A stretch of 64,000 nucleotides of DNA from Rhodococcus sp. HM1 (GTDB lineage Bacteria; Actinomycetota; Actinomycetes; Mycobacteriales; Mycobacteriaceae): contig NZ_JALPTB010000005.1 in NCBI RefSeq assembly GCF_023218075.1, forward strand, positions 62,001-126,000. Direction: 5' to 3'. A program made the translations under genes and the position numbers. Positions 1-64,000 of this stretch are shown here, in pieces (within the stretch, counting starts at the first letter, position 1; each line of letters begins with the position of its first letter). The notes beneath the pieces are model-generated. The model did no database searches. It saw only the letters and a list, made by a program, of their open reading frames with translations, and was not told the origin of the DNA.

Positions 1-350
1 GTGGCGAACGGACGCAACGTTTCGGCCAGCATCGCGGTCGCGACGAGATCGACGGTGAAGATCTGCCGCCAGTCCGCCATCGTCGGCGAGATCCCCGCCG
101 CGTGCGCCACCGCGCGCAGCGTGCCGAGTTCGGACACCCGATCGGCGAGGCGGGCGAGCGCATCGCCGTCGGTGATGTCGAGGACGATCGGCTCCACCGC
201 ACCCGCGGGGGCCAGTGCTTCGGCGGCGGTGGCAACGGTCGCGGCATCGCGGTCGGCGAGCAGCAGGACATCGACCGTCCCGGAAAGCCGTTGCGCGCAG
301 GCGTACCCCATTCCCCGGCCCGCGCCGGTCACGACGCCCACCGTGGTCAT
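1..350 (-). CDS. SDR-family oxidoreductase, 5'-part only (continues past the window start)
   Basis: The reading frame starts at ATG 350-348 and stays open to the window edge, giving about 116 residues of a short-chain dehydrogenase/reductase. The cofactor motif TGAGRGMG is at residues 8-15. A D-I-T after the third strand and an AHAAGIS (a variant of the NNAG motif) follow, as in classical SDRs. The catalytic Tyr-x3-Lys lies outside the window. The start overlaps the end of the upstream VOC gene by four bases, so both are translated from one message that begins at the operator-bearing promoter near 0.84 kb. By context it probably oxidises a hydroxy intermediate of the cluster's acid catabolism. 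That role is inferred; only the family is clear. Confidence 0.8.
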   Translation of the reverse strand, partial: MTTVGVVTGAGRGMGYACAQRLSGTVDVLLLADRDAATVATAAEALAPAGAVEPIVLDITDGDALARLADRVSELGTLRAVAHAAGISPTMADWRQIFTVDLVATAMLAETLRPFA

Positions 351-790
351 GCGCCGGCCCCCCAGCACCGCTGCAGACCCTGCTCCGCGACGCGGGTGAC
401 GAGTTCGATCCGCAGTCCGGTCGTTCCGCGGAGGAACGCGAAGAACAGGCCTCCGTCGGACCCGGCGCGGGTGGCCTCGGTGACGAATCCCCGCGCGACC
501 AGCGCCGCGGCGTCGGCCGCGACGTCGTCGGACCAGTATCCGGCGTGATGGATTCCGCCGCCGGCCTCCCACAACGTTCCCGGGACGCTGCGCACGACCT
601 CGAGGCGGGGTTCGGTGATCGAGTAGGCGCACCGCAGCTCGACCGTGCGGTCGCCGGCGGGAAGCGTCACGGGCACCGCGCCGCCGACCTCCGGTCCCCA
701 CTCGTATCCGAGGAGCGCCGTGAACTCCTCGCGGGTCGCCTCCGGGTCGTCCGCCACGATGCCCAGGTGGAACAGGTCTTCGGCCTTCAT
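347..790 (-). CDS. VOC-superfamily protein (glyoxalase/methylmalonyl-CoA epimerase-like)
   Basis: A 147-residue protein with the beta-alpha-beta-beta-beta layout of the vicinal oxygen chelate fold, in two repeats. Candidate metal ligands are His8 (in FHLGIVA), the HHAGY histidines near residue 82 and the Glu of the C-terminal RIELV strand, a pattern seen in single-domain VOC enzymes such as methylmalonyl-CoA epimerase. Length fits that family. It is the first gene of a minus-strand pair with the SDR (overlap ATGA) and is transcribed divergently from the acyl-CoA dehydrogenase at 891 through a shared promoter with two palindromes. An epimerase acting on an acyl-CoA would fit the B12 mutase encoded at 42.5-44.5 kb, but dioxygenase or isomerase activity is equally possible. 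Confidence 0.75.
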   Translation of the reverse strand: MKAEDLFHLGIVADDPEATREEFTALLGYEWGPEVGGAVPVTLPAGDRTVELRCAYSITEPRLEVVRSVPGTLWEAGGGIHHAGYWSDDVAADAAALVARGFVTEATRAGSDGGLFFAFLRGTTGLRIELVTRVAEQGLQRCWGAGA

Positions 791-834
791 CGCTCGCCTT
801 TCCGCACACCGTCTGTGCAGTGCTGTTCCCGTCT

Positions 835-870
835 CAGAATTGCATTCTTGATTGCAAGAGTCATATTCTC
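835..870. promoter_or_regulatory. Tandem palindromic operator, divergent promoter (sites 1a and 1b)
   Basis: Site 1a at 835-849 reads CAGAAT-TGC-ATTCTT (10 of 12 positions of GAGAAT-N3-ATTCTC). Site 1b at 856-870 reads AAGAGT-CAT-ATTCTC (10 of 12). The centres are 21 bp apart, two helical turns. They sit between the VOC gene (minus) and the acyl-CoA dehydrogenase gene (plus), 21 bases ahead of its ATG, so a bound repressor would shut both directions. The same motif recurs at the other promoters of the cluster. Confidence 0.8.
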
Positions 871-890
871 ACTCGTGGAGAGGAGACGCA

Positions 891-2192
891 ATGGCATGGG
901 ATTTCGAAACCGACCCCGAGTACCAGGCGAAACTCGACTGGGCCGACGCGTTCGTGCGTGAAGAGGTCGAACCCCTCGATCTGGTGTGGGAACACGAACA
1001 GTTCGTTCCGCTCGACGGCGCCCGGCGCAAGGCGATCGATCCGCTGAAACAGGAGGTCCGGAAACAGGGTCTGTGGGCGACGCACCTCGGGCCGGAACTC
1101 GGCGGTCAGGGCTACGGCCAGCTGAAGCTCGCGCTGCTCAACGAGATCCTCGGCCGATCGAGCTGGGCGCCGATCGTGTTCGGCTGCCAGGCACCGGACA
1201 CCGGCAACGCCGAGATCATCGCTCACTACGGCACTCCCGAGCAGAAGGAGCGCTACCTGCAGCCGCTGCTCGACGGCGAGGTGTTCTCCTCGTACTCGAT
1301 GACCGAACCGCAGGGCGGGGCCGACCCGGCACAGTTCCGGACCCGGGCCGTCAAGGATGGCGACCACTGGGTGATCAACGGCTGGAAGTACTTCTCCTCC
1401 AACGCCCGGACCGCCGAGTTCCTCATCGTGATGGTCGTGACGGATCCCGACGTCCCGGTGCACAAGGGAACGTCGATGTTCCTCGTCCCCACGGACACCC
1501 CGGGTGTCGAGATCGTCCGCAACGTCGGGCTGTACGGCGAACCGATGAACGAGGGCACCCACGCACTGATCCACTACAACAACGTGCGGGTCCCCGCCGA
1601 CGCGATGCTCGGCGAGGAGGGCGGGGCGTTCGCGGCCGCTCAGGTGCGCCTCGGCGGCGGCCGTATCCACCACGCCATGCGCACGATCGGCTTGGCACAG
1701 AAGGCGATCGACATGATGTGCGAGCGCGCCCTGAGCCGCGAGACGGCCGGTAGCCGCCTCGCCGACAAGCAGACCGTGCAGGGTTACATCGCCGATTCCT
1801 ACGCGCAGCTCACCCAGTTCCGGCTGTTCGTGCTCAACACTGCGTGGAAGATCGACAAGTACAACGACTACAAGAAGGTACGCAAGGACATCGCGACCGC
1901 GAAGATCGTGATGCCGACCGTGCTGCACGACATCGCTTGGCGCGCAATGCAGGTGCACGGTGCACTCGGCGTCACCAACGAGATGCCGTTCTTCCGGATG
2001 ATCCACGGCGCCGCGGTGATGGGTCTGGCCGACGGACCGACCGAGGTGCACAAGACGACCGTCGCCAAGCAGGTTCTGCGCGACTACAAGCCGATCGACG
2101 AAATGTGGCCGTCGGAGTGGATCCCGAAGAAGCAAGAAGCCGCCCGGGCGAAATTCGCCGACTACCTCGAACTCGAAGTGGGGAACCTGTGA
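891..2192 (+). CDS. ACAD10/11-like (LvaC-like) acyl-CoA dehydrogenase
   Basis: A 433-residue flavoprotein of the acyl-CoA dehydrogenase fold: alpha-helical N domain (about 1-140), beta domain with SMTEPQGGAD and WVINGWKYFSS (about 140-260), and C-terminal helical domain. GGGRIHHAMR and the C-terminal LADGPTEVH are typical of the ACAD10/ACAD11 branch, where they replace the usual YEGT motif. In Pseudomonas the homologous LvaC acts with the kinase LvaA on 4-hydroxyacyl-CoA, eliminating phosphate and yielding a 3-hydroxyacyl-CoA; that family knowledge is applied here by analogy. The ATG at 891 follows a GGAGAGGAG ribosome site; an upstream in-frame ATG at 852 lies inside the operator and is rejected. 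The next gene overlaps by GTGA. Confidence 0.88.
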   Translation: MAWDFETDPEYQAKLDWADAFVREEVEPLDLVWEHEQFVPLDGARRKAIDPLKQEVRKQGLWATHLGPELGGQGYGQLKLALLNEILGRSSWAPIVFGCQAPDTGNAEIIAHYGTPEQKERYLQPLLDGEVFSSYSMTEPQGGADPAQFRTRAVKDGDHWVINGWKYFSSNARTAEFLIVMVVTDPDVPVHKGTSMFLVPTDTPGVEIVRNVGLYGEPMNEGTHALIHYNNVRVPADAMLGEEGGAFAAAQVRLGGGRIHHAMRTIGLAQKAIDMMCERALSRETAGSRLADKQTVQGYIADSYAQLTQFRLFVLNTAWKIDKYNDYKKVRKDIATAKIVMPTVLHDIAWRAMQVHGALGVTNEMPFFRMIHGAAVMGLADGPTEVHKTTVAKQVLRDYKPIDEMWPSEWIPKKQEAARAKFADYLELEVGNL

Positions 2193-3211
2193 TCGACACC
2201 GAACGCCTCGCCGCATGGATGGACGAGCAGGGCCTGCCCGGCAAGGGAGCCCCGCTCGAGGCCAAGTATCTGTCCGGCGGAACCCAGAACGAGATCTACA
2301 AGCTCACACGTGACGACTTCACGTGCGTCATCCGGATCCCACCGGCCGGCGCGCCCGCCGACCGCGACAACGGAATCATGCGCGAGTGGCGCATCATCCA
2401 GGCGCTGGACGGCACCGACGTCCCGCACACGAAAGCTGTAGCCGCGTGCGAGGACACGTCGGTGCTCGGCCGTTCCTTCTATCTCATGGGATTCGTCGAC
2501 GGCTGGTCCCCGATGGACCACCGCGGCACCTGGCCCGCACCGTTCGACACCGACGTCGAGGCACGAAAAGGACTGGCCTACCAACTCGCCGAGGGCATCG
2601 CCCTGCTCTCGAAGGTCGACTGGAAAGCGCAGGGGCTGCAGGATCTCGGCCGGCCCGAAGGCTTCCACGATCGGCAGGTCGACCGCTGGACCCGATTCTT
2701 CGAACGGATCAAGGCGCGCGAGATCGAAGGCATGGATGTCGCCACCAAGTGGCTGCAGACCCACCGTCCGCTCGACTACGTCCCGGGTCTGATGCACGGT
2801 GACTACCAGTTCGCGAACGTGATGTACCGCAACGGTGCACCCGCGAAGCTCGCGGCACTCGTCGACTGGGAGATGGGCACAGTCGGTGATCCCAAGCTCG
2901 ACCTCGGCTGGATGCTCATGAACTGGCCCGAGGACACGAACGCCATCGAGGACAGCGCGGTCAGCTACGTCGATTTGACCGGGATGCCGAACCGCTCGCA
3001 GATGCTCGCGCACTACGCCGACGTCTCCGGCCGTCAGGTCGACGACCTCGACTACTACCTCGTGCTGGCGAAGTGGAAGCTCGCGATCGTCCTCGAACAG
3101 GGCTTCCAGCGGGCGGGCGACGACGTCAAACTGCAGTCGTACGGTCCGGTCATCGTCAACCTCATGAAGTCGGCGGCGGAACTCGCCGAATCGACGGACT
3201 ACAAGGGATGA
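2189..3211 (+). CDS. APH-family phosphotransferase (LvaA/ACAD11 kinase-domain-like)
   Basis: A 340-residue aminoglycoside-phosphotransferase-fold kinase. The N lobe carries LSGGTQNEIYKL (29-40, nucleotide loop) and VIRIPP. The catalytic loop is HGDYQFANV at 203-211 (His203, Asp205, Asn210), and the metal-binding DWE is at 226-228. No antibiotic-resistance role is implied: this branch is the free-standing equivalent of the kinase domain fused to the dehydrogenase in eukaryotic ACAD10/11, and of LvaA, which phosphorylates the 4-hydroxyl of a hydroxyacyl-CoA. Its GTG start overlaps the dehydrogenase stop (GTGA), and its stop overlaps the next ATG, so the two partners are translationally coupled. 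Substrate chain length is unknown. Confidence 0.85.
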   Translation: MIDTERLAAWMDEQGLPGKGAPLEAKYLSGGTQNEIYKLTRDDFTCVIRIPPAGAPADRDNGIMREWRIIQALDGTDVPHTKAVAACEDTSVLGRSFYLMGFVDGWSPMDHRGTWPAPFDTDVEARKGLAYQLAEGIALLSKVDWKAQGLQDLGRPEGFHDRQVDRWTRFFERIKAREIEGMDVATKWLQTHRPLDYVPGLMHGDYQFANVMYRNGAPAKLAALVDWEMGTVGDPKLDLGWMLMNWPEDTNAIEDSAVSYVDLTGMPNRSQMLAHYADVSGRQVDDLDYYLVLAKWKLAIVLEQGFQRAGDDVKLQSYGPVIVNLMKSAAELAESTDYKG

Positions 3212-3990
3212 CCGGCGGATACGACGGCCTCGTCACGGAGAGGCGCGGGCAGATCCTTGTCCTGCGCCTCGACCGTCCCGAGGCCCGCAACGCCCTGACC
3301 GGTCCGATGATGCGCGGCCTCGGCGCCGCCGCGCGCGAGGCCGAGAACGATCCGGAGATCCGGGCGATCGTCCTCACCGGCTCCGGCGACCGCGCGTTCT
3401 GCTCCGGCATGGATCTGCGTGTGTTCGCCGAGGGAGGCTCGGTCGGGTTCGACAACCCGGACGACGCCGACGCCTACCGTCGGCTGTCCGCCGGGGAACT
3501 CGCCGTCCCGGTGGTGGGCGCCGCCAACGGCACCGCCGTCGGGGGTGGGCTCGAACTGCTCCTCGGGTGTGACATCATCGTCGCGTCCACCGAGGCGAAG
3601 TTCGGTCTCCCCGAGGTGAAGCGGGGCCTGTTCCCGGGCGGTGGAGGCACGACGATCGGGACACGTATCCCCGTCGGCGCCGCACTCGAGATGACGTTGA
3701 CGGGGGATCCGATCACCGCGACCCGAGGCTACGAACTCGGACTCGTCAATGCGGTGGTCGCCCAGGAGAAGGTGCTGGACACCGCGCTCGGATACGCGGA
3801 GCGGATCGCGGCGAACGCGCCGCTCGGGCTCGCCGCGTGCAAGGAGTTGGTCCGGCTGTCCGTGTCCGACTCCGCGCTCGCCGCGTCCCGACTGAAGGAA
3901 TGGCAGAGCACCGTCTTCTCCAGTGCGGACGCCAAAGAGGGCGCGGCGGCGTTCGTCGAGAAGCGTGCCCCCGTATGGCAGGGCAGGTGA
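3208..3990 (+). CDS. Enoyl-CoA hydratase (crotonase with both catalytic glutamates)
   Basis: A 260-residue crotonase. The oxyanion-hole segments are AFCSGMDL (63-70) and GGGLELLLGCD (112-122). Both hydratase glutamates are present: Glu116 in GGGLEL and Glu136 in FGLPEVKRG. The C-terminal trimerisation helices and the EKRAPVWQGR tail are complete. It is therefore the best candidate in the cluster for a true trans-2-enoyl-CoA hydratase; the other three crotonases here lack these residues. It is the third gene of the operon starting at 891, with ATGA overlap to the kinase gene, and probably hydrates the enoyl-CoA made by one of the cluster dehydrogenases. Confidence 0.88.
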   Translation: MTGGYDGLVTERRGQILVLRLDRPEARNALTGPMMRGLGAAAREAENDPEIRAIVLTGSGDRAFCSGMDLRVFAEGGSVGFDNPDDADAYRRLSAGELAVPVVGAANGTAVGGGLELLLGCDIIVASTEAKFGLPEVKRGLFPGGGGTTIGTRIPVGAALEMTLTGDPITATRGYELGLVNAVVAQEKVLDTALGYAERIAANAPLGLAACKELVRLSVSDSALAASRLKEWQSTVFSSADAKEGAAAFVEKRAPVWQGR

Positions 3991-3995
3991 TCCGC

Positions 3996-4961
3996 ATGCG
4001 TGCAGCGATCTGCCCCGAATACGGATCCATCGACGTCGTTCGCGTCGGCACCCTCGATCCGCCCGCACTCGAGCCGGGCAAGGTCCGGGTGCGCGTCGCC
4101 GCGGCCGCGGTGAACTTCCCGGATGTCCTGCTCGTCGCCGACAAGTATCAGATCAGCGTTCCGCCGCCGTTCGTTCCCGGTAGCGAATTCGCCGGTGTCG
4201 TAGAGGAATTGGGCGACGGTGTCGACAGCTTCACGGTCGGTGACCGGGTCGTCGGCACCGGCATCGTCGGGGCGTTCGCGGAACAGGTCGTCGCCCCGGC
4301 ACGGAACTTGACACCGATCCCGGACGGCGTCGACGCCCACGTCGCCGCCGCGTTCGGTGTCGCGCATCGGACCGCCTACCACAGTCTGCGATCGGTGGCC
4401 GGGGTCCGCCCCGGCGACGAGGTGATCGTGCTCGGCGCCGGCGGTGGGGTGGGGCTCGCGGCGGTCCAGCTCGCCGTGGCCATGGGAGCGACCGTCACCG
4501 CGGTCGCGTCCATCCCCGACAAGCTGGAGGTCGCTGCGTCCTACGGGGCACGTCACCTCGTCGACCACCGCACCGTGGATGTGAGGGCGGCGCTGCGGGA
4601 GGCGCTGCCCGGTGGCGCCGACGTGGTGCTGGACCCGGTCGGCGGCGGCCTGTCCGAGGTCGCGTTGCGGACGCTACGACGCGGCGGCCGGTTCGTCACG
4701 ATCGGCTTCGCCTCCGGCGAGATTCCGCGGATCCCGCTGAATCTCGTGCTCGTCAAGGGCGTTCGGATTCTGGGATTCCAATTTCAGGACCTCGATCCGG
4801 ACGAGATGCGGCGCAACGAAATCGAGTTGCGCGAGCTGCTCGCGACCGGACGGGTCGTCCCGCACATCGGCGCGCGCCTGACTCTCGACGACACCGTCGA
4901 GGCGCTGCGCATGGTCGCCGACGGCCGGGCGATCGGCAAGATCGTCATCGACGTGGCGTAA
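3996..4961 (+). CDS. MDR-family NADPH:quinone oxidoreductase-like enzyme
   Basis: A 321-residue medium-chain reductase without the structural-zinc cysteines. The N-terminal GroES-like domain has NFPDVLLVADKYQ and PGSEFAGVVEELG; the Rossmann motif VLGAGGGVGLAAVQLA is at about 145-160. This is the pattern of QorA/zinc-independent quinone oxidoreductases and enoyl reductases using NADPH. ATG 3996 was chosen because AGGTGA lies at a good distance before it; GTG 3987 and ATG 3975 are in-frame alternatives, and GTG 3987 would give the GTGA overlap common here. Last gene of the 891 operon, followed by a strong hairpin. It may reduce a double bond in an enone or enoyl intermediate. Confidence 0.8.
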   Translation: MRAAICPEYGSIDVVRVGTLDPPALEPGKVRVRVAAAAVNFPDVLLVADKYQISVPPPFVPGSEFAGVVEELGDGVDSFTVGDRVVGTGIVGAFAEQVVAPARNLTPIPDGVDAHVAAAFGVAHRTAYHSLRSVAGVRPGDEVIVLGAGGGVGLAAVQLAVAMGATVTAVASIPDKLEVAASYGARHLVDHRTVDVRAALREALPGGADVVLDPVGGGLSEVALRTLRRGGRFVTIGFASGEIPRIPLNLVLVKGVRILGFQFQDLDPDEMRRNEIELRELLATGRVVPHIGARLTLDDTVEALRMVADGRAIGKIVIDVA

Positions 4962-4965
4962 CCGC

Positions 4966-5011
4966 CCGGTGTGCCTTTGTGGCGGCCCTGACCGCCAGAA
5001 AGGCACACCGG
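4966..5011. terminator. Hairpin family A, copy 1, between convergent genes
   Basis: Two 20-base arms (4966-4985 and 4992-5011), pairing GGTGTGCCTTTGTGGCGG with its complement apart from mismatches in the centre of the arm, separated by CCCTGA. It lies between the ends of the MDR gene (plus) and the gene at 5033 (minus). Almost the same sequence forms a perfect hairpin at 35054-35099, also between convergent genes. No U-tract follows. It may act as a bidirectional terminator or mRNA 3'-end stabiliser. Confidence 0.65.
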
Positions 5012-5032
5012 CGGCGAAGCCGCACTGCGTGC

Positions 5033-5527
5033 TTATCCCACCGAAGCCAGGTCGCGCACCGAAGAGGTTCCGCTGCTGCGGAACGTTTCTGTGGTGCCCG
5101 GCGAATCCGCCGGAGCCGCTGCAGCCGCGAGCGCGTGGGACTTGAAGGCGCGTGCCGCCACGCTCAGCCGATGCTGGATCGAATCGAACTTCCGGTCCAG
5201 ATCCGACGGCAGCGCATCGCCCCACACCGCGATGCGGGTGAGGCCGCTGTCGAGCGCGTCGAGCATGCCTTCACGGATTCGGCTGTCCGACTCGTACAGA
5301 TTCACCGATACCGCAATGGATTCGGGCATCGGACCGATGGGCGAGGACAGCGCCGCCTCCAGATCGACGGTGGTTGCACCGAGGATCCGGATCGGGCGCA
5401 CATCCTGGGGATCGGCCACGGCGACCGTGACATCCCAGCCGGCCATCACGTGATCGAAGAGCCAGCCTCCCGCGAACTGGACGGCGTCGGCGACATTCGG
5501 TGCGACGACGGCCAGCCGCCTTCTCAG
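5033..5527 (-). CDS. Conserved hypothetical protein downstream of a TetR gene
   Basis: No family is recognised. The product (about 164 residues) begins VVAPNVADAVQFAGGWLFDHVMAGWDVTV-like after a basic stretch, has an acidic middle with an alternating hydrophobic pattern (alpha/beta fold likely), and ends in an Ala/Ser/Thr-rich, probably disordered tail. No signal peptide or membrane helix is seen. The start is uncertain: the reading frame has no ATG, GTG or TTG near the TetR stop, but CTG 5527-5525 overlaps that stop as CTGA, mirroring the ATGA/GTGA overlaps elsewhere. An ATG at 5617 would give a longer protein overlapping TetR by about 90 bases. It is probably co-transcribed with TetR and may be its functional partner. 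Confidence 0.6.
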   Translation of the reverse strand: MRRRLAVVAPNVADAVQFAGGWLFDHVMAGWDVTVAVADPQDVRPIRILGATTVDLEAALSSPIGPMPESIAVSVNLYESDSRIREGMLDALDSGLTRIAVWGDALPSDLDRKFDSIQHRLSVAARAFKSHALAAAAAPADSPGTTETFRSSGTSSVRDLASVG

Positions 5528-6129
5528 GTGGTGGCGTCGGGCATGAGCTGTCGAGTAAGCGACTGTATGTACTCCCGGAACACCGCGGTAAGAGGAATCG
5601 ATGGATCGAGCAGCCATGAGGTTTCCATTCCGTTGAGAAAGGCGACGATCTCTACAGCCTTGGTCGCGGGGTCCACGTCGGCGCGATACCGCCCTGCGCT
5701 CTGGCCGCGCCGGATGCCGTCCTCGACGGTGTCCAGCGCGGCCCGGTATCGATCGAGCAGGCGACCGTGCAGGGGTGCCGCCGGATCGAGGTTCTCGATC
5801 ACCAGCGTGGCGAACATCCCCACCAGTTCAGGTGAGCGTTCGAATCGTTCCGGCACCCTCCCGAGCTGTTCGAGCAGGTCGCCGGACCGATCCGCGTGTG
5901 CATCGTCGTCGCGGTCGCGGGCATCGAGCACCGCATGCAACAACTGGTCCTTGGACTCGAAGTGATGCAGCAGCCCCGCGGTGGTGACACCGGCCTCTCC
6001 AGCGATCTGGGCGAGGGTCGTGTTCCGCCAGCCGTTTCGCGCCAGCAGTCGCTGCGCAACGGAAAGAATGAGCTGACGGCGATCCTCGCCCTTGGAGAGG
6101 AGTGTGTCGTACGGCCTCGGTGCTGACAC
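5524..6129 (-). CDS. TetR-family transcriptional regulator
   Basis: A 201-residue one-domain repressor. The N-terminal HTH spans residues 18-63, with ARNGWRNTTLAQIAGEAGVTTAGLLHHF and the following helix SKDQLLHAVLDARD. The ligand-binding domain has several hydrophobic helices and an IVAFLNGMETSWLLDP segment typical of the family. GTG 6129 follows AAAGGAGTGAGG. A perfect 9-bp inverted repeat in its own promoter (6145-6172) is a probable autoregulatory operator, and it is unlike the GAGAAT palindromes of the surrounding cluster. It thus seems to run its own small circuit with the gene at 5033, although it could also act on the thiolase operon that ends at 6265. Confidence 0.87.
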   Translation of the reverse strand: MSAPRPYDTLLSKGEDRRQLILSVAQRLLARNGWRNTTLAQIAGEAGVTTAGLLHHFESKDQLLHAVLDARDRDDDAHADRSGDLLEQLGRVPERFERSPELVGMFATLVIENLDPAAPLHGRLLDRYRAALDTVEDGIRRGQSAGRYRADVDPATKAVEIVAFLNGMETSWLLDPSIPLTAVFREYIQSLTRQLMPDATT

Positions 6130-6144
6130 CTCACTCCTTTCGGA

Positions 6145-6172
6145 CCAACCTACCTAGTACACAGTAGGTTGG
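6145..6172. promoter_or_regulatory. Probable TetR autoregulatory operator
   Basis: CCAACCTAC (6145-6153) and GTAGGTTGG (6164-6172) form perfect 9-bp arms around a 10-base spacer. The site lies 16 bases upstream of the TetR start. The centre TAGTAC could include the -10 element. The sequence is unrelated to GAGAAT-N3-ATTCTC, which points to a different repressor, most simply the adjacent TetR itself. Confidence 0.7.
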
Positions 6173-6264
6173 TTTTCCGGATGTGACAAGGGTCTCATAT
6201 CGAGCAGTTCCGTGCAGCAGCTCACACGGATTCCAAGTGCCCTTGCCTACAATTCGCCCGGCCT

Positions 6265-7410
6265 TCAGTCCACGAGTTCGACGACGGTCGCGTTGGCCGT
6301 ACCACCGCCCTCGCACATGGTCTGCAGTCCGTACCGGAGCCCGTTGTCGCGCATGTGGTGGATCATCCGCGTCATGAGGATGGCTCCGGAACCTCCGAGC
6401 GGATGCCCCAGCGCGATCGCGCCACCGAGAGGATTCACCCGCGCGGGATCGGCACCCGTCTCTTCGAGCCAGGCCAGCGGCACCGACGCGAACGCCTCGT
6501 TCACCTCGAACACCCCGATGTCACCGATTCCCAGCCCCGCCTTCCGCAGCACCTTCTCTGTCGCCGGGATCGGACCGGTCAGCATGAGCACCGGATCGGA
6601 GCCGGCGACCACACCGGCGCGGTACCGCACGATCGGGGTGAGACCCAGTTCGCGCGCCTTCTCCGGCGTGGTGACCAGCAGCGCCGCGGCGCCGTCGGCG
6701 ATCTGCGAGGAGTTCCCCGCGTGGATCACCCCGTCCTCCTTGAACACCGGCTTCAGGCCCGCGAGCTTCTCGACGGTCGTCCCGCGCCGCAGACCCTCGT
6801 CGCGCGCGACCGTCCCGTCCTCGGTCTCGACCGGCACGATCTGGGCGTCGAACGCACCCCGGTCGATCGCCGCCGCCGCCCACTCGTGGGACTGCGCCGA
6901 CAGTTCGTCGAGCCGGGTCCGCGAGAACCCCCACTTCTCGGCGATCATCTCGGCGCCGATGCCCTGGTTGAACTGGAAATTGTCGTAGCGGGCGAGCGCG
7001 CGCGGCCCGTACGGCATGCCGTCGGCCCTCGCCGCGCCGAGCGGCACCCGGCTCATCGACTCGACACCGCCGGCGACCACGACGTCCTGCTGCCCGGACA
7101 TGACCGCGTGCACGGCGAAGTCGAGGGCCTGCTGGCTCGACCCGCACGCCCGGTTCACCGATGTGCCGGGAATGCTCTCCGGCCAGCCCGCCGCGAGCAC
7201 CGAGTACCGGCCGATGTTGCTGGACTGGTCGCCGACCTGGGACACACAACCCCACACCACGTCGTCGACGATCACCGGGTCGATCCCGGTGCGCTCCGCG
7301 AGGGCCGTGAGCACCACCGCCGACAGGTCCGCCGGGTGCACACCCGCCAGCCCGCCGTTGCGCTTGCCGACCGGTGTCCGGACCGCCTCCGCGATCACCA
7401 CTTCACGCAT
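6265..7410 (-). CDS. Acetyl-CoA acetyltransferase (thiolase)
   Basis: A 381-residue thiolase. The nucleophile is Cys89 in NRACGSSQQA; the second histidine is in VNPLGGAIALGHPLGGSGA, and the C-terminal proton-shuttling Cys is in MCEGGGTANA. It cleaves 3-ketoacyl-CoA, releasing acetyl- or propionyl-CoA, in the cytoplasm. It is the last gene of the long minus-strand operon that begins with the ABC-transporter genes, 42 bases after the crotonase gene. Nothing unusual in sequence. The 135-base gap after it up to the TetR promoter holds no obvious gene. Confidence 0.9.
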   Translation of the reverse strand: MREVVIAEAVRTPVGKRNGGLAGVHPADLSAVVLTALAERTGIDPVIVDDVVWGCVSQVGDQSSNIGRYSVLAAGWPESIPGTSVNRACGSSQQALDFAVHAVMSGQQDVVVAGGVESMSRVPLGAARADGMPYGPRALARYDNFQFNQGIGAEMIAEKWGFSRTRLDELSAQSHEWAAAAIDRGAFDAQIVPVETEDGTVARDEGLRRGTTVEKLAGLKPVFKEDGVIHAGNSSQIADGAAALLVTTPEKARELGLTPIVRYRAGVVAGSDPVLMLTGPIPATEKVLRKAGLGIGDIGVFEVNEAFASVPLAWLEETGADPARVNPLGGAIALGHPLGGSGAILMTRMIHHMRDNGLRYGLQTMCEGGGTANATVVELVD

Positions 7411-7452
7411 CTACTTCTCCCAATTCGTCATCCGAGGACACGTCCCGCGGCG

Positions 7453-8262
7453 CTACTGTGCGCGGCTGACCGTCCACTGTCCCGTGAATCGCGGTTCCCG
7501 CTTCTCGACGAACGCCGAGAACGCCTCCGGCGCGTCGGCCGTCGCGAAATTCATTGCCTGCGCCCGCGTCTCGTTCGCGAGGGCGTCGCGCAGAGTCCGG
7601 TCGGCCCCCTCGTTGAGCAGTGCCTTGGTCTGGGCGAGCGCAATCGGTGGCCCCGCGACGAGCTTGCAGGCGAGTTCGTCGACGAACGCGTCGATTTCGT
7701 CGCCCGGCACCACCCACGTCACGAGATTCATCGCGTGTGCCTGCTCGGCATCGACCGTCTCCGCGAGCAATGTCAGGCGCTTCGCCTGCTGAAGGCCGAC
7801 GAGCTTCGGCAACAGCCACGATCCGCCGAGATCCAGTGACAGACCCCGCTTCGTGAAGATCTGCGAGAACGTGGATTCCGGGGTGGCCACCACCAGGTCG
7901 CACCCGAGCGCCAGATTCCAGCCCGCACCCACCGCGACACCGTTGACCTTGGCCACGGTCGGCACCGGCAGTTCGTGCAACAGCAGGGCGACGTCGGTCA
8001 GCACCCGCATCTTGCGCATCGGGTGGGCGGTACCGGGATTCGCGATGTCCGCACCCGAGCAGAACGCGCCGGCAGCACCGGTGATCACGACGGCACGCAC
8101 GTCCGGATCGGTCCCGGCGTCGTCGAGTGCGTCGCGCAGGCACCCCCACAGTTCGGTGTCGATCGCGTTCTTCCGACGCGGACGGTTCAACGTCAGTGTC
8201 CGCACGCCGTCGCGGTCGTCACGCAACAGCACCGGCCCCTCGGACCGGGAATCGCCGGTCAC
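7453..8262 (-). CDS. Crotonase-family protein lacking the hydratase glutamates (PaaG-like)
   Basis: A 269-residue crotonase with AFCSGADIA (66-74) and GAGWNLALGCD (112-122). The two hydratase glutamates are replaced by Asn116 and Phe136 (FSQIFTKRG), while Asp144 in LSLDLGGSW is at the place used by PaaG-type isomerases. This suggests a double-bond isomerase or other crotonase chemistry, not simple hydration. The GTG start overlaps the CoA-transferase stop (GTGA). It is embedded between CoA transferase and thiolase in the minus-strand operon, which supports a role on a CoA ester. The exact reaction is not determinable here. Confidence 0.85.
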   Translation of the reverse strand: MTGDSRSEGPVLLRDDRDGVRTLTLNRPRRKNAIDTELWGCLRDALDDAGTDPDVRAVVITGAAGAFCSGADIANPGTAHPMRKMRVLTDVALLLHELPVPTVAKVNGVAVGAGWNLALGCDLVVATPESTFSQIFTKRGLSLDLGGSWLLPKLVGLQQAKRLTLLAETVDAEQAHAMNLVTWVVPGDEIDAFVDELACKLVAGPPIALAQTKALLNEGADRTLRDALANETRAQAMNFATADAPEAFSAFVEKREPRFTGQWTVSRAQ

Positions 8263-9500
8263 CGCCGGTACTCCGGGCCGATTGCGCCCCGCCGGCGCAG
8301 TTCCTCGATCTCGGACGGCGAGTATCCGAAGTCGGCCAGCACGCGGTCGGTGTGCTCACCGAGGCCGGGGACCTGGTCCATCCTCAGTTCGCGCCCGGCG
8401 ACGATCGGCGGTGGCAGGATCGCCTGGATCGAACCGGCAGGCGTGTCGATCGTCCGCCACCGGTCGCGCTCGCTCAACTGGGGATGAGCAAGCACCTCAC
8501 TCGGAATGTTGTAGCGCGAGTTGCCGATTCCCGCTTCGTCGGCCGTCTTCTGTACGTGGGCGAGATCGTGGCGGGCGCACCACTCGCCGATCGCCTCGTC
8601 GAGCACGGCACGGTTTCGGACACGGTCGGAGTTGGTCCGGAACCGTTCGTCGTCCGCCAGATCGTCGCGCTGCAGGATCTCCCGGGCGAGCCGTTGCCAT
8701 TCCCGGTCGTTCGTCGTGCCCAGAACCACCGTCTGCTCGTCCGCCGTGCGGTAGGCGCCGTAGGGTGCGACCGCGGGCGAACTCATCCCGAGCGGCTGCT
8801 GGTTCACGCCCGAATGCTGGGTGTAGGTCAGGGGGTAGCCCATCATGTCGGTCATCGTGTCGAACAGACTCACCGACACCGCCTCGAGACCGCGGTTGCT
8901 TTCGGGATTCCGCGCCTTGCCGAGCAACAACGCCAGAATCGACAGGGCCGAGTACAGGCCGGTCGAGATGTCCGCGAAGGGCGGGCCCGGTTTCGCCGGC
9001 TCACCCGGGAAGCCGGTCACCGCACACGATCCCGCTTCCGCCTGCACGAGAAGGTCGTACGCACGCTTGTGCGACAGCGGTCCCCCGGAGCCGTAGCCGT
9101 CGATCTCGACGACGATCAGCTCGGGGTAACGCTTCTCGAGTTCCGCGGCGGTCAATCCGAGGCGCGCGGTCGCACCGGGCGCGAGGTTGGACACGAGCGC
9201 GTCCGCCGACGCCAGCAGCCGGTGCAGCACGTCCAGTCCGGCATGGGACTTCAGGTCGAGCGTGATCGATTCCTTGCCCCGGTTCGCCCACACGAAATGA
9301 GCGGCGAGACCGTTGACGACGTCGTCGTAGTCGCGGGCGAAGTCCCCGCCCTTCGGGTTCTCCACCTTGATGACGCGGGCACCGAAGTCGGCGAGCACCC
9401 GCGTGGCCATCGGCGCCGAGACCGCCTGTTCGAGGGTGACGACGGTGACCCCGTCGAGCGGACCGGCCGCGGCACCGGCGGATGCCGGTTCCGGTGTCAT
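8259..9500 (-). CDS. Class III CoA transferase (CaiB/BaiF family)
   Basis: A 413-residue family III CoA transferase. Recognisable segments are VVTLEQAVSAPMATRVLADFGARVIKVENPKGGDFAR (start), VWANRGKESITLDLKS (about 90-105) with the region of the catalytic Asp near PFADISTGLY, and the long interlocking C-terminal part. Such enzymes move CoA between acids without ATP, for example from succinyl-CoA or a product thioester onto a new acid. Its ATG overlaps the SDR stop (TGATG), and its TGA overlaps the next GTG. It may load the imported substrate or recycle CoA from the last intermediate. A second member of the family is at 40457. Confidence 0.88.
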   Translation of the reverse strand: MTPEPASAGAAAGPLDGVTVVTLEQAVSAPMATRVLADFGARVIKVENPKGGDFARDYDDVVNGLAAHFVWANRGKESITLDLKSHAGLDVLHRLLASADALVSNLAPGATARLGLTAAELEKRYPELIVVEIDGYGSGGPLSHKRAYDLLVQAEAGSCAVTGFPGEPAKPGPPFADISTGLYSALSILALLLGKARNPESNRGLEAVSVSLFDTMTDMMGYPLTYTQHSGVNQQPLGMSSPAVAPYGAYRTADEQTVVLGTTNDREWQRLAREILQRDDLADDERFRTNSDRVRNRAVLDEAIGEWCARHDLAHVQKTADEAGIGNSRYNIPSEVLAHPQLSERDRWRTIDTPAGSIQAILPPPIVAGRELRMDQVPGLGEHTDRVLADFGYSPSEIEELRRRGAIGPEYRR

Positions 9501-10267
9501 CACATCACCATTCCACCGTCCACCGGCAGCACCTGGCCGGTGACGAAGGAGGCGGCATCGGACGCGAGGAACACGAAGGCTCCCGCAACCTCCGACGGTT
9601 CTGCCCATCGGCGCAGCGGAATTCGGTTGAGCATCTGCTCGGCGAACTTCGCGTCGGTGCGGATGGTGTTCGTCATCGGGGTGGCCGCGAGCGGTGCAAT
9701 GGCGTTGACGAGGATGTTCTTGCGGGCCAGTTCGCGCGCCAGGGACTTGGTGATACCGATGATGCCGGCCTTCGCCGCGGAATAGTTCACCTGACCGAGC
9801 GTTCCCGTGATTCCGGCGGACGACGTGACGTTGATGATCCGGCCGGTGCCGTCGGTCGGGAGGAACGGCAGCGCTGCCTTGGCGCAGTTGAACGCGCCCA
9901 GCAGGTGGATGTCGAGCATCTTCTGGACACTCTCGGTCTCGAGGTCCTTGAACATCGCCGGTTCGGTGACCCCGGCGTTGTTCACCAGGATGTGCAGCGC
10001 GCCCTGGCCGAACCCGGCGGCACGGGCCGCGGCGGCGTCGGCGGCGGCGCGGTCGCGCACGTCGAGTCCGACGCTGTCGGCCTTGCCGCCGTTCGCGGTG
10101 ATGCGCTCGGCGACGGCGGCCGCGGCGTCGGGGTCGATGTCGGTCACCATCACCGAGGCACCGGCTGCGGCGAGCGCCTCGGCGACCGCGGCGCCGATAC
10201 CACCGGCGGCACCGGTCACCAGCGCCGACCGGCCGGTCAGGTCGAACAACGGATTGTTTCCTGCCAT
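9500..10267 (-). CDS. SDR-family 3-hydroxyacyl-CoA dehydrogenase-like oxidoreductase
   Basis: A 255-residue classical SDR: TGAAGGIG at 18-25, an Asp after the second strand suggesting NAD preference, NNAG at 95-98, SSAG with the catalytic Ser, and Y-x3-K (YSAAK) about 160-164, then the VDGG C terminus. It resembles FabG/3-hydroxyacyl-CoA dehydrogenases. Placement between an acyl-CoA dehydrogenase and a CoA transferase in one operon, with TGATG overlaps on both sides, supports oxidation of a 3-hydroxyacyl-CoA or ring hydroxyl during beta-oxidation. Confidence 0.87.
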   Translation of the reverse strand: MAGNNPLFDLTGRSALVTGAAGGIGAAVAEALAAAGASVMVTDIDPDAAAAVAERITANGGKADSVGLDVRDRAAADAAAARAAGFGQGALHILVNNAGVTEPAMFKDLETESVQKMLDIHLLGAFNCAKAALPFLPTDGTGRIINVTSSAGITGTLGQVNYSAAKAGIIGITKSLARELARKNILVNAIAPLAATPMTNTIRTDAKFAEQMLNRIPLRRWAEPSEVAGAFVFLASDAASFVTGQVLPVDGGMVM

Positions 10268-11451
10268 CAGTAGCTCCTCGGCATTCCCAAAGTGTGTGAT
10301 CCCAGATAGTTCAAAATCATTTCCTGGCTGATCGGGGCGATGCGCATGACCCGAGCCTCACGGAAGTAGCGGGCGACGTTGTACTCCTCCGAGTACCCCA
10401 TCCCGCCGTGCGTCTGCAGCGCGCGGTCGGCAGCGGTGAAACCTGCTTCGGCACAGAGATATTTGGCGGTGTTCGCCTCACGTCCGCAGGGCTTGCCGTT
10501 GTCGTAGAGCCAGGTTGCCTTGCGCAACACCAGTTCTGCGGCGTCGAGATGCGCCAGCGAGTCCGCGAGCGGGAACTGGATTCCCTGGTTCATGCCGATC
10601 GGCCGGCCGAACACCTCACGTTCGTTGCCGTACTTGACGGCTCGGTCCAGAGCGACCCTTCCGATGCCGAGAGCCTCGGCTGCGATGAGCATACGCTCCG
10701 GATTCAGACCGTCCAAAAGATACTGGAATCCCTTGCCTTCCTCGCCGACCCGGTCCTCGACGGGGACCCGGAGATCGTCGATGAACAGCTCGTTGGAGGA
10801 CACCGCGTTGCGCCCCATCTTCCGGATCGGCCGGACCTCGACGCGGCTTCGATCCAGATCGGTGAGGAACAGCGTCATGCCGTCGGTCTTCTTCTCGACC
10901 TCGTCGTAACGCTGGGTTCGGGTCAGGAGGAGGATCTTCTCTGACTCCATCGCCTTGGAGATCCACACCTTGCGCCCGTTGACGATGTAGTGGTCGCCCT
11001 CGCGGCGAGCGAAGGTGGTGATGCGCGAGGTGTCCAGTCCCGCACCGGGTTCGGTGACACCGAAGCACACGTGCAGATCGCCGCTGGCGACCCGCGGCAG
11101 GGTCCGCTGCTTCAACTCGTCGGATCCGTGCACCACGACCGGATGCATCCCGAAGATGGACAGGTGGATCGCGGTCGCGGCGTTCATGCCACCGCCGGAT
11201 CGCGCGACCTCTTCGAGAAGAATGGACGCCTCGGTGATGCCGAGGCCGTGCCCGCCGTACTCCTCCGGTGTGGTGATGCCGAGCCACCCGCCGTCGGCGA
11301 GCGCCTTGTAGTACTCCGTCGGAAATTCGTGCGCGAGGTCCTTTTCCATCCAGTACTGGTCGCCGAAGTTCTTCATCAGCTCGGCGACCGACTTGCGGAT
11401 CAGTTCCTGGTCCTCGGTCAGCTCGAAACTCATGCCACCGGGCACAGCCAT
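10267..11451 (-). CDS. Acyl-CoA dehydrogenase
   Basis: A 394-residue single-subunit acyl-CoA dehydrogenase. GVTEPGAGLDTSR and YIVNGRKVWIS make the FAD/substrate beta domain, followed by GREVFGRPI-like NEREVFGRPIGMNQ and QTHGGMGYSEEYNVARYFREARV. The end APISQEMILNYLGSHTLGMPRSY is of the CaiA-like branch in which the usual EGT motif is changed. It inserts a 2,3-double bond in an acyl-CoA and passes electrons to ETF. ATG 11451 follows GAAGTTGAGAAC; ATG 11433 is possible. A 79-base gap with a hairpin separates it from the preceding small gene, so it may have an internal control point in the operon. Confidence 0.88.
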   Translation of the reverse strand: MAVPGGMSFELTEDQELIRKSVAELMKNFGDQYWMEKDLAHEFPTEYYKALADGGWLGITTPEEYGGHGLGITEASILLEEVARSGGGMNAATAIHLSIFGMHPVVVHGSDELKQRTLPRVASGDLHVCFGVTEPGAGLDTSRITTFARREGDHYIVNGRKVWISKAMESEKILLLTRTQRYDEVEKKTDGMTLFLTDLDRSRVEVRPIRKMGRNAVSSNELFIDDLRVPVEDRVGEEGKGFQYLLDGLNPERMLIAAEALGIGRVALDRAVKYGNEREVFGRPIGMNQGIQFPLADSLAHLDAAELVLRKATWLYDNGKPCGREANTAKYLCAEAGFTAADRALQTHGGMGYSEEYNVARYFREARVMRIAPISQEMILNYLGSHTLGMPRSY

Positions 11452-11477
11452 GTTCTCAACTTCTTTCGTCGGTTTCT

Positions 11478-11512
11478 CGTGGGGCCGCCGGATCGGGTCC
11501 GGCGACCCCACG
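11478..11512. repeat. Intercistronic hairpin within the transporter/beta-oxidation operon
   Basis: CGTGGGG-cc-GCCGGA, loop TCGGG, TCCGGC-ga-CCCCACG: a 13-pair stem with one 2x2 internal loop. It lies between the small gene ending at 11531 and the dehydrogenase starting at 11451, in operon direction. There is no U-tract, so partial termination or mRNA processing that separates transporter from catabolic-gene expression is more likely than full termination. Confidence 0.5.
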
Positions 11513-11530
11513 GGACGTGATCGTCGGTAC

Positions 11531-11845
11531 TCAGTCGGAGGCGGGAAGGGCCTTGGCCGCCTTGACGGTCAGCGGAACTCCGTTGTAGGTCAGTTCGCCC
11601 ACACCCGGCGAGGTGCACAGGACCTCGAGGGTGTCGTTCTCGTCGACGTACCGCTTGCCGATGAGGGTGACGAGATCGGTGATGCCGGCGGTCGAGGGGC
11701 GGCCGCCGGTCGCCGGGACCATCGGGCTCCCACCGCACGCCAGCACTCCCCCGGCGTCGGCCGGTGCCCGGACCACGACGACACGGACCGTGCATTCGGC
11801 ACTGGCGAGTTGTTCTCCGGCGCGGAGCGGAGTCGAGGTGGTCAT
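11531..11845 (-). CDS. Small conserved hypothetical protein, two cysteines
   Basis: A 104-residue soluble protein of unrecognised family. It has a TVRVVVVRAP strand, a cysteine before it (SAECTVRV) and one in LACGGSPMVP, then GKRYVDENDTLEVLCTSPGVGELTYNGVPL, a beta-rich pattern. No signal peptide or transmembrane helix. It overlaps the membrane-protein gene upstream by four bases (ATGA) and both follow LivF in the operon, so the two small products may form a unit. A metal or cofactor role through the CxnCGG cysteines is only speculation. In the levulinate pathway a small unknown protein (LvaB) assists the kinase; size is similar but no relation can be claimed. Confidence 0.65.
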   Translation of the reverse strand: MTTSTPLRAGEQLASAECTVRVVVVRAPADAGGVLACGGSPMVPATGGRPSTAGITDLVTLIGKRYVDENDTLEVLCTSPGVGELTYNGVPLTVKAAKALPASD

Positions 11846-12195
11846 GCTTCAACCTCACTTTCGGACGTACGCTCGGCGAGCATGCCGAGATCGAAGGACT
11901 GGCGTGCCATCCAGAACCGGAGGAAGCCGGTGAGCGAGTAGCGCAGGTACAGCGCCGCGCCGACGATCGCGACGGCGACGCCGAGAATCGAGACCACGAT
12001 CGCGTCGCGCTGCACGAGCGCGTCGGACGTGTTGTGCGACATGAAGTATGCCACCACTCCGAGGATCGGGCCGATCACCATGAGGGCGATGCCGAGGCGC
12101 AGCCACAGCGACGACCGGCCGGCGGCGGGATCGGGGATCTTCAGCTCGGACAGTTCACGGGTGAATCGGTCCGCTCGGGATTCGGTCGAGGTCAT
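11842..12195 (-). CDS. Small integral membrane protein, two transmembrane helices
   Basis: A 117-residue protein of unrecognised family. A charged N terminus (residues 1-30) is followed by two hydrophobic segments at about 31-51 (LRLGIALMVIGPILGVVAYF) and 65-85, separated by a short polar loop. The C terminus after LRYSLTGFLRFWMARQS is acidic. The start ATG 12195 overlaps the LivF stop (ATGA). Its position directly behind the ABC importer ATPase suggests a role at the membrane together with the importer or with the small protein encoded next, but no function is known. Confidence 0.68.
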   Translation of the reverse strand: MTSTESRADRFTRELSELKIPDPAAGRSSLWLRLGIALMVIGPILGVVAYFMSHNTSDALVQRDAIVVSILGVAVAIVGAALYLRYSLTGFLRFWMARQSFDLGMLAERTSESEVEA

Positions 12196-12899
12196 GAGGA
12201 ACTCCCTAGGTAGAGTGCTGCGAGCTCGGATCGGAGACCGCTGTCGGGATGGCCTTGCTTCTGGATGCGTCCGCGCACGAGAACCGCTGCGTGGTCTGCG
12301 AAGTCGAGCACGGCATTCGCGAACTGCTCGACGACGAGGACCGCCACCCCGCTGCGGGCGATCTCGGCGACCTCGTCGTAGAGCCGGCCGACGACCAGCG
12401 GCGCCAGACCCATCGACAGTTCGTCGAGCAGCAGGACCGCGGGATCGGTGGCCAGTCCACGGGCGAGTGCGAGCATCTGCTGCTCGCCGCCGGAGAGTGT
12501 CCCGGCGGTCTGCGACGCACGCTTGGCGAGGATCGGGAAGCGCGAGAACGCGACCTCCTCGATCTGCTCGCGGGGTGTGCCCGTGAACGTCATCATCAGC
12601 AGGTTGTCGCGGACGGACATGTTGGGGAACACGCCGCGACCTTCCGGGATCAGGCAGACCCCGGCCCGTGCCAGGTCGCGCGGTGCCACTCCGGTGACGT
12701 CGCGCCCACCGAGCACGAGCTGCCCGGAACGCAACGGGTGGACGCCGGCGGCGGCCTTGAGCGTGGTGGTCTTGCCGGCGCCGTTCGGGCCGAGCAGGGC
12801 CACCACCTGCCCGGCGGAGACGCTCAGGTCGATTCCGTGCAGCACGGTGATCTCGTCGTAGGCGGCGCGGGCGTCGCGCAACTCGAGGATGGCTGTCAT
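12192..12899 (-). CDS. livF: Branched-chain-type ABC transporter ATPase, LivF type
   Basis: A 235-residue ABC ATPase: Walker A GPNGAGKT (36-43), Q-loop region with IPEGRGVFPNMSV (the LivF hallmark after the Q-loop), signature LSGGEQQ, Walker B VLLLDE followed by the H-loop region. ATG 12899 overlaps the LivG stop (ATGA). Together with LivG it powers the fused LivHM permease. The HAAT importers of this class carry amino acids, amides, and in actinobacteria often aromatic or alicyclic acids. The catabolic genes downstream favour an organic acid as cargo. Confidence 0.92.
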   Translation of the reverse strand: MTAILELRDARAAYDEITVLHGIDLSVSAGQVVALLGPNGAGKTTTLKAAAGVHPLRSGQLVLGGRDVTGVAPRDLARAGVCLIPEGRGVFPNMSVRDNLLMMTFTGTPREQIEEVAFSRFPILAKRASQTAGTLSGGEQQMLALARGLATDPAVLLLDELSMGLAPLVVGRLYDEVAEIARSGVAVLVVEQFANAVLDFADHAAVLVRGRIQKQGHPDSGLRSELAALYLGSSS

Positions 12900-13609
12900 G
12901 CTTCCCCCAGGTAGGCCGCGAGTACCTTCTCGTCCTTGCGGATCACGTCGGGTGGTCCGACGGAGATGATCCGGCCGAGGTCGAGAACGTAGACCTGATC
13001 GCACACGTTCATGACCAGTTCCATGTCGTGTTCGACGAGCAGAACCGCGGTTCCGTCGTCGGCGAGTGCCCGCAGCAGACCGGCGAACAGCTCGGTCTCC
13101 TGCGGGTCCTGTCCCGCGGCGGGTTCGTCGAGCAGGATCAGGCTCGGGTGGACCGCGAGCGCCCGCGCGACCTCGACGAGCCTGCCCATGCCGGTGGACA
13201 GCGCGTCGGCCGTCGTGTCGGCGAGGTGGTGCAGGTCGAGGCGGTCGATGATCTCGTCCGCGACCTGATGCGCTCGGCGACGTTCCGGGCCGAGTTCTGC
13301 TGCGACGAGCAGATTGTCGCGGACGCTGAGCCGGCCGAACAGTTCCAGTCGCTGGAACGTGCGGGCGAGGCCGTGCCGGGCGCGGCGTGCCGGGCCGGCT
13401 CGCGTGACGTCGTGTCCGTCGAGGTACACGCGTCCCGCCACGGGCCGGCGCAGCCCGGTGATGACGTCGAACAGGGTGCTCTTGCCGGCCCCGTTGGGGC
13501 CGATGAGCCCGGTGACCTGTCCGCGTTCGGCTTTCAACCCGACCCCGTCGAGGGCGCGGTGGCCCCCGAACGCGACGGCGATGTCGTCAACCTCGAGTTG
13601 CGACGGCAC
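12896..13609 (-). CDS. livG: Branched-chain-type ABC transporter ATPase, LivG type
   Basis: A 237-residue ABC ATPase: Walker A GPNGAGKS (35-42), RTFQRLELFGRLSV after the Q-loop as in LivG, Walker B LILLDEP and an EHDMELVMNVCDQVYVLDLG H-loop/C-terminal region. The signature is LSTGMGR, not LSGGxxR, a modest departure. GTG 13609 overlaps the permease gene by 23 bases. Partner of LivF in the importer complex at the cytoplasmic face. Confidence 0.9.
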   Translation of the reverse strand: MPSQLEVDDIAVAFGGHRALDGVGLKAERGQVTGLIGPNGAGKSTLFDVITGLRRPVAGRVYLDGHDVTRAGPARRARHGLARTFQRLELFGRLSVRDNLLVAAELGPERRRAHQVADEIIDRLDLHHLADTTADALSTGMGRLVEVARALAVHPSLILLDEPAAGQDPQETELFAGLLRALADDGTAVLLVEHDMELVMNVCDQVYVLDLGRIISVGPPDVIRKDEKVLAAYLGEA

Positions 13610-15722
13610 GATCGAGCACCTCCTGATCCTCCGGAGTCCACGGGCGTTTCACGCCCCACCACTCGACGGGTATCTCCTCGACGGAGCCGTCCGGTCCCGG
13701 CGGTACCTTGCGCCGCGAGTTCGACCAGACGCGGGCGGCGATCACACCGGCGACGATGCCGGCGAAGAACACGTACCCATTGATCACGTCGCCGAGGCGC
13801 AGCAGCCACAGCAGGACGATCCATCCCACGAGCGTCGAGACGACGAGAGTGTCGCGGAACGTCGCTTCCCATTCCTTGCGCATCGAGGGCACGACGCCGT
13901 CGTCGACGGCCCCGGACCCGTAGGCGAGTCCGGCCGCGGCGGGCAGGGTCTGCACGAGGTTCTGCGCGCCGGGCCACAGCGCGACGATCGCGTTGAGTGG
14001 TCCGGCGATCATCGTGCCGGTGAACAGACCGTTGCCGACGACACCGAGACCACCGACGACAGCGATGAGGAAGATACCCAGTCCGGCAATGAAATTGAAC
14101 TGCTCCGGGGCGACGGACTGCAGTTGCATCCCGTAGAGCGCGCCGCCGAGTCCGGCGATGCCGGCGGAGATCGCGAACACCACCGTCTTCATCAGCAGCA
14201 GGCTGCCGCCGAGGGTCGCGTACGCGGCTTCGCTGTCGCGCAGCGCGATCAGTTGCCGGCCGAGCCGGCCGCGGCGCAGCGCCGCGACCCCGATGGTGAC
14301 GAGGGCGAGGCAGATCGCCGCGAACACGGTCAGTTCCGCCGGGGTGTCGACCTGGAAGCCGAACAGGCTCGGCCCGACCAGATCGATCGAACCCTGGTTG
14401 AAGAACGCGATCTCCATCCCGAACACCTCGAAGGAGGGCATCGAGAAGATCCACCGGTCCAGCACGACCGCGATCGCCGCAGTGCCGAGCGCGAGATACA
14501 CACCCGACAACCGCAGCGCCGGGATCGCGACGATCGCACCGGCGACGCCGGAGACGACCATCACGGCGAGCAGTGCCCACCACTGTCCGTCCGCCCCCAG
14601 ATGCGCGCACACGATCGCACCGATCCCCGCCATGCTCAGCTGGGCGAGAGAGATCTGCCCGGCGTAGCCGACCAGCGGCACGAAGGACATCGCGATTACA
14701 CCGAACGCGAAGATCTGCCCGTAGGTGATGAGATCGCCCTCGCCGAGCACGGTGGCGAGGATGATGCCGAACGCGACGATCACACCCGCGAACGCGAATG
14801 TCCCTCGCACCGTGGGCACCGGCACCTGGCTGAGGTTCCGGTCGCGGCCCCGCAGACGGCCGTGCGGGAACAGCAGCAGCGCGAGCAGCAGGAGGATCGC
14901 CGGTGCGGCCAGACGCAGGCCCGGCAGGTAGTCGTTCTGCGGCAGGTAGCCGGCCATGTAGGCCTCCATGCAGCCGACCACGACCGCGCCGACGAACGTC
15001 ATCGGCAGGCTCTTCAGGCGCCCGAAGATCGCCGCCGCGTAGGCGCTGACGATCAGCAACGACAGCTGGGTGGCCTCGAGCGCGACCATCGGGGCGATGA
15101 GCACGCCGCCGAGGGCCGCCAGCACGGTTCCGAGGATCCAGGCGACGCGGTTGGCGCGGACCGGGTCCGCGCCGGTGAGACCGACGAGCGCGCGGTCGTC
15201 GACCGTCGCCCGCATCTCGGCGCCGGTGCGCGTGTTGAACATCAGCACGCGCAGGCCCAGCGCCACCGCGACCGCGACGATCATCGTCAGTGCCTGGTGC
15301 CAGGTGATCGTCGCCGAGCCGATGTGGAACGCCTGCTGCTCGTTGAAGAACGTCGGCAGCGATCGGGCTTTGATGGGGTTCCAGATCCAGCGGGCCAGCG
15401 CGATCAGACCACTGAGCATCGCGATGGTCATGACGAGCTTCTCGGCCTCGCCGAGTCTCTGAACCGGACGCAGCAACCGTTCGACCAGAAGACCGAACGC
15501 CGGCGCCAGCACCAGCAGCACGACGGCGACCGAGAGCCACACAGGCCAGCCCCAGCCGACGCTGAGCTGCCAATAGGCGAAGGCCGCCATCATGCCCGTG
15601 GCCCCGTGCGCGAAGTTGAACACGCCGGTGGTCGTGTACGTGACGACCAGGCCACTGCTGATGATCGCGTAGACCGCGGCCGTGGTGAGGCCGACGATCC
15701 CGAAGGTGATGAATTGTTCCAT
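13587..15722 (-). CDS. Fused LivH-LivM branched-chain-type ABC permease
   Basis: A 711-residue polytopic membrane protein that joins both permease subunits. The first half (about 1-290) is LivH-like, beginning with ITFGIVGLTTAAVYAIISSGLVVTY and carrying GVFNFAHGATGM. The second (about 310-600) is LivM-like with GYAGQISLAQLSMAGIGA and VYLALGTAAIAVV, and includes the EAA-like loop RDSEAAYATLGG. A further tail with one or two helices (about 630-675) and an acidic soluble end is beyond the usual LivM length. Separate LivH and LivM are about 300 residues each, so this is a fusion plus extension. It follows the binding protein with a TAATG overlap. Confidence 0.9.
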   Translation of the reverse strand: MEQFITFGIVGLTTAAVYAIISSGLVVTYTTTGVFNFAHGATGMMAAFAYWQLSVGWGWPVWLSVAVVLLVLAPAFGLLVERLLRPVQRLGEAEKLVMTIAMLSGLIALARWIWNPIKARSLPTFFNEQQAFHIGSATITWHQALTMIVAVAVALGLRVLMFNTRTGAEMRATVDDRALVGLTGADPVRANRVAWILGTVLAALGGVLIAPMVALEATQLSLLIVSAYAAAIFGRLKSLPMTFVGAVVVGCMEAYMAGYLPQNDYLPGLRLAAPAILLLLALLLFPHGRLRGRDRNLSQVPVPTVRGTFAFAGVIVAFGIILATVLGEGDLITYGQIFAFGVIAMSFVPLVGYAGQISLAQLSMAGIGAIVCAHLGADGQWWALLAVMVVSGVAGAIVAIPALRLSGVYLALGTAAIAVVLDRWIFSMPSFEVFGMEIAFFNQGSIDLVGPSLFGFQVDTPAELTVFAAICLALVTIGVAALRRGRLGRQLIALRDSEAAYATLGGSLLLMKTVVFAISAGIAGLGGALYGMQLQSVAPEQFNFIAGLGIFLIAVVGGLGVVGNGLFTGTMIAGPLNAIVALWPGAQNLVQTLPAAAGLAYGSGAVDDGVVPSMRKEWEATFRDTLVVSTLVGWIVLLWLLRLGDVINGYVFFAGIVAGVIAARVWSNSRRKVPPGPDGSVEEIPVEWWGVKRPWTPEDQEVLDRAVATRG

Positions 15723-17149
15723 TATTGGACGTCGCTCATGCTCTTGCCGACTTCCGCGAGCGTCAGCGGCGCTCCGAAGTCCTGCGTGATCTTGCGCGGC
15801 GGGAGGTCACACCGGTACAGACCGTTGTCCGGGTTGAAATCGGCGGGCTCCCAACCGTCCGGGGTTGCCTTTTCGACGTTGAAACACGCCTTCGGCGGCA
15901 GCGGCGTCTGCAGATCCGACGGCGCGTGCAGTCCGCCACCCGTCCACGCGGTCTCCTGACGCGCGGTCTCGTACACACATGCACGGGTGAGTTCGTCACC
16001 GCAGGCGGCTGCGGCCTTGGCGAACAGCAACCAGGACGACCAGGCGCGCATCGCGGGCAGGGTGATCTGCGCGTCGGGCGCGTACTTGGCGTAGAGCTCC
16101 TTCAGCTGCTCGACGGCGGGCTCGTCGCTTTCGAGCGGTGCCATGCCGCCGAGGTCGACGAGGTTGTTCTGGTACTCCGTGGAGCGGCCGAGGAGGTCGA
16201 TGAACTGCGCGTTGTAGGCGTTGTTGTTCGCGTCGATCCAGTCGAGCTTGTAGTCCATGTTGGTCAGGACCTCTTCGAGCTTGGCGAGCTGGTCGAAGCT
16301 GCCCATGAAGACCAGGCCCTTGACGCCCTTGCTCTTGATGGCCTGCGCGTAGGGGGTCCAGTCCGAGACACCCATCGCCGGGTACAACTCGTTGTAGACC
16401 ATGGTCGCGCCCAGCGCTTCGAAGGTCTCCTGGGTGATCGCGCCGACGACCTTGGTGACGGCCGAGTCGCCGTTGATCGCGCCGATCGCGGACTTGGACT
16501 CGGGGTAGGCCTCGTTGATCACCCACTCGCGGAATCCGGCGTAGTTGTCGTATCCGGGGATCTTCGCCGGCGAGGCGCTGATCTCGAGGTCGGCGCCGGC
16601 GGCACCTTCCTGCACGGTCTGGGCCGTGAAGGTGGGAAGCAGGCAGTTCAGGCGCTCCTTGACGCCGAGGGCGTCGAGCGCAGCACCGCCGCCCACGAGG
16701 GCGAAGTCCTCACGGCACGCCTCGATCATGCGCTGGCGCGGTTCCATCAGCTTGGCGTCGCGGGTGTTGGCGACGAGGGTGCGGCCGTTGATGCCGCCGT
16801 TGTCGTTGCACCAGGAGGTGAACACCTTTGCCGCATCGACGAATTCGGGGTTCTTGGTGAACCCCATGTCGGTGAAGACGCCGACCTCGATCTGCTCGGC
16901 GGTGACGCCCTGTGCGGAGGCCGTCGAGGCGTCACCCTCCTGGCACACCTCGGTCAGGTCACCGAAGTCCGCGGAGAGCGCCGACGATCCGCCACCGCTG
17001 CGGTCGTCGCCTCCACCAGTCTCGGATCCGGTGCGGCCGCCGCACCCGGCGACGAGCACCGCGATCGCGGCCAGCGCCACGGCGGCCCGTCCGGTGCCCG
17101 CGACAATTCGTCGACGCACCTCGGGTACCGGAGTCTGCTGTAGTTTCAC
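15722..17149 (-). CDS. Branched-chain-type ABC transporter substrate-binding lipoprotein
   Basis: A 475-residue periplasmic-type binding protein anchored as a lipoprotein. A basic N terminus (RRR at 12-14) precedes a hydrophobic stretch and a lipobox LVAGC with Cys36, then a Gly/Ser-rich linker. The mature part is a type I periplasmic fold (VGVFTDMGFTKNPEFVDAAKVFTSWCNDNGGINGR). Several cysteines in the mature domain (CQEG, WCND, EACRED, NCLL, CGDEL) could form disulfides. GTG 17149 follows a strong GGGGGAGGAAG site. First gene of the 17.1-6.3 kb operon; it sets the specificity of import, presumably for the acid degraded by the cluster. Confidence 0.9.
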   Translation of the reverse strand: MKLQQTPVPEVRRRIVAGTGRAAVALAAIAVLVAGCGGRTGSETGGGDDRSGGGSSALSADFGDLTEVCQEGDASTASAQGVTAEQIEVGVFTDMGFTKNPEFVDAAKVFTSWCNDNGGINGRTLVANTRDAKLMEPRQRMIEACREDFALVGGGAALDALGVKERLNCLLPTFTAQTVQEGAAGADLEISASPAKIPGYDNYAGFREWVINEAYPESKSAIGAINGDSAVTKVVGAITQETFEALGATMVYNELYPAMGVSDWTPYAQAIKSKGVKGLVFMGSFDQLAKLEEVLTNMDYKLDWIDANNNAYNAQFIDLLGRSTEYQNNLVDLGGMAPLESDEPAVEQLKELYAKYAPDAQITLPAMRAWSSWLLFAKAAAACGDELTRACVYETARQETAWTGGGLHAPSDLQTPLPPKACFNVEKATPDGWEPADFNPDNGLYRCDLPPRKITQDFGAPLTLAEVGKSMSDVQ

Positions 17150-17290
17150 GTTCTTCCTCCCCCTGCAGGCCCGTTCGGGCCGACCGGTAGTTGACAGGAG
17201 AGCGACGCCGTCCGCAGGGCCGCGGTTGCGCCGGGAATTCCCGAGGCCATAGTGCTCTCGCCTGATAGGGAAACTAGCCTCTCGCTGTAG

Positions 17291-17308
17291 GAGAATCAAC
17301 ATATTCTA
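17291..17308. promoter_or_regulatory. Variant GAGAAT operator with 6-base spacer, transporter promoter
   Basis: GAGAAT (17291-17296), six bases, ATTCTA (17303-17308). The half-sites match the cluster motif but the spacer is 6, not 3. On the minus strand TTGATT (overlapping the site) and TAGTTT 17 bases on make a plausible -35/-10 for the binding-protein operon, so a protein bound here would block it. The remaining DNA of the 347-base gap 17150-17496 holds a leader for the minus operon and the promoter of the plus operon; no gene is seen. Confidence 0.5.
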
Positions 17309-17459
17309 CTGGTCCGGAGCGGGGAGGAGATTCGCGGACCTCACCCTCGGGATCATCCGGACGAGATGCCGGAGCGCTCCGGCGGCAGGCCGCCTACCTG
17401 CGTCTTCAGACCGGACGTTGACTATCCGGCAAAAGCCTGGAAACCTACTGAGCAGAAAT

Positions 17460-17474
17460 GAGAATGTAATTCTC
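17460..17474. promoter_or_regulatory. Perfect palindromic operator before the oxygenase operon
   Basis: GAGAAT-GTA-ATTCTC, a perfect match to the cluster consensus, 22 bases upstream of the CMD-family gene. The stretch 17413-17474 (CCGGACGTTGAC, then TGGAAA and the palindrome at the same spacing) recurs at 19752-19814, showing that this promoter has been duplicated. Confidence 0.82.
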
Positions 17475-17496
17475 GCCGACGAGAGGAGGTTGGTGC

Positions 17497-18048
17497 ATGG
17501 CCCTGCTTCCACCGCTGCCCGCCGAGGAGTGGGACGACAAGACGCGAGCGGCGTTCATCGGGATGCTCGCGCGGGATCGCCAGAATCCGGAAGGAGCCGG
17601 CACGGCCCTGTCCGCGCTCGCGCACCACCCGGACCTGACCAAGGCGTTCCTGGGCTTCAGCGTCTATCTGCTGTGGCGGTCGACGCTGCCGCCGCGGTTG
17701 CGGGAGCTCGTGATCCTGCGGGTCGCGCACCGCCGCGACTGCGAGTACGAATCGCAGCACCACGTCCCGATCGCGCAGGAAGCCGGGCTGACCCTCGACG
17801 AGATCGAGGCAGCACGCATCGGTGAGGCCACCGACGAGTTCGAACGCACCCTGCTCGCCGCGGTCGACGAACTCGAGGACAAGAACCGGCTCTCCGAGCA
17901 GACGTGGAACGCGCTCGGCGAGCGGCTCGACAAGCGGCAGCGAATGGACTTCATCTTCACGGTCGGTGGCTACGGCCTCATGGCCATGGCTTTCAACACA
18001 TTCGGTATCGGACTCGGACACGACACCGAGCCCGGACAGGAAAGGTAG
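17497..18048 (+). CDS. Carboxymuconolactone decarboxylase (CMD/AhpD)-family protein
   Basis: A 183-residue helical protein of the CMD fold. The core motif LPPRLRELVILRVAHRRDCEYESQHH spans about 65-91. Only one cysteine (Cys83, then E-Y-E-S-Q-H-H) is present, so it lacks the CxxC pair of AhpD peroxidase-type members and is closer to the decarboxylase/unknown branch. ATG 17497 follows GAGAGGAGG. It is the first gene of the operon with the Rieske oxygenase, four bases before it. Such proteins are often found beside oxygenases in actinobacterial catabolic loci; a lactone-decarboxylating or detoxifying role is possible but not shown. Confidence 0.83.
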   Translation: MALLPPLPAEEWDDKTRAAFIGMLARDRQNPEGAGTALSALAHHPDLTKAFLGFSVYLLWRSTLPPRLRELVILRVAHRRDCEYESQHHVPIAQEAGLTLDEIEAARIGEATDEFERTLLAAVDELEDKNRLSEQTWNALGERLDKRQRMDFIFTVGGYGLMAMAFNTFGIGLGHDTEPGQER

Positions 18049-18052
18049 ATCC

Positions 18053-19336
18053 GTGCCCCATTTCCCGAAACCAGCCGAAGGCAGCTGGACCGAACACTGG
18101 CCCGAACTCGGCACCGCACCGGTCGACTACACCGACTCGTACGATCCGCAGTTCTTCGAGGACGAGCGCAACGCGATCTTCAAGCGCACCTGGCTCAACG
18201 TCGGCCGTGTCGAGAAGCTCCCCCGCAAGGGCAGCTACTTCACCAAGGAACTGCCCTCCGCCGGCCCCGGCACCTCGCTGATCATCGTCAAGGGCAACGA
18301 CGGTGAGATCCGCGCCTTCCACAACCTGTGCCGCCACCGCGGAAACAAGCTGGTCTGGAACGACTTTCCCGGTGAGGAGGTCGCCGGCAGCTGCAAGCAG
18401 TTCACCTGCAAGTACCACGCCTGGCGCTACAGCCTCGAAGGCGATCTGACCTTCGTCCAGCAGGAGGGCGAGTTCTTCGACCTCGACAAGCAGGACTACG
18501 GACTCAAGTCCGTGCGCTGCGAGATCTGGCAGGGCTTCATCTTCATCAACCTCGACGACAACGCCCAGCCCCTCGACGAATACCTCGGCCCGCTGGCCAA
18601 GGGCATCGAAGGCTACCCGTTCGACAAGATGACCGAGGTCTACAGCTACCGGGCCGAGATCGGCTCCAACTGGAAGCTGTTCATCGACGCCTTCGCCGAG
18701 TTCTACCACGCCCCGATCCTGCACATGAAGCAGGCGACCAAGGACGAAGCCGAGAAGCTCGCCGGCTACGGCTACGAGGCGCTGCACTACGACATCCAGT
18801 CGCCGCACTCGATGATCTCCTCCTGGGGCGGCATGGCCCCGCCCAAGGACCTGAACATGGTCAAGCCCATCGAACGCGTCCTGCGCTCGGGCCTGTTCGG
18901 ACCCTGGGACCGCCCCGACATCCCCGGCATCTCCGGCGACGAGCTGCCCGAAGGCATCAACCCCGGCAAGTACCCGGTCTGGGGCCAGGACTCCTGGGAG
19001 TTCTTCCCCAACATGACCCTGCTCATCTGGGCACCGGGCTGGTACCTGACCTACCACTACTGGCCCACCGCCCCGGACCGCCACATCTTCGAGGCCAACC
19101 TCTACTTCGTGCCCCCGAAGAACGTCCGCGAGCGCCTCGCCCACGAACTGGCCGCGGTCACCTTCAAGGAGTACGCACTGCAGGACGCCAACACCCTCGA
19201 AGCGACGCAGACGATGATCGGCACCCGCACCGTCACCGACTTCCCGCTCTGCGATCAGGAAATCCTCCTCCGCCACCTGCACAAGACCGTCGGAGACTAC
19301 GTCAAGGAGTACCGTGATGGCGCTGCTGCCAACTGA
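18053..19336 (+). CDS. Rieske non-heme iron oxygenase, alpha subunit
   Basis: A 427-residue ring-hydroxylating-type oxygenase. Rieske ligands are Cys93-x-His95 and Cys119-x2-His122. The mononuclear iron site is Asp212 and His219/His224 in DAFAEFYHAPILH, with the third ligand probably the Asp of EYALQDANTLEATQ near the C terminus. No beta-subunit gene is adjacent. It needs an electron donor; the KshB-like reductase at 39373, under the same operator type, is the best candidate. It may hydroxylate a ring or alkyl carbon. GTG 18053 follows AGGAAAGGTAG. Its first 11 codons are present again, nearly unchanged, in the scar at 19878. Confidence 0.92.
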   Translation: MPHFPKPAEGSWTEHWPELGTAPVDYTDSYDPQFFEDERNAIFKRTWLNVGRVEKLPRKGSYFTKELPSAGPGTSLIIVKGNDGEIRAFHNLCRHRGNKLVWNDFPGEEVAGSCKQFTCKYHAWRYSLEGDLTFVQQEGEFFDLDKQDYGLKSVRCEIWQGFIFINLDDNAQPLDEYLGPLAKGIEGYPFDKMTEVYSYRAEIGSNWKLFIDAFAEFYHAPILHMKQATKDEAEKLAGYGYEALHYDIQSPHSMISSWGGMAPPKDLNMVKPIERVLRSGLFGPWDRPDIPGISGDELPEGINPGKYPVWGQDSWEFFPNMTLLIWAPGWYLTYHYWPTAPDRHIFEANLYFVPPKNVRERLAHELAAVTFKEYALQDANTLEATQTMIGTRTVTDFPLCDQEILLRHLHKTVGDYVKEYRDGAAAN

Positions 19337-19646
19337 ATTCGCCGACCTCGAACCCTTCGCTGCCGACTGGGTCCTGGCCACCGAACCCGAGCGCTACGCA
19401 AAGCGCCTGGCCTCTACCATGCCCGAGATGCAGAAGTTCTACGACGCCGCATTCCCGCGCATCGAGGACGCCATCACCTACTGCGACAAATTCGACTACG
19501 ACGACCTGCCCGACGACGCCCGCGCCCTCGTGCACCTGATGCAGTCGCTCATCATGGTCTCCTTCCCCGTCGAAGTCTGGAAGCAGCCCCGCGTCCCCGA
19601 CAGCGGCGCGGCCTGGGCCGAAATCATCCACGAACCGGTGGTCTGA
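19317..19646 (+). CDS. Small hypothetical protein coupled to the Rieske oxygenase
   Basis: A 109-residue acidic, mostly helical protein of unrecognised family, with MQKFYDAAFPRIEDAI and DDLPDDARALVHLMQSLIMVSFPVEVW; no signal peptide, no cysteine motif (one Cys). ATG 19317 lies seven bases after AAGGAG and overlaps the oxygenase end by 20 bases, so the two are coupled. The overlap and the survival of its last codons in the scar downstream indicate a long association with the oxygenase. A small stabilising subunit or chaperone is plausible. A terminator hairpin follows. Confidence 0.75.
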   Translation: MALLPTEFADLEPFAADWVLATEPERYAKRLASTMPEMQKFYDAAFPRIEDAITYCDKFDYDDLPDDARALVHLMQSLIMVSFPVEVWKQPRVPDSGAAWAEIIHEPVV

Positions 19647-19661
19647 CGCCCGACGCACGAC

Positions 19662-19703
19662 GAACCGTCCCCCCGCAGCCGATGCGCCGCGGGGGGACGG
19701 TTC
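19662..19703 (+). terminator. Rho-independent-like terminator after the oxygenase operon
   Basis: GAACCGTCCCCCCGC (19662-19676) pairs perfectly with GCGGGGGGACGGTTC (19689-19703) around a 12-base loop, followed by CGTTCGT. It ends the CMD-oxygenase-small-protein operon before the duplicated promoter. Confidence 0.75.
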
Positions 19704-19799
19704 CGTTCGTCCGGGACCTTTCGGCCGACACCTTCACCGGACACATTCCCCGGACGTTGACGCCCCCCGACAACTGTGGAAATCTGATAGTCAATGAAT

Positions 19800-19814
19800 G
19801 AGAGTGCCATTCTC
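19800..19814. promoter_or_regulatory. Palindromic operator before the amidohydrolase operon
   Basis: GAGAGT-GCC-ATTCTC matches 11 of 12 consensus positions. A half-site GAGATT follows at 19821, 21 bases on. The preceding CCGGACGTTGAC and TGGAAA elements at the same distances as in 17413-17474 show common origin with the oxygenase promoter. Confidence 0.78.
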
Positions 19815-19851
19815 ATGAATGAGATTGGCTGAGCTCGGGTTCGCCGAGGCG

Positions 19852-19943
19852 ACGAGCTCGGACAGGAAGGTGGACCCGTGCCCCATTTCCCGAAACCAGC
19901 CGAAGGCAGCCGGGCCGAAGTCATCCGAGAACCGGTGGTGTAG
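19852..19943 (+). pseudogene. Deletion scar: Rieske 5' end fused in frame to 3' end of its small companion gene
   Basis: Bases from about 19852 copy the end of the CMD gene and the leader (GAGCTCGGACAGGAAGG), then GTG 19878 opens a 21-codon frame. Its first 11 codons (VPHFPKPAEGS) are those of the oxygenase at 18053, and its last codons (AEVIREPVV, stop 19941-19943) correspond to the end of the small gene (AEIIHEPVV). The join lies at TGGaCCGAA/TGGgCCGAA, a 9-base near-identity between the two genes. It is the remnant of a second CMD-oxygenase-small gene set lost by internal deletion. The reading frame is intact, has a good AGGAAGG site, and stops two bases before the amidohydrolase GTG, so it may now serve as a leader peptide for translational coupling. 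Confidence 0.85.
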
Positions 19944-19945
19944 CG

Positions 19946-21157
19946 GTGATTACACTCAAGGCCGCCGGCCTTCTCGATGTCGACAGCGGAAAGATCGTGC
20001 GCCCCGGCATCATCCGCGTCGAAGACGACAAGATCGTCGGGATCGGCGGTGAACCCGAAGGCGAGGTCGTCGATCTCGGCGACCAGATCCTCCTGCCCGG
20101 CCTGATGGACATGGAAGTCAACCTGCTCATGGGCGGGCGCGGCGAGAAACCCGTCTACTCCACGGTTCAGGACGATCCCCCGCTGCGTATGCTCCGCGCG
20201 GTCGGCAACGCCCGGCGCACCCTCCGCGCCGGTTTCACCACGGTCCGCAACCTGGGCCTGTTCGTGAAGACCGGCGGCTACCTGCTCGACGTCGCGCTGG
20301 GCAAGGCCATCGACGCGGGCTGGGTGGACGGCCCGCGGGTCGTCCCGGCCGGTCACGCGATCACCCCGACCGGTGGTCACCTCGATCCGACGATGTTCGC
20401 GGCGTTCGCCCCCGGCGTGCTGGACCTGACCATCGAGGAAGGCATCGCCAACGGTGTCGACGAGGTCCGCAAGGCGGTTCGCTACCAGATCAAGCACGGG
20501 GCCAAGCTCATCAAAGTCTGTGTCTCGGGTGGCGTCATGTCGCACACCGGAACACCGGGCGCACAGCACTATTCCGACGAGGAGCTGCGCGCGATCGTCG
20601 ACGAGGCGCACCGGCGCGGTCTGCGCGTCGCGTCGCACACCCACGGCGCGGACGCCGTCCGCGCGGCCGTCGCCGCCGGAATCGACTGCATCGAACACGG
20701 ATTCCTCATCGACGACGACGCGATCGACAAGATGGTCGCCGCCGGCACCTATCTCGTTCCCACCACCCGGCTCGCCGACGCGATGGACGTCTCGCACGCG
20801 CCGCCGGATCTGCAGGCCAAGGCCGCCGAGATGTTCCCCAAGGCCCGCACCTCGGTCAAGGCGGCCTACGAGGCGGGCGTGAAGATCGCGCTCGGCACCG
20901 ACGCACCGGCCATCCCCCACGGCAAGAACGCGGACGAACTCGTCGCGCTGGTCGAACGCGGCATGTCCGCACTGGACGCGCTGCGCGCCGCGACGATCAC
21001 GGCCGCCGAACTGATCGATGTCACCGACCGCGGCCGGCTGGCCGAGGGCCTGCTCGCCGACATCGTCGGCGTCCCGGGCAACCCGCTCGAGGACATCACC
21101 GTCACGCAGAACGTGCAGTTCGTCATGAAAGGCGGAAAAGTCTATGTCAACAACTGA
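19946..21157 (+). CDS. Amidohydrolase-superfamily protein lacking the HxH metal motif
   Basis: A 403-residue TIM-barrel hydrolase of the imidazolonepropionase/prolidase-like group. After the N-terminal beta sandwich comes PGLMDMEVNLL (51-61) where relatives have D-x-H-x-H: both histidines are replaced (Glu57, Asn59). Other site residues remain: TGGH (142-145), a Lys in AKLIKV (187 or 190) for carbamylation, SHTHG (His231, His233), EHG (His251) and GTDAP (Asp319). This might leave a single-metal or different chemistry. GTG 19946 has no clear ribosome site of its own and is two bases behind the scar peptide stop. Possible roles are hydrolysis of a cyclic amide or lactone, or decarboxylation. 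Confidence 0.82.
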   Translation: MITLKAAGLLDVDSGKIVRPGIIRVEDDKIVGIGGEPEGEVVDLGDQILLPGLMDMEVNLLMGGRGEKPVYSTVQDDPPLRMLRAVGNARRTLRAGFTTVRNLGLFVKTGGYLLDVALGKAIDAGWVDGPRVVPAGHAITPTGGHLDPTMFAAFAPGVLDLTIEEGIANGVDEVRKAVRYQIKHGAKLIKVCVSGGVMSHTGTPGAQHYSDEELRAIVDEAHRRGLRVASHTHGADAVRAAVAAGIDCIEHGFLIDDDAIDKMVAAGTYLVPTTRLADAMDVSHAPPDLQAKAAEMFPKARTSVKAAYEAGVKIALGTDAPAIPHGKNADELVALVERGMSALDALRAATITAAELIDVTDRGRLAEGLLADIVGVPGNPLEDITVTQNVQFVMKGGKVYVNN

Positions 21158-21557
21158 CGACCTCGTCGAGATCAACCAGCTCCTTGCGCGGTACGCGGTC
21201 AACATGACCAAGAACGACGTCGAGGGTGTCATGGCGGTCTTCACCCCCGACGGCACCTACAGTGCCTTCGGCGATGCCTTCACGCTCGACCAGTTCCCCG
21301 AGTTGGTCGCCGCGGCACCGAAGGGCCTGTTCATGACGGGCACCGCCCTCGTCGAGCTCGACGGCGACACCGCGACCGGAACCCAGCCGCTGTGCTTCGT
21401 CGACCAGACGACCCACAACATGCGCATCGGGTACTACAGCGACACCTACGTCCGCACCGAGGACGGCTGGCGTCTGAAGACCCGGTCCATGACCTTCCAG
21501 CGTCGCAGCGGAGCCCACGACTCGGGTATCCCGCACGCCTTCGAGCCGTCGGCATGA
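21144..21557 (+). CDS. NTF2-like (SnoaL-type) protein
   Basis: A 137-residue cone-shaped NTF2-fold protein: N-terminal helices LVEINQLLARYAVNMTKNDVEGVMAVFTPDGTYS, followed by a curved sheet ending RTEDGWRLKTRSMTFQRRS. Members include SnoaL-like cyclases, dehydratases, ketosteroid isomerase and dioxygenase small subunits. The start overlaps the amidohydrolase by 14 bases and its TGA overlaps the next ATG. It could be an isomerase or hydrolase-like partner, or even a beta-like subunit for the oxygenase at 18053, but no catalytic signature decides this. Confidence 0.8.
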   Translation: MSTTDDLVEINQLLARYAVNMTKNDVEGVMAVFTPDGTYSAFGDAFTLDQFPELVAAAPKGLFMTGTALVELDGDTATGTQPLCFVDQTTHNMRIGYYSDTYVRTEDGWRLKTRSMTFQRRSGAHDSGIPHAFEPSA

Positions 21558-22645
21558 ACGTCGACGAGTTCCGGTCCGCCCTGCGCGCCTGGCTCGACGA
21601 GAACGACCTGACCCCGCCGCCGGACCATTCGCTCGACGGTCAGGTGGCGCAACTGGGCCGGGTGCGCAGGGCACTGTTCGACGCGGACTGGATGCGGTAC
21701 GGCTGGCCCGTCGAGGTCGGCGGTCTCGGGGGCGACGCGGTGCTGCGGGCCGTGCTCGGCGAGGAGGTCGCCACCCGCGACCTGGCCGAACCGGGGATCT
21801 ACTCGATGATCGAGGTCCTCGCGCCGACGATGATCTCCTACGCCCGACCCGAACTCGCCGCCGAGATGGTTCCGCTGTTGCTCAGCGGTCGCGAACAGTG
21901 GTGCCAGGGCTTCTCCGAGCCCGGCTCGGGCAGCGACCTCGCGTCGCTGAGCACCCGCGCCGTGCAACGCGGCGACGAGTGGGTGATCAACGGCCAGAAG
22001 GTCTGGACGAGCCTGGCGCAGTATGCATCCCGCTGTGTGCTCCTCACCCGCACCGCGCCCGGCCACGACGGGATCACCGCGTTCTTCGTCGACATGGACA
22101 CCCCCGGCATCACCGTCAAGCCGCTGCGCACGATGCACGGCATCGACGAGTTCGCCGAGGTGTACTTCGACGACGTCGTGGTGCCCGCGGACCGCATGCT
22201 CGGCCGGCCGGGCGACGGTTGGCGGGTCGCGATGGATCTGCTTCCGCACGAACGCTCGACGTGTTTCTGGCACCGGATCGCGTACCTGTTCACGCGTCTG
22301 GACAAGTTGCTCGACGAGACCGAACTCGATGCCGACGACGATCTCGGCTCGGCGTATCTGGCGCTGCACACGGTGCGCTGCCGGTCGCGCCTGACCCAGC
22401 AGCGACTCGCCGAGGGAGCCGCGCTCGGACCGGAGACCTCGATCGACAAGGTGCTGCTGGCAACGGCCGAACAGCAGTTGTTCGACACCGTGCGCGATCT
22501 GCTGCCGGGTGTCCTCGAACTCGAGGACACCCTGTGGCGACCGGAATTCCTGTACTCGAGGGCCGCCACGATCTACGGCGGCACGGCCGAGATCCAGCGC
22601 AACATCATCGCGCGCCGCCTGCTCGATCTGGGGAGGGATCGATGA
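21554..22645 (+). CDS. Acyl-CoA dehydrogenase, larger subunit of pair 1
   Basis: A 363-residue acyl-CoA dehydrogenase with WCQGFSEPGSGSDLAS, WVINGQKVWTSLAQ and the end SRAATIYGGTAEIQRNIIARRLL. In mycolata such genes occur in adjacent pairs whose products form alpha2beta2 enzymes (as in ChsE1-ChsE2 of cholesterol side-chain removal), one subunit carrying the FAD contacts and the other the rest of the site. The next gene overlaps it by ATGA and encodes a shorter member, fitting that scheme. Acts on a CoA ester with a bulky acyl part by analogy. Confidence 0.88.
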   Translation: MNVDEFRSALRAWLDENDLTPPPDHSLDGQVAQLGRVRRALFDADWMRYGWPVEVGGLGGDAVLRAVLGEEVATRDLAEPGIYSMIEVLAPTMISYARPELAAEMVPLLLSGREQWCQGFSEPGSGSDLASLSTRAVQRGDEWVINGQKVWTSLAQYASRCVLLTRTAPGHDGITAFFVDMDTPGITVKPLRTMHGIDEFAEVYFDDVVVPADRMLGRPGDGWRVAMDLLPHERSTCFWHRIAYLFTRLDKLLDETELDADDDLGSAYLALHTVRCRSRLTQQRLAEGAALGPETSIDKVLLATAEQQLFDTVRDLLPGVLELEDTLWRPEFLYSRAATIYGGTAEIQRNIIARRLLDLGRDR

Positions 22646-23463
22646 CCGACGCCACCACCGTCTCCGACACCACGCAGGCCGAGGAACTGGCACTGCTGGG
22701 CGACGCCCTGCGCGGGACCATGACCTCCACACCCGCGCACGAACTCGATTCGGCGCTGGCCGATCTCGGCTGGGGCGACATGCTCACCGAGATGCCCGAC
22801 GTCGCGATCCCACTGGTGTTCCGACTACTCGGCGAGACGGGCGCGCATGCCCCGGTGATCAACGACGTCGTACTGCACGCGGCCGGACTTCCCATCGCCG
22901 GAACCCTCCCGTTGCCGTTCGCGGGCGGCAGATGGATCGTGTGGGACCGCACCGGCACCGCCGGTACCGCTCTCGACGAGGAGATCCCGCTCCACACCGC
23001 CGACGCGGGCGAGGAACTCGACCCCGCGGCGATCGCCGCCGGCCGGCGTGCGCTCGGCTGGTGGCTGGTGGGGACGAGCCGTACCATGTTGTCGCTCGCG
23101 CGAACCCACGCCCTCGACCGCACCCAGTTCGGCACGCCGGTCGCGGCGTTCCAGGCGGTGCGGCACCGGCTCGCCGAGACCCTCGTCGCGATCGAGGGTG
23201 CCGAGGCGACGCTGCTCGCCGCGACCGACGACCTCGGATCGCTGCTCGCGAAGGCCGCGGCCGGGAAGGCCGCGCTGACGGCGGCCCGCCACTGCCAGCA
23301 GGTGTTGGGCGGGATTGGATTCACCGCCGAACACGACCTGCACCGGCACATCCGCCGGGCGCTGGTCCTCGACGGATTGCTCGGCAGTGCACGCGAACTC
23401 ACCCGCGAAGCCGGTGCTTTCATCCGGTCGACGGGTTCGGCTCCGCGTCTCGTCCACCTGTAG
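22642..23463 (+). CDS. Acyl-CoA dehydrogenase, short subunit of pair 1
   Basis: A 273-residue reduced acyl-CoA dehydrogenase. The N-terminal helical domain is shortened, the beta domain is cut to GRWIVWDRTG to EEIPLH, and the C-terminal domain is kept (RTMLSLARTHALDRTQFGTPVAAFQAVRHRLAE, then CQQVLGGIGFTAEHDLHRHIRRALVL). The usual WxxNGxK segment is absent, so it should not work alone. ATGA overlap with the upstream gene supports a 1:1 complex. A strong bidirectional hairpin follows. Confidence 0.85.
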   Translation: MTDATTVSDTTQAEELALLGDALRGTMTSTPAHELDSALADLGWGDMLTEMPDVAIPLVFRLLGETGAHAPVINDVVLHAAGLPIAGTLPLPFAGGRWIVWDRTGTAGTALDEEIPLHTADAGEELDPAAIAAGRRALGWWLVGTSRTMLSLARTHALDRTQFGTPVAAFQAVRHRLAETLVAIEGAEATLLAATDDLGSLLAKAAAGKAALTAARHCQQVLGGIGFTAEHDLHRHIRRALVLDGLLGSARELTREAGAFIRSTGSAPRLVHL

Positions 23464-23474
23464 AACCTCGGAAG

Positions 23475-23517
23475 CACGAAGGAGGGGCGCCCGCGGTGCG
23501 GGCGCCCCTCCTTCGTG
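23475..23517. terminator. Bidirectional terminator between convergent genes
   Basis: Perfect 20-bp stem (23475-23494 with 23498-23517; CACGAAGGAGGGGCGCCCGC) and a 3-base loop GGT. It lies between the dehydrogenase stop on the plus strand and the lipoprotein stop on the minus strand. Confidence 0.85.
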
Positions 23518-23525
23518 TTGCGGAA

Positions 23526-24074
23526 TCAGCAGCCCGGGACGGGAGCGCCGCCGCCCTGGATCGCGAGCAGCGTGCAGAAGGTGGTCGCGCTGACCTTCCA
23601 CGTGCCGTCCTGCTGGATGGCGTTGCCGGACTGGTCCGGAAGCACGGGAGCACCGTTCATGAGCAGCGTCCACTTGACGTCGGCGTTCTCCGGGTCGGAG
23701 AGGGTCACGCCCTCGACCGTCGCGGTCGTGGCCATGGCCTGCGGGTTCGATGTCATCGCTTCGAGCGTCGGCAGGAACACGTCGCCGTTCTCGACGAGCG
23801 CGGCACGCTCGGCCGGCGGGGTGGCGCCGTTGAAGAACGTGACGTAGGCGTTCGTGACGGCCTCGGTCGTCGCCGGATCCGCCGCTTCACCGGCTGCAGC
23901 CGCCGTGGTCGTCTCGGTGGCGGTGGCCTCGGTCGTCTCGGTCGTGGTGGTCGCCGTGGTCGTGGTGCTGTCGCTGGAGCTGTCGTCGTCGCTGCTGCAG
24001 CCCACGAGGGTGACGGCCGCAACCGCCACCATCCCGAAGGTGGCGACAGCACGACGGATGTTCGAAACGCGCAT
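23526..24074 (-). CDS. Secreted lipoprotein, MTB12-like
   Basis: A 182-residue lipoprotein: signal sequence with RR near the start and lipobox LVGC (Cys26), a long Thr/Ser/Glu/Ala-rich linker (about 30-70), then a globular domain with NAYVTFFNGATPPAERAALVENGDVF. The domain resembles the C-terminal part of the mycobacterial low-molecular-weight antigen MTB12. Two C-terminal cysteines (TFCTLL and PGC at the end) may bond. It is flanked by terminators and lacks the cluster operator, so it looks like an unrelated surface protein sitting inside the catabolic cluster. Bases 24075-24235 carry no recognisable gene. Confidence 0.78.
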   Translation of the reverse strand: MRVSNIRRAVATFGMVAVAAVTLVGCSSDDDSSSDSTTTTATTTTETTEATATETTTAAAAGEAADPATTEAVTNAYVTFFNGATPPAERAALVENGDVFLPTLEAMTSNPQAMATTATVEGVTLSDPENADVKWTLLMNGAPVLPDQSGNAIQQDGTWKVSATTFCTLLAIQGGGAPVPGC

Positions 24075-24235
24075 GACGGATCCTCTCCGGTGGACGAACC
24101 GGTTTCGTCCACCACTGTGTTGGAACTTCCCCCCAGGTCCCTGCGAGAGTACGTTGCCGACTCGCCCCGGGAAGGCCTTTTCGCCCCTCGAATTCCGTTG
24201 CCGTCCAGATGGTCCGGCAGCGGATGCGGGCGACG

Positions 24236-25018
24236 TTACTCGATCTTCGACTTCATCTCGTCCAGGTTCACCAGGATCGGGAATCCACCGACGCTCAGCG
24301 CGTTGCCGTGACCGGTCTGGTGGACGTCGAACACCGACTGGATGGCCGCGTAGAAGCCCTGCACGTCCAGGGTCTGATTGACGGCACGCTTGGCCTGCCG
24401 CAGCCCGAACGGAGGCATCGACGCGATCTTCGTCGCGAGTGCGCGGGTCTCCTCGTCGAGACGGTCGCGGGGCACGACCTTGTTGACCATCCCGGTCTGC
24501 TCGGCTTCGTGCGCGGTGACCGGGCGGCCCGTGAACAGGATCTCCTTGGCCTTGCGTGGACCGAGTTCCCATGTGTGCCCGTGGTATTCGACCCCGCCGA
24601 TTCCCATCAGGACGACGGGATCGGAGAAGGACGCGTCCTCGGACGCGATGATGAGGTCGCACGGCCAGCACAGCAGCAGCCCGCCGGCGATGCAGCGGCC
24701 CTGGACGGCGGCGATCGACGGCTTCGGGATGTTCCGCCAGCGCAACGAGTACTCGAGATAGCGGCGACTCTCGTTGGAGTAGATCAGTTCGAGCGTGATC
24801 TTCAGATCGTCGGGAACCTTGGTGCCGAGATCGTGTCCGGCGGAGAAGTGTTTGCCCTCCGCCCGCAAAACGATGACGGAGACGTCCGGGTCGGCGGCGG
24901 CACGCATCCAGGCGGCGTCGAGTTCGTCGAGCAACTCCGCGTTCTGGGCGTTGGCCGCCTCGGGACGGTTGAGCGTGATCGTGGCGATCTTGTCGGCTAC
25001 CTCGTACAGGATGTACAC
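24236..25018 (-). CDS. Crotonase-family protein without hydratase glutamates
   Basis: A 260-residue crotonase with HFSAGHDLG and GRCIAGGLLLCWPCD. The positions of the two hydratase glutamates hold Leu (GGLLL) and Val (FSDPVVLMG); GVEYHGHTWELGPRKAKE follows. This variant set is common in mycobacterial EchA proteins of unknown reaction, and some crotonases of steroid catabolism act as hydrolases or ring-openers. GTG 25018 lies ten bases after the preceding dehydrogenase stop, with GAGG ahead. Third gene of the operon from 27186, so it probably processes the product of dehydrogenase pair 2. Confidence 0.84.
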   Translation of the reverse strand: MYILYEVADKIATITLNRPEAANAQNAELLDELDAAWMRAAADPDVSVIVLRAEGKHFSAGHDLGTKVPDDLKITLELIYSNESRRYLEYSLRWRNIPKPSIAAVQGRCIAGGLLLCWPCDLIIASEDASFSDPVVLMGIGGVEYHGHTWELGPRKAKEILFTGRPVTAHEAEQTGMVNKVVPRDRLDEETRALATKIASMPPFGLRQAKRAVNQTLDVQGFYAAIQSVFDVHQTGHGNALSVGGFPILVNLDEMKSKIE

Positions 25019-25028
25019 GGCTGCAACC

Positions 25029-26204
25029 TCACCCCCGGGGAAGGCCGAGCACACGCTCGGCGACGATGGTCCTCTGAATCTCCGACGTACCACCGGCGAT
25101 GGTGCCCGCGAAACTGCGGACGTAACGCTCGAACCAGCCGGTCGAGAAGTGGTCGTTGTTCCAGGGATTGAACGGTGCCGTCCAGTTCGGGTGGACGAGA
25201 CCGTCCTCCCCCGCCGCGTCGAGTGCGTGTTCGGATGCGGACTGCACCGCTTCGGATCCGAGCAGCTTGAGCACCGACAGGGCCGCGACGTCCTGTTCAC
25301 CGCGGGCGGCCCGCGCCAGCGCGGCCGAACCCAGCAGCCGCAGGCTCTGCAGATCCATCGCGAGGGTCGCGTACCGATCGCGGTCGAGCACCGTGACCGG
25401 CCGGAAGTCCTCGACCAGATCCTGGAGGCGGTCCGCGAAACTGAGCCAGAGCAGCGTACGTTCGTGCCCCAGCGCGCCGTTCGCGACACCCCAGCCCCCG
25501 TTGAGTTCGCCGATCAGATTCTCCGCGGGCACCCGCACGTCCGTGAAGAAGACCTCGTTGAAGTCGAAGTCATCCGACGACGCGACCGAGGCGAACGGGC
25601 GCCGCACGACACCGGGTGTGTCCGTCGGAATCAACAGCACGCTGATTCCCTTGTGCTTGGGCGCATCCGGATCCGTCCGCACGAAGGTGAGGAGCACGTC
25701 CGCGTCGTGTGCGCCGGACGTCCAGACCTTCTGCCCGTTGACGACGAAGTGATCACCGTCGAGCACCGCCCTGGTGCGCAAACCCGCGAGATCGGATCCG
25801 GCGCCGGGTTCGCTCATGCCCAGTGCTGCGGTGATCTCCGCGCGCAGGATCGGAACGGCCCAGCGCTGCTTCTGTTCCGGCGTGCCGAACGACAGGATCG
25901 ACGCGGCGATGATCCCGAGTCCCTGCGGGTTGAAGCTGTGGTAGATCCGGCGGCGGGACAGTTCCTCGAGGTGCACGTACTGCTGCAGGATCGTGGCGTT
26001 GCGTCCACCGAACTCGGGCGGGTTGCCCGGCAGCAGCCAGCCGTTGTCGAACTGCAGCCGCTGCCACGGGCGGGCCCAGTCCGGCACATCCGCGCTCGAG
26101 CCGGGGCGGACGCCGGTGACGGCGCCGTCGGGCAGGTTCTCCTCGAGGAAGGCCACGAACTCGGCGCGGAAGTCCTCGACGTCGGCATCAAAGGTGAGTT
26201 GCAC
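25029..26204 (-). CDS. Acyl-CoA dehydrogenase, larger subunit of pair 2
   Basis: A 391-residue acyl-CoA dehydrogenase: GMSEPGAGSDLAGLRTRA, FVVNGQKVWTSGAHDAD, HKGISVLLIP, then the end FAGTIAGGTSEIQRTIVAERVLGLPRG. The GGTSEIQ tail is typical of the FAD-competent subunit in actinobacterial heteromeric dehydrogenases. GTG 26204 overlaps the preceding gene by 17 bases. It should pair with the product of 26188-27186 to oxidise a bulky acyl-CoA, passing electrons to ETF. Confidence 0.88.
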   Translation of the reverse strand: MQLTFDADVEDFRAEFVAFLEENLPDGAVTGVRPGSSADVPDWARPWQRLQFDNGWLLPGNPPEFGGRNATILQQYVHLEELSRRRIYHSFNPQGLGIIAASILSFGTPEQKQRWAVPILRAEITAALGMSEPGAGSDLAGLRTRAVLDGDHFVVNGQKVWTSGAHDADVLLTFVRTDPDAPKHKGISVLLIPTDTPGVVRRPFASVASSDDFDFNEVFFTDVRVPAENLIGELNGGWGVANGALGHERTLLWLSFADRLQDLVEDFRPVTVLDRDRYATLAMDLQSLRLLGSAALARAARGEQDVAALSVLKLLGSEAVQSASEHALDAAGEDGLVHPNWTAPFNPWNNDHFSTGWFERYVRSFAGTIAGGTSEIQRTIVAERVLGLPRG

Positions 26205-27186
26205 GGTACTCCTCGGCGATCAGCGCCCGATGCTCTGCCGCACCCCCGAGCAGATGCTCGCCGGCCTTGGCGCGCTTGAGCGCGAACTGAAGGTCGTTCT
26301 CCCAGGTGAATCCCATGGCACCGAACAGTTGGATGCCGTTGCGGAACACCACGGATTGGCATTCGCCCGCGGCGGCCTTGGCCATCGACGCGGCCACGCG
26401 CCGGCGGGGATCGTTCTCCGCGATCGTCAGGGCCGCGTAGTAGGCCAGCGCGCGTGCCCGTTCGATCGCAACGTGCATGTCGACGGCCTTGTGCTTGACC
26501 GCCTGGAACGAGCCGATCGGAACTCCGAACTGCTGACGTTCCCGGACGTGCCCGAGCACCATGTCGAGGATCCGTTGGCACGCACCGACGACGGTCAGCG
26601 CGAGCCCGGTCAGTGCCAGGTGGCGGGCCGGCTCCACGTCCACGTCGACGCGCCGGTCCTCGGAGATCCGGACTCCCCGGAACGCCACCTCGGCGAGGTG
26701 CAGCACCGGGTCGAAGACCGGGCTCCGTGCGACGACGGCCTGCTCGGCCGGCACGACGAACACCCCCGCCTCGGTGACGACGGCCAGCCGGTCGGCACGG
26801 TCGCCGTCGAGGACGTGGTGCGCGGTGCCGTCGAGGATCCACTCGTCGCCCTCGCGGCGCACGCCCACACCCTTGTAGATCGCGGCACCGGCGAGTCCGG
26901 CATCGTCGAACCCCGGTGCAAGAGGAGCGAACTGGGTCATCGTCGCGAGATAGGGAGTGGGGTCGGTCGCCCGGCCCAGCTCCTCGAGGACGATGGCGAG
27001 TTCGACCGTGGTGTCCGGGTCCGTCAGTTCGGTCCATCCGAGGTCGATGTAGGTCTTCCACAGAGGGGACGGGTCGGCGCCGCTGTCGACGATGTTGCGG
27101 ACCAGCGTGGGCGAGCATTCCTTGGCCGTGACCTCACGTACGGTCTTCTGCCATAGCCGCTGATCGGAGTCGAACTCGAAGAGCAT
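26188..27186 (-). CDS. Acyl-CoA dehydrogenase, smaller subunit of pair 2
   Basis: A 332-residue member with the helical N domain (FDSDQRLWQKTVREVTAKE), a beta domain with EGDEWILDGTAHHVLDGDRAD, and RERQQFGVPIGSFQAVKHKAVDMHVAIERARAL in the C domain. QLFGAMGFTWENDLQFALKRAKAGEHLLG ends it without the usual EGT motif. First gene of the minus operon; ATG 27186 is 46 bases from a perfect cluster operator. Pairs with the gene immediately downstream. Confidence 0.86.
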   Translation of the reverse strand: MLFEFDSDQRLWQKTVREVTAKECSPTLVRNIVDSGADPSPLWKTYIDLGWTELTDPDTTVELAIVLEELGRATDPTPYLATMTQFAPLAPGFDDAGLAGAAIYKGVGVRREGDEWILDGTAHHVLDGDRADRLAVVTEAGVFVVPAEQAVVARSPVFDPVLHLAEVAFRGVRISEDRRVDVDVEPARHLALTGLALTVVGACQRILDMVLGHVRERQQFGVPIGSFQAVKHKAVDMHVAIERARALAYYAALTIAENDPRRRVAASMAKAAAGECQSVVFRNGIQLFGAMGFTWENDLQFALKRAKAGEHLLGGAAEHRALIAEEYRATHL

Positions 27187-27230
27187 CCCGGCCTGCCTCC
27201 TTGGCTGAGCTGTGGTGCACGATGTCGATG

Positions 27231-27268
27231 CGAGAATAACATTCTCGCTTGACGAAAGTAATAGTCTC
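27231..27268. promoter_or_regulatory. Tandem palindromic operator between dehydrogenase pair 2 and the TetR gene
   Basis: A perfect GAGAAT-AAC-ATTCTC at 27232-27246 (extended by C/G on each side) and a weaker GAAAGT-AAT-AGTCTC at 27254-27268 (9 of 12). Centre distance is 22 bp, as at 835-870. The site serves the minus-strand dehydrogenase operon and probably the TetR gene, an arrangement expected of an autoregulated repressor. The rest of 27187-27366 shows no gene. Confidence 0.82.
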
Positions 27269-27366
27269 TATTTATCGGCGACACAGGTGCAGTCGGCGCA
27301 CTGCGCAAGGAAACTCTCCGGTACAGTTGCTCGCATGTTCGGTACACGTGTCACAGAACAGAGCCG

Positions 27367-28023
27367 GTGGTGACCGGCCCCAGCGAAGAGCCGGCCTGGA
27401 AGCAGCGCGCAGTCGAGCGCTCCATCAGGACCGCCAAGATCCGGGCCGAACAGCGAGTGCAGCGCTTCCTCGACGCGGCTCAGTCGATCATCGCCGAAAA
27501 GGGCAGCACGGATTTCACCGTGCAGGAGGTCGTGGACCGGTCCAAGCAGTCGCTGCGCAGCTTCTACCTGCAGTTCGACGGCAAGCACGAGCTGCTGCTC
27601 GCGCTCTTCGAGGACGCCCTCAGCCGCTCCGCCGACCAGATCCGCGCCGCGGCGTCCGGCCAGGACGCGCCGCTCGACCAGCTCCGCGTCGCGGTCGAGC
27701 TGCTGTTCGAGTTCTGCCGGCCCGACCCGAGCGCGCAGCGTCCGCTGTTCACCGACTTCGCCCCGCAGCTGCTGCTCACGCATCCCGCCGAGGTCAAGGT
27801 CGCGCACTCCTCGATGCTCGCGCTGTTCACCGAGCTGATGGAGAAGGTCGCCGCCTCCGGCGAGCTGCGCCCGGGCGCCAACCCGCGCCGACTGGCCGCG
27901 ATGACGATGCAGACCGTCATGTTCATCGCACAGTCCGCGGGCGCCCCCGACGACGCGACCATCAAGCCGATCTCGGCCGAGGAAGTCTGGACCTTCTGCT
28001 CCCGCGGATTCGCCGGTAACTGA
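27367..28023 (+). CDS. TetR-family regulator, candidate master repressor of the cluster
   Basis: A 218-residue TetR protein: basic N-terminal extension (about 1-25), HTH at about 35-80 (AQSIIAEKGSTDFTVQEVVDRSKQSLRSFYLQFDGKHELL), and a helical ligand domain (LRVAVELLFEFCRPDP, LLLTHPAEVKVAHSSMLALFTELME). It starts at GTG 27367 (GTG 27370 is equally possible; no strong ribosome site). It lies in the middle of the 45-kb cluster, with cluster palindromes both upstream (27232) and right after its stop (28036). Acyl-CoA-sensing TetR repressors of this sort control fatty acid and steroid genes; binding to GAGAAT-N3-ATTCTC is inferred from position only. Confidence 0.85.
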   Translation: MVTGPSEEPAWKQRAVERSIRTAKIRAEQRVQRFLDAAQSIIAEKGSTDFTVQEVVDRSKQSLRSFYLQFDGKHELLLALFEDALSRSADQIRAAASGQDAPLDQLRVAVELLFEFCRPDPSAQRPLFTDFAPQLLLTHPAEVKVAHSSMLALFTELMEKVAASGELRPGANPRRLAAMTMQTVMFIAQSAGAPDDATIKPISAEEVWTFCSRGFAGN

Positions 28024-28035
28024 GGAATCGTCGGC

Positions 28036-28074
28036 GAGAATCGTATTCTCAATCGGGGATAGTTCGCTTACACT
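28036..28074 (+). promoter_or_regulatory. Perfect operator plus -10 element of a probable leaderless promoter
   Basis: GAGAAT-CGT-ATTCTC at 28036-28050 and TACACT at 28069-28074. The GTG of the thioesterase gene begins seven bases after the -10, which is where transcription should start, and there is no ribosome site, so the mRNA is probably leaderless. The operator covers the -35 zone. Confidence 0.75.
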
Positions 28075-28080
28075 GGCGGC

Positions 28081-28917
28081 GTGCCCGATCTCTGGAACGA
28101 CCTTCTGGCCTGCCTCGAGCTGCGCGCCGACGCCTCGGCAGACCTTCCCGACAGCGACACCCCCGCGACATCGGCGGTGTTCGAGGGAACGAACCAGCAA
28201 CTCGAATACCACCGTTTGTTCGGCGGTCAACTCCTCGGCCAGTTCGTCCGCGCCGCGGAGGCCGCGTGCCCGACGAAGCGCATCAAGTCGCTGCACGCCC
28301 TGTTCCCCCGCGAGGGCAAGGCGTCGGAACCCGTCCGCTACGAGGTCACCCGCCAGCACGAGGGACGTTCGTTCGCCACGCTGAGCATCGTCGCGAGCCA
28401 GTCGTCGGGTGTCATCGGCACCGCGTCGGTCTCGATGCACGTGGGCGAGGACGGCCCCGAACTGCAGACCGTCGAGTCCGTTCCGCCGGTGCTCGGCGAG
28501 AACGACCGTGCCCGCGTCGACCTCATCCCGTGGGAGATCCGGACGACCGAGGATCTCAACTCGTACGAGTCCTCGCCGCCCGAGTACGAAATGTGGATGC
28601 GCACACCGGAAGTCGATCCCGCGCTGGCCCCGGCCCTGACCGCGTACGCAACCGATCTGACCCTCATCGGAACCGCCCTGCGACCGCTCGAGGGCCTGGC
28701 CCAGACCGGCAACGGCACCGTCTTCACCTCGGCCGTCACCTCCCACACCCTGTGGTTCCATCGTCCGTTCCGCACCGACGAATGGCTGCTGGTGCGTCAG
28801 CACAGCCCGCTCATCGCCCACGGCCGGTGCTTCGGCCGGGGCGACGTGCTCGACGAGAAGGGGACGCTCGTCGCCTCCTTCGCACAGGAAGCCCTGCTCC
28901 GCCTGCCCCGCCCCTGA
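28081..28917 (+). CDS. Acyl-CoA thioesterase II (TesB-like)
   Basis: A 278-residue double-hotdog thioesterase. The N-terminal hotdog has RLFGGQLLGQFVRAA and SLHALFPREGKASEPVRYEV; the C-terminal hotdog has TSAVTSHTLWFHRPFRTDEWLLVRQHSPLIAHGRCFGRGDVLDEKGTLVAS, matching TesB order and length. It hydrolyses acyl-CoA to free acid and CoA in the cytosol and may relieve CoA trapping when an intermediate cannot be processed. GTG 28081 is probably the first transcribed codon. The next gene follows after 16 bases. Confidence 0.88.
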   Translation: MPDLWNDLLACLELRADASADLPDSDTPATSAVFEGTNQQLEYHRLFGGQLLGQFVRAAEAACPTKRIKSLHALFPREGKASEPVRYEVTRQHEGRSFATLSIVASQSSGVIGTASVSMHVGEDGPELQTVESVPPVLGENDRARVDLIPWEIRTTEDLNSYESSPPEYEMWMRTPEVDPALAPALTAYATDLTLIGTALRPLEGLAQTGNGTVFTSAVTSHTLWFHRPFRTDEWLLVRQHSPLIAHGRCFGRGDVLDEKGTLVASFAQEALLRLPRP

Positions 28918-28933
28918 CTCGATCGAGGTTCCG

Positions 28934-30013
28934 TTGGATCCGAAAGCCTTGTCCGACACCGCTGTCGGCGTATCCGTGCCGGAACACACGTACCGGGTGG
29001 TCCAGTGGGCCACCGGCAACATCGGCACGCGTGCCCTGCGCGGGGTCATCGGGCATCCGAACCTGGAATTAGCCGGGCTGTACGTCCACACACCGGAGAA
29101 GGCCGGTCGCGACGCCGGCGACCTCTGCGGCACGGACCCGACCGGCATCACCGCGACCACGGACATCGACGACGTTCTCGCACTCGGCGCGGACTGTGTG
29201 CTGTACATGCCGCGCCTGTTCGATCTCGACGAGGTGTGCCGAATCCTCGCCTCCGGCAGCAACATCGTCACCACCCGCGGCGAGTTCCACCATCCGACGG
29301 CGATGGATCCGTCGGCCCGCGCCGAGGTCGAAGACGCGTGCGCGCTCGGCGGCACGTCGATCCACAGCACCGGAAGCAGCCCGGGATTCGTCACCGAGGC
29401 ACTGCCGTTCGTACTCACCTCGATCCAGCGCAAGCTCGACCGGCTCGCGATCGACGAGTACGCCGACCTCTCGCAGCGCAATTCACCCGGAATCCTGTTC
29501 GATATCATGGGTTTCGGTCGCGAGCCCGCCACCTTCGAGGACTACCGCATCGACCACATCCGGTCGAACTTCGGCCCGTCGCTGCACTCGGTCGCCGACG
29601 CACTCGGGCTGCGGTTCGATTCCGTCGAAGCCCACGGCGAATTCGCCACGGCACGCACGCAGGTCATCATCGCGGCGGGCACAGTCGAGCCGGGTACCGT
29701 TGCCGCACAGCGGATCACGGTCGCAGGTATGCGCGACGGACGAGCGCTCCTCCGGTTCCGCGCGACCTGGTACTGCACCACCGACGTCGACGTCGACTGG
29801 GACATCCGTCCGACGGGATGGCACATCGACGTCGCCGGCGATGCACCGCTCGACATCGACATCCGCTTCCCGATCCCCTTGGAGCGGATGAGCGCCGTGT
29901 CCCCCTCCTACACCGCGAACCGGGCGGTGAACGCCGTGCCGGTGGTGTGCGCGGCGGCGCCGGGCATCCGCACCACCGCCGAGCTGCCGCAGGTGCTCGC
30001 CGCCCTGGGGTGA
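28934..30013 (+). CDS. NAD(P)-dependent DapB-like oxidoreductase
   Basis: A 359-residue protein of the dihydrodipicolinate-reductase N-domain family. The Rossmann motif WATGNIGTRALRGVIGHP is at about 25-42, followed by LAGLYVHTPEKAGRDAGDLCG. A central SIHSTGSSPGFVTEALPFVL segment and a C-terminal alpha/beta domain complete it. Many actinobacterial catabolic loci hold such genes; characterised relatives include 2,4-diaminopentanoate dehydrogenase, but the substrate here is unknown. The TTG start has GAGG at the right distance; GTG 28976 is an alternative. It ends ten bases before the convergent MeaB gene. Confidence 0.78.
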   Translation: MDPKALSDTAVGVSVPEHTYRVVQWATGNIGTRALRGVIGHPNLELAGLYVHTPEKAGRDAGDLCGTDPTGITATTDIDDVLALGADCVLYMPRLFDLDEVCRILASGSNIVTTRGEFHHPTAMDPSARAEVEDACALGGTSIHSTGSSPGFVTEALPFVLTSIQRKLDRLAIDEYADLSQRNSPGILFDIMGFGREPATFEDYRIDHIRSNFGPSLHSVADALGLRFDSVEAHGEFATARTQVIIAAGTVEPGTVAAQRITVAGMRDGRALLRFRATWYCTTDVDVDWDIRPTGWHIDVAGDAPLDIDIRFPIPLERMSAVSPSYTANRAVNAVPVVCAAAPGIRTTAELPQVLAALG

Positions 30014-30022
30014 GCGAAAACC

Positions 30023-30886
30023 TCAGGGACGGCCGAGCAGCCGCGCGGCCGCGCTGTACGGATCGGTGCTCCCGTCCGCGACCGCGGCGGCCAGATCGTC
30101 GAGTTCCGGCAGCGAACGCAGCTGCGACAGGGCCAGGGACAGGATCTGGGACCGTGCCCGGGCGGCGCGGCGTTCCCCGCTGTCGGCGCGCTGATGCAGT
30201 TCGATCGCATCCATCAGCGCGTCGACGCCCTCGCCCTTCGACGCGACGAGCATGAGGATCGGAACGTCCGTCTCCGCCTTCAGATCCCGGACCGTCCGAT
30301 CGGCGCCCTCGCGGTCCGCCTTGTTCACCACGAGCAGGTCGGCGACCTCGAGCAGACCGGCCTTCGCGGCCTGGATCGCGTCGCCGCCACCGGGGTTGAG
30401 GAGCACGACCGTCGGATCGGCGACCGCCGCGATCTCGATCTCGGACTGTCCGACCCCGACGCTCTCGAGCAGCACCACGTCGTAGCCGAGTGCGGCGAGC
30501 AAGCGGATCGCGGCGGGTACCGCGGCGGACAGGCCGCCGAGATGGCCGCGCGCCGCGAGCGAACGGATCAGCACATCGGGGTCGTTGACGTGGGCGGCCA
30601 TGCGGATCCGGTCGCCGAGCAGCGCTCCCCCGCTGTACGGGGAGGACGGGTCGACGGCGAGCACCGCGACCCGGAACCCGCGCTCGCGGTATGCGGTGAC
30701 GAGCACACCGACGGTCGTCGACTTGCCGGCGCCGGGTGGTCCGGTCACCCCGACCACCCGCACGGGCACCGGGTCGATGGCGGCGAGCACCTCGTCGCGC
30801 CGGTCGTCCTCGACCATCGTCAGCAGCCGTCCCGCCGCGCGCACGGACCCGGTGCGCGCGGCGGCGAGAAGATCGTCGATCGTCAC
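30023..30886 (-). CDS. meaB: MeaB/ArgK-family GTPase (chaperone of B12-dependent mutase)
   Basis: A 287-residue G3E P-loop GTPase: Walker A GPPGAGKST (50-58), AVDPSSPYSGGALLGDRIRM, LLESVGVGQSE (E-S in place of the usual E-T-VGVGQSE) and the base motif NKADRE. MeaB proteins load and protect adenosylcobalamin in mutases. The mutase they would serve is the split enzyme at 42545-44523, 12 kb away but under the same operator. It lies 34 bases behind the thiolase in the ligase-thiolase-MeaB operon starting at 33492. The family usually is about 320 residues; the N terminus is short. Confidence 0.9.
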   Translation of the reverse strand: MTIDDLLAAARTGSVRAAGRLLTMVEDDRRDEVLAAIDPVPVRVVGVTGPPGAGKSTTVGVLVTAYRERGFRVAVLAVDPSSPYSGGALLGDRIRMAAHVNDPDVLIRSLAARGHLGGLSAAVPAAIRLLAALGYDVVLLESVGVGQSEIEIAAVADPTVVLLNPGGGDAIQAAKAGLLEVADLLVVNKADREGADRTVRDLKAETDVPILMLVASKGEGVDALMDAIELHQRADSGERRAARARSQILSLALSQLRSLPELDDLAAAVADGSTDPYSAAARLLGRP

Positions 30887-30920
30887 GGCGCACCGGACCC
30901 GTTGCTCGTTGCTGCGGCTG

Positions 30921-32060
30921 TCACGGAGCGGGCACCTCGATGACCGTGGCCGAGCCCATACCTCCGCCCGCGCACATCGCGGCCACGCCGACTCCGCCGC
31001 CGCGGCGGCGCAGTTCGTGCACCAGGGTCACGAGCATGCGCGCCCCGGTCGCGGCGACCGGGTGCCCGAGACCGCAGCCGCTGCCGCTGACGTTGACCTT
31101 GTCGGGATCGATGTCGAGGAGCTTGATGGTCGCCACGCACATCGCGGCGAACGCCTCGTTGATCTCGAACAGGTCGACGTCGCAGAAGGTCATGCCGGCG
31201 CGACGCAGCGCCTTCGGGATCGCTTGCACCGGAGCGAGTCCGGTGCGGGCGGGATCGACCGCGACCGACGCCCACGACCGGATGTAGCCGAGTGCGGGCA
31301 GGCCGAGGCTGTCGCTCGCGATCGCGAGGGCCGCGGCGGCGTCGTTCGCGCCGCACGCGTTGCCGGCGGTGATGCTGAAACCTTCGATCTCCGGGTGCAG
31401 GACCTTGAGGGAGGCAAGCTTCTCGAGGGTGGTGTCGCGGCGCGGATGCTCGTCGACGGCGAACAACCCGTGCGGGGTCTCGATCGGGACGATCTCCTCC
31501 TTGAACCGGCCCTCGTCGATGGCGGCGATCGCGTTGCGGTGCGAGCGCAGCGCCCACGCGTCCATCTCCTCGCGGGTCACACCGGCCTCGACGGCCGCGT
31601 TCCAGCCGACGGTGATGGACATGTCGCGGTTGGGGGCGTCCGGGCGGTCCGGGTGGGTCGGCGAGTTCCACGGCACCCAGTCCTCACCGGAGCGCATCAG
31701 GGAGCGCGGCGACGTGGAGGCCGAGTTCACGCCACCGGCGATGATCAGCTGGTCCATGCCCGCCTTGATGCTCGCCGCGGCGGTCTGGACCGCGGACTGC
31801 CCGGCCGCGCAGTGCCGGTTCAGTGCCAGACCCGGCACGTCGGTCAGTCCCGCCGTGATCGCGGCGTGGCGGGCGATCACGCCGCCGCCGTAGAGCCCTT
31901 CGCCGAGGATGACGTCGTCGATCGCCTTCGGGTCGAGGTCCTTCGCGGTCTCGGCCACGATGTGGTTCGCGAGGTCGAACGCGCTGGTGTCGCGGAGCGT
32001 GCCCTTGACGGCCGTACCGATCGGGGTGCGCAGCGCGGAGACGATGACGGCTTCAGGCAT
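30921..32060 (-). CDS. Thiolase (acetyl-CoA C-acyltransferase)
   Basis: A 379-residue thiolase with nucleophile Cys84 in NRHCAAGQSA, NEAFAAMCVATIKLL, the histidine in GLGHPVAATGARM and the second Cys in MCAGGGMGSA. Several features (RSLMRSGEDWVPWNSP, ITAGNACGANDAAAAL) set it apart from the thiolase at 6265, so the two probably handle different 3-ketoacyl-CoAs. The start overlaps the ligase stop by eight bases. It cleaves a ketoacyl-CoA at the end of one beta-oxidation round. Confidence 0.9.
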   Translation of the reverse strand: MPEAVIVSALRTPIGTAVKGTLRDTSAFDLANHIVAETAKDLDPKAIDDVILGEGLYGGGVIARHAAITAGLTDVPGLALNRHCAAGQSAVQTAAASIKAGMDQLIIAGGVNSASTSPRSLMRSGEDWVPWNSPTHPDRPDAPNRDMSITVGWNAAVEAGVTREEMDAWALRSHRNAIAAIDEGRFKEEIVPIETPHGLFAVDEHPRRDTTLEKLASLKVLHPEIEGFSITAGNACGANDAAAALAIASDSLGLPALGYIRSWASVAVDPARTGLAPVQAIPKALRRAGMTFCDVDLFEINEAFAAMCVATIKLLDIDPDKVNVSGSGCGLGHPVAATGARMLVTLVHELRRRGGGVGVAAMCAGGGMGSATVIEVPAP

Positions 32061-33492
32061 TGGTGTTCTCCAGTTCGGTCAGTAGGGTCCGGCGCAGGAG
32101 TTTTCCTGTTTCGGTCTTGGGGAGTTCGTCGCGGAACACCACGGTGTCCGGCGTCTTGGAGGACCGCAGCCGGTCCTTGACCCACGCGGTGATCTCGTCC
32201 GGATCCGCATCGCCCACGAGTACCGCGACGATCCGCTGACCCCATTCGGGGTCGGCGACACCGACGACCGCGGCCTCGGTGATCCCGGGGTGCTCGAGCA
32301 GGACGTCCTCGATCTCGGCGGGGGCGATGTTCTCGCCGCCGCGGATGATGGTGTCGTCCGCGCGCCCCTCGATGAACAGGTAGCCCTCGTCGTCGACGTG
32401 GCCGAGGTCGCGGGTGGCGAACCAGCCCTGTTCGTCGAGGACGCTGCGCCCGCCGTACTCCCCGGAGATCTGCTCGCCGCGGACGAACACCAGCCCGGTC
32501 TCTCCCTGGACGACGAGTTCGCCTGCCTCGGTGCGGATTTCGATCTCGATGCCCGGCAGCGGGCGGCCGACGGAGCCGAGCCGGTCGCGGACGGCCGCGT
32601 CGTCGGACGCGAGAGCCGTCCGGTGGTCGTCGGGTCCGAGCACCGCGATCGAGGACGCGGTCTCGGTGAGACCGTAGGCGTTCACGAACCCGGTGTCCGA
32701 GAAGGCACGCAGGGCGTGCTCGAGGACCGGACGCGGGGTGCGCGATCCGCCGTAGGCGAGGCTCTGCAGCGACGGCACGTCGGCCGGCGCGTCGCCGAGC
32801 ACGGCGACGATCCGCGCCAGCATGGTCGGCACGAGCATCGCGTGGGTGACCTTCTCCCTGCGGACGGTGCCGAGCCAGGTCTCGGGATCGAAGGCGTCGA
32901 GGTAGACCACGCGACGGCCCGTGTACAGGTTCGACAGCAGATTCGTCAGGCCCGCAATGTGATACGGCGGGACGGACACGAGCGAGGCGTCGGTCTCCTC
33001 GGCGGAGGCGAACTCCATCGTGTTGAGCACGTACGCCAGCAGGTGGCGGTGCCGCAGGACCGCGGGCTTGGGATCCGAGGTGGTGCCGCTGGTGTAGATG
33101 ATCGCCGCGACGGCGTCGCCGTCCCATTCGGGCACGGCTTCGTCGTCGGCGTCCTCGGGGGTGACGGTGGAGTCGACGAACGCGTCGAGGTCGCCGGGAG
33201 CGAGTTCGAGCGCCCCGGGGTGCCGATCCCGCAGCGCCGTCAGCTGGGCTTCACCGAGCCGGTAGTTCAGTGCCACGAACGGCACCCCGGCGAGCGCGGC
33301 ACCGAACAGCGCCACGGGATAGGCCAGATGGTTCGTGCCCAGGTACAGCACGGCCGGATACCCGCGGAAACGGTTCGCGGCGACGCGGGCCCGGTCGTGG
33401 AGTTCGGGGCCCGTGAGGGAGCGGCCGTCGTAGGTCACGACAGCTCGATCGCCGTTGCTTGCGGCCATTTCTAGAATCATGCTGATGTTCAT
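32053..33492 (-). CDS. Acyl-CoA synthetase (AMP-forming ligase)
   Basis: A 479-residue ANL-family ligase: P-loop YTSGTTSDPKPAVLRH (about 152-167), NAYGLTETASS, LGHVDDEGYLFIEGRADDTIIRGGENIAPAEIE, and the catalytic Lys near the end in KTETGKLLRR. The N terminus is about 40 residues shorter than in typical FadD proteins. It makes acyl-AMP then acyl-CoA, so it is a candidate activator of the imported acid. The ATG at 33492 directly abuts the operator at 33493-33507, and no ribosome site precedes it; ATG 33480 is an alternative start. Confidence 0.88.
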   Translation of the reverse strand: MNISMILEMAASNGDRAVVTYDGRSLTGPELHDRARVAANRFRGYPAVLYLGTNHLAYPVALFGAALAGVPFVALNYRLGEAQLTALRDRHPGALELAPGDLDAFVDSTVTPEDADDEAVPEWDGDAVAAIIYTSGTTSDPKPAVLRHRHLLAYVLNTMEFASAEETDASLVSVPPYHIAGLTNLLSNLYTGRRVVYLDAFDPETWLGTVRREKVTHAMLVPTMLARIVAVLGDAPADVPSLQSLAYGGSRTPRPVLEHALRAFSDTGFVNAYGLTETASSIAVLGPDDHRTALASDDAAVRDRLGSVGRPLPGIEIEIRTEAGELVVQGETGLVFVRGEQISGEYGGRSVLDEQGWFATRDLGHVDDEGYLFIEGRADDTIIRGGENIAPAEIEDVLLEHPGITEAAVVGVADPEWGQRIVAVLVGDADPDEITAWVKDRLRSSKTPDTVVFRDELPKTETGKLLRRTLLTELENTNA

Positions 33493-33507
33493 GAGAACAT
33501 TATTCTC
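33493..33507. promoter_or_regulatory. Palindromic operator abutting the ligase start codon
   Basis: GAGAAC-ATT-ATTCTC matches 11 of 12 positions. A weak second copy, GAGAGC-TGT-AGTTGC, is centred 22 bases to the right (33515-33529). The first site touches the ligase ATG, which implies a very short or absent 5' leader, and lies 38 bases ahead of the SDR gene on the plus strand. Confidence 0.8.
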
Positions 33508-33545
33508 TCAAGCAGAGAGCTGTAGTTGCAAGAAGGGAAACCAAC

Positions 33546-34310
33546 ATGCAGATCACCGGTAGTTCAGCGATCGTCGTCGGCGGAACCGGCGGCCTCGGCG
33601 AGGCCACCGTGCGCCGTCTCCACGCCGGCGGAGCGAAGGTCGTCGTGGCCGACGTCAACGACGACAAGGGCAAGGCACTCGAGGAGGAGCTGGGCGTGCG
33701 CTACGTCCGCACCGACGCCGGCAGCGAGGAATCGGTGCTCGCCGCGATCGCCGAAGCCGAATCGCTCGGACCGCTGCGCGTGTCGGTGGACTGCCACGGT
33801 GGCCCGGCCGGCGGCGGGCGGCTCGTCGGCAAGGACGGCAGCCCGATGCCGCTCGAGAACTTCACCAACACCATCGAGTCGTACCTGGTCTCGGTGTTCA
33901 ACGTGATGCGCCTGGCCGCCGCCGCCATCGCCCGGCAGGAGCCGCTCGAGGACGGGCAGCGCGGTGTCATCGTCAACACGGCGTCGATCGCCGCGTACGA
34001 GGGCCAGATCGGTCAGCTCCCCTACTCGGCCGCGAAGGGCGGCGTCGTCGGCATGACCCTGGTCGCGGCGCGCGACCTGTCGCCGCTCGGCGTCCGCGTC
34101 GTCACGATCGCGCCCGGCACGTTCCTCACGCCCGCCTACGGCAAGGCCGGCGACCAGCTCGAGGCGTACTGGGGTCCGCAGGTGCCGCATCCCAAGCGCA
34201 TGGGCCGCTCCCCCGAATACGCGACCCTCGTCGCGTCGATCGTCGAGAACGACTACCTCAACGGCGAGGTCATCCGCCTCGACGGCGCACTGCGGTTCCC
34301 GCCGAAGTGA
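33546..34310 (+). CDS. SDR, type II 3-hydroxyacyl-CoA dehydrogenase-like
   Basis: A 254-residue SDR resembling HSD17B10/3-hydroxyacyl-CoA dehydrogenase type [20 protein letters not shown] (12-29), ADVNDDKG with the NAD-selecting Asp, [26 protein letters not shown] containing the Ser and Tyr-x3-Lys. The region [43 protein letters not shown] is characteristic of that branch. It oxidises a 3-hydroxyacyl-CoA to the keto form for thiolysis. ATG 33546 follows AGAAGGGA. Confidence 0.88.
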
Positions 34311-35044
34311 CCGCTCTCGACGGCAAGGTCGCGTTCGTCGCCGGTGCCAGCCGTGGCATCGGCGCCGCGGTGGCCGCCGCGCTCGCCGAAGCGGGTGCGG
34401 CGGTCGCGGTCGCGGCACGCTCGGAGAACGAGGGCCGGCTGCCCGGCACGATCCATTCGGTCGCGGACCGGATCGTCGCGGCGGGCGGTCGCGCCCTGCC
34501 GGTGCCGTGCGACGTCACCGACGAGGAGTCCGTCGAGGCGGCGATCGGCGCGACGGTCGCCGAGTTCGGTGGCCTCGACATCGTCGTCGCCAACGCCGGG
34601 GTGCTGTGGCAGGGCCCGATCGAGACGACGCCGCTGAAGCGGTGGCAGCTGTGCCTCGACGTCAACACCACCGGCGTGTTCCTGGTGACCAAGGCGGCGA
34701 TTCCGCATCTGCGCGCGCGTGGCGGCGGATCGCTGATCGCGGTGACCACCACCGGCGTGACGATGACCGACCGCGGATCCAACGCGTACTGGGTGTCGAA
34801 GGCCGCGGTCGAACGGCTCTATCTGGGACTCGCGTCGGACCTGCGCGGCGACAACATCGCCGTGAACTGTCTGAGCCCGTCCCGGGTCGTTCTCACCGAG
34901 GGCTGGACCGCCGGCGGCAGCGGCATCGAGATTCCGCCGGAGATGGTCGAGCCACCGGAGACGATGGGCGCGGCGGCGGTGCTGCTGGCCGCGCAGGACG
35001 CCTCCGGGATCACCGGCACCGTTCAGCGGTCGGAAACGCTCTAG
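34307..35044 (+). CDS. SDR-family oxidoreductase
   Basis: A 245-residue SDR: AGASRGIGAAVAAALAEAG (12-30), VAARSENEGRLPGTIHSVADRI (the insertion seen in the HSDL2-like branch), VANAGV, and NAYWVSKAAVERLYL with Tyr-x3-Lys. It ends early after GTVQRSETL, without the usual DGG tail. The GTG start overlaps the previous stop (GTGA). It resembles the SDR at 44609 in its long second-strand loop, suggesting related substrates. The exact hydroxyl oxidised or ketone reduced is unknown. Confidence 0.85.
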   Translation: MTALDGKVAFVAGASRGIGAAVAAALAEAGAAVAVAARSENEGRLPGTIHSVADRIVAAGGRALPVPCDVTDEESVEAAIGATVAEFGGLDIVVANAGVLWQGPIETTPLKRWQLCLDVNTTGVFLVTKAAIPHLRARGGGSLIAVTTTGVTMTDRGSNAYWVSKAAVERLYLGLASDLRGDNIAVNCLSPSRVVLTEGWTAGGSGIEIPPEMVEPPETMGAAAVLLAAQDASGITGTVQRSETL

Positions 35045-35053
35045 CGCTACGCG

Positions 35054-35099
35054 CCGGTGTGCCTTTGTGGCGGCTCCCACCGCCACAAAGGCACACCGG
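35054..35099. terminator. Hairpin family A, copy 2, between convergent genes
   Basis: Perfect 20-bp arms (35054-35073 and 35080-35099; CCGGTGTGCCTTTGTGGCGG and complement), loop CTCCCA. Same arm sequence as at 4966-5011, and again between convergent operon ends. Probably a bidirectional terminator spread as a repeat. Confidence 0.75.
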
Positions 35100-35103
35100 G
35101 CCG

Positions 35104-35868
35104 TCAGGCCTTTTTCGTGAGCCTGGCAATGTTCGCGCGGAAGTCGTCGCTCTGGAACGTCAGGTCCTCCGCGGTCATCGCGTAGTCCAGGCTCGCGAGG
35201 ATCGCGCGCTCGAGGTGGATGTTCACCAGCCGCTTCGTGCTCTCGACCGCCTTCTGCGGAAGCTCGGAGATCTTCTTCGCCGCGGCGAGGGCCTCGGTGA
35301 GCGGATCGGCGACGACGTGGTTGGCCAGACCGAGCGCGAGCGCCCGCTCCGCCGGGATCCGCGTGCCGAGGAGCGCGAACTCCTTGGTCTGCAGCAGGCT
35401 GATCTGCAGCGGCCACGTGAGGGGCCCGCCGTCGGCCGCGACCAGGCCGACCTGCACGTGCGGATCGGCGAGGTACGCATGCTCCGCCATGTAGACGACG
35501 TCGCTGAGCGCCACCAGGCTGCAGCCCAGGCCGACGGCCGGGCCGTTGACGGCGGCGATCACCGGAATCCGGCAGCGCGCCATCCCGATCACCAGCTCGC
35601 GGCCGTCCGCGATGGTCTTCGCACGCAGATCCGCGTCCTCGGCCAGCTCCGCGAGGTACGCGAAATCGCCGCCCGCGGAGAACGCCTTGCCGGCACCGGT
35701 GATCACCGCGGCGCGCGCGGTGCGGTCGGCGGACAGTTGCGGCCACAGCTGCGCGAGCCCGTGGTGCAGGTCGTCGTTGACCGCGTTGAGCGCATCCGGG
35801 CGGTTCAGCGTGATGATGCGCAGCGGACCGTCCGCGCGAACGTCGATCTCTTCCGGCATGTCGTACAT
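35104..35868 (-). CDS. Crotonase-family protein without hydratase glutamates
   Basis: A 254-residue crotonase with AFSAGGDFAYLAE and GPAVGLGCSLVALSD, where Ser replaces the first hydratase Glu; LADPHVQVGLVAADGGPLTWPL has no Glu at the second position. This pattern is shared by a group of actinobacterial EchA proteins with unproven reactions. It begins at ATG 35868, next to the dehydrogenase stop (TGACATG). As last gene of the ligase-dehydrogenase pair 3 operon it likely acts on the unsaturated acyl-CoA made by that pair. Confidence 0.84.
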   Translation of the reverse strand: MYDMPEEIDVRADGPLRIITLNRPDALNAVNDDLHHGLAQLWPQLSADRTARAAVITGAGKAFSAGGDFAYLAELAEDADLRAKTIADGRELVIGMARCRIPVIAAVNGPAVGLGCSLVALSDVVYMAEHAYLADPHVQVGLVAADGGPLTWPLQISLLQTKEFALLGTRIPAERALALGLANHVVADPLTEALAAAKKISELPQKAVESTKRLVNIHLERAILASLDYAMTAEDLTFQSDDFRANIARLTKKA

Positions 35869-35869
35869 G

Positions 35870-36958
35870 TCAAACTCCCAATCCGAGGATGCGCGAGGCC
35901 ACGATGTTCTTCTGGATCTGCGACGTTCCACCCATGACGGACTGCGCGCGGCTGTACATGTACGTGCCGAGCATCTCCGCGTCGCGGGTGCCGGCCTCCG
36001 ACAGGGCCGCGTGACCGACGGATTGCTCGACCCAGGTCATGAGCAGCTTGTCGAGCGAGCCCTCCGAGCCGTGGGTCAGACCGTCGAGCTGCTCGGACAA
36101 CCGGCGGCGCACGTGCAGCCGCAGCATCTCCGATTGCACTGCCGCCCAAGCGAGTTCGTCGGACGGCGGGCCGTCGGACCGGGCCGCGAGTTCGCGGACG
36201 GTCTTCGCATAGCGGGCCGCGAACCCGAGTGTCGACGGTTCGCGCTCGTGCCCGACCACCGTCATGGCCAGCTTCCAGCCCTCACCGGGGTTGCCGACCA
36301 TCCGCGACGCCGGGACACGCGCACCGTCGAACAGCACCTGCCCGAACTCCTTGGTGACGCCGCTGATCATCTTCAGCGGTCGCTGTTCGATCCCGTCCTG
36401 GTGCATGTTCACGATGAACGCCGAGATGCCCTTGTGCCGCGGCTTGTCCGGTTCGGTGCGGGCGAGCAGCAGGCACCAGTCGGCGACGTCGGAATAGCTC
36501 GTCCAGATCTTGTGCCCGTGGATGACGTACTCGTCGCCGTCGCGGGTCGCGGTGGTCGTGAGCGAGGCCAGGTCCGATCCGGCGCCCGGTTCGCTGAAGC
36601 CCTGGCACCAGCGTTCGGTGCCGTTGATCATGCCGGGCAGGAACTCCTGCTGCAGTTCCTTGCTGCCGTGGTGACCGAGACCGATCACCAGATAGCCGAG
36701 GCTCGGCCGGGCCGGTGCACCGGCGATCGCGAGTTCCTCGTCGAGGATCACGTCGTAGACGGGCGGCAGGTCCTGTCCCCCGAATTCCTTCGGCCAGGAC
36801 AGCCCGAAGAATCCGGCGTTGTACAGCGCCCGATGCCACTCGGGCTGTTTCGCCCAGTACTCGTCGCCCGATGTCGGGAATTGCTTGGCCGTGGTCGCGA
36901 GCCAGGACCTCAGACGGTCGCGGAACGCGGCTTCCTCCGGCGAATCACGAAACTCCAA
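35870..36958 (-). CDS. Acyl-CoA dehydrogenase, larger subunit of pair 3
   Basis: A 362-residue acyl-CoA dehydrogenase with WCQGFSEPGAGSDLASL, YVIHGHKIWTSYSDVADWC, RHKGISAFIVNMHQDGI and the end AQSVMGGTSQIQKNIVASRILGLGV. It is of the type found in steroid side-chain and ring catabolism pairs. The TTG 36958 start overlaps the end of the partner gene. Expected to act as a heterotetramer with the product of 36945-37853. Confidence 0.88.
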   Translation of the reverse strand: MEFRDSPEEAAFRDRLRSWLATTAKQFPTSGDEYWAKQPEWHRALYNAGFFGLSWPKEFGGQDLPPVYDVILDEELAIAGAPARPSLGYLVIGLGHHGSKELQQEFLPGMINGTERWCQGFSEPGAGSDLASLTTTATRDGDEYVIHGHKIWTSYSDVADWCLLLARTEPDKPRHKGISAFIVNMHQDGIEQRPLKMISGVTKEFGQVLFDGARVPASRMVGNPGEGWKLAMTVVGHEREPSTLGFAARYAKTVRELAARSDGPPSDELAWAAVQSEMLRLHVRRRLSEQLDGLTHGSEGSLDKLLMTWVEQSVGHAALSEAGTRDAEMLGTYMYSRAQSVMGGTSQIQKNIVASRILGLGV

Positions 36959-37853
36959 GGTCGATCTCCTTCAGGCTCACGGGGAACAGTTCGGTGGACG
37001 CGAGCGCCCGCCGCAGGTAGACGTGCGCGAGGCATTCCCAGGTGTTGCCGATGCCACCGTGCACCTGGATCGAGGTCTCGCAGATCGTGAAAGCGGCTCG
37101 CGCGCAGTAGATCTTCGCGACCCGGGAAGCCTGGATCGCCTCGGCGGTGTCGAGTTCGTCGACCGCCCACGCCGCGTGCCGCAGCACGCTGATCGACCCT
37201 TCGATCAGCGCCTGGCTCTCGGCGAGCATGTGCGCGACCGCCTGGTACGACCCGATGGTGTGGCCGTACTGCTCGCGCATCTTCGCGTAGTCGACGGCGA
37301 GGTCCTGCGCACCGCGGGATACGCCGACGAGGTCGGCGGTGGTCGCGACGAGAGCGAGCGCGTACCAGCGGTCCGCGTCGGCGGCGGACAGTTCGCCGAG
37401 CGGCTCGCCCGGCTCGCCGAGTTCCGCGAAACAGCGGGTCAGGTCCGCGGCGGCGGCGATGTCGGCACCGACGGGCGCCGAAAGGATCTGCCTGTCCCGC
37501 AGGATCACCGCATCGGTGAGGCCGCGCGCGTCGACCGCTTCGGAGCCGACACCGATCGCCCACGGCGACTGGTCGTCGCCGAGGTGACGCCGCAGGTCGT
37601 CTGCGAGGACGGGACCGAGGAAGGGTACGTCGACGAGACCGCGACCGAACTCCTCGGCGACGATCGCGACCTCGACACCGGACGCGCCGTCGGAGCGCAG
37701 GGCGCGCCAGCCGGTCGTGTCGACCGCCTTCTCGAGCCGGGCGACCCGGCTGTCGTCGTCGAGATCCTGGACCGATCCAGGACCGAGGTCGTCGGCGAGT
37801 TTCGCTGCCGCATCACGTAATTGTCGTTGTTCACTCGTCAGACGGACGTCCAT
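36945..37853 (-). CDS. Acyl-CoA dehydrogenase, smaller subunit of pair 3
   Basis: A 302-residue member with a helical N domain (LTSEQRQLRDAAAKLADDLG), a reduced beta domain without the usual WxxNGxK segment, and a C domain with KMREQYGHTIGSYQAVAHMLAESQALIEGSISVLRHAAW and QVHGGIGNTWECLAHVYLRRALASTELF. Such short partners supply part of the substrate pocket. ATG 37853 overlaps the ligase end by 23 bases, so all four genes from the ligase to the crotonase form one unit. Confidence 0.86.
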   Translation of the reverse strand: MDVRLTSEQRQLRDAAAKLADDLGPGSVQDLDDDSRVARLEKAVDTTGWRALRSDGASGVEVAIVAEEFGRGLVDVPFLGPVLADDLRRHLGDDQSPWAIGVGSEAVDARGLTDAVILRDRQILSAPVGADIAAAADLTRCFAELGEPGEPLGELSAADADRWYALALVATTADLVGVSRGAQDLAVDYAKMREQYGHTIGSYQAVAHMLAESQALIEGSISVLRHAAWAVDELDTAEAIQASRVAKIYCARAAFTICETSIQVHGGIGNTWECLAHVYLRRALASTELFPVSLKEIDLGVS

Positions 37854-39267
37854 AGCGCTCCTTGAGTACTCGGCGCAACACCTTGCCGGAGGGCAGGCGA
37901 GGGATTTCGGGGACGAACAGGACCCGGCTCGGGCGTTTGTAAGACGCCAGCCGGTCGCCGACCAGGGCGATCAGTTCGGCTTCGGTGACCGGCCCGCCGG
38001 TCGTGACCGCGGCGAGGACGGCCTCGCCGGTCACCGGGTCGGGCACGCCGAACACCGCGCAATCGGTGACCTCGGGATGTCCGTGCAGCACGCTTTCGAC
38101 CTCGGCGGGCGCGACCTGGAATCCCTTGACCTTGATCATTTCCTTCGACCGGTCGGTGATCCGCAGCCAGCCGTCCTCGTCGAGGTAGCCGACGTCGCCG
38201 GTGCGGTACCAGCCGTCGGCGAAGGCGTCGGGGTTCGCATCGGCCGGAAGGTAACCGGCCATGAGGGAGTCGGCGCGGGCCTGGATTTCGCCGACACCGC
38301 CCGCCGGCAGCACCTCCCCGGTGTCCAGTGACACCACGCGCACCGTCACGCCGGGGACGGGACGCCCGACGCTGTCCAGCCGCGCACCGGCGACCGGATT
38401 GCAGGCGATGACCGGGAGTTCGCTCGCGCCGTAGGCAGGCAACCACCCGACGCCGGTGCGGCGGGTGACGGTGTCGGCGACGCTCGCCGTGACCGGGGTG
38501 GCGCCCCACATGATGTAGCGCAGCGACGACAGGTCGTACGACTCGAGATGCGGATGCTGCGCGATCGCCAGCGCGATCGGCGCGACGGCCATCTCGACGG
38601 TGATCCGGTCGCGTTCGATGTGCCGGAGCATCACGTCGATGTCGAAGCGGCGATGCAGCCGGAACCACGCGCCGACCTCGAGGGCGGTGACGATGTTGAG
38701 GATCCCGAGGATGTGAGACGGCGGCGTGAGCACCTGCATCCGGTCCGCGGACGTCAGTTGCAGCGCGTCGCGCCAGTGCGCGACGGCGGCGGCGAGGGAG
38801 CCGTGGGTGTGCCGGACGGCCTTGGGCAGCCCGGTCGTGCCCGAACTGAACACCAGTACCGCCTCGACGTCCGGGTCGTGGGCGGTTGTCGTGCCGTCAC
38901 CGATCGCGGGTGGGATCGGCTCGTCGAGGTGCAGCATGTCGGCGTGCTCGGCGAGGACCGGATTGTCGCCGACCGCGGCAACCGGCCGCGTCACCTCGAG
39001 GGCGTGCACGACCTCGTCGTGCTTGTAGGCCGGGCTGAGCAGCACGACGGACGCCCCGAGGCGCCAGATCGCCTGCACGGCCACGACGAACTCGGGCCGG
39101 TTCGACGACATCAAGGCGACCCGGTCGCCGGCGCCGACGCCACGTTCGGCGAGCCGGACCGCCAGGCCCGCCGCGAGCGCGTCGAGCTCGACGCGGCTGT
39201 AGGCACGGTCCTCGAACACCAGGGCGGTGGTGGTGTTCCGCGTCCGGTCGATCGTGGGGTCCGACAA
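37831..39267 (-). CDS. Acyl-CoA synthetase (AMP-forming ligase), second copy
   Basis: A 478-residue ANL ligase: FSSGTTGLPKAVRHTHGS (about 155-172), PAYGASELPVIACNP, TGDVGYLDEDGWLRITDRSKEMIKVKGFQVAPAEVE (hinge) and the catalytic Lys in LPSGKVLRRVLKERYG. It differs clearly from the ligase at 32053, so each probably activates a different acid of the pathway. TTG 39267 has GAGACGAGG ahead. The frame stays open far upstream, but that part lies over the promoter and the divergent reductase gene and was excluded. Confidence 0.88.
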   Translation of the reverse strand: MSDPTIDRTRNTTTALVFEDRAYSRVELDALAAGLAVRLAERGVGAGDRVALMSSNRPEFVVAVQAIWRLGASVVLLSPAYKHDEVVHALEVTRPVAAVGDNPVLAEHADMLHLDEPIPPAIGDGTTTAHDPDVEAVLVFSSGTTGLPKAVRHTHGSLAAAVAHWRDALQLTSADRMQVLTPPSHILGILNIVTALEVGAWFRLHRRFDIDVMLRHIERDRITVEMAVAPIALAIAQHPHLESYDLSSLRYIMWGATPVTASVADTVTRRTGVGWLPAYGASELPVIACNPVAGARLDSVGRPVPGVTVRVVSLDTGEVLPAGGVGEIQARADSLMAGYLPADANPDAFADGWYRTGDVGYLDEDGWLRITDRSKEMIKVKGFQVAPAEVESVLHGHPEVTDCAVFGVPDPVTGEAVLAAVTTGGPVTEAELIALVGDRLASYKRPSRVLFVPEIPRLPSGKVLRRVLKERYGRPSDE

Positions 39268-39321
39268 CTGCGCCTCGTCTCGGGTGGGTGTTCGACGTTG
39301 AGAAGATCCTATATCGTAGGT

Positions 39322-39336
39322 GAGAATATAATTCTC
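39322..39336. promoter_or_regulatory. Perfect palindromic operator between ligase 2 and the reductase gene
   Basis: GAGAAT-ATA-ATTCTC, a perfect match, 36 bases ahead of the reductase ATG and 54 bases ahead of the ligase TTG. TATATCGTAGGTGAGAATATAAT includes AT-rich elements that could be the -10 of both directions. Confidence 0.82.
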
Positions 39337-39372
39337 CAGGCAGTAGAACAATCCCCGAGGAGGAGACGATCC

Positions 39373-40392
39373 ATGGCGAGACCCCCTATGTTCCAGCGGG
39401 CGCGGGTGACCCGGATCGTGAAGGAGACCTCCGACGCCCGGTCGTTCGTCCTGGCGCCCGTGGACGGCCCGTTCACCTACCGGGCGGGGCAGTTCCTGAA
39501 CTTCAAGGTCACCGTCGACGGCACCGAGCTGTACCGGTCGTACTCGATGTCCAGCGCACCCGAAAGCGACGACGAACTCACGGTCACCGTCAAGCGCGTA
39601 CCCGGCGGCAAGGTGTCGAACTGGCTGCTCGACAACGTCTCCGAGGGCGACGAGGTGGAGATCAGCCGCCCCACCGGCACCTTCCTGCTGCGGGAGAGCG
39701 ACAAGCCGCTCCTCGGATTCAGCGGCGGCAGCGGCATCACCCCGATCCTGTCGCTCGCCAAGTCCACCCTGGCCACCACCGATCGCCCCGTCCGGTTGCT
39801 GTGCGCCGACCGCGACCAGCCGTCGGCGATCTTCGAATCCGTTCTCGAGGCGCTGGTTGAGCAGTACCCGGACCGGCTGACGGTCGTGCGCCATCTCGAC
39901 GACGAGAAGGGCCTGCTCGACGCCGAGGCCATCCGCGCGTTCGTCGGCAGCGACGTGGACGCGGACAGCTACCTGTGTGGCCCCGAACCGTTCATGGATC
40001 TGATCGAGTCGACGCTGCCCGGCCCGGGCGGCGTGTTCAGCGAGCGCTTCGGCATCCCGCCGGCACCGGCTTCCACCGAACAGCCCGCCGCCCCCGCCGC
40101 CGAGGAATCCGGCGAGCTCGAGGGGACCGTGACGATCTTCGTCGGACGCAAGAAGGGATCGGTACCGCGCCACGCCGGCGAAACCATCCTCGAAAGCGCC
40201 CGCCGCGCCGGATTGACCCCGCCGTTCTTCTGCGAGATGGGCAACTGCGGCACCTGCATGGCGCTGGTGACCGAGGGTTGCGCGACGATGCGCACCAACG
40301 AGGCACTTTCGGACGACGAGGTCGAGGAAGGCTACGTGCTCACGTGCCAGGCCGTGCCGGACACCCCGTCGATCAAGGTCAAGTACGAGTGA
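39373..40392 (+). CDS. KshB-like oxygenase reductase with C-terminal 2Fe-2S domain
   Basis: A 339-residue FNR-type reductase: FAD motif RSYS (55-58) with SMSSAP, NAD domain GGSGITP (118-124) and YLCGPEPFM (200-208), a Pro/Ala-rich linker (about 228-250) and a plant-type ferredoxin domain with Cys287, Cys292, Cys295 and Cys325. This order (FAD-NAD-2Fe2S) is that of KshB and similar reductases that feed single Rieske oxygenases from NADH. The only Rieske oxygenase in the window is at 18053, under the same operator. ATG 39373 follows GAGGAGGAGACG. A strong hairpin follows the gene. Confidence 0.92.
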   Translation: MARPPMFQRARVTRIVKETSDARSFVLAPVDGPFTYRAGQFLNFKVTVDGTELYRSYSMSSAPESDDELTVTVKRVPGGKVSNWLLDNVSEGDEVEISRPTGTFLLRESDKPLLGFSGGSGITPILSLAKSTLATTDRPVRLLCADRDQPSAIFESVLEALVEQYPDRLTVVRHLDDEKGLLDAEAIRAFVGSDVDADSYLCGPEPFMDLIESTLPGPGGVFSERFGIPPAPASTEQPAAPAAEESGELEGTVTIFVGRKKGSVPRHAGETILESARRAGLTPPFFCEMGNCGTCMALVTEGCATMRTNEALSDDEVEEGYVLTCQAVPDTPSIKVKYE

Positions 40393-40398
40393 CCGAAA

Positions 40399-40450
40399 CC
40401 CCTCGTGCGTGGTTTCGGTAGCACCGGCTACCGAAACCACGCACGAGGGG
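40399..40450. terminator. Hairpin family B, copy 1, between convergent genes
   Basis: Perfect 24-bp arms (40399-40422 and 40427-40450; core CGTGCGTGGTTTCGGTAGC) with a 4-base loop. A near copy with core CGTGCGTGCTTTCGGTAGC is at 58778-58819. It sits between the reductase and CoA-transferase stops and may terminate both. Confidence 0.78.
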
Positions 40451-40456
40451 GAAGGG

Positions 40457-41509
40457 TCAGGTGTGCGCAGGAAGTGCGCCGTGCTCACCGAGCCGCGGCG
40501 GCGCGCCGTAGACCGGTTCGTAGCCGGCGACCTTGATGGGACTGCCGACGAGCCGGAAATCGCCCGCCGTGACCACGGCCTCGGGGGTCTGAGCGAGCGC
40601 CTCCGGCAACGACCGGACCGCCGCGGACGGCACGCCGAGCGGCCGCAGTCGCGCTTCCCACCCCGCGGCGGTGTCGGTCGCGAGCGCCGCGGTCACCGCG
40701 GCGAGCACCTCGTCGCGGTTCTGCGCCCGCTCGGCCATCGTCGCGAATCCGTCGATACCCGCTTCCTTCGCGAACGACCGCCAGAACCCGTCGTGCGTGA
40801 CGAACAGCGCCAGATACCCCTCCGCGGTCGGAAAGAGTTGCGCCGGAACGTAGTACGAGTGTGCACCGTACGGCATGCGCCGCGGCTCGGTGCCCTCGTT
40901 GAGATAGGCGGACGCGCGGTAGTTGAGCTGCGAGAGCATGACGTCGCGCAACGACACGTCGACCTGCCCGCCGCGGCCGGAGACGATCTGGGCGAGCAGA
41001 CCCAGCGCCGCGGTCAAGCCCGTGGAATTGTCCGCCGCCGAATAGCCGGGCAAGGTCGGCGGACCGTCCGGGTCGCCGGTGAGCGCGGCCACCCCGGTCT
41101 CCGCCTGGATGACGTAGTCGAACGCCGGGTCGTCGCCGGAGTCGAGACCGTAGCCGGTGAGCGCGACGCACACGATCTTGTCGTTGAACCTGCGCAGAGC
41201 GTCGTACGTCAGACCGTACTTGCGGATCGCCGACGGCTTGAGATTGACCAGCAGCGCATGGGATTCGGCGGCGAGCTCACCGAGCCGGCGTTGCCCCTCG
41301 TCGCTGCCGAGATCGAGGCAGATGCTGCGCTTGCCGCGATTGAGGCTCGCGAAGTAGGCGTCGCTGACCTGACGCGAGAGGTCGCCGGTCGGGGGTTCGA
41401 CCTTGGTGACCTCCGCGCCGAGATCGGCCAGCATCATCGTCGCGTACGGCCCGGCGAGGATGTGGCCGACCTCGAGGATCTTGATTCCCGCGAGCGGACC
41501 CGCACTCAC
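40457..41509 (-). CDS. Class III CoA transferase (CaiB/BaiF family)
   Basis: A 350-residue family III CoA transferase: LEVGHILAGPYATMMLADLGAEVTKVEPP, SLNRGKRSICLDLGSDEGQ, then GYSAADNSTGLTAALGLLAQ where the catalytic Asp is expected. It is about 60 residues shorter than the copy at 8259. GTG 41509 overlaps the upstream luciferase-like gene stop (GTGA). It probably moves CoA between the acids of this pathway, for example onto a late dicarboxylate. Last gene of the mutase operon. Confidence 0.86.
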   Translation of the reverse strand: MSAGPLAGIKILEVGHILAGPYATMMLADLGAEVTKVEPPTGDLSRQVSDAYFASLNRGKRSICLDLGSDEGQRRLGELAAESHALLVNLKPSAIRKYGLTYDALRRFNDKIVCVALTGYGLDSGDDPAFDYVIQAETGVAALTGDPDGPPTLPGYSAADNSTGLTAALGLLAQIVSGRGGQVDVSLRDVMLSQLNYRASAYLNEGTEPRRMPYGAHSYYVPAQLFPTAEGYLALFVTHDGFWRSFAKEAGIDGFATMAERAQNRDEVLAAVTAALATDTAAGWEARLRPLGVPSAAVRSLPEALAQTPEAVVTAGDFRLVGSPIKVAGYEPVYGAPPRLGEHGALPAHT

Positions 41510-42462
41510 CGCAGTTCCTTGACGAGTTCCGAAACGACCTCGCGAGTACGGTATTTGGACGCGACGAGTTCGTCGCGGGTGTTGCCGATCGGCAGCAGCC
41601 GCATCGACAGGTCGGTCACCCCCGCCTCCTCGTACCGGCGGAACCCGGCGAGGATCGCGTCCTCGTCGCCGACGATGGCCATGTCGCCGATGTCCTTCGA
41701 CTCGCCGTGTTCGAGGAGCCGCTGGTAGTTCGGGGAGATCTCGGCCTCGGCGAGGATCCGGTTGGCGCGTTCACGGGCGACGTCGACCTCCGACGGTGCG
41801 CACAGGCACACCGGCACACCCGCGATGATCCGCGGACTCGGTCGTCCGGCGTCCGCAGCGGCCTTGGTGATACGCGGTGCGATGTGCTCACCGATCGCGC
41901 GTTCGTCGGCCATCCAGAGCACGGTGCCGTCGGCGCGTTCCCCGGCGATCTTCAGCATGACCGGTCCGAGCGCGGCGACGAGCACCGGCATCGGGGCCAC
42001 GGGTGCGATGTCGAGCGGATTGTGCACCGTGAACGTGTCGTTCTCGACGTCGATCGAGCCGGGCAGATCCTTGATCGCACCGAGCACCTCGAGGTAGTCC
42101 CGGGTGAACTTGGCGGGCTTGTCGTAGGGCAGACCCAGCATGTCCTGGACGATCCAGTGATGCGACGGGCCGACGCCCAGCGCGAGCCGGCCACCGAGCG
42201 CGGCGTGGGTCGACAGCGCCTGGCGCACCAGATGCACCGGGTGCTGCGCCTGCAGCGGCACCACGGCGGTGCCGATCTCGATCCGCGACGTGCGGGTACC
42301 CATCAGCGCGACCGCGGTCAATGCGTCGAAGTCCGTGGGAATCTGGGGAACCCACACGGTGTCGAGGCCGGCGGCCTCCGCCCACTCGACGTCCTTCAGC
42401 ATCCGGTCGACCTTGCGAGCGGTGTCGCCCTGTTCGGGCCCGACCATCACTCCGATCCGCAC
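41506..42462 (-). CDS. Luciferase-like (LLM) F420- or FMN-dependent oxidoreductase
   Basis: A 318-residue TIM-barrel LLM protein: MRIGVMVGPEQGD, TAVALMGTRTSRIEIGTAVVPLQAQHPVHLVRQALSTHAALGGRLALGVGPSHHWIVQDMLG, and ADGTVLWMADERAIGEHI. This is the F420-type oxidoreductase signature common in mycobacteria and rhodococci (TIGR03564-like arrangement). It could reduce an enone or oxidise an alcohol with F420. It is 82 bases behind the mutase small subunit gene and overlaps the CoA-transferase start. Cofactor assignment is inferred from the family. Confidence 0.83.
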   Translation of the reverse strand: MRIGVMVGPEQGDTARKVDRMLKDVEWAEAAGLDTVWVPQIPTDFDALTAVALMGTRTSRIEIGTAVVPLQAQHPVHLVRQALSTHAALGGRLALGVGPSHHWIVQDMLGLPYDKPAKFTRDYLEVLGAIKDLPGSIDVENDTFTVHNPLDIAPVAPMPVLVAALGPVMLKIAGERADGTVLWMADERAIGEHIAPRITKAAADAGRPSPRIIAGVPVCLCAPSEVDVARERANRILAEAEISPNYQRLLEHGESKDIGDMAIVGDEDAILAGFRRYEEAGVTDLSMRLLPIGNTRDELVASKYRTREVVSELVKELR

Positions 42463-42544
42463 GATTCCTCCACGTTTGTCGAGATCCGTTCCACTGCAAC
42501 CCCCGTAGGGCGTCGCGGCGGTGTTGTTGTTGACGTTGCTGCGC

Positions 42545-42946
42545 TCAGGCCGGGGTGTCGGTACCGGTCAGCTTGCGGACCTCGGTCACCAGGACGTCCA
42601 GCGGTGTGCTGGTGGGGAACACGGCCGCAGCCCCCGCGGAGAGCAGCTTCGGTACGTCGCCCTGCGGGATGGTGCCACCGACGATCACGGCGATGTCGCC
42701 GGCGTCGGCGGCCTTGAGCGCCTCGATCGTGCGGGTGGTCAGCGCGATGTGCGCACCCGAGAGGATGCTCAGGCCGACGACCGCGACGTCCTCCTGCAGC
42801 GCGATGGACACGATGTCCTCGATCTTCTGGCGGATGCCGGTGTAGATGACCTCGAATCCGGCGTCGCGCAGTGCGCGCGCGACGATCTTGGCGCCCCGGT
42901 CGTGGCCGTCGAGTCCGGGCTTGGCGACGAGGATGCGGGCGGTCAT
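42545..42946 (-). CDS. B12-binding small subunit of a split acyl-CoA mutase
   Basis: A 133-residue cobalamin-binding domain: KPGLDGHDRGAK carries the DxHxxG motif (Asp13 and His15 region, His being the lower cobalt ligand), SILSGAH matches SxL, and VGGTIP gives the GG. Such free-standing domains pair with separate large subunits in isobutyryl-, 2-hydroxyisobutyryl- and archaeal methylmalonyl-CoA mutases. ATG 42946 overlaps the large-subunit stop (TGATG). Together they shift a CoA-carbonyl group between adjacent carbons. Confidence 0.93.
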   Translation of the reverse strand: MTARILVAKPGLDGHDRGAKIVARALRDAGFEVIYTGIRQKIEDIVSIALQEDVAVVGLSILSGAHIALTTRTIEALKAADAGDIAVIVGGTIPQGDVPKLLSAGAAAVFPTSTPLDVLVTEVRKLTGTDTPA

Positions 42947-44523
42947 CAGAACACCACCGGCTGCTGGAATTCGCCCCACACGGCCTTGAGCGCGGAGACC
43001 ATTTCGCCGACGGTGCAGTACGCGTTGGCGCAGTCGATCAGTTTGTGCATGAGGTTGTCGGTTCCTTCCGCTGCGCGGGACAGGGCGGCGAGACTGGTCT
43101 TGACCAGCTCCGGATCGCGTTCGGCCTTGACCTTGGCGAGTCGCTTGAGCTGCAGCTCACGGCCTTCGGCGTCGAGCTCGTACGTGCCGATCTCCGGTGG
43201 CGGCTCGTTCGACGTGAGCTTGTTGACGCCGACGACGGTGCGCTCGCCCGCCTCGATCTGCAGGTGGAGCTTGTAGGCCTCGTCCGCGATGAGGCCCTGC
43301 AGGTAGCCGTCCTCGATCGCGCGCACCATGCCGCCGTGCTCTTCGAGATCGCTCATGATCTCGACGATCTTGGCTTCGGTCGCGTCGGTGAGCGCCTCGA
43401 CGAAGTACGAGCCGCCCAGGGGATCGGCGACCCGCGCGACCCCGGTCTCGTACGCGAGGATCTGTTGCGTGCGCAGTGCGAGCGTCGCCGATTCCTCGCT
43501 GGGCAGCGCGAACGGCTCGTCCCACGCGGCGGTGAACATCGACTGGACACCACCGAGCACCGAGGCCATCGCCTCGTAGGCGACGCGCACCAGGTTGTTC
43601 TGGGCCTGCGGGGCGTACAGCGACGCACCGCCGGCGACGCAGCCGAACCGGAACATCGACGCCTTCTCGGTCTTCGCGCCGTAGCGTTCGCGCACGATCG
43701 TCGCCCAACGGCGGCGTCCCGCACGGTATTTCGCGATCTCCTCGAAGAAGTCGCCGTGGGTGTAGAAGAAGAACGAGATCTGCGGGGCGAACTGATCGAT
43801 CGTCATGCGTCCGCGTTCGACGACGGTGTCGCAGTAGGTGACGCCGTCGGCGAGGGTGAACGCCATCTCCTGCACGGCGTTCGCACCGGCGTCGCGGAAG
43901 TGCGCGCCCGCCACCGAGATCGCGTTGAACCGCGGAACTTCCGCGGCGCAGAACTCGATGGTGTCGGCGATCAGCCGCAGCGACGGTTCGGGCGGCCAGA
44001 TCCAGGTGCCGCGCGAGGCGTATTCCTTGAGGATGTCGTTCTGGATCGTGCCGGTGAGCTTTTCGCGGGGCACGCCGGATTTCTCCGCGGCGGCGACGTA
44101 GAACGCGAGCAGGATCGCGGCCGTGCCGTTGATGGTGAAGCTGGTGCTGATCTTGTCGAGCGGGATGCCGTCGAACAGGATCTCGGCGTCGGCGAGGGTG
44201 TCGACGGCGACGCCGACACGTCCGACCTCCTCACCGTATTCCGGGTCGTCGGAGTCGTAGCCGCACTGGGTGGGCAGGTCGAGCGCGACGGACAACCCGG
44301 TGCCGCCCTGGTCGAGGAGATACCGGTAGCGCCGGTTGGATTCCTCGGCGGTCCCGAATCCGGAGTACTGGCGGAACGTCCACAGCCGACCGCGATAGCC
44401 GGTCGCGAAGTTGCCGCGGGTGAAGGGGAATTCGCCCGGTGCAGGCGGTTCGCCGACTCTGTCGGCCGGTCCGTACACCGCATCCAGGGGGATTCCCGAC
44501 GAGGTCTCAGCGAAATCGGTCAC
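42946..44523 (-). CDS. Split acyl-CoA mutase large subunit, methylmalonyl-CoA-type active site
   Basis: A 525-residue TIM-barrel mutase subunit. RLWTFRQYSGFGTAEESN (46-63) and GYDSDDP (88-94) are the CoA/substrate region; TGTIQNDILKEYASRGTW and WPPEPS follow. The residues that select substrate are Tyr53 and Arg171, as in methylmalonyl-CoA mutase, not Phe/Gln (isobutyryl-CoA) or Ile/Gln (2-hydroxyisobutyryl-CoA). His208 in SVAGAHF matches the catalytic histidine. Arg171 would bind a carboxylate, so a (substituted) methylmalonyl/succinyl-CoA is the likely substrate. GTG 44523 was chosen; longer frames run through the operator. First gene of a minus operon with small subunit, LLM and CoA transferase. 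Confidence 0.93.
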   Translation of the reverse strand: MTDFAETSSGIPLDAVYGPADRVGEPPAPGEFPFTRGNFATGYRGRLWTFRQYSGFGTAEESNRRYRYLLDQGGTGLSVALDLPTQCGYDSDDPEYGEEVGRVGVAVDTLADAEILFDGIPLDKISTSFTINGTAAILLAFYVAAAEKSGVPREKLTGTIQNDILKEYASRGTWIWPPEPSLRLIADTIEFCAAEVPRFNAISVAGAHFRDAGANAVQEMAFTLADGVTYCDTVVERGRMTIDQFAPQISFFFYTHGDFFEEIAKYRAGRRRWATIVRERYGAKTEKASMFRFGCVAGGASLYAPQAQNNLVRVAYEAMASVLGGVQSMFTAAWDEPFALPSEESATLALRTQQILAYETGVARVADPLGGSYFVEALTDATEAKIVEIMSDLEEHGGMVRAIEDGYLQGLIADEAYKLHLQIEAGERTVVGVNKLTSNEPPPEIGTYELDAEGRELQLKRLAKVKAERDPELVKTSLAALSRAAEGTDNLMHKLIDCANAYCTVGEMVSALKAVWGEFQQPVVF

Positions 44524-44548
44524 GCCGGATACGATACTTGCAGAAAAT

Positions 44549-44575
44549 GAGAATGCCAATATCATCAGCGAGAAC
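44549..44575. promoter_or_regulatory. Palindromic operator between mutase and SDR-ferredoxin operons
   Basis: GAGAAT-GCC-AATATC at 44549-44563 matches 10 of 12 positions. A half-site GAGAAC starts at 44570, 21 bases on. The mutase GTG is 25 bases to the left and the SDR ATG 45 bases to the right. Confidence 0.72.
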
Positions 44576-44608
44576 GCTGCGTGTGAACCACCGATTGCAG
44601 GGAGAACG

Positions 44609-45439
44609 ATGTCGAGCCAGCCGAATCCACTGTCCGACCGCACCATGGTGATCTCCGGTGCCAGCCGCGGGATCGGCCTGGCCATCGCGGTCGCCGCGGC
44701 GAGACAGGGCGCCAACGTCGTTCTGCTCGCCAAGACCGCCGAGCCCCACCCGAAACTCCAGGGCACCGTCCACACCGCCGTCGCGGACATCGAGGCGGCC
44801 GGCGGCAAGGCCGTGGCCGTGGTCGGCGACGTCCGAAACGAGGACGACGTCCAGCGGCTGATCGACACCGCGGTCGAGCGGTTCGGCGGCATCGACATCT
44901 GCGTGAACAACGCGAGCGCGATCGCGACGGGTGCAACCGAGGACCTGCCGGTCAAGCGGTACGACCTCATGCAGGAGATCAACTGCCGCGGCACGTTCCT
45001 CATGACGAAGGCCTCGGTTCCGCACCTCCGCAAGTCCGCGAACCCGCACATCCTGACCGTCTCACCGCCGGTCAACATGAACCCCTACTGGCTCGGAGTC
45101 CACCCGGCCTACACCCTGTCGAAGTACGGGATGTCGCTGCTGACATTGGGTTTCGCTGCCGAGTACGCCGGGGACGGGATCGCCGCGAACTGCCTGTGGC
45201 CGCAGACCTTCATCGCGACCTCCGCGGTCGCGAACATGAAGGACGGGGACACGCTCCTGTCGTCCTCGCGCAGCCCCGAGATCATGGCCGATGCCGCGGT
45301 CGAGATCCTCGGCCGTCCCGCGAGGGAGACCACCGGCCGGTGCTTCATCGACGCCGACGTGCTCACCGAGGCCGGGGTCACCGACCTGTCGCGCTACGGC
45401 GGCGGCGACAACCCCCAGATCGACCTGTTCCTGGACTGA
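44609..45439 (+). CDS. SDR-family oxidoreductase (HSDL2-like)
   Basis: A 276-residue SDR resembling the N-terminal part of hydroxysteroid dehydrogenase-like protein 2: ISGASRGIGLAIAVAAARQGANVVLLAKTAEPHPKLQGTVHTAVADIEAAGG, NNASAI, HPAYTLSKYGMSLLTLGFA with Tyr-x3-Lys, and a C-terminal EILGRPARETTGRCFIDADVL. The PHPKLQGT loop is a hallmark of that branch. ATG 44609 follows AGGGAGAAC. It heads a short plus operon with the Bfd-type ferredoxin. Substrate unknown; a long-chain or ring hydroxy intermediate is likely from context. Confidence 0.87.
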   Translation: MSSQPNPLSDRTMVISGASRGIGLAIAVAAARQGANVVLLAKTAEPHPKLQGTVHTAVADIEAAGGKAVAVVGDVRNEDDVQRLIDTAVERFGGIDICVNNASAIATGATEDLPVKRYDLMQEINCRGTFLMTKASVPHLRKSANPHILTVSPPVNMNPYWLGVHPAYTLSKYGMSLLTLGFAAEYAGDGIAANCLWPQTFIATSAVANMKDGDTLLSSSRSPEIMADAAVEILGRPARETTGRCFIDADVLTEAGVTDLSRYGGGDNPQIDLFLD

Positions 45440-45450
45440 CGGAGCGTGCG

Positions 45451-45618
45451 ATGTACATCTGCCTGTGCCACGGCGTCACCGGCGACACCGTGAGCGAAAT
45501 CGTCGACCGGGGTGCGCACAGTTCGAAGGAGATCGCCGCGGCGTGCGGGGCGGGCTCCGATTGCGGGCGGTGCCGGCGGACCGTGCGGTCGATCATCGCG
45601 CAGCACAGCGCCACATAG
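45451..45618 (+). CDS. Bfd-type [2Fe-2S] ferredoxin
   Basis: A 55-residue BFD domain: Cys4-x-Cys6 in MYICLCHGVT and Cys38-x2-Cys41 after GAGSDCGRC, followed by a short basic helix. The length and spacing are those of bacterioferritin-associated ferredoxin, but no bacterioferritin gene is nearby; it lies 11 bases after a catabolic SDR and under the cluster operator. It may carry electrons for a cluster enzyme such as the oxygenase. GGAG precedes the ATG. Confidence 0.85.
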   Translation: MYICLCHGVTGDTVSEIVDRGAHSSKEIAAACGAGSDCGRCRRTVRSIIAQHSAT

Positions 45619-45635
45619 CACCACACCGACGACAA

Positions 45636-45670
45636 ACGCGCCCCCACCTCTCACGGAGGTGGCGGCGCGT
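45636..45670. terminator. Terminator hairpin at the cluster's right end
   Basis: ACGCGCCcCCACCTC (45636-45650) pairs with GAGGTGGcGGCGCGT (45656-45670) with one mismatch, loop TCACG, then TCTCGTT. It separates the ferredoxin gene from the convergent L,D-transpeptidase gene and marks the right border of the catabolic cluster. Confidence 0.75.
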
Positions 45671-45699
45671 TCTCGTTGCGTATCAGGAACTTTCGCGGA

Positions 45700-46626
45700 T
45701 CAGAGGTTCCAGTCCCCGAGGCCGTCCCAGCCGTTCAGCACACCGCCGTCGGTGTTCTGCACGATGACCGGATCGCCCTTCTGGGCGTTCTCGAAGAACC
45801 ACTTGCCGTCCTCGGTGCTCACGTTGAGGCAACCGTGGCTGACGTTGGTATTGCCCTGCGCCCACTCCGACCACGGCGCGGCGTGAACGAAGATGCCGCT
45901 GTTGGAGATTCGCGTCGCGTACTCGACGTAGGTGCGGTAGCCCTCCGGGGAGTCCACGGGCACCCCGTAGGTGGACGAGTCCATGTACATGTCCCGGAAA
46001 CGCTCGCCGACGATGTACGTGCCGTTGGGCGTTTCGTGGCCGGGCTTGCCGAACGACGTCGGCATCGTCCGCACGACCTCGCCGTTGCGGGTCACCGTGA
46101 CGGTCTTGGTGTTGTCGTCCGCCACGGTGATCTGCGCGTCACCGATCGTGAACGACGAGTGGGTGTCGCCGGCGGCGACCGTGACCTGCGTGTGGGCGGG
46201 CCAGAACTCGAACGGACGCCACCGCACCTGGCGATCGGAGGCCCAGTAGAAGTGGCCGCCGACGGCGGGGCTGGTCGTGATCGAGATGGCGCGCTCCGCG
46301 GCCGCGCGGTCGCTGATCGGCTCGTTGAAGCGGATGATGATCGGCTGGGCGACACCGACCGTCTCACCGTTGGTCGGGTTCACCGACGGCGCCGAGAACG
46401 GCGCCACCACGGGAGCCGGCGGCGCCGTGGGCACCTGCCCGCCCAGTCCGGGGAAGACCTCTTGAATGCTCGGCAGCTCCGGGCCCCCGGGCCACAGCGG
46501 CGCTGCGCCGGCGGGACCGACGAGCGTGAGTGTGGCGGCGGTGGTACCGATCAGTGCGGTGGCAACTCGCCCGGACCATCGTCCGGCCCGGTTCCCACCG
46601 GTCACCCGAACCTGCTTCAAGGACAT
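45700..46626 (-). CDS. L,D-transpeptidase (LdtB-like), secreted
   Basis: A 308-residue cell-wall enzyme forming 3->3 peptidoglycan cross-links. A signal peptide with basic start (RAGRWSGR) and hydrophobic core ends at about AGAAP. An immunoglobulin-like bacterial Ig domain follows (SVNPTNGETVGVAQPIIIRFNEPISD), then the YkuD catalytic domain with HETPNGTYIVGER, FVHAAPWS and the SHGCLNVS motif with catalytic His and Cys. ATG 46626 was chosen; ATG 46638 is possible. No lipobox was seen. Not part of the catabolic cluster. Confidence 0.88.
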   Translation of the reverse strand: MSLKQVRVTGGNRAGRWSGRVATALIGTTAATLTLVGPAGAAPLWPGGPELPSIQEVFPGLGGQVPTAPPAPVVAPFSAPSVNPTNGETVGVAQPIIIRFNEPISDRAAAERAISITTSPAVGGHFYWASDRQVRWRPFEFWPAHTQVTVAAGDTHSSFTIGDAQITVADDNTKTVTVTRNGEVVRTMPTSFGKPGHETPNGTYIVGERFRDMYMDSSTYGVPVDSPEGYRTYVEYATRISNSGIFVHAAPWSEWAQGNTNVSHGCLNVSTEDGKWFFENAQKGDPVIVQNTDGGVLNGWDGLGDWNL

Positions 46627-46781
46627 GCTCCAACCCATCGTGTAGACCGTGCGCTGCCTCTCTGCCTGCCCCGATCGCAGCGCTTCGTGCCCACCCATTA
46701 GACACAGCGCCATGCCGGACCGCCAATCGAGCGGCCCGGCTCACACTCGCTTTTCGGTGCGTTCGTGCAGGTCGGAGGGTG

Positions 46782-48461
46782 TCAGGATTCCAGCCGCGAG
46801 GCCTCGAGCATCTCGGCGACGGACACGAACTTCTGCCGTGCCTTCCCCGCTGCAGCACCACGGGAACGTTCCTGCTTGTCGATCCTCTGCCAACCGCTGT
46901 AGTCGACGAACCCGGGCCGGCGCTCGGCGACGAGCGTCGCGAGCTTCTCCCGGTCCTCGGCCGGGGTGGCGAGCCGGCCGGCGACGAAGTCGTCGATGAG
47001 CCGCTCGACGGTCTGCGCCGAGCACTGCTTGTTGGTTCCGATCACACCGCTCGGGCCACGCTTGATCCAGCCGGCGGTGTAGACGCCCGTGAGCGGCTCC
47101 CCGGTCTGCGGGTCGACGACGCGACCCTCCTTGTTGGGGATCACGCCGCGACGCTCGTCGAAGGGAAGATCCGCCAGCGGCGTGCCGCGGTAGCCGATCG
47201 ACCGGAGCACCAGACCGGTTTCGATCGTCTCGCGTTCACCGGTGGGCCGGGCCTCGAGGCGTCCGTCGACCTCGACGAGTTCGTTGCGTTCGAGGGTGAT
47301 CGACTCGACCTTGCCGTCGCCGTTGATCTCCACCGGCGAGGCGAGGTAGCGCAGCACGATGCGCTTGTTGCCCTCGGTGGGCGTGCGTCGTGCGAATCCT
47401 TCGGCCTGCTCGACCTTCAGGGCGATGCGCGGTTCGCAGTCGGGATCGTCGAGAAGCGCACGGCTGGCCGGATCGAGCTCGACCTCGGCGGGATCGACGA
47501 TCACGTCGATGCCGCGAAGTTGCCCGAGCGCGAGCAGTTCCGGATTCGTGTAGGCGGCCTGGGCGGGACCACGACGGCCCACGATGACGACCTCGCGGAT
47601 GTTCGAATTACGCAGGGCCTCCACGGCGTGGTCGGCCATGTCGGTGCGGGCGAAGATCTCCGGATCCATCACGAGTGCGCGGGCGACGTCGAGCGCGACG
47701 TTGCCGTTGCCGATGATCACCGCGCGCTCGCCGGACAGGTCGAACTGCCGGTCCGCGTAGTCGGGGTGCCCGTTGTACCAGGAAACGAACTCCGTTGCGG
47801 CGTGCGAACCGGGCAGCTCCTCACCCGGGACGTCCAGATGCCGGTCCCCGGCGGCCCCGACCGCGTAGATCACGGCGTGGTGGTGGGCGAGCAGTTCGTC
47901 GTGGCTGATGTGGGTGCCGACCTCGACGTCGAAGTAGCACTGGGTGTTCTTGTGGCCGATGGCGCTGCGGAACAGGTCGCCGACCGCCTTGGTGCTCTTG
48001 TGATCCGGCGCGACACCCGCACGGACGAGACCGTACGGGGTGGGAAGCCGATCGAAGATGTCGACCTCGACGCGCGGGCGGGACGTCAGTTCCATCGCGG
48101 CGTAGCAGGCGGCAGGTCCGGACCCGACGATCGCGACCCGCAGGGTGCCGAGCTCGGCAGGAATCTTCCTGCGCTCACGCAGTTCCGGCCAGTCCGGGCC
48201 GATCGGGTACCGCTCGTAGTAGTCCGCGGCGATCTTCAGGTAGGGCTCGTGTTCGGCGGCCAGCTCGTTGTCCGCGGAGATGGCGTCGACCGGGCATTCG
48301 TCCACGCAGGCACCGCAGTCGATGCACGTTTCCGGATCGATGTAGAGCAGTTCGGTGGTGGCGAACTGCGGCTCGTCGGGTGTCGGGTGAATGCAGTTGA
48401 CCGGACAGACCTCGACGCACGACGCATCGTTACAACACGCCTGGGTGATTACATAAGCCAC
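46782..48461 (-). CDS. fprB: Ferredoxin-domain-containing NADP reductase (FprB-like)
   Basis: A 559-residue fusion: an N-terminal 7Fe-type ferredoxin (Cys9/10, Cys15, Cys19, Cys23; Cys46, Cys49, Cys52, Cys56), then an adrenodoxin-reductase-like flavoprotein with FAD motif VAIVGSGPAACYAAMEL at about 108-124, the NADP motif VIIGNGNVALDVARAL and the RRGPAQAAYTNPEL segment. The C-terminal GWIKRGPSGVIGTNK closes the FAD site. This is the architecture of mycobacterial FprB. It moves electrons between NADPH and ferredoxins, possibly for P450s. GTG 48461 has AGGCAGG ahead; TATAAC near 48514 could be its -10. Confidence 0.92.
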   Translation of the reverse strand: MAYVITQACCNDASCVEVCPVNCIHPTPDEPQFATTELLYIDPETCIDCGACVDECPVDAISADNELAAEHEPYLKIAADYYERYPIGPDWPELRERRKIPAELGTLRVAIVGSGPAACYAAMELTSRPRVEVDIFDRLPTPYGLVRAGVAPDHKSTKAVGDLFRSAIGHKNTQCYFDVEVGTHISHDELLAHHHAVIYAVGAAGDRHLDVPGEELPGSHAATEFVSWYNGHPDYADRQFDLSGERAVIIGNGNVALDVARALVMDPEIFARTDMADHAVEALRNSNIREVVIVGRRGPAQAAYTNPELLALGQLRGIDVIVDPAEVELDPASRALLDDPDCEPRIALKVEQAEGFARRTPTEGNKRIVLRYLASPVEINGDGKVESITLERNELVEVDGRLEARPTGERETIETGLVLRSIGYRGTPLADLPFDERRGVIPNKEGRVVDPQTGEPLTGVYTAGWIKRGPSGVIGTNKQCSAQTVERLIDDFVAGRLATPAEDREKLATLVAERRPGFVDYSGWQRIDKQERSRGAAAGKARQKFVSVAEMLEASRLES

Positions 48462-48610
48462 GGGTATACCTGCCTGAGAGTGCCGGTGTGATACGACGTT
48501 TCACATCCAGACTATAACGTGTTGCAGTTATGGTCGAGAATTGCCGATCACCGGCGATGCGTAGGTTTCCCGAGGGGTTCCGGTGCGGAACCGGAAGCCG
48601 AACCCGCAGT

Positions 48611-48835
48611 CTAATCCGCGAACTCGTCGCCCGATTCGATCCGGAAACCGATCTTGAGGGTGACCTGCGTATGCGCGACCGCACCGTCGTCTATGTGGCC
48701 GCGCACGTTCACCACTTCGAACCATTCCAGGTGCCGCGTCGTTTCGGCGGCCCTTGCCACTGCTCTCGCGATGGCATCGTCGACACCTTCGGTCGACGAC
48801 CCGACCACCTCGATGACTCGGTAGACATGGCTCAT
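48611..48835 (-). CDS. Dodecin (flavin storage protein)
   Basis: A 74-residue protein: HVYRVIEVVGSSTEGVDDAIARAVARAAETTRHLEWFEVVNVRGHI, then a final strand pair AHTQVTLKIGFRIE. It matches dodecin in length and in the Trp of LEWFEV that stacks on flavin. Dodecins form 12-subunit shells that bind FMN, FAD or CoA. GGGAGG lies before ATG 48835. It stands alone. Bases 48836-49026 carry no recognisable gene. Confidence 0.9.
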   Translation of the reverse strand: MSHVYRVIEVVGSSTEGVDDAIARAVARAAETTRHLEWFEVVNVRGHIDDGAVAHTQVTLKIGFRIESGDEFAD

Positions 48836-49026
48836 TGTGGTGCCTCCCTTTCATACCAGACACAGCACCTGTATCCAATAGTGCGAGTGCACCCCGGCCA
48901 CCGTCTTCGAAACGCGCGAAACCACAAATGTCGCAAGGCGACAGCGCGCAATATCGCAACGCGACAGTGACCGAATTGTCCGCCCGCGAAGGGGCGGGAC
49001 GGGAGCCCGGACGATGGGCCCGTGCG

Positions 49027-50238
49027 TCAGGCCTTCCGAGCCAATTCGCGCGCCACCGGACCGAGCCGCGCCAGACGCAGATCACCGAGCGGCATCGCAC
49101 CGGCCCCGAGCCGATTGGTGGTGAACGCCAACGACAATCCGTTGTCGAGGTCCGCGAACGCACCCGACCCGCCGACGCCGTAGTGACCCAGTGCCCCACG
49201 CGGCCGCTCCCGGCTCGCGAACAACGGCTGGTGGTAACCCAGCCGCCAGGCCATCGGCACCCCGAGCACGTAGTCACGGCCACGCACCCGGACCTCGTTC
49301 ATCGCCTCGATCGTCTCCGGCTTCAGGAAGCACACACCGTCGATCGTGCCGCCGGCCGCGATCGCGCCGTACATCCGTGCCAGGGACCGTGCCGTGAACA
49401 CCCCGTTCCACCCGGGCATCACCGAGTCGTGCACGGCGGGGTTACGAACGAGATCGTCGAACCCGTCGGGCATCGCGGCCTCCGCCAGGCCGCGCGTCGG
49501 CGCGATCTTCGACAGCACCGACGCGCTGATCTCCCAATGGAGCCCGGCCGGGTTGATGCGGGGGAACAGCTTGGCGATCCGGTGCCGCTCCGAGGTCGGA
49601 ACGCGATACCAGAAGTCGGGATTTCCGAGGGGTTCGGCGATCTCCCGCCGGACCACGTCCTCGAAGGGCAGTCCCGTTGCCCGCCGGACGATCTCCGCGA
49701 CCAGCCACCCGTAGGTGACCGCGTGATAGCCGGTGCCCCGGAGACGGCGACGGGACGGGCGGGCAGCGGCGAGCGCGGCGACCGTCGTGTCGTAGTCGAG
49801 GATTCCGTCGCGGCCGGGAACCAGTCCCCGAACCCGGTGCAGACCGGCGCGGTGCGTCATCACGTCCGCGACGGTGATCGATTCCTTGCCGGCCGCGGCG
49901 AACTCCGGCCAGTACTGCGCGACCGGAGCGAAGTAGTCGATGATTCCACGTTCCGCGAGCCGGTGCACGACCGTCGAGGCCACGCCCTTGCCCGTCGAGA
50001 AGGACAGCGACATGGTGTCGCGGTTCCAGCGCCGGTCCGGACCCGACCACCCGGCCCAGATGTCCAGGACCTTCTCGCCGTGGAGGTAGGCGGACAGAGC
50101 GCCGCCGCCGTCCTGGGGCTGCCGGTACATCGCGAAGAAGCGGTCGGCGAGCGGCAGGAACCGCGGGTCCACATGCATCTCGGTCGGTGGCCGCTGGTCG
50201 GCCTCGTACTCGAGCTGGACATCCGTCAGCATCGTCAT
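49027..50238 (-). CDS. Beta-lactamase-fold serine hydrolase (esterase type)
   Basis: A 403-residue class-C-like serine hydrolase. The nucleophile motif is SxxK in SLSFSTGKG (Ser-Thr-Gly-Lys), followed by YHAVTYGWLVAEIVRRATG, where the Tyr takes the place of the Y-x-N motif, and GHYGVGGSGAFADLDNG near the C terminus in the KTG-like strand region. No signal peptide, so it is cytoplasmic; such proteins (LipE/EstB-like) are usually esterases and not antibiotic-inactivating. ATG 50238 follows GGGGAGAG. Confidence 0.87.
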   Translation of the reverse strand: MTMLTDVQLEYEADQRPPTEMHVDPRFLPLADRFFAMYRQPQDGGGALSAYLHGEKVLDIWAGWSGPDRRWNRDTMSLSFSTGKGVASTVVHRLAERGIIDYFAPVAQYWPEFAAAGKESITVADVMTHRAGLHRVRGLVPGRDGILDYDTTVAALAAARPSRRRLRGTGYHAVTYGWLVAEIVRRATGLPFEDVVRREIAEPLGNPDFWYRVPTSERHRIAKLFPRINPAGLHWEISASVLSKIAPTRGLAEAAMPDGFDDLVRNPAVHDSVMPGWNGVFTARSLARMYGAIAAGGTIDGVCFLKPETIEAMNEVRVRGRDYVLGVPMAWRLGYHQPLFASRERPRGALGHYGVGGSGAFADLDNGLSLAFTTNRLGAGAMPLGDLRLARLGPVARELARKA

Positions 50239-50331
50239 GGAACTCTCCCCATCCCGGCAATTCCGACAGACTATGTGTCGGATTGCATCCACGAAAGGGT
50301 TGATTCCGCTGAACGGAAGGGATAAAAGCGC

Positions 50332-50853
50332 TCAGGGTGCCGCGTATCGGAACGACTCGACGACGACACAGCTCCGGCCCGTCGTGAGATTCACCGCCGC
50401 CGCCGCCGAGCCCTCACACAGCATCGGATCGGCGCCGTCGCCGACATACGCCTGCGACTGCGGTCCGGCCAGTACGACCGCGGTCGCCGGATCGTCGAGA
50501 ACGCCCAGGGCGAGGGCCCCGTCGCCGAAACCGAGCGCCGCGAGCTGTCCCCCGCGGCTCTCCCCCGCGCCGACCCCACCGGACAGGCCGGCCCCGACCA
50601 CGAGCGCACCACCGCTGGCGTCCGCGAAGCCGACACCGCCGTCGGTGTAGCCCCACGCACCGCTGGTCGCATCCGTGTTGGCGCCGCACCCGGTGGTGCC
50701 CTCGATCTCGACGATCGATGCCGGGGTTCCCGGGGGCGCCGCGCACGTCAGAGCCTGCGCGGATGCGGCGGAAAGAAGGGGGACGGTGATGGCGGCGGCA
50801 ACGACCGCGACCGCACCGCCGAGTGTGCGTAGTCGAATCCGGGGGCACGTCAC
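50332..50853 (-). CDS. Secreted protein of unknown function
   Basis: A 173-residue exported protein. The N terminus (TCPRIRLRTLGG) is basic, a hydrophobic core AVAVVAAAITVPLLSAASAQA follows, and cleavage is expected after AQA near residue 33. The mature part is Gly/Ala-rich with four cysteines (TCAAPP, TGCGAN, MLCEGS, RSCVVV), likely two disulfides, and a beta-rich pattern. No catalytic motif is seen. GTG 50853 follows a GAGGAGG site. It resembles small secreted proteins common in mycolata, but the family is not recognised with certainty. Confidence 0.72.
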   Translation of the reverse strand: MTCPRIRLRTLGGAVAVVAAAITVPLLSAASAQALTCAAPPGTPASIVEIEGTTGCGANTDATSGAWGYTDGGVGFADASGGALVVGAGLSGGVGAGESRGGQLAALGFGDGALALGVLDDPATAVVLAGPQSQAYVGDGADPMLCEGSAAAAVNLTTGRSCVVVESFRYAAP

Positions 50854-50980
50854 CGCGGTAGTCCTCCTCGGAACCGGTCGGCGAGCTGTTCTCCCGAACA
50901 GTTTACGGAGGCTCCTACAGGTGCCGCTCACAGCAGAGGTAACAACCGGAACGCGATTTCGGGAACAGCAGGGATCGCGG

Positions 50981-52042
50981 TCATCCCCGCGCGCGGTCCT
51001 TCCGGTCGGTGTCGCGCGACGGCTGCACCCGCTTGGGTTCACCGGGCATCTTCGGATGCGTGGGCGGATACGGCAGATCACCGAGGCCGGCGGCCGCGTC
51101 ACGCTCGGCCATCTCGAGCAACACGTCGAGCGTGTGCGCGGTGTCGTCGAGCCCGGCCATCGGGTCGCCGCGGCGGGCCACCAGATCCGGCACCGTCGCG
51201 ATCGTGAAGTCGTCGGGATCCGCGTCGGCCAGCTCGTCCCAGGTCAACGGCGTCGACACCGTCGCGATCGGCGTGCGGCGCACCGAATACGCGGAGGCGA
51301 TGGTCTTGTCGCGGGCGTTCTGGTTGTAGTCGAGGAAGATCCGCTCACCGCGTTCCTCCTTCCACCACGCGGTCGTCGCACGACCACCGCTGCGGCGTTC
51401 GATCTCGCGCATCAGTGCGATCCCGGCCCGGCGCACCCCGACGAAGTCCCAGTCGGGAACGATCCGCAGATACACGTGCAGACCACGGCCCCCGGACGTC
51501 TTCGGAAATCCGGTGAACCCCAGTTCGTCGAGCAGGGGCCGCACGACCTCGAGCGCGATCGCCCGCGCGTCATCGAAATCGGTGCCGGGTTGTGGGTCCA
51601 GGTCGATGCGCAATTCGTCGGGACGGTCGGCGTCGGAGCACCGCACGGCCCACGGATGGAACGTGACTGTGCCCAGGTTCGCCGCCCACACGATGTCCGC
51701 CGCGGACCGGACGTGCAACACGTCGGCCTTCCGTCCCGAGGGGAACGTGACCTCGCACGTGCCCACGTGGTCGGGATGCCGCGCAGGGACCCGCTTCTGG
51801 TAGATCTCCTCGCCCTCGATGCCGTCGGGGAACCGTTGCAGATGGGTGGGACGGTCCCGCAGTGCGGTCAGGAGCGGCGCGTCGCCGGTCGCGACGGTCC
51901 GGTAGTACTCGACGAGGTGCCGTTTCGTGCCGCCGTCGGCGCCGAGCCGCGGGAAGTACACCTTGTCGGGATTCGACAGCCGCACGGCGGTGCCGTCGAT
52001 GTCGAGCTCCTCCGCCGGGGACCGTTTGCTCGCGCCCGCCAC
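50981..52042 (-). CDS. LigD-type polymerase-domain protein (PolD-like, NHEJ/repair)
   Basis: A 353-residue archaeo-eukaryotic primase-like polymerase domain: LSNPDKVYFP and RHLVEYYRTVA at the start, LRIDLDPQPGTDF with the two catalytic aspartates (DxD), and GFPKTSGGRGLHVYLRI for nucleotide binding. The C-terminal DDTAHTLDVLLEMAERDAAAGLGDLPYPP is typical of free-standing mycobacterial PolD1/PolD2. It adds ribo- or deoxynucleotides at DNA gaps and ends. It sits immediately behind a LigC-like ligase gene (two-base gap), so the pair forms a two-gene counterpart of LigD without a nuclease domain. Confidence 0.9.
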   Translation of the reverse strand: MAGASKRSPAEELDIDGTAVRLSNPDKVYFPRLGADGGTKRHLVEYYRTVATGDAPLLTALRDRPTHLQRFPDGIEGEEIYQKRVPARHPDHVGTCEVTFPSGRKADVLHVRSAADIVWAANLGTVTFHPWAVRCSDADRPDELRIDLDPQPGTDFDDARAIALEVVRPLLDELGFTGFPKTSGGRGLHVYLRIVPDWDFVGVRRAGIALMREIERRSGGRATTAWWKEERGERIFLDYNQNARDKTIASAYSVRRTPIATVSTPLTWDELADADPDDFTIATVPDLVARRGDPMAGLDDTAHTLDVLLEMAERDAAAGLGDLPYPPTHPKMPGEPKRVQPSRDTDRKDRARG

Positions 52043-52044
52043 GG

Positions 52045-53109
52045 TCAGCTTTCCGATCGGTCGAGAACGTCGGCCAGGTCGTACCGCACGGGAACCTCCA
52101 GTTGGTCGTAGGTGCAGCTCTTCGGATCACGGTCGGGACGCCAGCGCAGGAATCTCGCGGCGTGCCGGAAGCGAACGCCGCCCTCGACCGACCCTTCCAT
52201 CTGGTCGTAGGCGACCTCGAGGACCCGCTCGGGGCGCAACGGCACCCAGCTGCGGTCGATCGCGGATCGCCACCGGGTCGGTTCGCCCTCGGCGACGACG
52301 TCGGCTCCCACGCGCAGCGGTTCGAGTTCGGCGAGGAGTTCCTGTCTGCGCTGCACGGTGAACGCCGATGCTCCGCCGACCATCACCAGCTCGCCGTCGT
52401 GGTACAGGCCCAGCAGCAACGATCCGACGCCCTCGATGCTCTTGTGCTTCCGGTATCCGGCGAGCACGCAGTCCGCGGTCCGCGAATGCTTGACCTTCAC
52501 CATCTCCCGTTTGTCCGGGACGTAGAGCCCGTCGAGGCGTTTGGCGACCACCCCGTCGAGGCCGGCGCCCTCGAACTCCTCGAACCAGCGCTGCGCGGTC
52601 GCCGCGTCGCTGGTCGCGACGGTGACGTGGCAGCTCGGACCGTCGCCGGCGATCTCCTGCAGCCGGGTCCGCCGGTCCCGGAAGGGGGTGTCCATGAGGT
52701 TCTCGTCGCCGATCGCGACGAGATCGAAGCCGACGAACTGCGCGGGTGTCTGCTCGGCCAGCAACGCGATGCGACTCGCGGCCGGGTGGATCCGCTCGGA
52801 CAGCGACTGCCAGTCCAGCCGGGTACGCCCGTCACGTTCGAACGGCACGACGATCTCCCCGTCGACGACGCACCTGCGCGGCAGTTCCGCGCGCACGGCG
52901 TCGACCAGTTCCGGGAAGTACCGGGCCAGGTCCTTGCCTCCGCGGGACGCGAACACCACCTCGTCGCCGTCGCGGAACACGAGGGCCCGGAACCCGTCCC
53001 ACTTCGGTTCGTAGGACCATTCGGCCGGGCCGTCGGACGGCTGCGAAGGCACCTCCGAGACCGCTTTCGCGAGCATCGGAGCGAGCGGCGGAGCCACGGG
53101 AAGATCCAC
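52045..53109 (-). CDS. ATP-dependent DNA ligase (LigC-like)
   Basis: A 354-residue ATP-dependent ligase. Motif I is EPKWDGFRA (catalytic Lys near residue 38), followed by FASRGGKDLARYFPEL (motif Ia/III region), VDGEIVVPF, GLDGVVAKRLDGLY (motif IV) and MVKVKH (motif V). The OB domain with VGGASAF and VLEVAYDQMEG completes it. The size matches mycobacterial LigC. GTG 53109 was chosen (VDLPVAPPLAPMLAK). With the polymerase gene downstream it forms a repair operon for break or gap sealing. Confidence 0.9.
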   Translation of the reverse strand: MDLPVAPPLAPMLAKAVSEVPSQPSDGPAEWSYEPKWDGFRALVFRDGDEVVFASRGGKDLARYFPELVDAVRAELPRRCVVDGEIVVPFERDGRTRLDWQSLSERIHPAASRIALLAEQTPAQFVGFDLVAIGDENLMDTPFRDRRTRLQEIAGDGPSCHVTVATSDAATAQRWFEEFEGAGLDGVVAKRLDGLYVPDKREMVKVKHSRTADCVLAGYRKHKSIEGVGSLLLGLYHDGELVMVGGASAFTVQRRQELLAELEPLRVGADVVAEGEPTRWRSAIDRSWVPLRPERVLEVAYDQMEGSVEGGVRFRHAARFLRWRPDRDPKSCTYDQLEVPVRYDLADVLDRSES

Positions 53110-53212
53110 CGCACCATGGTGGCATCCACCGGTCGAACCCGCCCTCCAATGAACCGAATTCGTGCGAATCCGGCTCCCCGCCGGCAACCGCGACCACCGG
53201 TTCGCCGGGGTG

Positions 53213-54373
53213 CTACAGCCAGCCGCGCCGGCGGAAGATCGCGAACAGGCTGCAGCAGGTGATCACCATCATCAGCAGCGCGAAGGGATATCCGCCGACC
53301 CAGTGGAGCTCCGGCATGTGGTCGAAGTTCATGCCGTACACGGTGCCGATCAGGGTGGGCGCGAACAGGATCGCCGCCCACGCCGACACCTTCTTGATCT
53401 CCTCGTTCTGCGCGTAGCTCGCGCGCGTCAGGTTCCGCATCTCCTCGTTCTGCACCTGCGAGACGAGGGTCGCGTTGACGGTCAGGATGTTGCCGAGCAG
53501 CTGCCGGAACCCGTCGACCTGCTCGACGACGGCAGTCGCGTGGTCCGTCACGTCCCGCAGGTACTTCTGCAGTTCCTCGTCGATGCGGTACTTGCCGAAT
53601 CCGGCGGACAATCCGCTCAGCACGGCGAGCAGCGGCTTGGCCGCGCGCTGGAACTCGATGACCTCGCGGGACAGCTCGTAGATGCGCCGCGACACCTTCG
53701 GGTCGCCGCTGAACACTTCCGTCTCGATCTCGTCGATGTCGTTCTGCAGACCCGCGACCACCGGCGCATAGCCGTCGACGACCGCGTCGAGGATCGCGTA
53801 CAGCACCGCTTCCGGCCCGCGCCGCAACAGGTCCGGGTCGTGTTCCATCCGGTTCCGGACGGCGGACAGGTCGGGCGATTCGCTGTGCCGGACGGTGAGG
53901 ACGAAGGTCGGGCCGACGAACACGTGCAGTTCCCCGAAGTCGACGCGTTCGGATTCGTCGACATACCGCGCGGCACGCAACACCACGAACAACGTGTCGC
54001 CGTACCGCTCGAGCTTCGGGCGCTGATGCGCGACGATCGCGTCCTCGACCGCGAGTTCGTGGAACCCGAACTGCGCGGCCGCCTCGTGCAACTGGGCGTC
54101 GCTGGGCCGGTACATCCCGATCCAGGCCATCGAACCGTCGCCCGGCAGGTGGTTGAGCGCGTCGGCGAGGGTCGCGGGGGACGCCGTGCGCCGGCCGTCC
54201 CGGTACACCGCGCTGTCGACGATGCTGCTCTCGGCGCGCGAGTCGGGTGAAGTCACCGGCACCGGGACGCGCGAGTGCGGCGAGACAGCGAAGTTCTCGC
54301 TCTCGCCGAAACCGCCGGAGGTGGGCACGGCGCGGCGCGGCAGAAGGGCACGGACAGGGCGGTTCCGGAACAT
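53213..54373 (-). CDS. corA: CorA-family magnesium/cobalt transporter
   Basis: A 386-residue CorA protein: a long cytosolic domain with LHEAAAQFGFHELAVEDAIVAHQRPKLERYGDTLFVVLRAARY, the stalk helix LRDVTDHATAVVEQVDGFRQLLGNILTVNATLVSQVQNEEMRNLTR, and two C-terminal membrane helices with the pore motif YGMNFDHMPEL between them. GMN is the family hallmark for Mg2+ entry. The first 45 residues are poorly conserved; GTG 54256 is an alternative start. It is unrelated to its neighbours. Confidence 0.88.
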   Translation of the reverse strand: MFRNRPVRALLPRRAVPTSGGFGESENFAVSPHSRVPVPVTSPDSRAESSIVDSAVYRDGRRTASPATLADALNHLPGDGSMAWIGMYRPSDAQLHEAAAQFGFHELAVEDAIVAHQRPKLERYGDTLFVVLRAARYVDESERVDFGELHVFVGPTFVLTVRHSESPDLSAVRNRMEHDPDLLRRGPEAVLYAILDAVVDGYAPVVAGLQNDIDEIETEVFSGDPKVSRRIYELSREVIEFQRAAKPLLAVLSGLSAGFGKYRIDEELQKYLRDVTDHATAVVEQVDGFRQLLGNILTVNATLVSQVQNEEMRNLTRASYAQNEEIKKVSAWAAILFAPTLIGTVYGMNFDHMPELHWVGGYPFALLMMVITCCSLFAIFRRRGWL

Positions 54374-54678
54374 GACGGCACGGCTTTCGCAGGACGGGAT
54401 CGGCGGCGGGACCGTTCCCGCCCGGGTGTACGCGGACAGCAGCGCCGCGCACGATCACCGCGTGCCGGGGCTGCTGTCAGTCGGTACTGGGAGGCTGACT
54501 GCTCATCGGAGCACCACACCTCCTCTTCCTCGTCCGGCATGCGAGCCGGGGTCGACAACTTCGTGCAGCGTACGCCGCACCTCACCGCGAAGCCATTCGC
54601 CGAGGTTGTCGGTGCCACCGGACACAATGCCTCCAGCAGTACCGCTCACGGCACGACACCACGACGGAGGTCCCACGG
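54374..54678. other. 305-base gap without a supported gene
   Basis: This divergent gap separates corA (minus) and the exonuclease gene (plus). No conserved frame, palindrome or cluster operator was found; GGAGG at 54667-54671 is the ribosome site of the following gene. It presumably holds the promoters of both. Confidence 0.5.
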
Positions 54679-55359
54679 ATGATGCGCTGGCCCGACCGCC
54701 CGATCTGTGCGTTCGACCTCGAGACGACCGATCGGGATCCGCGGACCGCGCGCATCGTGTCGGCCTGTGTCGCAACGTTCGACGGCGATCGCATCGAGTC
54801 GAGAACGTGGCTGCTCGACCCCGGCATCCCGATACCGGACGAGACGGTCGCGATCCACGGGATCACCACGGAACGCGCCCGCGCCGAGGGGCAGGACTAC
54901 GCGAGCGGATACGCGCAGATCCGGGAGGCGCTGTGCGAGGCCTGGGTGCGCGACCACATCGTCGTCGCGTTCAATGCGAGCTACGACCTGACGGTGATCG
55001 ACGCGGAAGGTCGCCGGCTGGGGCTCGCCCCACTCGTGACGGGCACCGTCGTCGACCCCTATGTGATCGATCGGGAGATGGATCGGTCGCGGGAGGGGAA
55101 GCGCACGCTGCAGGCGGTGTGCGAGGCGTACGGGGTCGCGCTCTCCGCGGCGCACGAGGCCGAGGCGGACGCACTCGCCGCCGGGTTCCTCACCCGCGCG
55201 CTCGTCGAACGTTTCCCGCAACTCGCCGAGCTGGACATCATGGCCGATCAGGCGGCGTGGCACGCCGAGCGGCAGCGCAACTTCGCCGAGTATCTGCGGG
55301 AACTGGGCCGTGAGGCCACCGACGTCGACGGGGCCTGGCCGATCCGCGGCACAGCCTGA
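54679..55359 (+). CDS. DEDDh 3'-5' exonuclease (DNA polymerase III epsilon-like)
   Basis: A 226-residue exonuclease. Exo I is CAFDLETTD (Asp13, Glu15), Exo II is VAFNASYDLTVI with the third Asp, and Exo III is SAAHEAEADALAAG with His and the last Asp. This is the DEDDh set of DnaQ/RNase T-type enzymes. The C-terminal extension (QAAWHAERQRNFAEYLRELGR) is helical and charged. It may proofread or trim DNA or RNA ends. Start at ATG 54679 or 54682, after CGACGGAGG. Confidence 0.88.
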   Translation: MMRWPDRPICAFDLETTDRDPRTARIVSACVATFDGDRIESRTWLLDPGIPIPDETVAIHGITTERARAEGQDYASGYAQIREALCEAWVRDHIVVAFNASYDLTVIDAEGRRLGLAPLVTGTVVDPYVIDREMDRSREGKRTLQAVCEAYGVALSAAHEAEADALAAGFLTRALVERFPQLAELDIMADQAAWHAERQRNFAEYLRELGREATDVDGAWPIRGTA

Positions 55360-55372
55360 CCCTGCGATTCGG

Positions 55373-56260
55373 TCACGGCAACAATCCCTGCCGACGCGCT
55401 TCGACGACGGCCTCGTGCCGGCTGTGCACCTCGAGCTTGCCCATCAAATTCCGCATGTAGCTCTTGACCGTCTCGAGGCTGAGCGACAGACGCTCGGCGA
55501 TCTCCGCGTTGCGGCATCCCAGCGCGACGTAGCCGAGCACGTCGCGTTCGCGTTCGGACAGGTGCACCCGCGCGGCGGCCGGCGCCCGGCCAGCGGTCAG
55601 GCTGCGGAGCTTCTCCCCGACCGCACGCAACTGTGCTTCCAGCGCCGGGTCGGATGTCTGCGCCGCGATCTCCCGCAGCGCCAGGTAGCTCTCGGTGATG
55701 CCCTCCGAGACCGACGCCGAGACTCCCGTCGATCCGGCGCCCGCGTCCCGTGCGTTCTCGAGGAGTTCGACTCGGCGATCCACCTCGTCCCGGATCTCGA
55801 TCTCACGGGCCAGCGCCCGCGCACCGGCCATCACCTTCTCCGCGACCGTGTCGCCGATCGGCATGTTGACCCGGAGACCGCCGTAGAGCGTGGCGCGGGT
55901 ACGCCCGCGCACGACGACGGGTGCGGCGAGCAGCGATTCGATGCCCTCACCCGCCACCTGCGGGTCGTAGTCGTGGGTGATGCGGTCGGAAGCGAAATAG
56001 TCGGCGATCGAGACCGGCCGCTGCTCGGCGATGGCCCGGCCCCCGACACCGCACTCGGAGCTGATGACGAGGTTGCGCAGGATGTTGCTGCGGGTCCCGA
56101 CGAATCCGGACAGGGTCATGTCCCGGCCGTGGACGGCGCCGCCGAAGAGGACGGGCAGTCCGGTGGAGATCTGGAGCAGTCGCAGTTGGGCGCGCAGTGC
56201 GTCCTCGTCGCTGGGCCGGAGCCGGCCGATCGGCTGGGGATCGGTCCATGCGTTGGTCAT
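55373..56260 (-). CDS. GAF-LuxR-type transcriptional regulator
   Basis: A 295-residue regulator with a GAF-like sensory domain (about 20-150, NILRNLVISSECGVGGRAIAEQRPVSIADYF) and a C-terminal LuxR HTH (about 228-290: LSERERDVLGYVALGCRNAEIAERLSLSLETVKSYMRNLMGKLEVHSRHEAV). A coiled-coil-like linker joins them. It is transcribed divergently from the acyl-CoA ligase gene at 56411, which it is likely to regulate in response to a small ligand. ATG 56260 follows AAGGATT. Confidence 0.87.
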   Translation of the reverse strand: MTNAWTDPQPIGRLRPSDEDALRAQLRLLQISTGLPVLFGGAVHGRDMTLSGFVGTRSNILRNLVISSECGVGGRAIAEQRPVSIADYFASDRITHDYDPQVAGEGIESLLAAPVVVRGRTRATLYGGLRVNMPIGDTVAEKVMAGARALAREIEIRDEVDRRVELLENARDAGAGSTGVSASVSEGITESYLALREIAAQTSDPALEAQLRAVGEKLRSLTAGRAPAAARVHLSERERDVLGYVALGCRNAEIAERLSLSLETVKSYMRNLMGKLEVHSRHEAVVEARRQGLLP

Positions 56261-56410
56261 CGACGAATCCTTCCGCCAGCAAACCGCTCGACTACCCACT
56301 TCAGAGGGTAGCGGGCCGTCGATCGTGGCCCATAACCTCCAGACCGACCGGTGTTGCTGCCATCACAGTTGCCCGCTTTTCCCGCTGAGCCCACGTCCCC
56401 GGAGGTCATC

Positions 56411-58027
56411 GTGTCCACGCCGACGGCGCATACCGCCAACCACTCCCCGCTCAGTCCGTTGCGGTTCCTGGAGCGGTCCGCGTCCGTGTTCCCGGATCGG
56501 GTCGCCATCGTGCACGGCGACCGTCGCTACTCGTACGCCGAGTTCGCCGCGGAGGCCCAGCGGTTCGCGCAGGCACTGCGCGCCCGCATCAAGCCCGGCG
56601 ACCGTGTCGCGTTCCTGGCGCCGAACGTGCCGGAACTGCTGATCGCGCACTTCGCGGTACCGCTCGCCGGCGGTGTGCTCATCGCGCTCAATTCCCGGCT
56701 GGCCGGACCGGAACTCGAGTACATCCTGAACCACTCGGAGAGTTCGCTGCTCTTCGTCGATTCCGAGCTGGTCGGATCGGTCTCCGGGGTCGCGGCGAAC
56801 GTGCCGTCCGTCGCCGACATCATCGAGGTGCCGGACTCGACGGTGCCCTGTCAGGACGTGCCCGCCGGGATCGTCACCGCTCGCTACGACGAGTTCCTCG
56901 CCTCCGCCGACACCGACGGCACGCCGCTGCCGTGGACCGTCGACGACGAACAGCAGGTCATCGCGATCAACTACACGTCGGGCACCACCGGCAAGCCCAA
57001 GGGCGTGATGTACACCCACCGCGGGGCGTACCTCAACTCGATGGGCGAGACCTTCCACAACGGGTTCGACGGCAAGACGAAGTACCTGTGGACGCTGCCG
57101 ATGTTCCATTGCAACGGCTGGTGCACGCCGTGGGCGGTCACCGCGGCCGGCGGCACCCACATCTGCCTGCGGGCGGTGCGGGCCGACGCCGTGTGGGACG
57201 CCATCGACAACCTCGGCGTCACCAATCTGTGCGGTGCACCGGCGGTGTGCTCGACGATCGCGAACGCCGAGCAGGCACACGTCCTGGACCGGCCGCTGCG
57301 GATCACCACGGCCGGTGCGCCGCCGTCGCCGACGGTGATCGCGCAGCTCGACGCCATCGGGATCACCGTCGTGCACGTGTACGGGCTGACCGAGGTGTAC
57401 GGGCCGTACACGATCTGTGAGTACCAGGAGTCGTGGGACGACAAGCCCGCCGAGGAGCGGGCGGCGCTGCTGTCGCGGCAGGGCGTGGGCATGCTGCAGG
57501 CGGAGAACGCCCGCGTGGTCGATTCGGAGATGAACGACGTGCCGGCGGACGGGCAGACGATGGGTGAGATCGTGCTGCGCGGCAACAACGTGATGCTCGG
57601 GTACTACAAGGACCCGGAGGCGACGGCCGAGGCATTCGCCGGCGGTTGGTTCCACACCGGCGACCTCGGCGTGATGTATCCCGACGGCTACATCCAGCTC
57701 AAGGACCGGGCGAAGGACATCATCATCTCGGGCGGCGAGAACATCTCGACGGTCGAGGTGGAGCAGGCGATCGTCAACCACCCGGCGGTGCTGGACGTCG
57801 CCGTCGTCGGGGTGCCGGACGAGAAGTGGGGCGAGCGGCCGCGGGCGTTCGTGATCCGCAAGCCGGGCGAATCCGTCACCGCCGAGGAGATCATCGCGCA
57901 CGTGCGCGCGCAGCTCGCGGGGTACAAGGTGCCGCGTGACATCGTGTTCCCGCACGATCTGCCGCGCACGCCGACCGGCAAGATCCTCAAGTTCGAATTG
58001 CGGGCTTCGCAGGACGCTCAGGCGTGA
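56411..58027 (+). CDS. Acyl-CoA synthetase (AMP-forming), medium-chain type
   Basis: A 538-residue ANL ligase: NYTSGTTGKPKGVMYTHRGAYLN, HVYGLTEVYGPYT, TGDLGVMYPDGYIQLKDRAKDIIISGGENISTVEVEQAI and the catalytic Lys in TPTGKILKFELR. WTLPMFHCNGWCTPW is typical of the AcsM/FadD group related to 3-methylmercaptopropionyl- and cinnamoyl/medium-chain ligases. GTG 56411 follows CCGGAGG; the frame continues 60 bases upstream to an ATG at 56351. The TetR gene follows after 19 bases. It activates an acid that cannot be named here. Confidence 0.88.
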   Translation: MSTPTAHTANHSPLSPLRFLERSASVFPDRVAIVHGDRRYSYAEFAAEAQRFAQALRARIKPGDRVAFLAPNVPELLIAHFAVPLAGGVLIALNSRLAGPELEYILNHSESSLLFVDSELVGSVSGVAANVPSVADIIEVPDSTVPCQDVPAGIVTARYDEFLASADTDGTPLPWTVDDEQQVIAINYTSGTTGKPKGVMYTHRGAYLNSMGETFHNGFDGKTKYLWTLPMFHCNGWCTPWAVTAAGGTHICLRAVRADAVWDAIDNLGVTNLCGAPAVCSTIANAEQAHVLDRPLRITTAGAPPSPTVIAQLDAIGITVVHVYGLTEVYGPYTICEYQESWDDKPAEERAALLSRQGVGMLQAENARVVDSEMNDVPADGQTMGEIVLRGNNVMLGYYKDPEATAEAFAGGWFHTGDLGVMYPDGYIQLKDRAKDIIISGGENISTVEVEQAIVNHPAVLDVAVVGVPDEKWGERPRAFVIRKPGESVTAEEIIAHVRAQLAGYKVPRDIVFPHDLPRTPTGKILKFELRASQDAQA

Positions 58028-58046
58028 CCTTGGATAATCGACAACC

Positions 58047-58766
58047 ATGACCTCCGGATCCGGTACCGCGCGACGTTCCGAGTCGGCGGGACCCGACCCT
58101 GCCCAGTTCCGGGTACACGTGGTCACGCAGGCCATCCGATTGTTCTCCGAGCACGGCTACGAGTCGACGACGGTCGAGCAGATCGCGTCGGCCGCCGGGG
58201 TGTCCCGGCGCACCTTCTTCCGGCAGTTCCGGTCGAAGGAGGACGTGATCTTCGCCGACCACGAGTCGCTGCTCGAGCAGGTCGCCGCCTATCTGTCGCG
58301 CGAGTTCGACGACCCGTGGGCGGCGACCTGCGACGCCGCGCAGCTGGTGTTCCGGCATTTCCGGGATCGCCGGGAACTCGCGGTGTGGCGGTATCGGGTG
58401 GTGCAGCGGGTTCCTGCGCTGCGCGACCGCGAGCTCGTCACCACCTATCGGTACGAGCGGTTGTTCACCGAATACCTGCGGTCCGCCGTGCCCGGTGAGA
58501 AGCCCATCCGCATCGTCAGTTACGCCGCGGCGATCACGTCGGCGCACAACTACCTGCTGCGGGCGATGATCCGCGGGGACGAGACCGCGACGGCCGAGGC
58601 GCTGGCACGCGAGCTGTTCGAGCTCCGGCTGACGTTCGGGGTGGTGCCCGGTATCGAGGCGCCGGCGGTGGACTCGGCACCGCGTGCCGTGACGGTTCTG
58701 ACGTACCCGATCGGCACGTCCCCCGACGAGATCGCCGAGCAGGTCCGTCGCCAGCTCGGCGGCTGA
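58047..58766 (+). CDS. TetR-family transcriptional regulator
   Basis: A 239-residue TetR protein with an N-terminal disordered stretch (1-20), HTH at about 28-72 (LFSEHGYESTTVEQIASAAGVSRRTFFRQFRSKEDVIFADH) and a C-terminal helical domain (YEYLRSAV-like TEYLRSAVPGEKPIRIVSYAAAITSAHNYLLRAM). It is co-directional with the acyl-CoA ligase and precedes the FadE25-like gene, either of which might be regulated. A hairpin follows it. No palindrome was identified upstream. Confidence 0.86.
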   Translation: MTSGSGTARRSESAGPDPAQFRVHVVTQAIRLFSEHGYESTTVEQIASAAGVSRRTFFRQFRSKEDVIFADHESLLEQVAAYLSREFDDPWAATCDAAQLVFRHFRDRRELAVWRYRVVQRVPALRDRELVTTYRYERLFTEYLRSAVPGEKPIRIVSYAAAITSAHNYLLRAMIRGDETATAEALARELFELRLTFGVVPGIEAPAVDSAPRAVTVLTYPIGTSPDEIAEQVRRQLGG

Positions 58767-58777
58767 CCCCGCTCCTC

Positions 58778-58819
58778 CGTGCGTGCTTTCGGTAGCCCCC
58801 GCTACCGAAAGCACGCACG
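58778..58819 (+). terminator. Hairpin family B, copy 2
   Basis: Perfect 19-bp arms (58778-58796 and 58801-58819; core CGTGCGTGCTTTCGGTAGC), loop CCCC. Core sequence is nearly identical to the hairpin at 40399-40450. Here it follows the TetR gene and precedes a co-directional gene. Confidence 0.75.
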
Positions 58820-58953
58820 ACACCCATTGACCTGGCACTCCGTGCCGTGTTTAGAATTGGGTGATTCCGTGACGTCGCGAGCCCGACTATCGAGAAAGGG
58901 CCGCGGATCCACCCTCACGAATGGCACCGCGTGCCGATAGGAGTTCCACCCTC

Positions 58954-60111
58954 ATGGCTCTCAACGCCGATTTCGATCTGTTCAAGCTCAGCGACGAGCA
59001 CGACGCCCTGCGTGAGGCCATCCGCGCGCTGTCCGAGAAGGAAATCGCCCCCTACGCCAAGGACGTCGACGAGAACTCCCGCTTCCCGCAGGAGGCCCTC
59101 GACGCCCTCAACAAGTCCGGCTTCAACGCGATCCACGTGCCCGAGCAGTTCGAGGGCCAGGGCGCCGATTCGATCGCCGCGTGCATCGTCATCGAAGAGG
59201 TAGCCCGCGTGTGTGGCTCCTCGTCGCTGATCCCCGCCGTCAACAAGCTCGGCACCATGGGCCTGATCCTGCGCGGCTCCGACGAGCTCAAGGCGAAGGT
59301 GCTGCCGGACATCGTCAACGGCGCGATGGCCTCCTACGCGCTGTCCGAGCGTGAGGCCGGCTCCGACGCCGCGTCGATGCGCACCCGCGCGAAGGCCGAC
59401 GGCGACGACTGGATCCTCAACGGCTCCAAGTGCTGGATCACCAACGGCGGCAAGTCCACGTGGTACACGGTCATGGCCGTCACCGACCCGGAGAAGGGCG
59501 CCAACGGCATCTCGTCGTTCATGGTCCACAAGGACGACGAGGGCTTCGTCGTCGGCCCGAAGGAGAAGAAGCTCGGCATCAAGGGCTCCCCGACCGCCGA
59601 GCTGTACTTCGAGAACTGCCGCATCCCCGGCGACCGCATCGTCGGCGAGCCCGGCACCGGCTTCAAGACCGCGCTCGCGACCCTCGACCACACCCGCCCG
59701 ACCATCGGCGCGCAGGCCGTCGGCCTCGCCCAGGGTGCGCTCGACGCGGCGCTCGCCTACGTCAAGGAGCGCAAGCAGTTCGGCCGGCCGATCGCCGACA
59801 ACCAGGGCGTGCAGTTCATGCTCGCCGACATGGCCATGAAGGTCGAGGCCGCCCGCCTGATGGTCTACACCTCCGCAGCTCGCGCCGAGCGCGGCGAGGG
59901 CAACCTCGGCTTCATCTCCGCCGCCGCGAAGTGCTTCGCCTCGGACGTCGCCATGGAGGTCACCACCGACGCCGTGCAGCTGTTCGGCGGTGCCGGCTAC
60001 ACCACCGACTTCCCCGTCGAGCGCATGATGCGCGACGCCAAGATCACCCAGATCTACGAGGGCACCAACCAGATCCAGCGCGTCGTCATGTCCCGCGCGC
60101 TGCTCCGCTGA
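58954..60111 (+). CDS. Acyl-CoA dehydrogenase (FadE25-like)
   Basis: A 385-residue canonical acyl-CoA dehydrogenase: SALSEREAGSDAASMRTRA-type segment (YALSEREAGSDAAS), WILNGSKCWITNGG, ERKQFGRPIADNQGVQFMLADMAMKVEAARLM, QLFGGAGYTTDFPVERMMRDAKITQIYEGTNQIQRVVMSRALL with the catalytic Glu in YEGT. The close match to the conserved mycobacterial FadE25 suggests a housekeeping beta-oxidation role. Its codon use is strongly biased to C-ending codons, implying high expression. AGGAG precedes ATG 58954. The hydroxyacyl-CoA dehydrogenase gene follows after 52 bases. Confidence 0.9.
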   Translation: MALNADFDLFKLSDEHDALREAIRALSEKEIAPYAKDVDENSRFPQEALDALNKSGFNAIHVPEQFEGQGADSIAACIVIEEVARVCGSSSLIPAVNKLGTMGLILRGSDELKAKVLPDIVNGAMASYALSEREAGSDAASMRTRAKADGDDWILNGSKCWITNGGKSTWYTVMAVTDPEKGANGISSFMVHKDDEGFVVGPKEKKLGIKGSPTAELYFENCRIPGDRIVGEPGTGFKTALATLDHTRPTIGAQAVGLAQGALDAALAYVKERKQFGRPIADNQGVQFMLADMAMKVEAARLMVYTSAARAERGEGNLGFISAAAKCFASDVAMEVTTDAVQLFGGAGYTTDFPVERMMRDAKITQIYEGTNQIQRVVMSRALLR

Positions 60112-60163
60112 ACCCGCCGCAGTACTTTCGTCTGGACAAACTTTCGTCTCCGAGGAGTATTTC

Positions 60164-61018
60164 GTGGCAATTGAACTGGTAGGCGTGGTCGGCGGCGGCA
60201 CGATGGGCGCCGGCATCGCCGAGGTGTGCGCCAAGGCCGGCAGTGACGTGATCGTGCTCGAAACGAGCGAAGAGTTCGCCGCCAAGGCCCTCGACCGCGT
60301 CACCACTTCGATCAACAAGGGTGTCGCCCGCGGCAAGATCAGCCAGGAGGACGCCGACGCCGCCGTCGCGCGAGTCCGCGTCACCACCGACATGGCCGAT
60401 CTCGCCGACCGCGACCTGGTTATCGAGGCCGCACCCGAGATCGAGTCCCTGAAGACCGACATCTTCGCCAAGCTCGACGCGGTCGTGAAGCCGGGCGCCA
60501 TCCTGGCGACGAACACGTCGTCGCTCGCGGTCATCAAGATGGCCCAGGCGACGAAGCGCCCGGGCCAGGTCGTCGGCGTCCACTTCTTCAACCCGGTGCC
60601 GGTGATGCCGCTGGTCGAGGTCATCTCGGCTCTCACCACCGACGAAGAGGCCGCGAACGTCGTCTTCGACTACGTCAAGAACACCCTCGGCAAGACGGCG
60701 GTCCGTGCGGGCGACCGCGCCGGCTTCATCGTCAACGCCCTTCTCATCCCGTACCTGTGCCAGGCGGTGCGGATGCTCGAGTCGGGCTACGCGACGAAGG
60801 AAGACATCGACGCCGCGATGAAGGGTGGCTGCGGCTACCCGATGGGTCCGCTCACGCTGCTCGACACCGTCGGCCTCGATGTCGCGCTCAACGCGGCACA
60901 GTCGCTGTACGACGAGTTCGCCGAGCCGCACCTCGCGCCGCCGGCGCTGCTGCGCCGCATGGTCGACGCCGGTCGCCTCGGCCGCAAGACCGGTGAGGGC
61001 TTCTACTCCTACAAGTAG
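60164..61018 (+). CDS. fadB2: 3-hydroxybutyryl-CoA dehydrogenase (FadB2-like)
   Basis: A 284-residue 3-hydroxyacyl-CoA dehydrogenase: NAD motif GVVGGGTMGAGIAEV at about 7-21, NTSSLAV, VGVHFFNPVPVMPLVEVI with the catalytic His, and the C-terminal domain with GYPMGPLTLLDTVGLDVAL and GRKTGEGFYSYK. This is the FadB2/Hbd pattern (single-domain, not fused to a hydratase). It oxidises 3-hydroxybutyryl-CoA or makes it from acetoacetyl-CoA. GTG 60164 follows a CGAGGAG site. Followed by a terminator. Confidence 0.93.
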   Translation: MAIELVGVVGGGTMGAGIAEVCAKAGSDVIVLETSEEFAAKALDRVTTSINKGVARGKISQEDADAAVARVRVTTDMADLADRDLVIEAAPEIESLKTDIFAKLDAVVKPGAILATNTSSLAVIKMAQATKRPGQVVGVHFFNPVPVMPLVEVISALTTDEEAANVVFDYVKNTLGKTAVRAGDRAGFIVNALLIPYLCQAVRMLESGYATKEDIDAAMKGGCGYPMGPLTLLDTVGLDVALNAAQSLYDEFAEPHLAPPALLRRMVDAGRLGRKTGEGFYSYK

Positions 61019-61032
61019 ATCCTGAGCTCAGA

Positions 61033-61069
61033 CGCCCCCGCGGTTTCCGTCCGGAACCGCGGGGGCGTT
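61033..61069 (+). terminator. Rho-independent-like terminator after fadB2-like gene
   Basis: ACGCCCCCGCGGTTtCC (61033-61049) pairs with GGAACCGCGGGGGCGT (61054-61069) with one bulged T, loop GTCC, then TTCTGT. Confidence 0.8.
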
Positions 61070-61145
61070 TCTGTATTCACCGAGCGGAAGGACAGCAGCG
61101 CGGTGTCGGCAGCGCGCGGATGTCTTCCGGCCGTGCGGTTTTCGG

Positions 61146-62450
61146 CTACGTGTTCTCGTTCGAGTCCGCCGGCTGTCGGCGCCGGTCGCCGGAACGGTCG
61201 AACAACACCTGCCGAAGCGTGCGGGGTGACACCCCCGCGACGCGGCGGGCCTTGCCGCGTGAGATCAGGATGCCGGTGATCGCGATCGCCCAGATCGGGT
61301 ACTGCGCCAGCCAGGCCACCCGGAACGAATCGAACGTGTATCCGCCGAGCCGCTCGAGCACGATACCCATGACCTGCACGACGATGAGGGTCGCGAGGAA
61401 GCCGCCGATGTTCACGATGCCGTTGGCGGTGCCCAGCGCCGTGCTCGGGTTGAAGGCGCGGGCGTAGTCGAAGCCGATCATCGAACCGGGGCCGCCGACC
61501 GAGATGACGATGATCAGCAGCACCAGCAGCCACAGCGGGGCGGGGCCCGGCAACGCCAGCACCACCGACCACATGGTGACGCTGGCGAGCACGCTGCCGA
61601 GCACCAGCCAGGACCGGTGGTTCGGGAACCGCCCCGACAGCACGCCGAGGATCGGTCCGGCGAGGATGGCGGTCGCCACCGACACGGTGAGCAGCGAACC
61701 GGCCGCCGCGGCGGACAGGCCCTGCGCGGACTGCAGGTACGGGATGCCCCACATCAGCGCGAACGTGGTGACCGAGAACTGGGTGCCCATGTGCGTGAAG
61801 AACCCGAGCCGGGTGCCCGGGCGCTTCCACACGACGGCGATCTGCCCCCCGACCGCGCGCAGACCGGCCGGTTCCGAGCGCACCTCGACGCCGGGCGGTG
61901 CGTCGCGCACGATCGCGACGACCAGCACACACGCGAGCACGCCGAGCGCCGCGGCGCTTCCGTACGCGGCGGTCCAGCCGGCGCCGGACAGGATCAGGAC
62001 GAACGGCACCGCGGAGAGCACCTGCCCCAGCTGGCCGAGGATGCCGGTCAGCTGGGACATCAGCGGTACCCGCCGCGGCTCGAACCACACCGGAACCAGC
62101 CGCAGCACCGAGATGAACGTCAGCGCGTCACCGGCGCCGACGAACACCCGGGCCGCGTAGGCGACGGGAAGCGATTCGGTGGTCGCGAGGACGAGTTGCG
62201 CGATCGCCATGACCGCGGCGCCGGTCGCGATCATCGTGCGTGAACCGAACCTGTCCAGCAGCACCCCGGCCGGGATCTGCATGCCGGCGTAGACGACGAT
62301 CTGCAGGACGACGAACCCGGACAGGACGGCCGGGGAGACGTCGAACCGGTCGCTTGCGGCCAGACCCGAGACACCGAAGGCCGTGCGGTGCAGGACTGCG
62401 ACGACGTAAGCGAAGACTCCGATGCCCCAGACCAGCCACACGCGCTTCAT
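61146..62450 (-). CDS. Major facilitator superfamily transporter
   Basis: A 434-residue membrane protein with about 12 predicted helices and the MFS A-motif between helices 2 and 3 (GVLLDRFGSRTMIATG). The central loop is short (RDAPPGVEVRSEPAG). The C-terminal basic tail (RRRQPADSNENT) is cytosolic. The order YAARVFVGAGDALTFISVLRLVPVWF, as in nitrate/sugar-phosphate-type or general anion exporters, does not fix the substrate. ATG 62450. Transcribed toward fadB2. Confidence 0.88.
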   Translation of the reverse strand: MKRVWLVWGIGVFAYVVAVLHRTAFGVSGLAASDRFDVSPAVLSGFVVLQIVVYAGMQIPAGVLLDRFGSRTMIATGAAVMAIAQLVLATTESLPVAYAARVFVGAGDALTFISVLRLVPVWFEPRRVPLMSQLTGILGQLGQVLSAVPFVLILSGAGWTAAYGSAAALGVLACVLVVAIVRDAPPGVEVRSEPAGLRAVGGQIAVVWKRPGTRLGFFTHMGTQFSVTTFALMWGIPYLQSAQGLSAAAAGSLLTVSVATAILAGPILGVLSGRFPNHRSWLVLGSVLASVTMWSVVLALPGPAPLWLLVLLIIVISVGGPGSMIGFDYARAFNPSTALGTANGIVNIGGFLATLIVVQVMGIVLERLGGYTFDSFRVAWLAQYPIWAIAITGILISRGKARRVAGVSPRTLRQVLFDRSGDRRRQPADSNENT

Positions 62451-62493
62451 GATGCCTAGACCTTAACCCGTCCAGACAAGTTACTTTCAGGTA

Positions 62494-63501
62494 CTACTCG
62501 CGGCCGAGGGACACCCACGTCGGGTCGGCGGCCCGCTGACCGACCACCAGATCCGCCAGCGCGTCCAGGCGAGCGACCTGCTCGCGGTCGAGCGTCAGGT
62601 TCAGCGCACCCACGTTCTCGGTGACCCGCTCGGCGAAACGGGTGCCCGGAATCGACACCGACGGCAGCCCGAACGTGCGGGCCTTGTCGTCGAGCCACGC
62701 CAGCGCCACCTGCGCGATGGTCGCGTCGAGCTCGTCGGCGACCGCCCGGACCTCGCCGCGCACCTTCAGGTTCGCCGGCAGCGCATCCTCCGCGAAGCGC
62801 GGGAACCGGCGACGCAGGTCCTTCTCCTCGACCTGCGTCGCGTCGAACGCGTCGGTCAGCAGACCGCGGCTCACCGGCGAGTACGGCACGAACCCGATGC
62901 CGAGTTCCGCGGCGGTCGGCACCACGTGCTTCTCGACGTCGCGCGAGACGATGCTCCACTCGGACTGGATCGCCGCGATCGGATGGACGGCGTGCGCGCG
63001 GCGCAGTTCGTCGCCGGTCGCCTCCGAGAGTCCGATGTTCCGGATCTTGCCGGCGCGGACCAGTTCGGCCAGTGCGCCGACCGTCTCCTCGATCGGGACC
63101 TCGGGGTCGACGCGGTGCAGGTAGTACAGGTCGACGCTGTCGACACCCAGCCGCTGCAGCGACTCGTCGATCGCCTGACGGGCGTACTCGGGACGACCGT
63201 TGATGCGGCGGTTGCCGGCGGGAGTGCTGCCGCCCAGCGCGCCGACCAGCCCGAACTTGGTGGCCAGCTGTACCTCGTCGCGGCGGTCCCTCAGCAGCTT
63301 GCCGACCACGGTCTCGCTGAGGCCGTCGCCGTAGACGTTGGCGGTGTCGATGAACGTCACGCCCAGGTCCACGGCGTGATGCAGGGTCGCCAGCGCCTCG
63401 TCGGGATCGGTCCCGCCGTAGACGGGGGCGACCGACATGGCGCCGTAGCCCTGCGCGCTGACGGTCAGGCCGGGGGCCAGTTCGACGGTGGGGACGGGCA
63501 T
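62494..63501 (-). CDS. Aldo/keto reductase
   Basis: A 335-residue TIM-barrel reductase: VTFIDTANVYGDGLSE (with Asp50 and Tyr55 of the catalytic tetrad), LATKFG (Lys), DLYYLHRVDP (His), and the NADPH segment SIPGTRFAERVTENVGAL. The tetrad Asp-Tyr-Lys-His is complete. Typical of the AKR13/YakC-type aldo/keto reductases acting on aldehydes or ketones with NADPH. ATG 63501 follows GAGGAGAAG. Confidence 0.92.
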   Translation of the reverse strand: MPVPTVELAPGLTVSAQGYGAMSVAPVYGGTDPDEALATLHHAVDLGVTFIDTANVYGDGLSETVVGKLLRDRRDEVQLATKFGLVGALGGSTPAGNRRINGRPEYARQAIDESLQRLGVDSVDLYYLHRVDPEVPIEETVGALAELVRAGKIRNIGLSEATGDELRRAHAVHPIAAIQSEWSIVSRDVEKHVVPTAAELGIGFVPYSPVSRGLLTDAFDATQVEEKDLRRRFPRFAEDALPANLKVRGEVRAVADELDATIAQVALAWLDDKARTFGLPSVSIPGTRFAERVTENVGALNLTLDREQVARLDALADLVVGQRAADPTWVSLGRE

Positions 63502-63643
63502 GAACTTCTCCTCGTGATTCCTCGGTTCCCGGGCCCTGCGGAGCCCGGGCACGTATCCGTCGTTCGATCCTTCCCGAAAACCCCGACGCAGGCAGGACTT
63601 GAAATCGCGATGATCCCAACACCGTCGGACCTACGCTGAATCC

Positions 63644-64000
63644 ATGGCAGTCGACTGGCTCGAATTGCAGCGCACGGCGGCCCGCGGATTCACCGAGCGG
63701 CTCGCACAGGTGACCGACTGGAAGGCCCCCACACCGGACACCGAGTGGGACATCGCCAAACTGGTCGAGCACATGATCGACGAACAGCGGTGGATCCCGC
63801 CGTTGTTGGCGGGCATGACCATCGCCGAAGCCGAAGCCTCGCTCGCGCCGATCGGTGACGACCTGCGCGCCGAATGGTCCCGCTACGCCGAGTCCGCGAC
63901 CACCGCATGGGCGGCGACCGCTCCGGACGCTTCCGTGCACCTGTCGTACGGCGTCGTGCCCTGCCACAACTATCTGAAACAGCAGGTCGCGGACATCGCG
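63644..64000 (+). CDS. TIGR03086/maleylpyruvate-isomerase-like protein, 5' part (runs off the window)
   Basis: The first 119 residues are visible: LELQRTAARGFTERLAQVTDWKAPTPDTEWDIAKLVEHMIDEQRWIPPLLAGMTIAEAE. The WDIxxLVxHMI(x)EQ pattern with a histidine is that of the TIGR03086/DinB-like (MDMPI N-terminal) family of metal-binding proteins, often mycothiol-dependent. TACGCT at 63632-63637, seven bases before the ATG at 63644, and the absence of a ribosome site point to a leaderless message. Its end lies beyond the window. Confidence 0.78.
   Translation, partial: MAVDWLELQRTAARGFTERLAQVTDWKAPTPDTEWDIAKLVEHMIDEQRWIPPLLAGMTIAEAEASLAPIGDDLRAEWSRYAESATTAWAATAPDASVHLSYGVVPCHNYLKQQVADIA

Follow-up and report, generated by a model that had tools for sequence, protein, structure and literature searches.

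The acyl-CoA dehydrogenase (ACAD) g2 and the kinase g3 near the start of the window, the whole 64-kb stretch of DNA that was analysed, probably form an ATP-dependent dehydroxylation module that acts on a CoA thioester, with the hydroxyl most likely in the gamma position. Phosphorylation followed by phosphate elimination is the best reading because the residues of the site are conserved and the R/H/R/D set is missing from the conventional ACADs compared. A preliminary description of this DNA had proposed that the kinase and the dehydrogenase together phosphorylate and isomerise 4-hydroxyacyl-CoA, and had assigned the pair to the ACAD10/11 and LvaA/LvaC family. The chemistry, a kinase working with a phosphate-eliminating ACAD, is upheld in so far as all experimentally implicated residues are conserved, but the family claim is not, as g2 belongs to a sister clade. 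The window is part of contig C203 of a 6.93-Mb genome, for which the closest named genome is Rhodococcus zopfii (ACAD 97% identical, kinase 92%). The features discussed below are listed in Table 1.

Table 1. Features of the kinase-ACAD locus and its putative regulator (positions in the window)
Feature	Position	Strand	Basis
VOC/glyoxalase-fold protein, divergent from ACAD g2	347-790	-	
Two imperfect operator copies upstream of ACAD g2, 2 mismatches each to GAGAATNNNATTCTC	835-849, 856-870		
ACAD11-like acyl-CoA dehydrogenase (g2), 433 aa, ATG start	891-2192	+	ORF, Pfam, PDB sequence matches, tree, model
Phosphate-site helix codons R253 to R264 (RLGGGRIHHAMR) of g2	1647-1682	+	translation, alignment
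Predicted catalytic aspartate D381 codon (DGPTEVH) of g2	2031-2033	+	translation, alignment
APH-fold kinase (g3), 340 aa, GTG start; R65-E66 (alpha-C), R162, D205, N210, D226	2189-3211	+	
Enoyl-CoA hydratase (g4); EchA19 model best, below cut-off; 4-bp overlap with kinase	3208-3990	+	
PIG3/QOR-type NADPH oxidoreductase, start 3975 or 3987	3975-4961	+	
TetR-family regulator (g29), between perfect operators 27232-27246 and 28036-28050	27367-28023	+	

The ACAD and its phosphate site

The start codon of g2 is preceded by GGAGAGGAG, and the protein carries the Pfam Acyl-CoA_dh N, M and C-terminal domains, each above cut-off. The dehydrogenase had been located correctly in the preliminary description, and its hallmarks are found in the ORF translation, with GGGRIHHAMR at residues 255-264 and DGPTEVH beginning at D381. 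The top PDB sequence matches are mouse ACAD11 (4.3e-75), 4hr3 and human ACAD11, and the next ACAD reaches only 1.2e-45. The AlphaFold model (pLDDT 87.5) likewise has 4hr3 and human and mouse ACAD11 as its closest folds.

By alignment, P94, R253, R258, H261, R264 and D381 of g2 correspond to P462, R626, R631, H634, R637 and D753 of mouse ACAD11. Rashan et al. (PMC12440821) report D753 as the ACAD base and R626, H634 and R637 as phosphate contacts, and describe R631 as a general ACAD residue. The proline is reported in a 2024 paper (PMC11342911) to break a helix in ACAD11 (P463 in human ACAD11). The R/H/R/D set occurs together in none of the six outgroup (conventional) ACADs. Among 80 related loci, the equivalents of R626, R631, H634 and R637 are present in all 80 and that of D753 in 79, the exception being a truncated contig. 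The helix-breaking proline is found in 75 of these loci and in 14 of 24 LvaC-like rows, so it is not universal there either.

These 80 loci were retrieved with motif patterns, including GGR[IV]HHAM, and therefore the residue check was repeated on an evenly drawn set of 296 Actinomycetota genomes. The clade was found in 23 of them at E <= 1e-150, source genome included. We examined 28 of the 37 matches, omitting the five of the source genome and four for which no locus was retrieved, and P, R, R, H, R and D were all present in 28/28.

Two segments of the g2 clade differ from mouse ACAD11, which has HCMR where the clade has HAMR and TEPNVSSSDATN where it has TEPQGGADP. The HCMR motif is absent from g2, and its second position holds A in 80/80 pattern-retrieved loci and C in 24/24 LvaC-like rows. 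HAMR was nevertheless rejected as a clade marker. The 80/80 count is partly built in by the retrieval pattern GGR[IV]HHAM, the even-draw loci vary at this position (A, C, V or G), and 4hr3 has A although it lies inside the ACAD11 clade.

Phylogenetic placement

The ACAD tree has 76 rows and includes 28 of the 80 loci, hand-picked for spread. All ACADs with the R/H/R/D set fall in one clade (70 rows, support 100/100), which contains two well supported groups. The ACAD11 clade (30 rows, 100/99) holds mouse and human ACAD11, 4hr3, 24 bacterial ACAD11-like rows and the paralogues C12, C186b and C212 of the source genome. The g2 clade (38 rows, 100/99) holds g2, the paralogues C132, C170, C226 and C186a, and relatives from Actinomycetota, Myxococcota and Pseudomonadota. 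Two further paralogous ACADs, C76 and C187, branch outside both clades on long branches.

Phylogeny had been named beforehand as the test of whether g2 belongs to the ACAD10/11/LvaC clade, and it places g2 in the sister clade, in a tree among whose rows LvaC itself is absent. The kinase likewise lies outside the group of the mouse ACAD11 kinase. With a separate ACAD clade and a separate kinase clade, the pair is, on these trees, a sister subfamily and not LvaA/LvaC. The identities point the same way. g2 is 41% identical to mouse ACAD11, and the paralogue C12 is 58% identical to it, so C12 is by this measure and by its position the nearer relative of LvaC/ACAD11. The reported identity of LvaC is 62% to human ACAD10 and 56% to human ACAD11 (PMC11342911), and the latter value, set against the 41% of g2 to mouse ACAD11, agrees with the sister placement. 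Strict orthology of g2 to LvaC/ACAD11 was thus ruled out by identity and tree. In a literature search that covered mainly titles and the openings of abstracts, we found nothing on this ACAD/kinase subfamily and no tested member.

The kinase

The ORFs of g2 and g3 overlap by 4 bp. An APH-fold kinase with HGD and DWE motifs had been expected here, and this is what g3 encodes, with HGD at D205, DWE at D226 and the Pfam APH domain above cut-off. Its PDB sequence matches are 3dxp, 9o56 and the ACAD11 kinase domain. The closest fold to its AlphaFold model (pLDDT 91.4) is 3dxp (2.3e-25), and further fold matches include Rv3168 and the 25-hydroxysteroid kinase (25-HSK, ranks 3-5, 4.5e-15). R162, D205 and N210 of g3 align with R176, D220 and N225 of mouse ACAD11, of which Rashan et al. 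(PMC12440821) assign D220 and N225 as catalytic and R176 as contacting CoA. We found no match by number for the R86 of that paper; in our count the Arg that precedes the alpha-C Glu is at position 84, and in g3 it is R65. In a kinase tree of 39 rows picked by hand, g3 falls in a clade of 17 rows (100/99), and the mouse ACAD11 kinase joins 3dxp and a Sphingopyxis kinase (100/99).

Pairing of ACAD and kinase genes

The source genome encodes ten ACAD11-like ACADs (at least 218 bits), and since an APH kinase adjoins 10/10 of them, the pairing of the genes is not due to chance. The partners can differ, however: C132 and C170 carry ACADs that share 61-62% identity with g2, yet their kinases are 22% identical to g3. 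The equivalent of R176 is missing from the partner kinases of C132, C170 and C187, and that of C226 falls together with 9o56 and C212 in the kinase tree. Judged from these comparisons, ACAD and kinase partners do not track each other among the paralogous pairs. The C132 and C170 clusters (L058 and L059), each of about 10 kb or more, look like near-duplicates, and their ACADs are 96% identical. There are also APH kinases of the family without an adjacent ACAD11-like ACAD, on C11 (L066) and C55 (L067/L068), and in the kinase tree the C11 kinase groups with the partner of C186a.

The pair is kept in Nocardia, Actinomadura and Streptomyces. Of 35 loci with close orthologues of g2 (at least 78.5% identical), 32 have the kinase immediately downstream and one (L085) has it upstream; of the remaining two, L093 has no kinase and in the other the contig ends. 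In the wider clade a kinase is adjacent in 47 of the 63 loci with full flanks, and in 16 there is none within 2.5 kb. This is the cleaned count, the raw one of 54/80 including two weak matches (31 and 38 bits) and short contigs. In the even draw a kinase was found within 1.5 kb in 11/28 loci and none in 17/28. The kinase-less loci of both samples rule out that a kinase is always adjacent. In sixteen kinase-less loci among the 80 whose site residues were compared, R, R, H, R and D are all kept, and in 15 of them the proline. Genomes with a kinase-less copy carry a family kinase elsewhere in 22/22 cases tested (8/8 at E <= 1e-10 and 14/14 at E <= 1e-40). This lends weak support to the pairing, because family kinases are present as well in 9 of the 14 comparison genomes that do not have the clade. 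Kinase-less copies of g2 occur in Mycolicibacterium (L093 and L101, 78-79%); they keep all site residues, and kinases lie elsewhere in those genomes.

Operator and regulon

The window contains nine copies of the palindrome GAGAATNNNATTCTC when up to 2 mismatches are allowed, against 0.83 expected, and none of 100 shuffles reached nine. Genome-wide the palindrome is found in 18 places at up to 1 mismatch and its reversed control in none. It precedes units with the Rieske oxygenase, heteromeric ACADs, CoA ligases, SDRs and a ferredoxin reductase, and also flanks the TetR gene g29. In the window it marks a large TetR-type catabolic regulon at 17460-44563. The pair had been described as standing at the head of this regulon; it does start an operator-bearing unit, but one of several units spread across C203:26-102 kb. 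Another palindrome upstream of the ACAD gene, TCTTGNNTGCAAGA, was discarded, as it occurs in one place only (the two matches being the two strands) with a chance expectation of 1.36.

A site with up to 2 mismatches lies before the ACAD gene in 12 of 79 related loci against 0.3 expected under mononucleotide shuffles, a mild null. Orthologous promoters with the site were found in R. zopfii, Nocardia and Actinomadura, and perfect sites in two Streptomyces, in both of which a homologue of g29 adjoins the kinase-ACAD pair divergently. The putative operator before the ACAD genes of related loci is independent support for the pair's membership in the regulon. No such site was found before the mycobacterial orthologues examined. 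In the source genome the C132 and C170 pairs also bear the operator (1 and 2 mismatches; C132:27749 and C170:50429), and the other paralogous units are without it (best match with at least 3 mismatches).

An ACAD of the regulon is nearest to Tcur3483 and 4x28, which we take to be steroid-type heteromeric ACADs, 4x28 presumably being ChsE4. The same cluster contains a split B12-dependent acyl-CoA mutase (525-aa large and 133-aa small subunit) and a MeaB GTPase (42545-44523 and 30023-30886). No NCBIfam equivalog scored above cut-off for the ACAD g2, the kinase g3 or the Rieske protein, and the relatives of the Rieske protein on plasmids are 32-35% identical and without a named function. Between g20 and g21 (19647-19945, by eye) an operator stands before an ORF of 21 codons in which the start of the Rieske gene (MPHFPKPAEGS) is joined to a g20-like end (EPVV), and which looks like what an internal deletion has left of a duplicated Rieske unit.

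Among the related loci, whose neighbours were listed when matching at more than 60 bits, the QOR-type oxidoreductase is kept beside the kinase-ACAD pair more often than the hydratase. The genes of ACAD, kinase and hydratase overlap, hence at this locus there is no gene between them and no LvaB-like one. The window also has near-perfect intergenic hairpins (by eye) of two kinds with two copies each, at 4962-5032 and 35045-35103 and at 40393-40456 and 58767-58810, which are terminator- or REP-like.

Proposed function and alternatives

We infer the activity, the gamma position and the product of g2 and g3 as follows. A hydroxyacyl-CoA made earlier in the pathway would be the substrate of g3, which would transfer a phosphate from ATP to its hydroxyl, most likely the gamma one. 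R253, H261 and R264 of g2 would hold the phosphoester, and D381 together with a redox-active but net redox-neutral FAD would expel the phosphate to give a 2-enoyl-CoA. The coupled hydratase g4 is the probable next step, and with a subsequent thiolase it would take the 2-enoyl-CoA through beta-oxidation. Such phosphorylation-elimination chemistry is reported for ACAD10/11, LvaA/LvaC and orthologues of Burkholderia pseudomallei (PMC12440821, PMC11342911, PMC6692424). By analogy, a gamma-hydroxy acid or gamma-lactone intermediate, as the preliminary description had predicted, is plausible; the C4 position of the hydroxyl is carried over from relatives at about 41% identity.

As g2 is only 41% identical to mouse ACAD11 and lies in a clade apart, the substrate and the hydroxyl position could differ. 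A substrate that is bulky, branched or polycyclic, and bulkier than 4-hydroxyvalerate, is suggested because the regulon holds steroid-type heteromeric ACADs, the Rieske oxygenase and the split B12 acyl-CoA mutase. The same chemistry might therefore act on a hydroxyl elsewhere on a bulky CoA thioester (delta, ring or tertiary), the gamma position of ACAD11/LvaC not being transferable to the sister clade. The separate clades of both ACAD and kinase, the changes specific to the clade in its TEP and HAMR segments, and a regulon with the split B12 mutase and heteromeric ACADs nearest Tcur3483 and ChsE4 all fit this reading. We regard it as unlikely, though, as every ACAD11 phosphate-site residue is retained, which suggests that phosphate, alpha and beta carbons and flavin are arranged in the same geometry.

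Less probable still is that the kinase phosphorylates a free hydroxyl of the parent compound, as 25-HSK does in a published phosphorylation-elimination route (PMC8449060), and that the ACAD is an ordinary beta-oxidation dehydrogenase which merely shares the operon. 25-HSK does rank among the closest folds of the g3 model and the two genes are not always neighbours, but 3dxp is by far the better fold match (2.3e-25 against 4.5e-15), g3 keeps the CoA-contacting Arg, and g2 has the complete phosphate-site set found in 0/6 outgroup ACADs. A role of the pair as strict LvaA/LvaC orthologues, with levulinate or simple 4-hydroxy fatty acids as substrates, is very improbable: architecture and site residues are the same and the cluster also holds SDRs and CoA ligases, but the genome has a closer ACAD11 relative, C12, with its own kinase, and the tree and the regulon content speak against it.

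Beyond dehydroxylation by g2 and g3 itself, a broader picture is possible, which we offer tentatively. The pair may be part of an ancient lineage, sister to ACAD10/11 and accompanied by a kinase subfamily of its own, that uses ATP to dehydroxylate hydroxyacyl-CoAs of a bulky branched or polycyclic kind (steroid- or terpenoid-like). Actinobacteria may have multiplied this lineage, so that many exchangeable kinase-ACAD pairs came to lie in different catabolic clusters. The present pair would then serve a conserved TetR regulon that comprises a Rieske oxygenase, a split B12 acyl-CoA mutase and three heteromeric ACADs. An explanation of the mammalian ACAD10/11 chemistry came only in 2024-2025. If bacteria have a large sister branch that shares this phosphate site, it would suggest that removal of hydroxyls from CoA esters via phosphorylation is a general catabolic tool. 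It would also supply a testable step for many gene clusters and be a source of enzymes for bulky hydroxy acids and lactones.

Comparison with known systems

Mouse and human ACAD11, which together with 4hr3 are the closest solved folds to g2, share with the pair, as does ACAD10, the ACAD Asp, the equivalents of R626/R631/H634/R637, the proline, and the kinase HGD, N225 and R176. They are kinase-ACAD fusions, whereas g2 and g3 are separate polypeptides. Mouse ACAD11 further differs in its sister clade, at 41% ACAD identity, in having HCMR for HAMR, and in the clade of its kinase. The Mycobacterium abscessus ACAD 4hr3 is the best fold match of g2, with the same site residues and a shared HAMR, but sits in the ACAD11/LvaC-like clade with the paralogue C212 (80%).

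The lva operon of Pseudomonas putida also has a free-standing kinase and ACAD, LvaA and LvaC, in one operon (PMC6692424). It differs in its other neighbours and in the LvaB-like gene that is lacking between the pair here, LvaC being compared through published identities. P. citronellolis is likewise described as having no LvaB-like gene (PMC6692424).

Another example is the 25-hydroxysteroid kinase of Sterolibacterium (PMC8449060), which has an APH-like fold and is reported to phosphorylate before the hydroxyl is eliminated; the lyase of the route is given there as still unknown in 2021. Unlike g3, as proposed here, this kinase acts on a tertiary alcohol of the free steroid, and the two are 18-19% identical in the structural alignment.

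Follow-up and report, generated by a model that had tools for sequence, protein, structure and literature searches.

Directly upstream of an amidohydrolase gene of Rhodococcus sp. HM1, the end of a CMD-family gene and the beginning of a Rieske oxygenase gene are joined in frame to the end of the small gene that accompanies this oxygenase. This stretch is very probably what a duplication and a subsequent deletion have left of a second copy of the Rieske-small unit, an intact version of which was found in a related Rhodococcus. All positions given below without a locus or genome handle refer to the window, i.e. the whole stretch of 64,000 nucleotides that was analysed.

A deletion scar between the Rieske unit and the amidohydrolase gene

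The locus contains the following features:

17497–18048, + strand: CMD-family gene (carboxymuconolactone decarboxylase fold; Pfam PF02627, E 6e-16)
18053–19336, + strand: Rieske ring-hydroxylating oxygenase alpha subunit, copy 1, with GTG start (Pfam PF00355, PF00848)
19317–19646, + strand: small companion gene, copy 1, 109 aa
19662–19703, + strand: strong GC-rich inverted repeat 3′ of small gene copy 1 (18-nt arms, 94% complementary)
19757–19814, + strand: second promoter/operator P2 (TTGACG, 17 nt, AAATCT, palindrome GAGAGTGCCATTCTC at 19800–19814)
19850–19877, + strand: CMD 3′-end remnant with the Rieske ribosome site AGGAAGG at 19864–19870 (match to 18027 onward)
19878–19943, + strand: 21-codon fusion frame of 11 Rieske codons, one changed junction codon, 9 small-gene codons and TAG (translation, breakpoint scan)
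19909–19919, + strand: deletion junction (breakpoint scan)
19946–21157, + strand: amidohydrolase gene (Pfam PF01979, E 4e-43)

A SnoaL-like gene and acyl-CoA dehydrogenase genes are present at the locus as well. No Pfam or NCBIfam family could be assigned to the small companion gene, which lies beside the Rieske gene in nearly all of 80 related loci compared. Between this gene and the amidohydrolase gene the window holds the GC-rich inverted repeat (a probable terminator-like hairpin without T tract), the promoter-like stretch P2 and the scar; consensus promoter and terminator scans of 19600–20000 yielded no match.

The region 19850–19943 begins with ~28 nt from the 3′ end of the CMD gene, continues with 11 codons of the Rieske gene and closes, in frame, with the final 9 codons of the small gene. 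Specifically, the left arm of the scar (19853–19919) matched the CMD/Rieske junction at 18027–18094 (91% over 68 nt, E 1.7e-21), while the right arm (19912–19939) matched the small-gene 3′ end (19615–19642; 89% over 28 nt, E 1e-4), bearing out the composition that the initial annotation had read from the letters. The match to the 3′ end of the CMD gene identifies this gene as the parent of the first ~28 nt, and the same piece also matches the CMD/Rieske junction of R. zopfii, from 19850. Moreover, two exact copies of a 30-nt piece of the Rieske gene are present in the window (18056–18085 and 19881–19910; 0 expected), and both arms are collinear, on the same strand and from one parental unit. 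The CMD fragment starts at ~19850, slightly before the originally drawn 19852, and P2 is part of the same relic.

The fusion frame (66 bases) translates as VPHFPKPAEGSRAEVIREPVV*, and 2 nt separate its TAG (19941–19943) from the GTG with which the amidohydrolase gene starts (19946). The intact frame, the good ribosome site (predicted SD of –13.5 kcal/mol) and the position of the stop were thus as initially described. A breakpoint scan placed the best breakpoint after 32–36 nt of the fusion frame, with an implied loss of ~1528 bp. The join itself had been given as TGG(A/G)CCGAA, a 9-base near-identity of the two source genes; this near-identity was recovered, but the scar actually reads CGGGCCGAA, with CGG (R) rather than TGG (W) as the junction codon. 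Because there are 185 pairs of 9-mers within one mismatch between the Rieske and small genes, such microhomology is compatible with the deletion without being distinctive, and permits but does not prove a mechanism.

A search of the 18 genus genomes (own genome included) and of 401 genomes of the family found no other scar, and there was no second Rieske-small copy elsewhere in the own genome. Searches for copies on plasmids returned distant matches only, and literature searches found no description of the locus.

An intact second copy in Rhodococcus sp. 105337

An intact second copy, which the initial annotation had proposed to seek in relatives, is present in Rhodococcus sp. 105337 (L034, G013). 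The gene order in this strain is CMD-Rieske-small, P450, ferredoxin and DUF1330, followed by a second Rieske-small pair directly before the amidohydrolase gene. The pattern that would have spoken against the initial reading, relatives with the spacer but always without a second oxygenase copy, was thus not what was found. The repeat covers 27 nt of CMD end ahead of the Rieske start, the Rieske gene, and the small gene as far as the CGGTG close to the stop of the latter; over these 1603 bp the copies show no mismatch. Although the two copies in L034 (6974–8576 and 11089–12691) lie ~2.5 kb apart, they are mismatch-free over this entire length, which suggests a recent duplication or ongoing gene conversion.

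The flanks of the scar correspond to those of copy 2 in sp. 105337, with P2 upstream and the amidohydrolase gene downstream, and the P2 of the window is homologous to the sequence before this intact copy (82% over 51 nt, E 3e-9). The stop contexts can be compared as well: GTCTGAC of copy 1 in the window resembles ATCTGAC of copy 1 in sp. 105337, and GTGTAG of the scar is also found in R. zopfii and R. phenolicus, in the small gene next to the amidohydrolase gene.

Contig edges in two further genomes agree with a second copy. In G010, the contig with the CMD gene ends ~10 nt into the unit, and the contig with the amidohydrolase gene starts with GTAACCGCATG, one nt ahead of the stop of the small gene. 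A third G010 contig (C449, 3772 bp, with the P450 gene) starts with CTGAGACAAG, corresponding to the copy-1 type of stop context, and stops shortly behind P2, its two ends marking both sides of the spacer. In G002, the ends of two contigs coincide with the two outer edges of the unit. An unresolved two-copy repeat explains these edges in both genomes; in G011 and G012 the contigs break within the unit, which is at most suggestive of such a repeat.

A DUF1330-like gene (family assigned by eye) was also seen between the small gene and the amidohydrolase gene of Nocardia jejuensis (L041, 8580–8928), and resembles the DUF1330 gene between the copies of sp. 105337.

Single-copy and fully deleted states among relatives

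The usual order in 80 related actinobacterial loci is CMD-Rieske-small-amidohydrolase-SnoaL-ACD, and the gap from the small gene to the amidohydrolase gene is at most 12 nt in 66 loci. The closest relatives, R. zopfii and R. phenolicus (rpoB 96–97%), are single-copy, their small gene lies 3 nt ahead of the amidohydrolase gene (junction GTGGTGTAGCCCATG), and neither a second copy nor P2 was found in them. In the rpoB tree, the window is sister to R. zopfii and R. phenolicus (bootstrap 80 for that pair and 99 for the trio).

In the CH91-like group, the P450 and ferredoxin genes are still present, copy 2 is gone and a P2 homologous to that of the window (E 8e-4) stands before the amidohydrolase gene, so that this group appears to have lost copy 2 entirely. 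Its amidohydrolase start is a different, less structured one. In L033 (10481–10535), L138, L139 and L140, P2 runs straight into the amidohydrolase gene, which has its own site AAAGGA; this stretch may be a parallel, shorter scar. The GATGAAAGGACGA of the group was considered as a remnant of the Rieske site GACGAAAGGTAGA; the two are alike, but too short to support the claim. By blastn, no copy-2 remnants were detected upstream of uncoupled amidohydrolase genes in other loci.

Translation signals of the fusion frame

The initial annotation further proposed that the fusion frame might serve as a translational leader for the amidohydrolase gene, which was said to be without a ribosome site of its own. 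A strong site is indeed missing, but the retained last small-gene codons contain a weak stretch for pairing with the 16S tail, GGTGGTG, which constitutes the amidohydrolase site (–10.1 kcal/mol). Comparable stretches at coupled amidohydrolase starts in relatives have a mean of –11.75 (n=66), against –4.9 for random 20-mers. In terms of predictions only, the fusion frame has the better initiation site of the two, its start being 0.52 unpaired versus 0.22 for the amidohydrolase start. In relatives the amidohydrolase start is likewise more paired than those of the CMD, Rieske and small genes (unpaired 0.33 vs 0.44–0.47), with the ACD start structured similarly to it, while coupled and uncoupled starts differ weakly (accessibility P 0.04, uncorrected; MFE P 0.13); the similarly structured ACD start and this weak difference weigh against a leader role. 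As in the native operon, an upstream frame and a stop 2 nt before the amidohydrolase gene have been kept in the scar. No riboswitch-like or unusual folding of the whole leader was predicted. Based on these modelled signals, the chances that the fusion frame acts as a translational leader for the amidohydrolase gene are about even.

The same duplication and deletion could also have left the 21-codon frame as a passenger, with the amidohydrolase gene being translated from P2 transcripts via the weak site in the small-gene codons. We consider this a serious possibility, if one falling somewhat short of an even chance. The SD of this site is near the mean of intact relatives and the whole-leader fold is ordinary (z –0.76), as expected for a passenger, and the fusion frame is known from one genome and had a 1/3 chance of being joined in frame. 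However, although the frame differs from its parents at 7 positions, its start, strong SD and stop are all intact, and most of the amidohydrolase start is predicted to be paired. Moreover, the CH91-like group, in which copy 2 is missing, has a different and less structured amidohydrolase start with AAAGGA. Returning to the leader reading, we tentatively propose that a one-step deletion in the duplicated copy might have made a working leader ORF that keeps the coupling to the next gene although the coupling gene itself had gone, the CH91-like group, with its parallel loss of copy 2, having instead used a directly placed amidohydrolase site; this is conceivable, though not the way we would wager.

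History of the duplication and the deletion

The history initially envisaged, a tandem duplication followed by a deletion, was upheld for both events by the intact copy in sp. 105337 and the contig edges, but not for the arrangement: the intact copies are separated by the promoter/operator and the P450, ferredoxin and DUF1330 genes, and are therefore not head-to-tail. The duplication is probably old and common to the genus rather than recent in the window strain, and the event specific to this strain is the ~1.5-kb deletion inside copy 2. Because R. zopfii and R. phenolicus are both single-copy and without P2, these sisters must have lost copy 2, or the window lineage gained it separately. The simplest reading is one duplication early in the genus, the single copy of both sisters having presumably been restored by collapse between the repeats; alternatively, the window lineage may have undergone a duplication of its own, independent of the first.

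Import of the P2-scar segment from another Rhodococcus group would account for a P2 that is common to the window, sp. 105337 and the CH91-like genomes and not to the sisters. It is nevertheless unlikely, as the Rieske and CMD pieces of the scar are of the window/zopfii type and not the 105337 type (30/30 nt equal to the own copy 1), which in turn implies that copy 2 either was native or, by the time of the deletion, had become homogenised with copy 1. The absence of a second copy and P2 from both sister species could also mean that no intact copy 2 ever existed in the window lineage and that a partial duplication accompanied by template switching produced the scar in a single step. This is very unlikely, since P2 and the left and right edges of the scar all correspond to the intact copy 2 of sp. 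105337, and the contig edges of G010 and G002 agree with a two-copy unit. Finally, it is hardly credible that the 21-residue peptide functions as a small protein in its own right: despite its intact frame and strong ribosome site it joins two short protein-end pieces without a fold of their own and has no known conservation.

The reading we prefer, duplication and deletion with a retained leader, would run as follows. Starting from an ancestral CMD-Rieske-small-amidohydrolase operon, a unit consisting of the last ~27 nt of the CMD gene, the Rieske gene and the small gene would have been duplicated early in the genus, after which the downstream copy, adjoining the amidohydrolase gene, would have come under its own promoter/operator P2 and the copies would have been kept alike (as in sp. 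105337, where they are identical). In the window lineage, a ~1.53-kb deletion in copy 2 would then have joined Rieske codon 11–12 to the ninth-last codon of the small gene, leaving over P2, the 3′ end of the CMD gene including the Rieske ribosome site, the 21-codon frame and its stop 2 nt before the amidohydrolase gene. P2 would transcribe the amidohydrolase gene, and ribosomes would bind at the strong, exposed site of the fusion frame, terminate at its TAG and restart at the amidohydrolase GTG. In this way the termination-reinitiation coupling for which the native small gene was probably responsible would be maintained. Taken as a whole, from the history to transcription from P2 and reinitiation behind the leader, this explanation is likely to be right.

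Relation to known systems

Decay of duplicated gene units is common in bacterial genome evolution, and the scar represents a type of genome event that is already known, although the comparative evidence for it is unusually complete. It resembles other deletion remnants of duplicated units in that two arms of one unit are joined, the middle is lost and an intact copy exists in a relative. Unlike the usual remnants, however, the junction in the window keeps a start, ribosome site, frame and stop directly upstream of an operon gene. The locus shares its unit boundaries and P2 with sp. 105337, where copy 2 is intact and equal to copy 1 and the P450, ferredoxin and DUF1330 genes lie between the copies, whereas copy 2 of the window is scarred. 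Between them, the related species show the operon unit as a single copy, as two intact copies, with copy 2 fully deleted and with copy 2 scarred, and document unusually completely how such a unit was duplicated, homogenised and broken down.

With regard to the putative leader, a tested precedent exists in M. tuberculosis, where PPE2 depends on the translated upstream ORF uPPE2 by termination-reinitiation (PMC11260477). Both cases involve an actinobacterial host and a short upstream frame with good initiation (predicted for the scar) and a stop adjoining the start of the main gene. In contrast, uPPE2 overlaps PPE2 by AUGA and lies behind a riboswitch, whereas the scar has a 2-nt gap, no sign of a riboswitch and a translation that is predicted. 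If the leader role holds true, it would illustrate how a broken gene, and not noncoding sequence, can directly give rise to an upstream ORF.

P2 and the recurring palindrome

A 15-nt palindrome, GAGARTNNNATTCTC, recurs in the window, with 13 strand matches at no more than one mismatch versus 0.21 expected. The sites at 17460, 19800, 27232, 28036, 33493 and 39322 lie at the CMD gene, at P2, near acyl-CoA dehydrogenase/thioesterase genes, and in or beside an oxidoreductase gene. This palindrome is probably the operator of one regulon.

Because a P2-like promoter/operator directly precedes the P450 gene in L210 and L219 (same family; G278, G385), P2 may originally have served the P450. The P450 of these two loci is ~62% identical to the P450 encoded between the copies in sp. 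105337.
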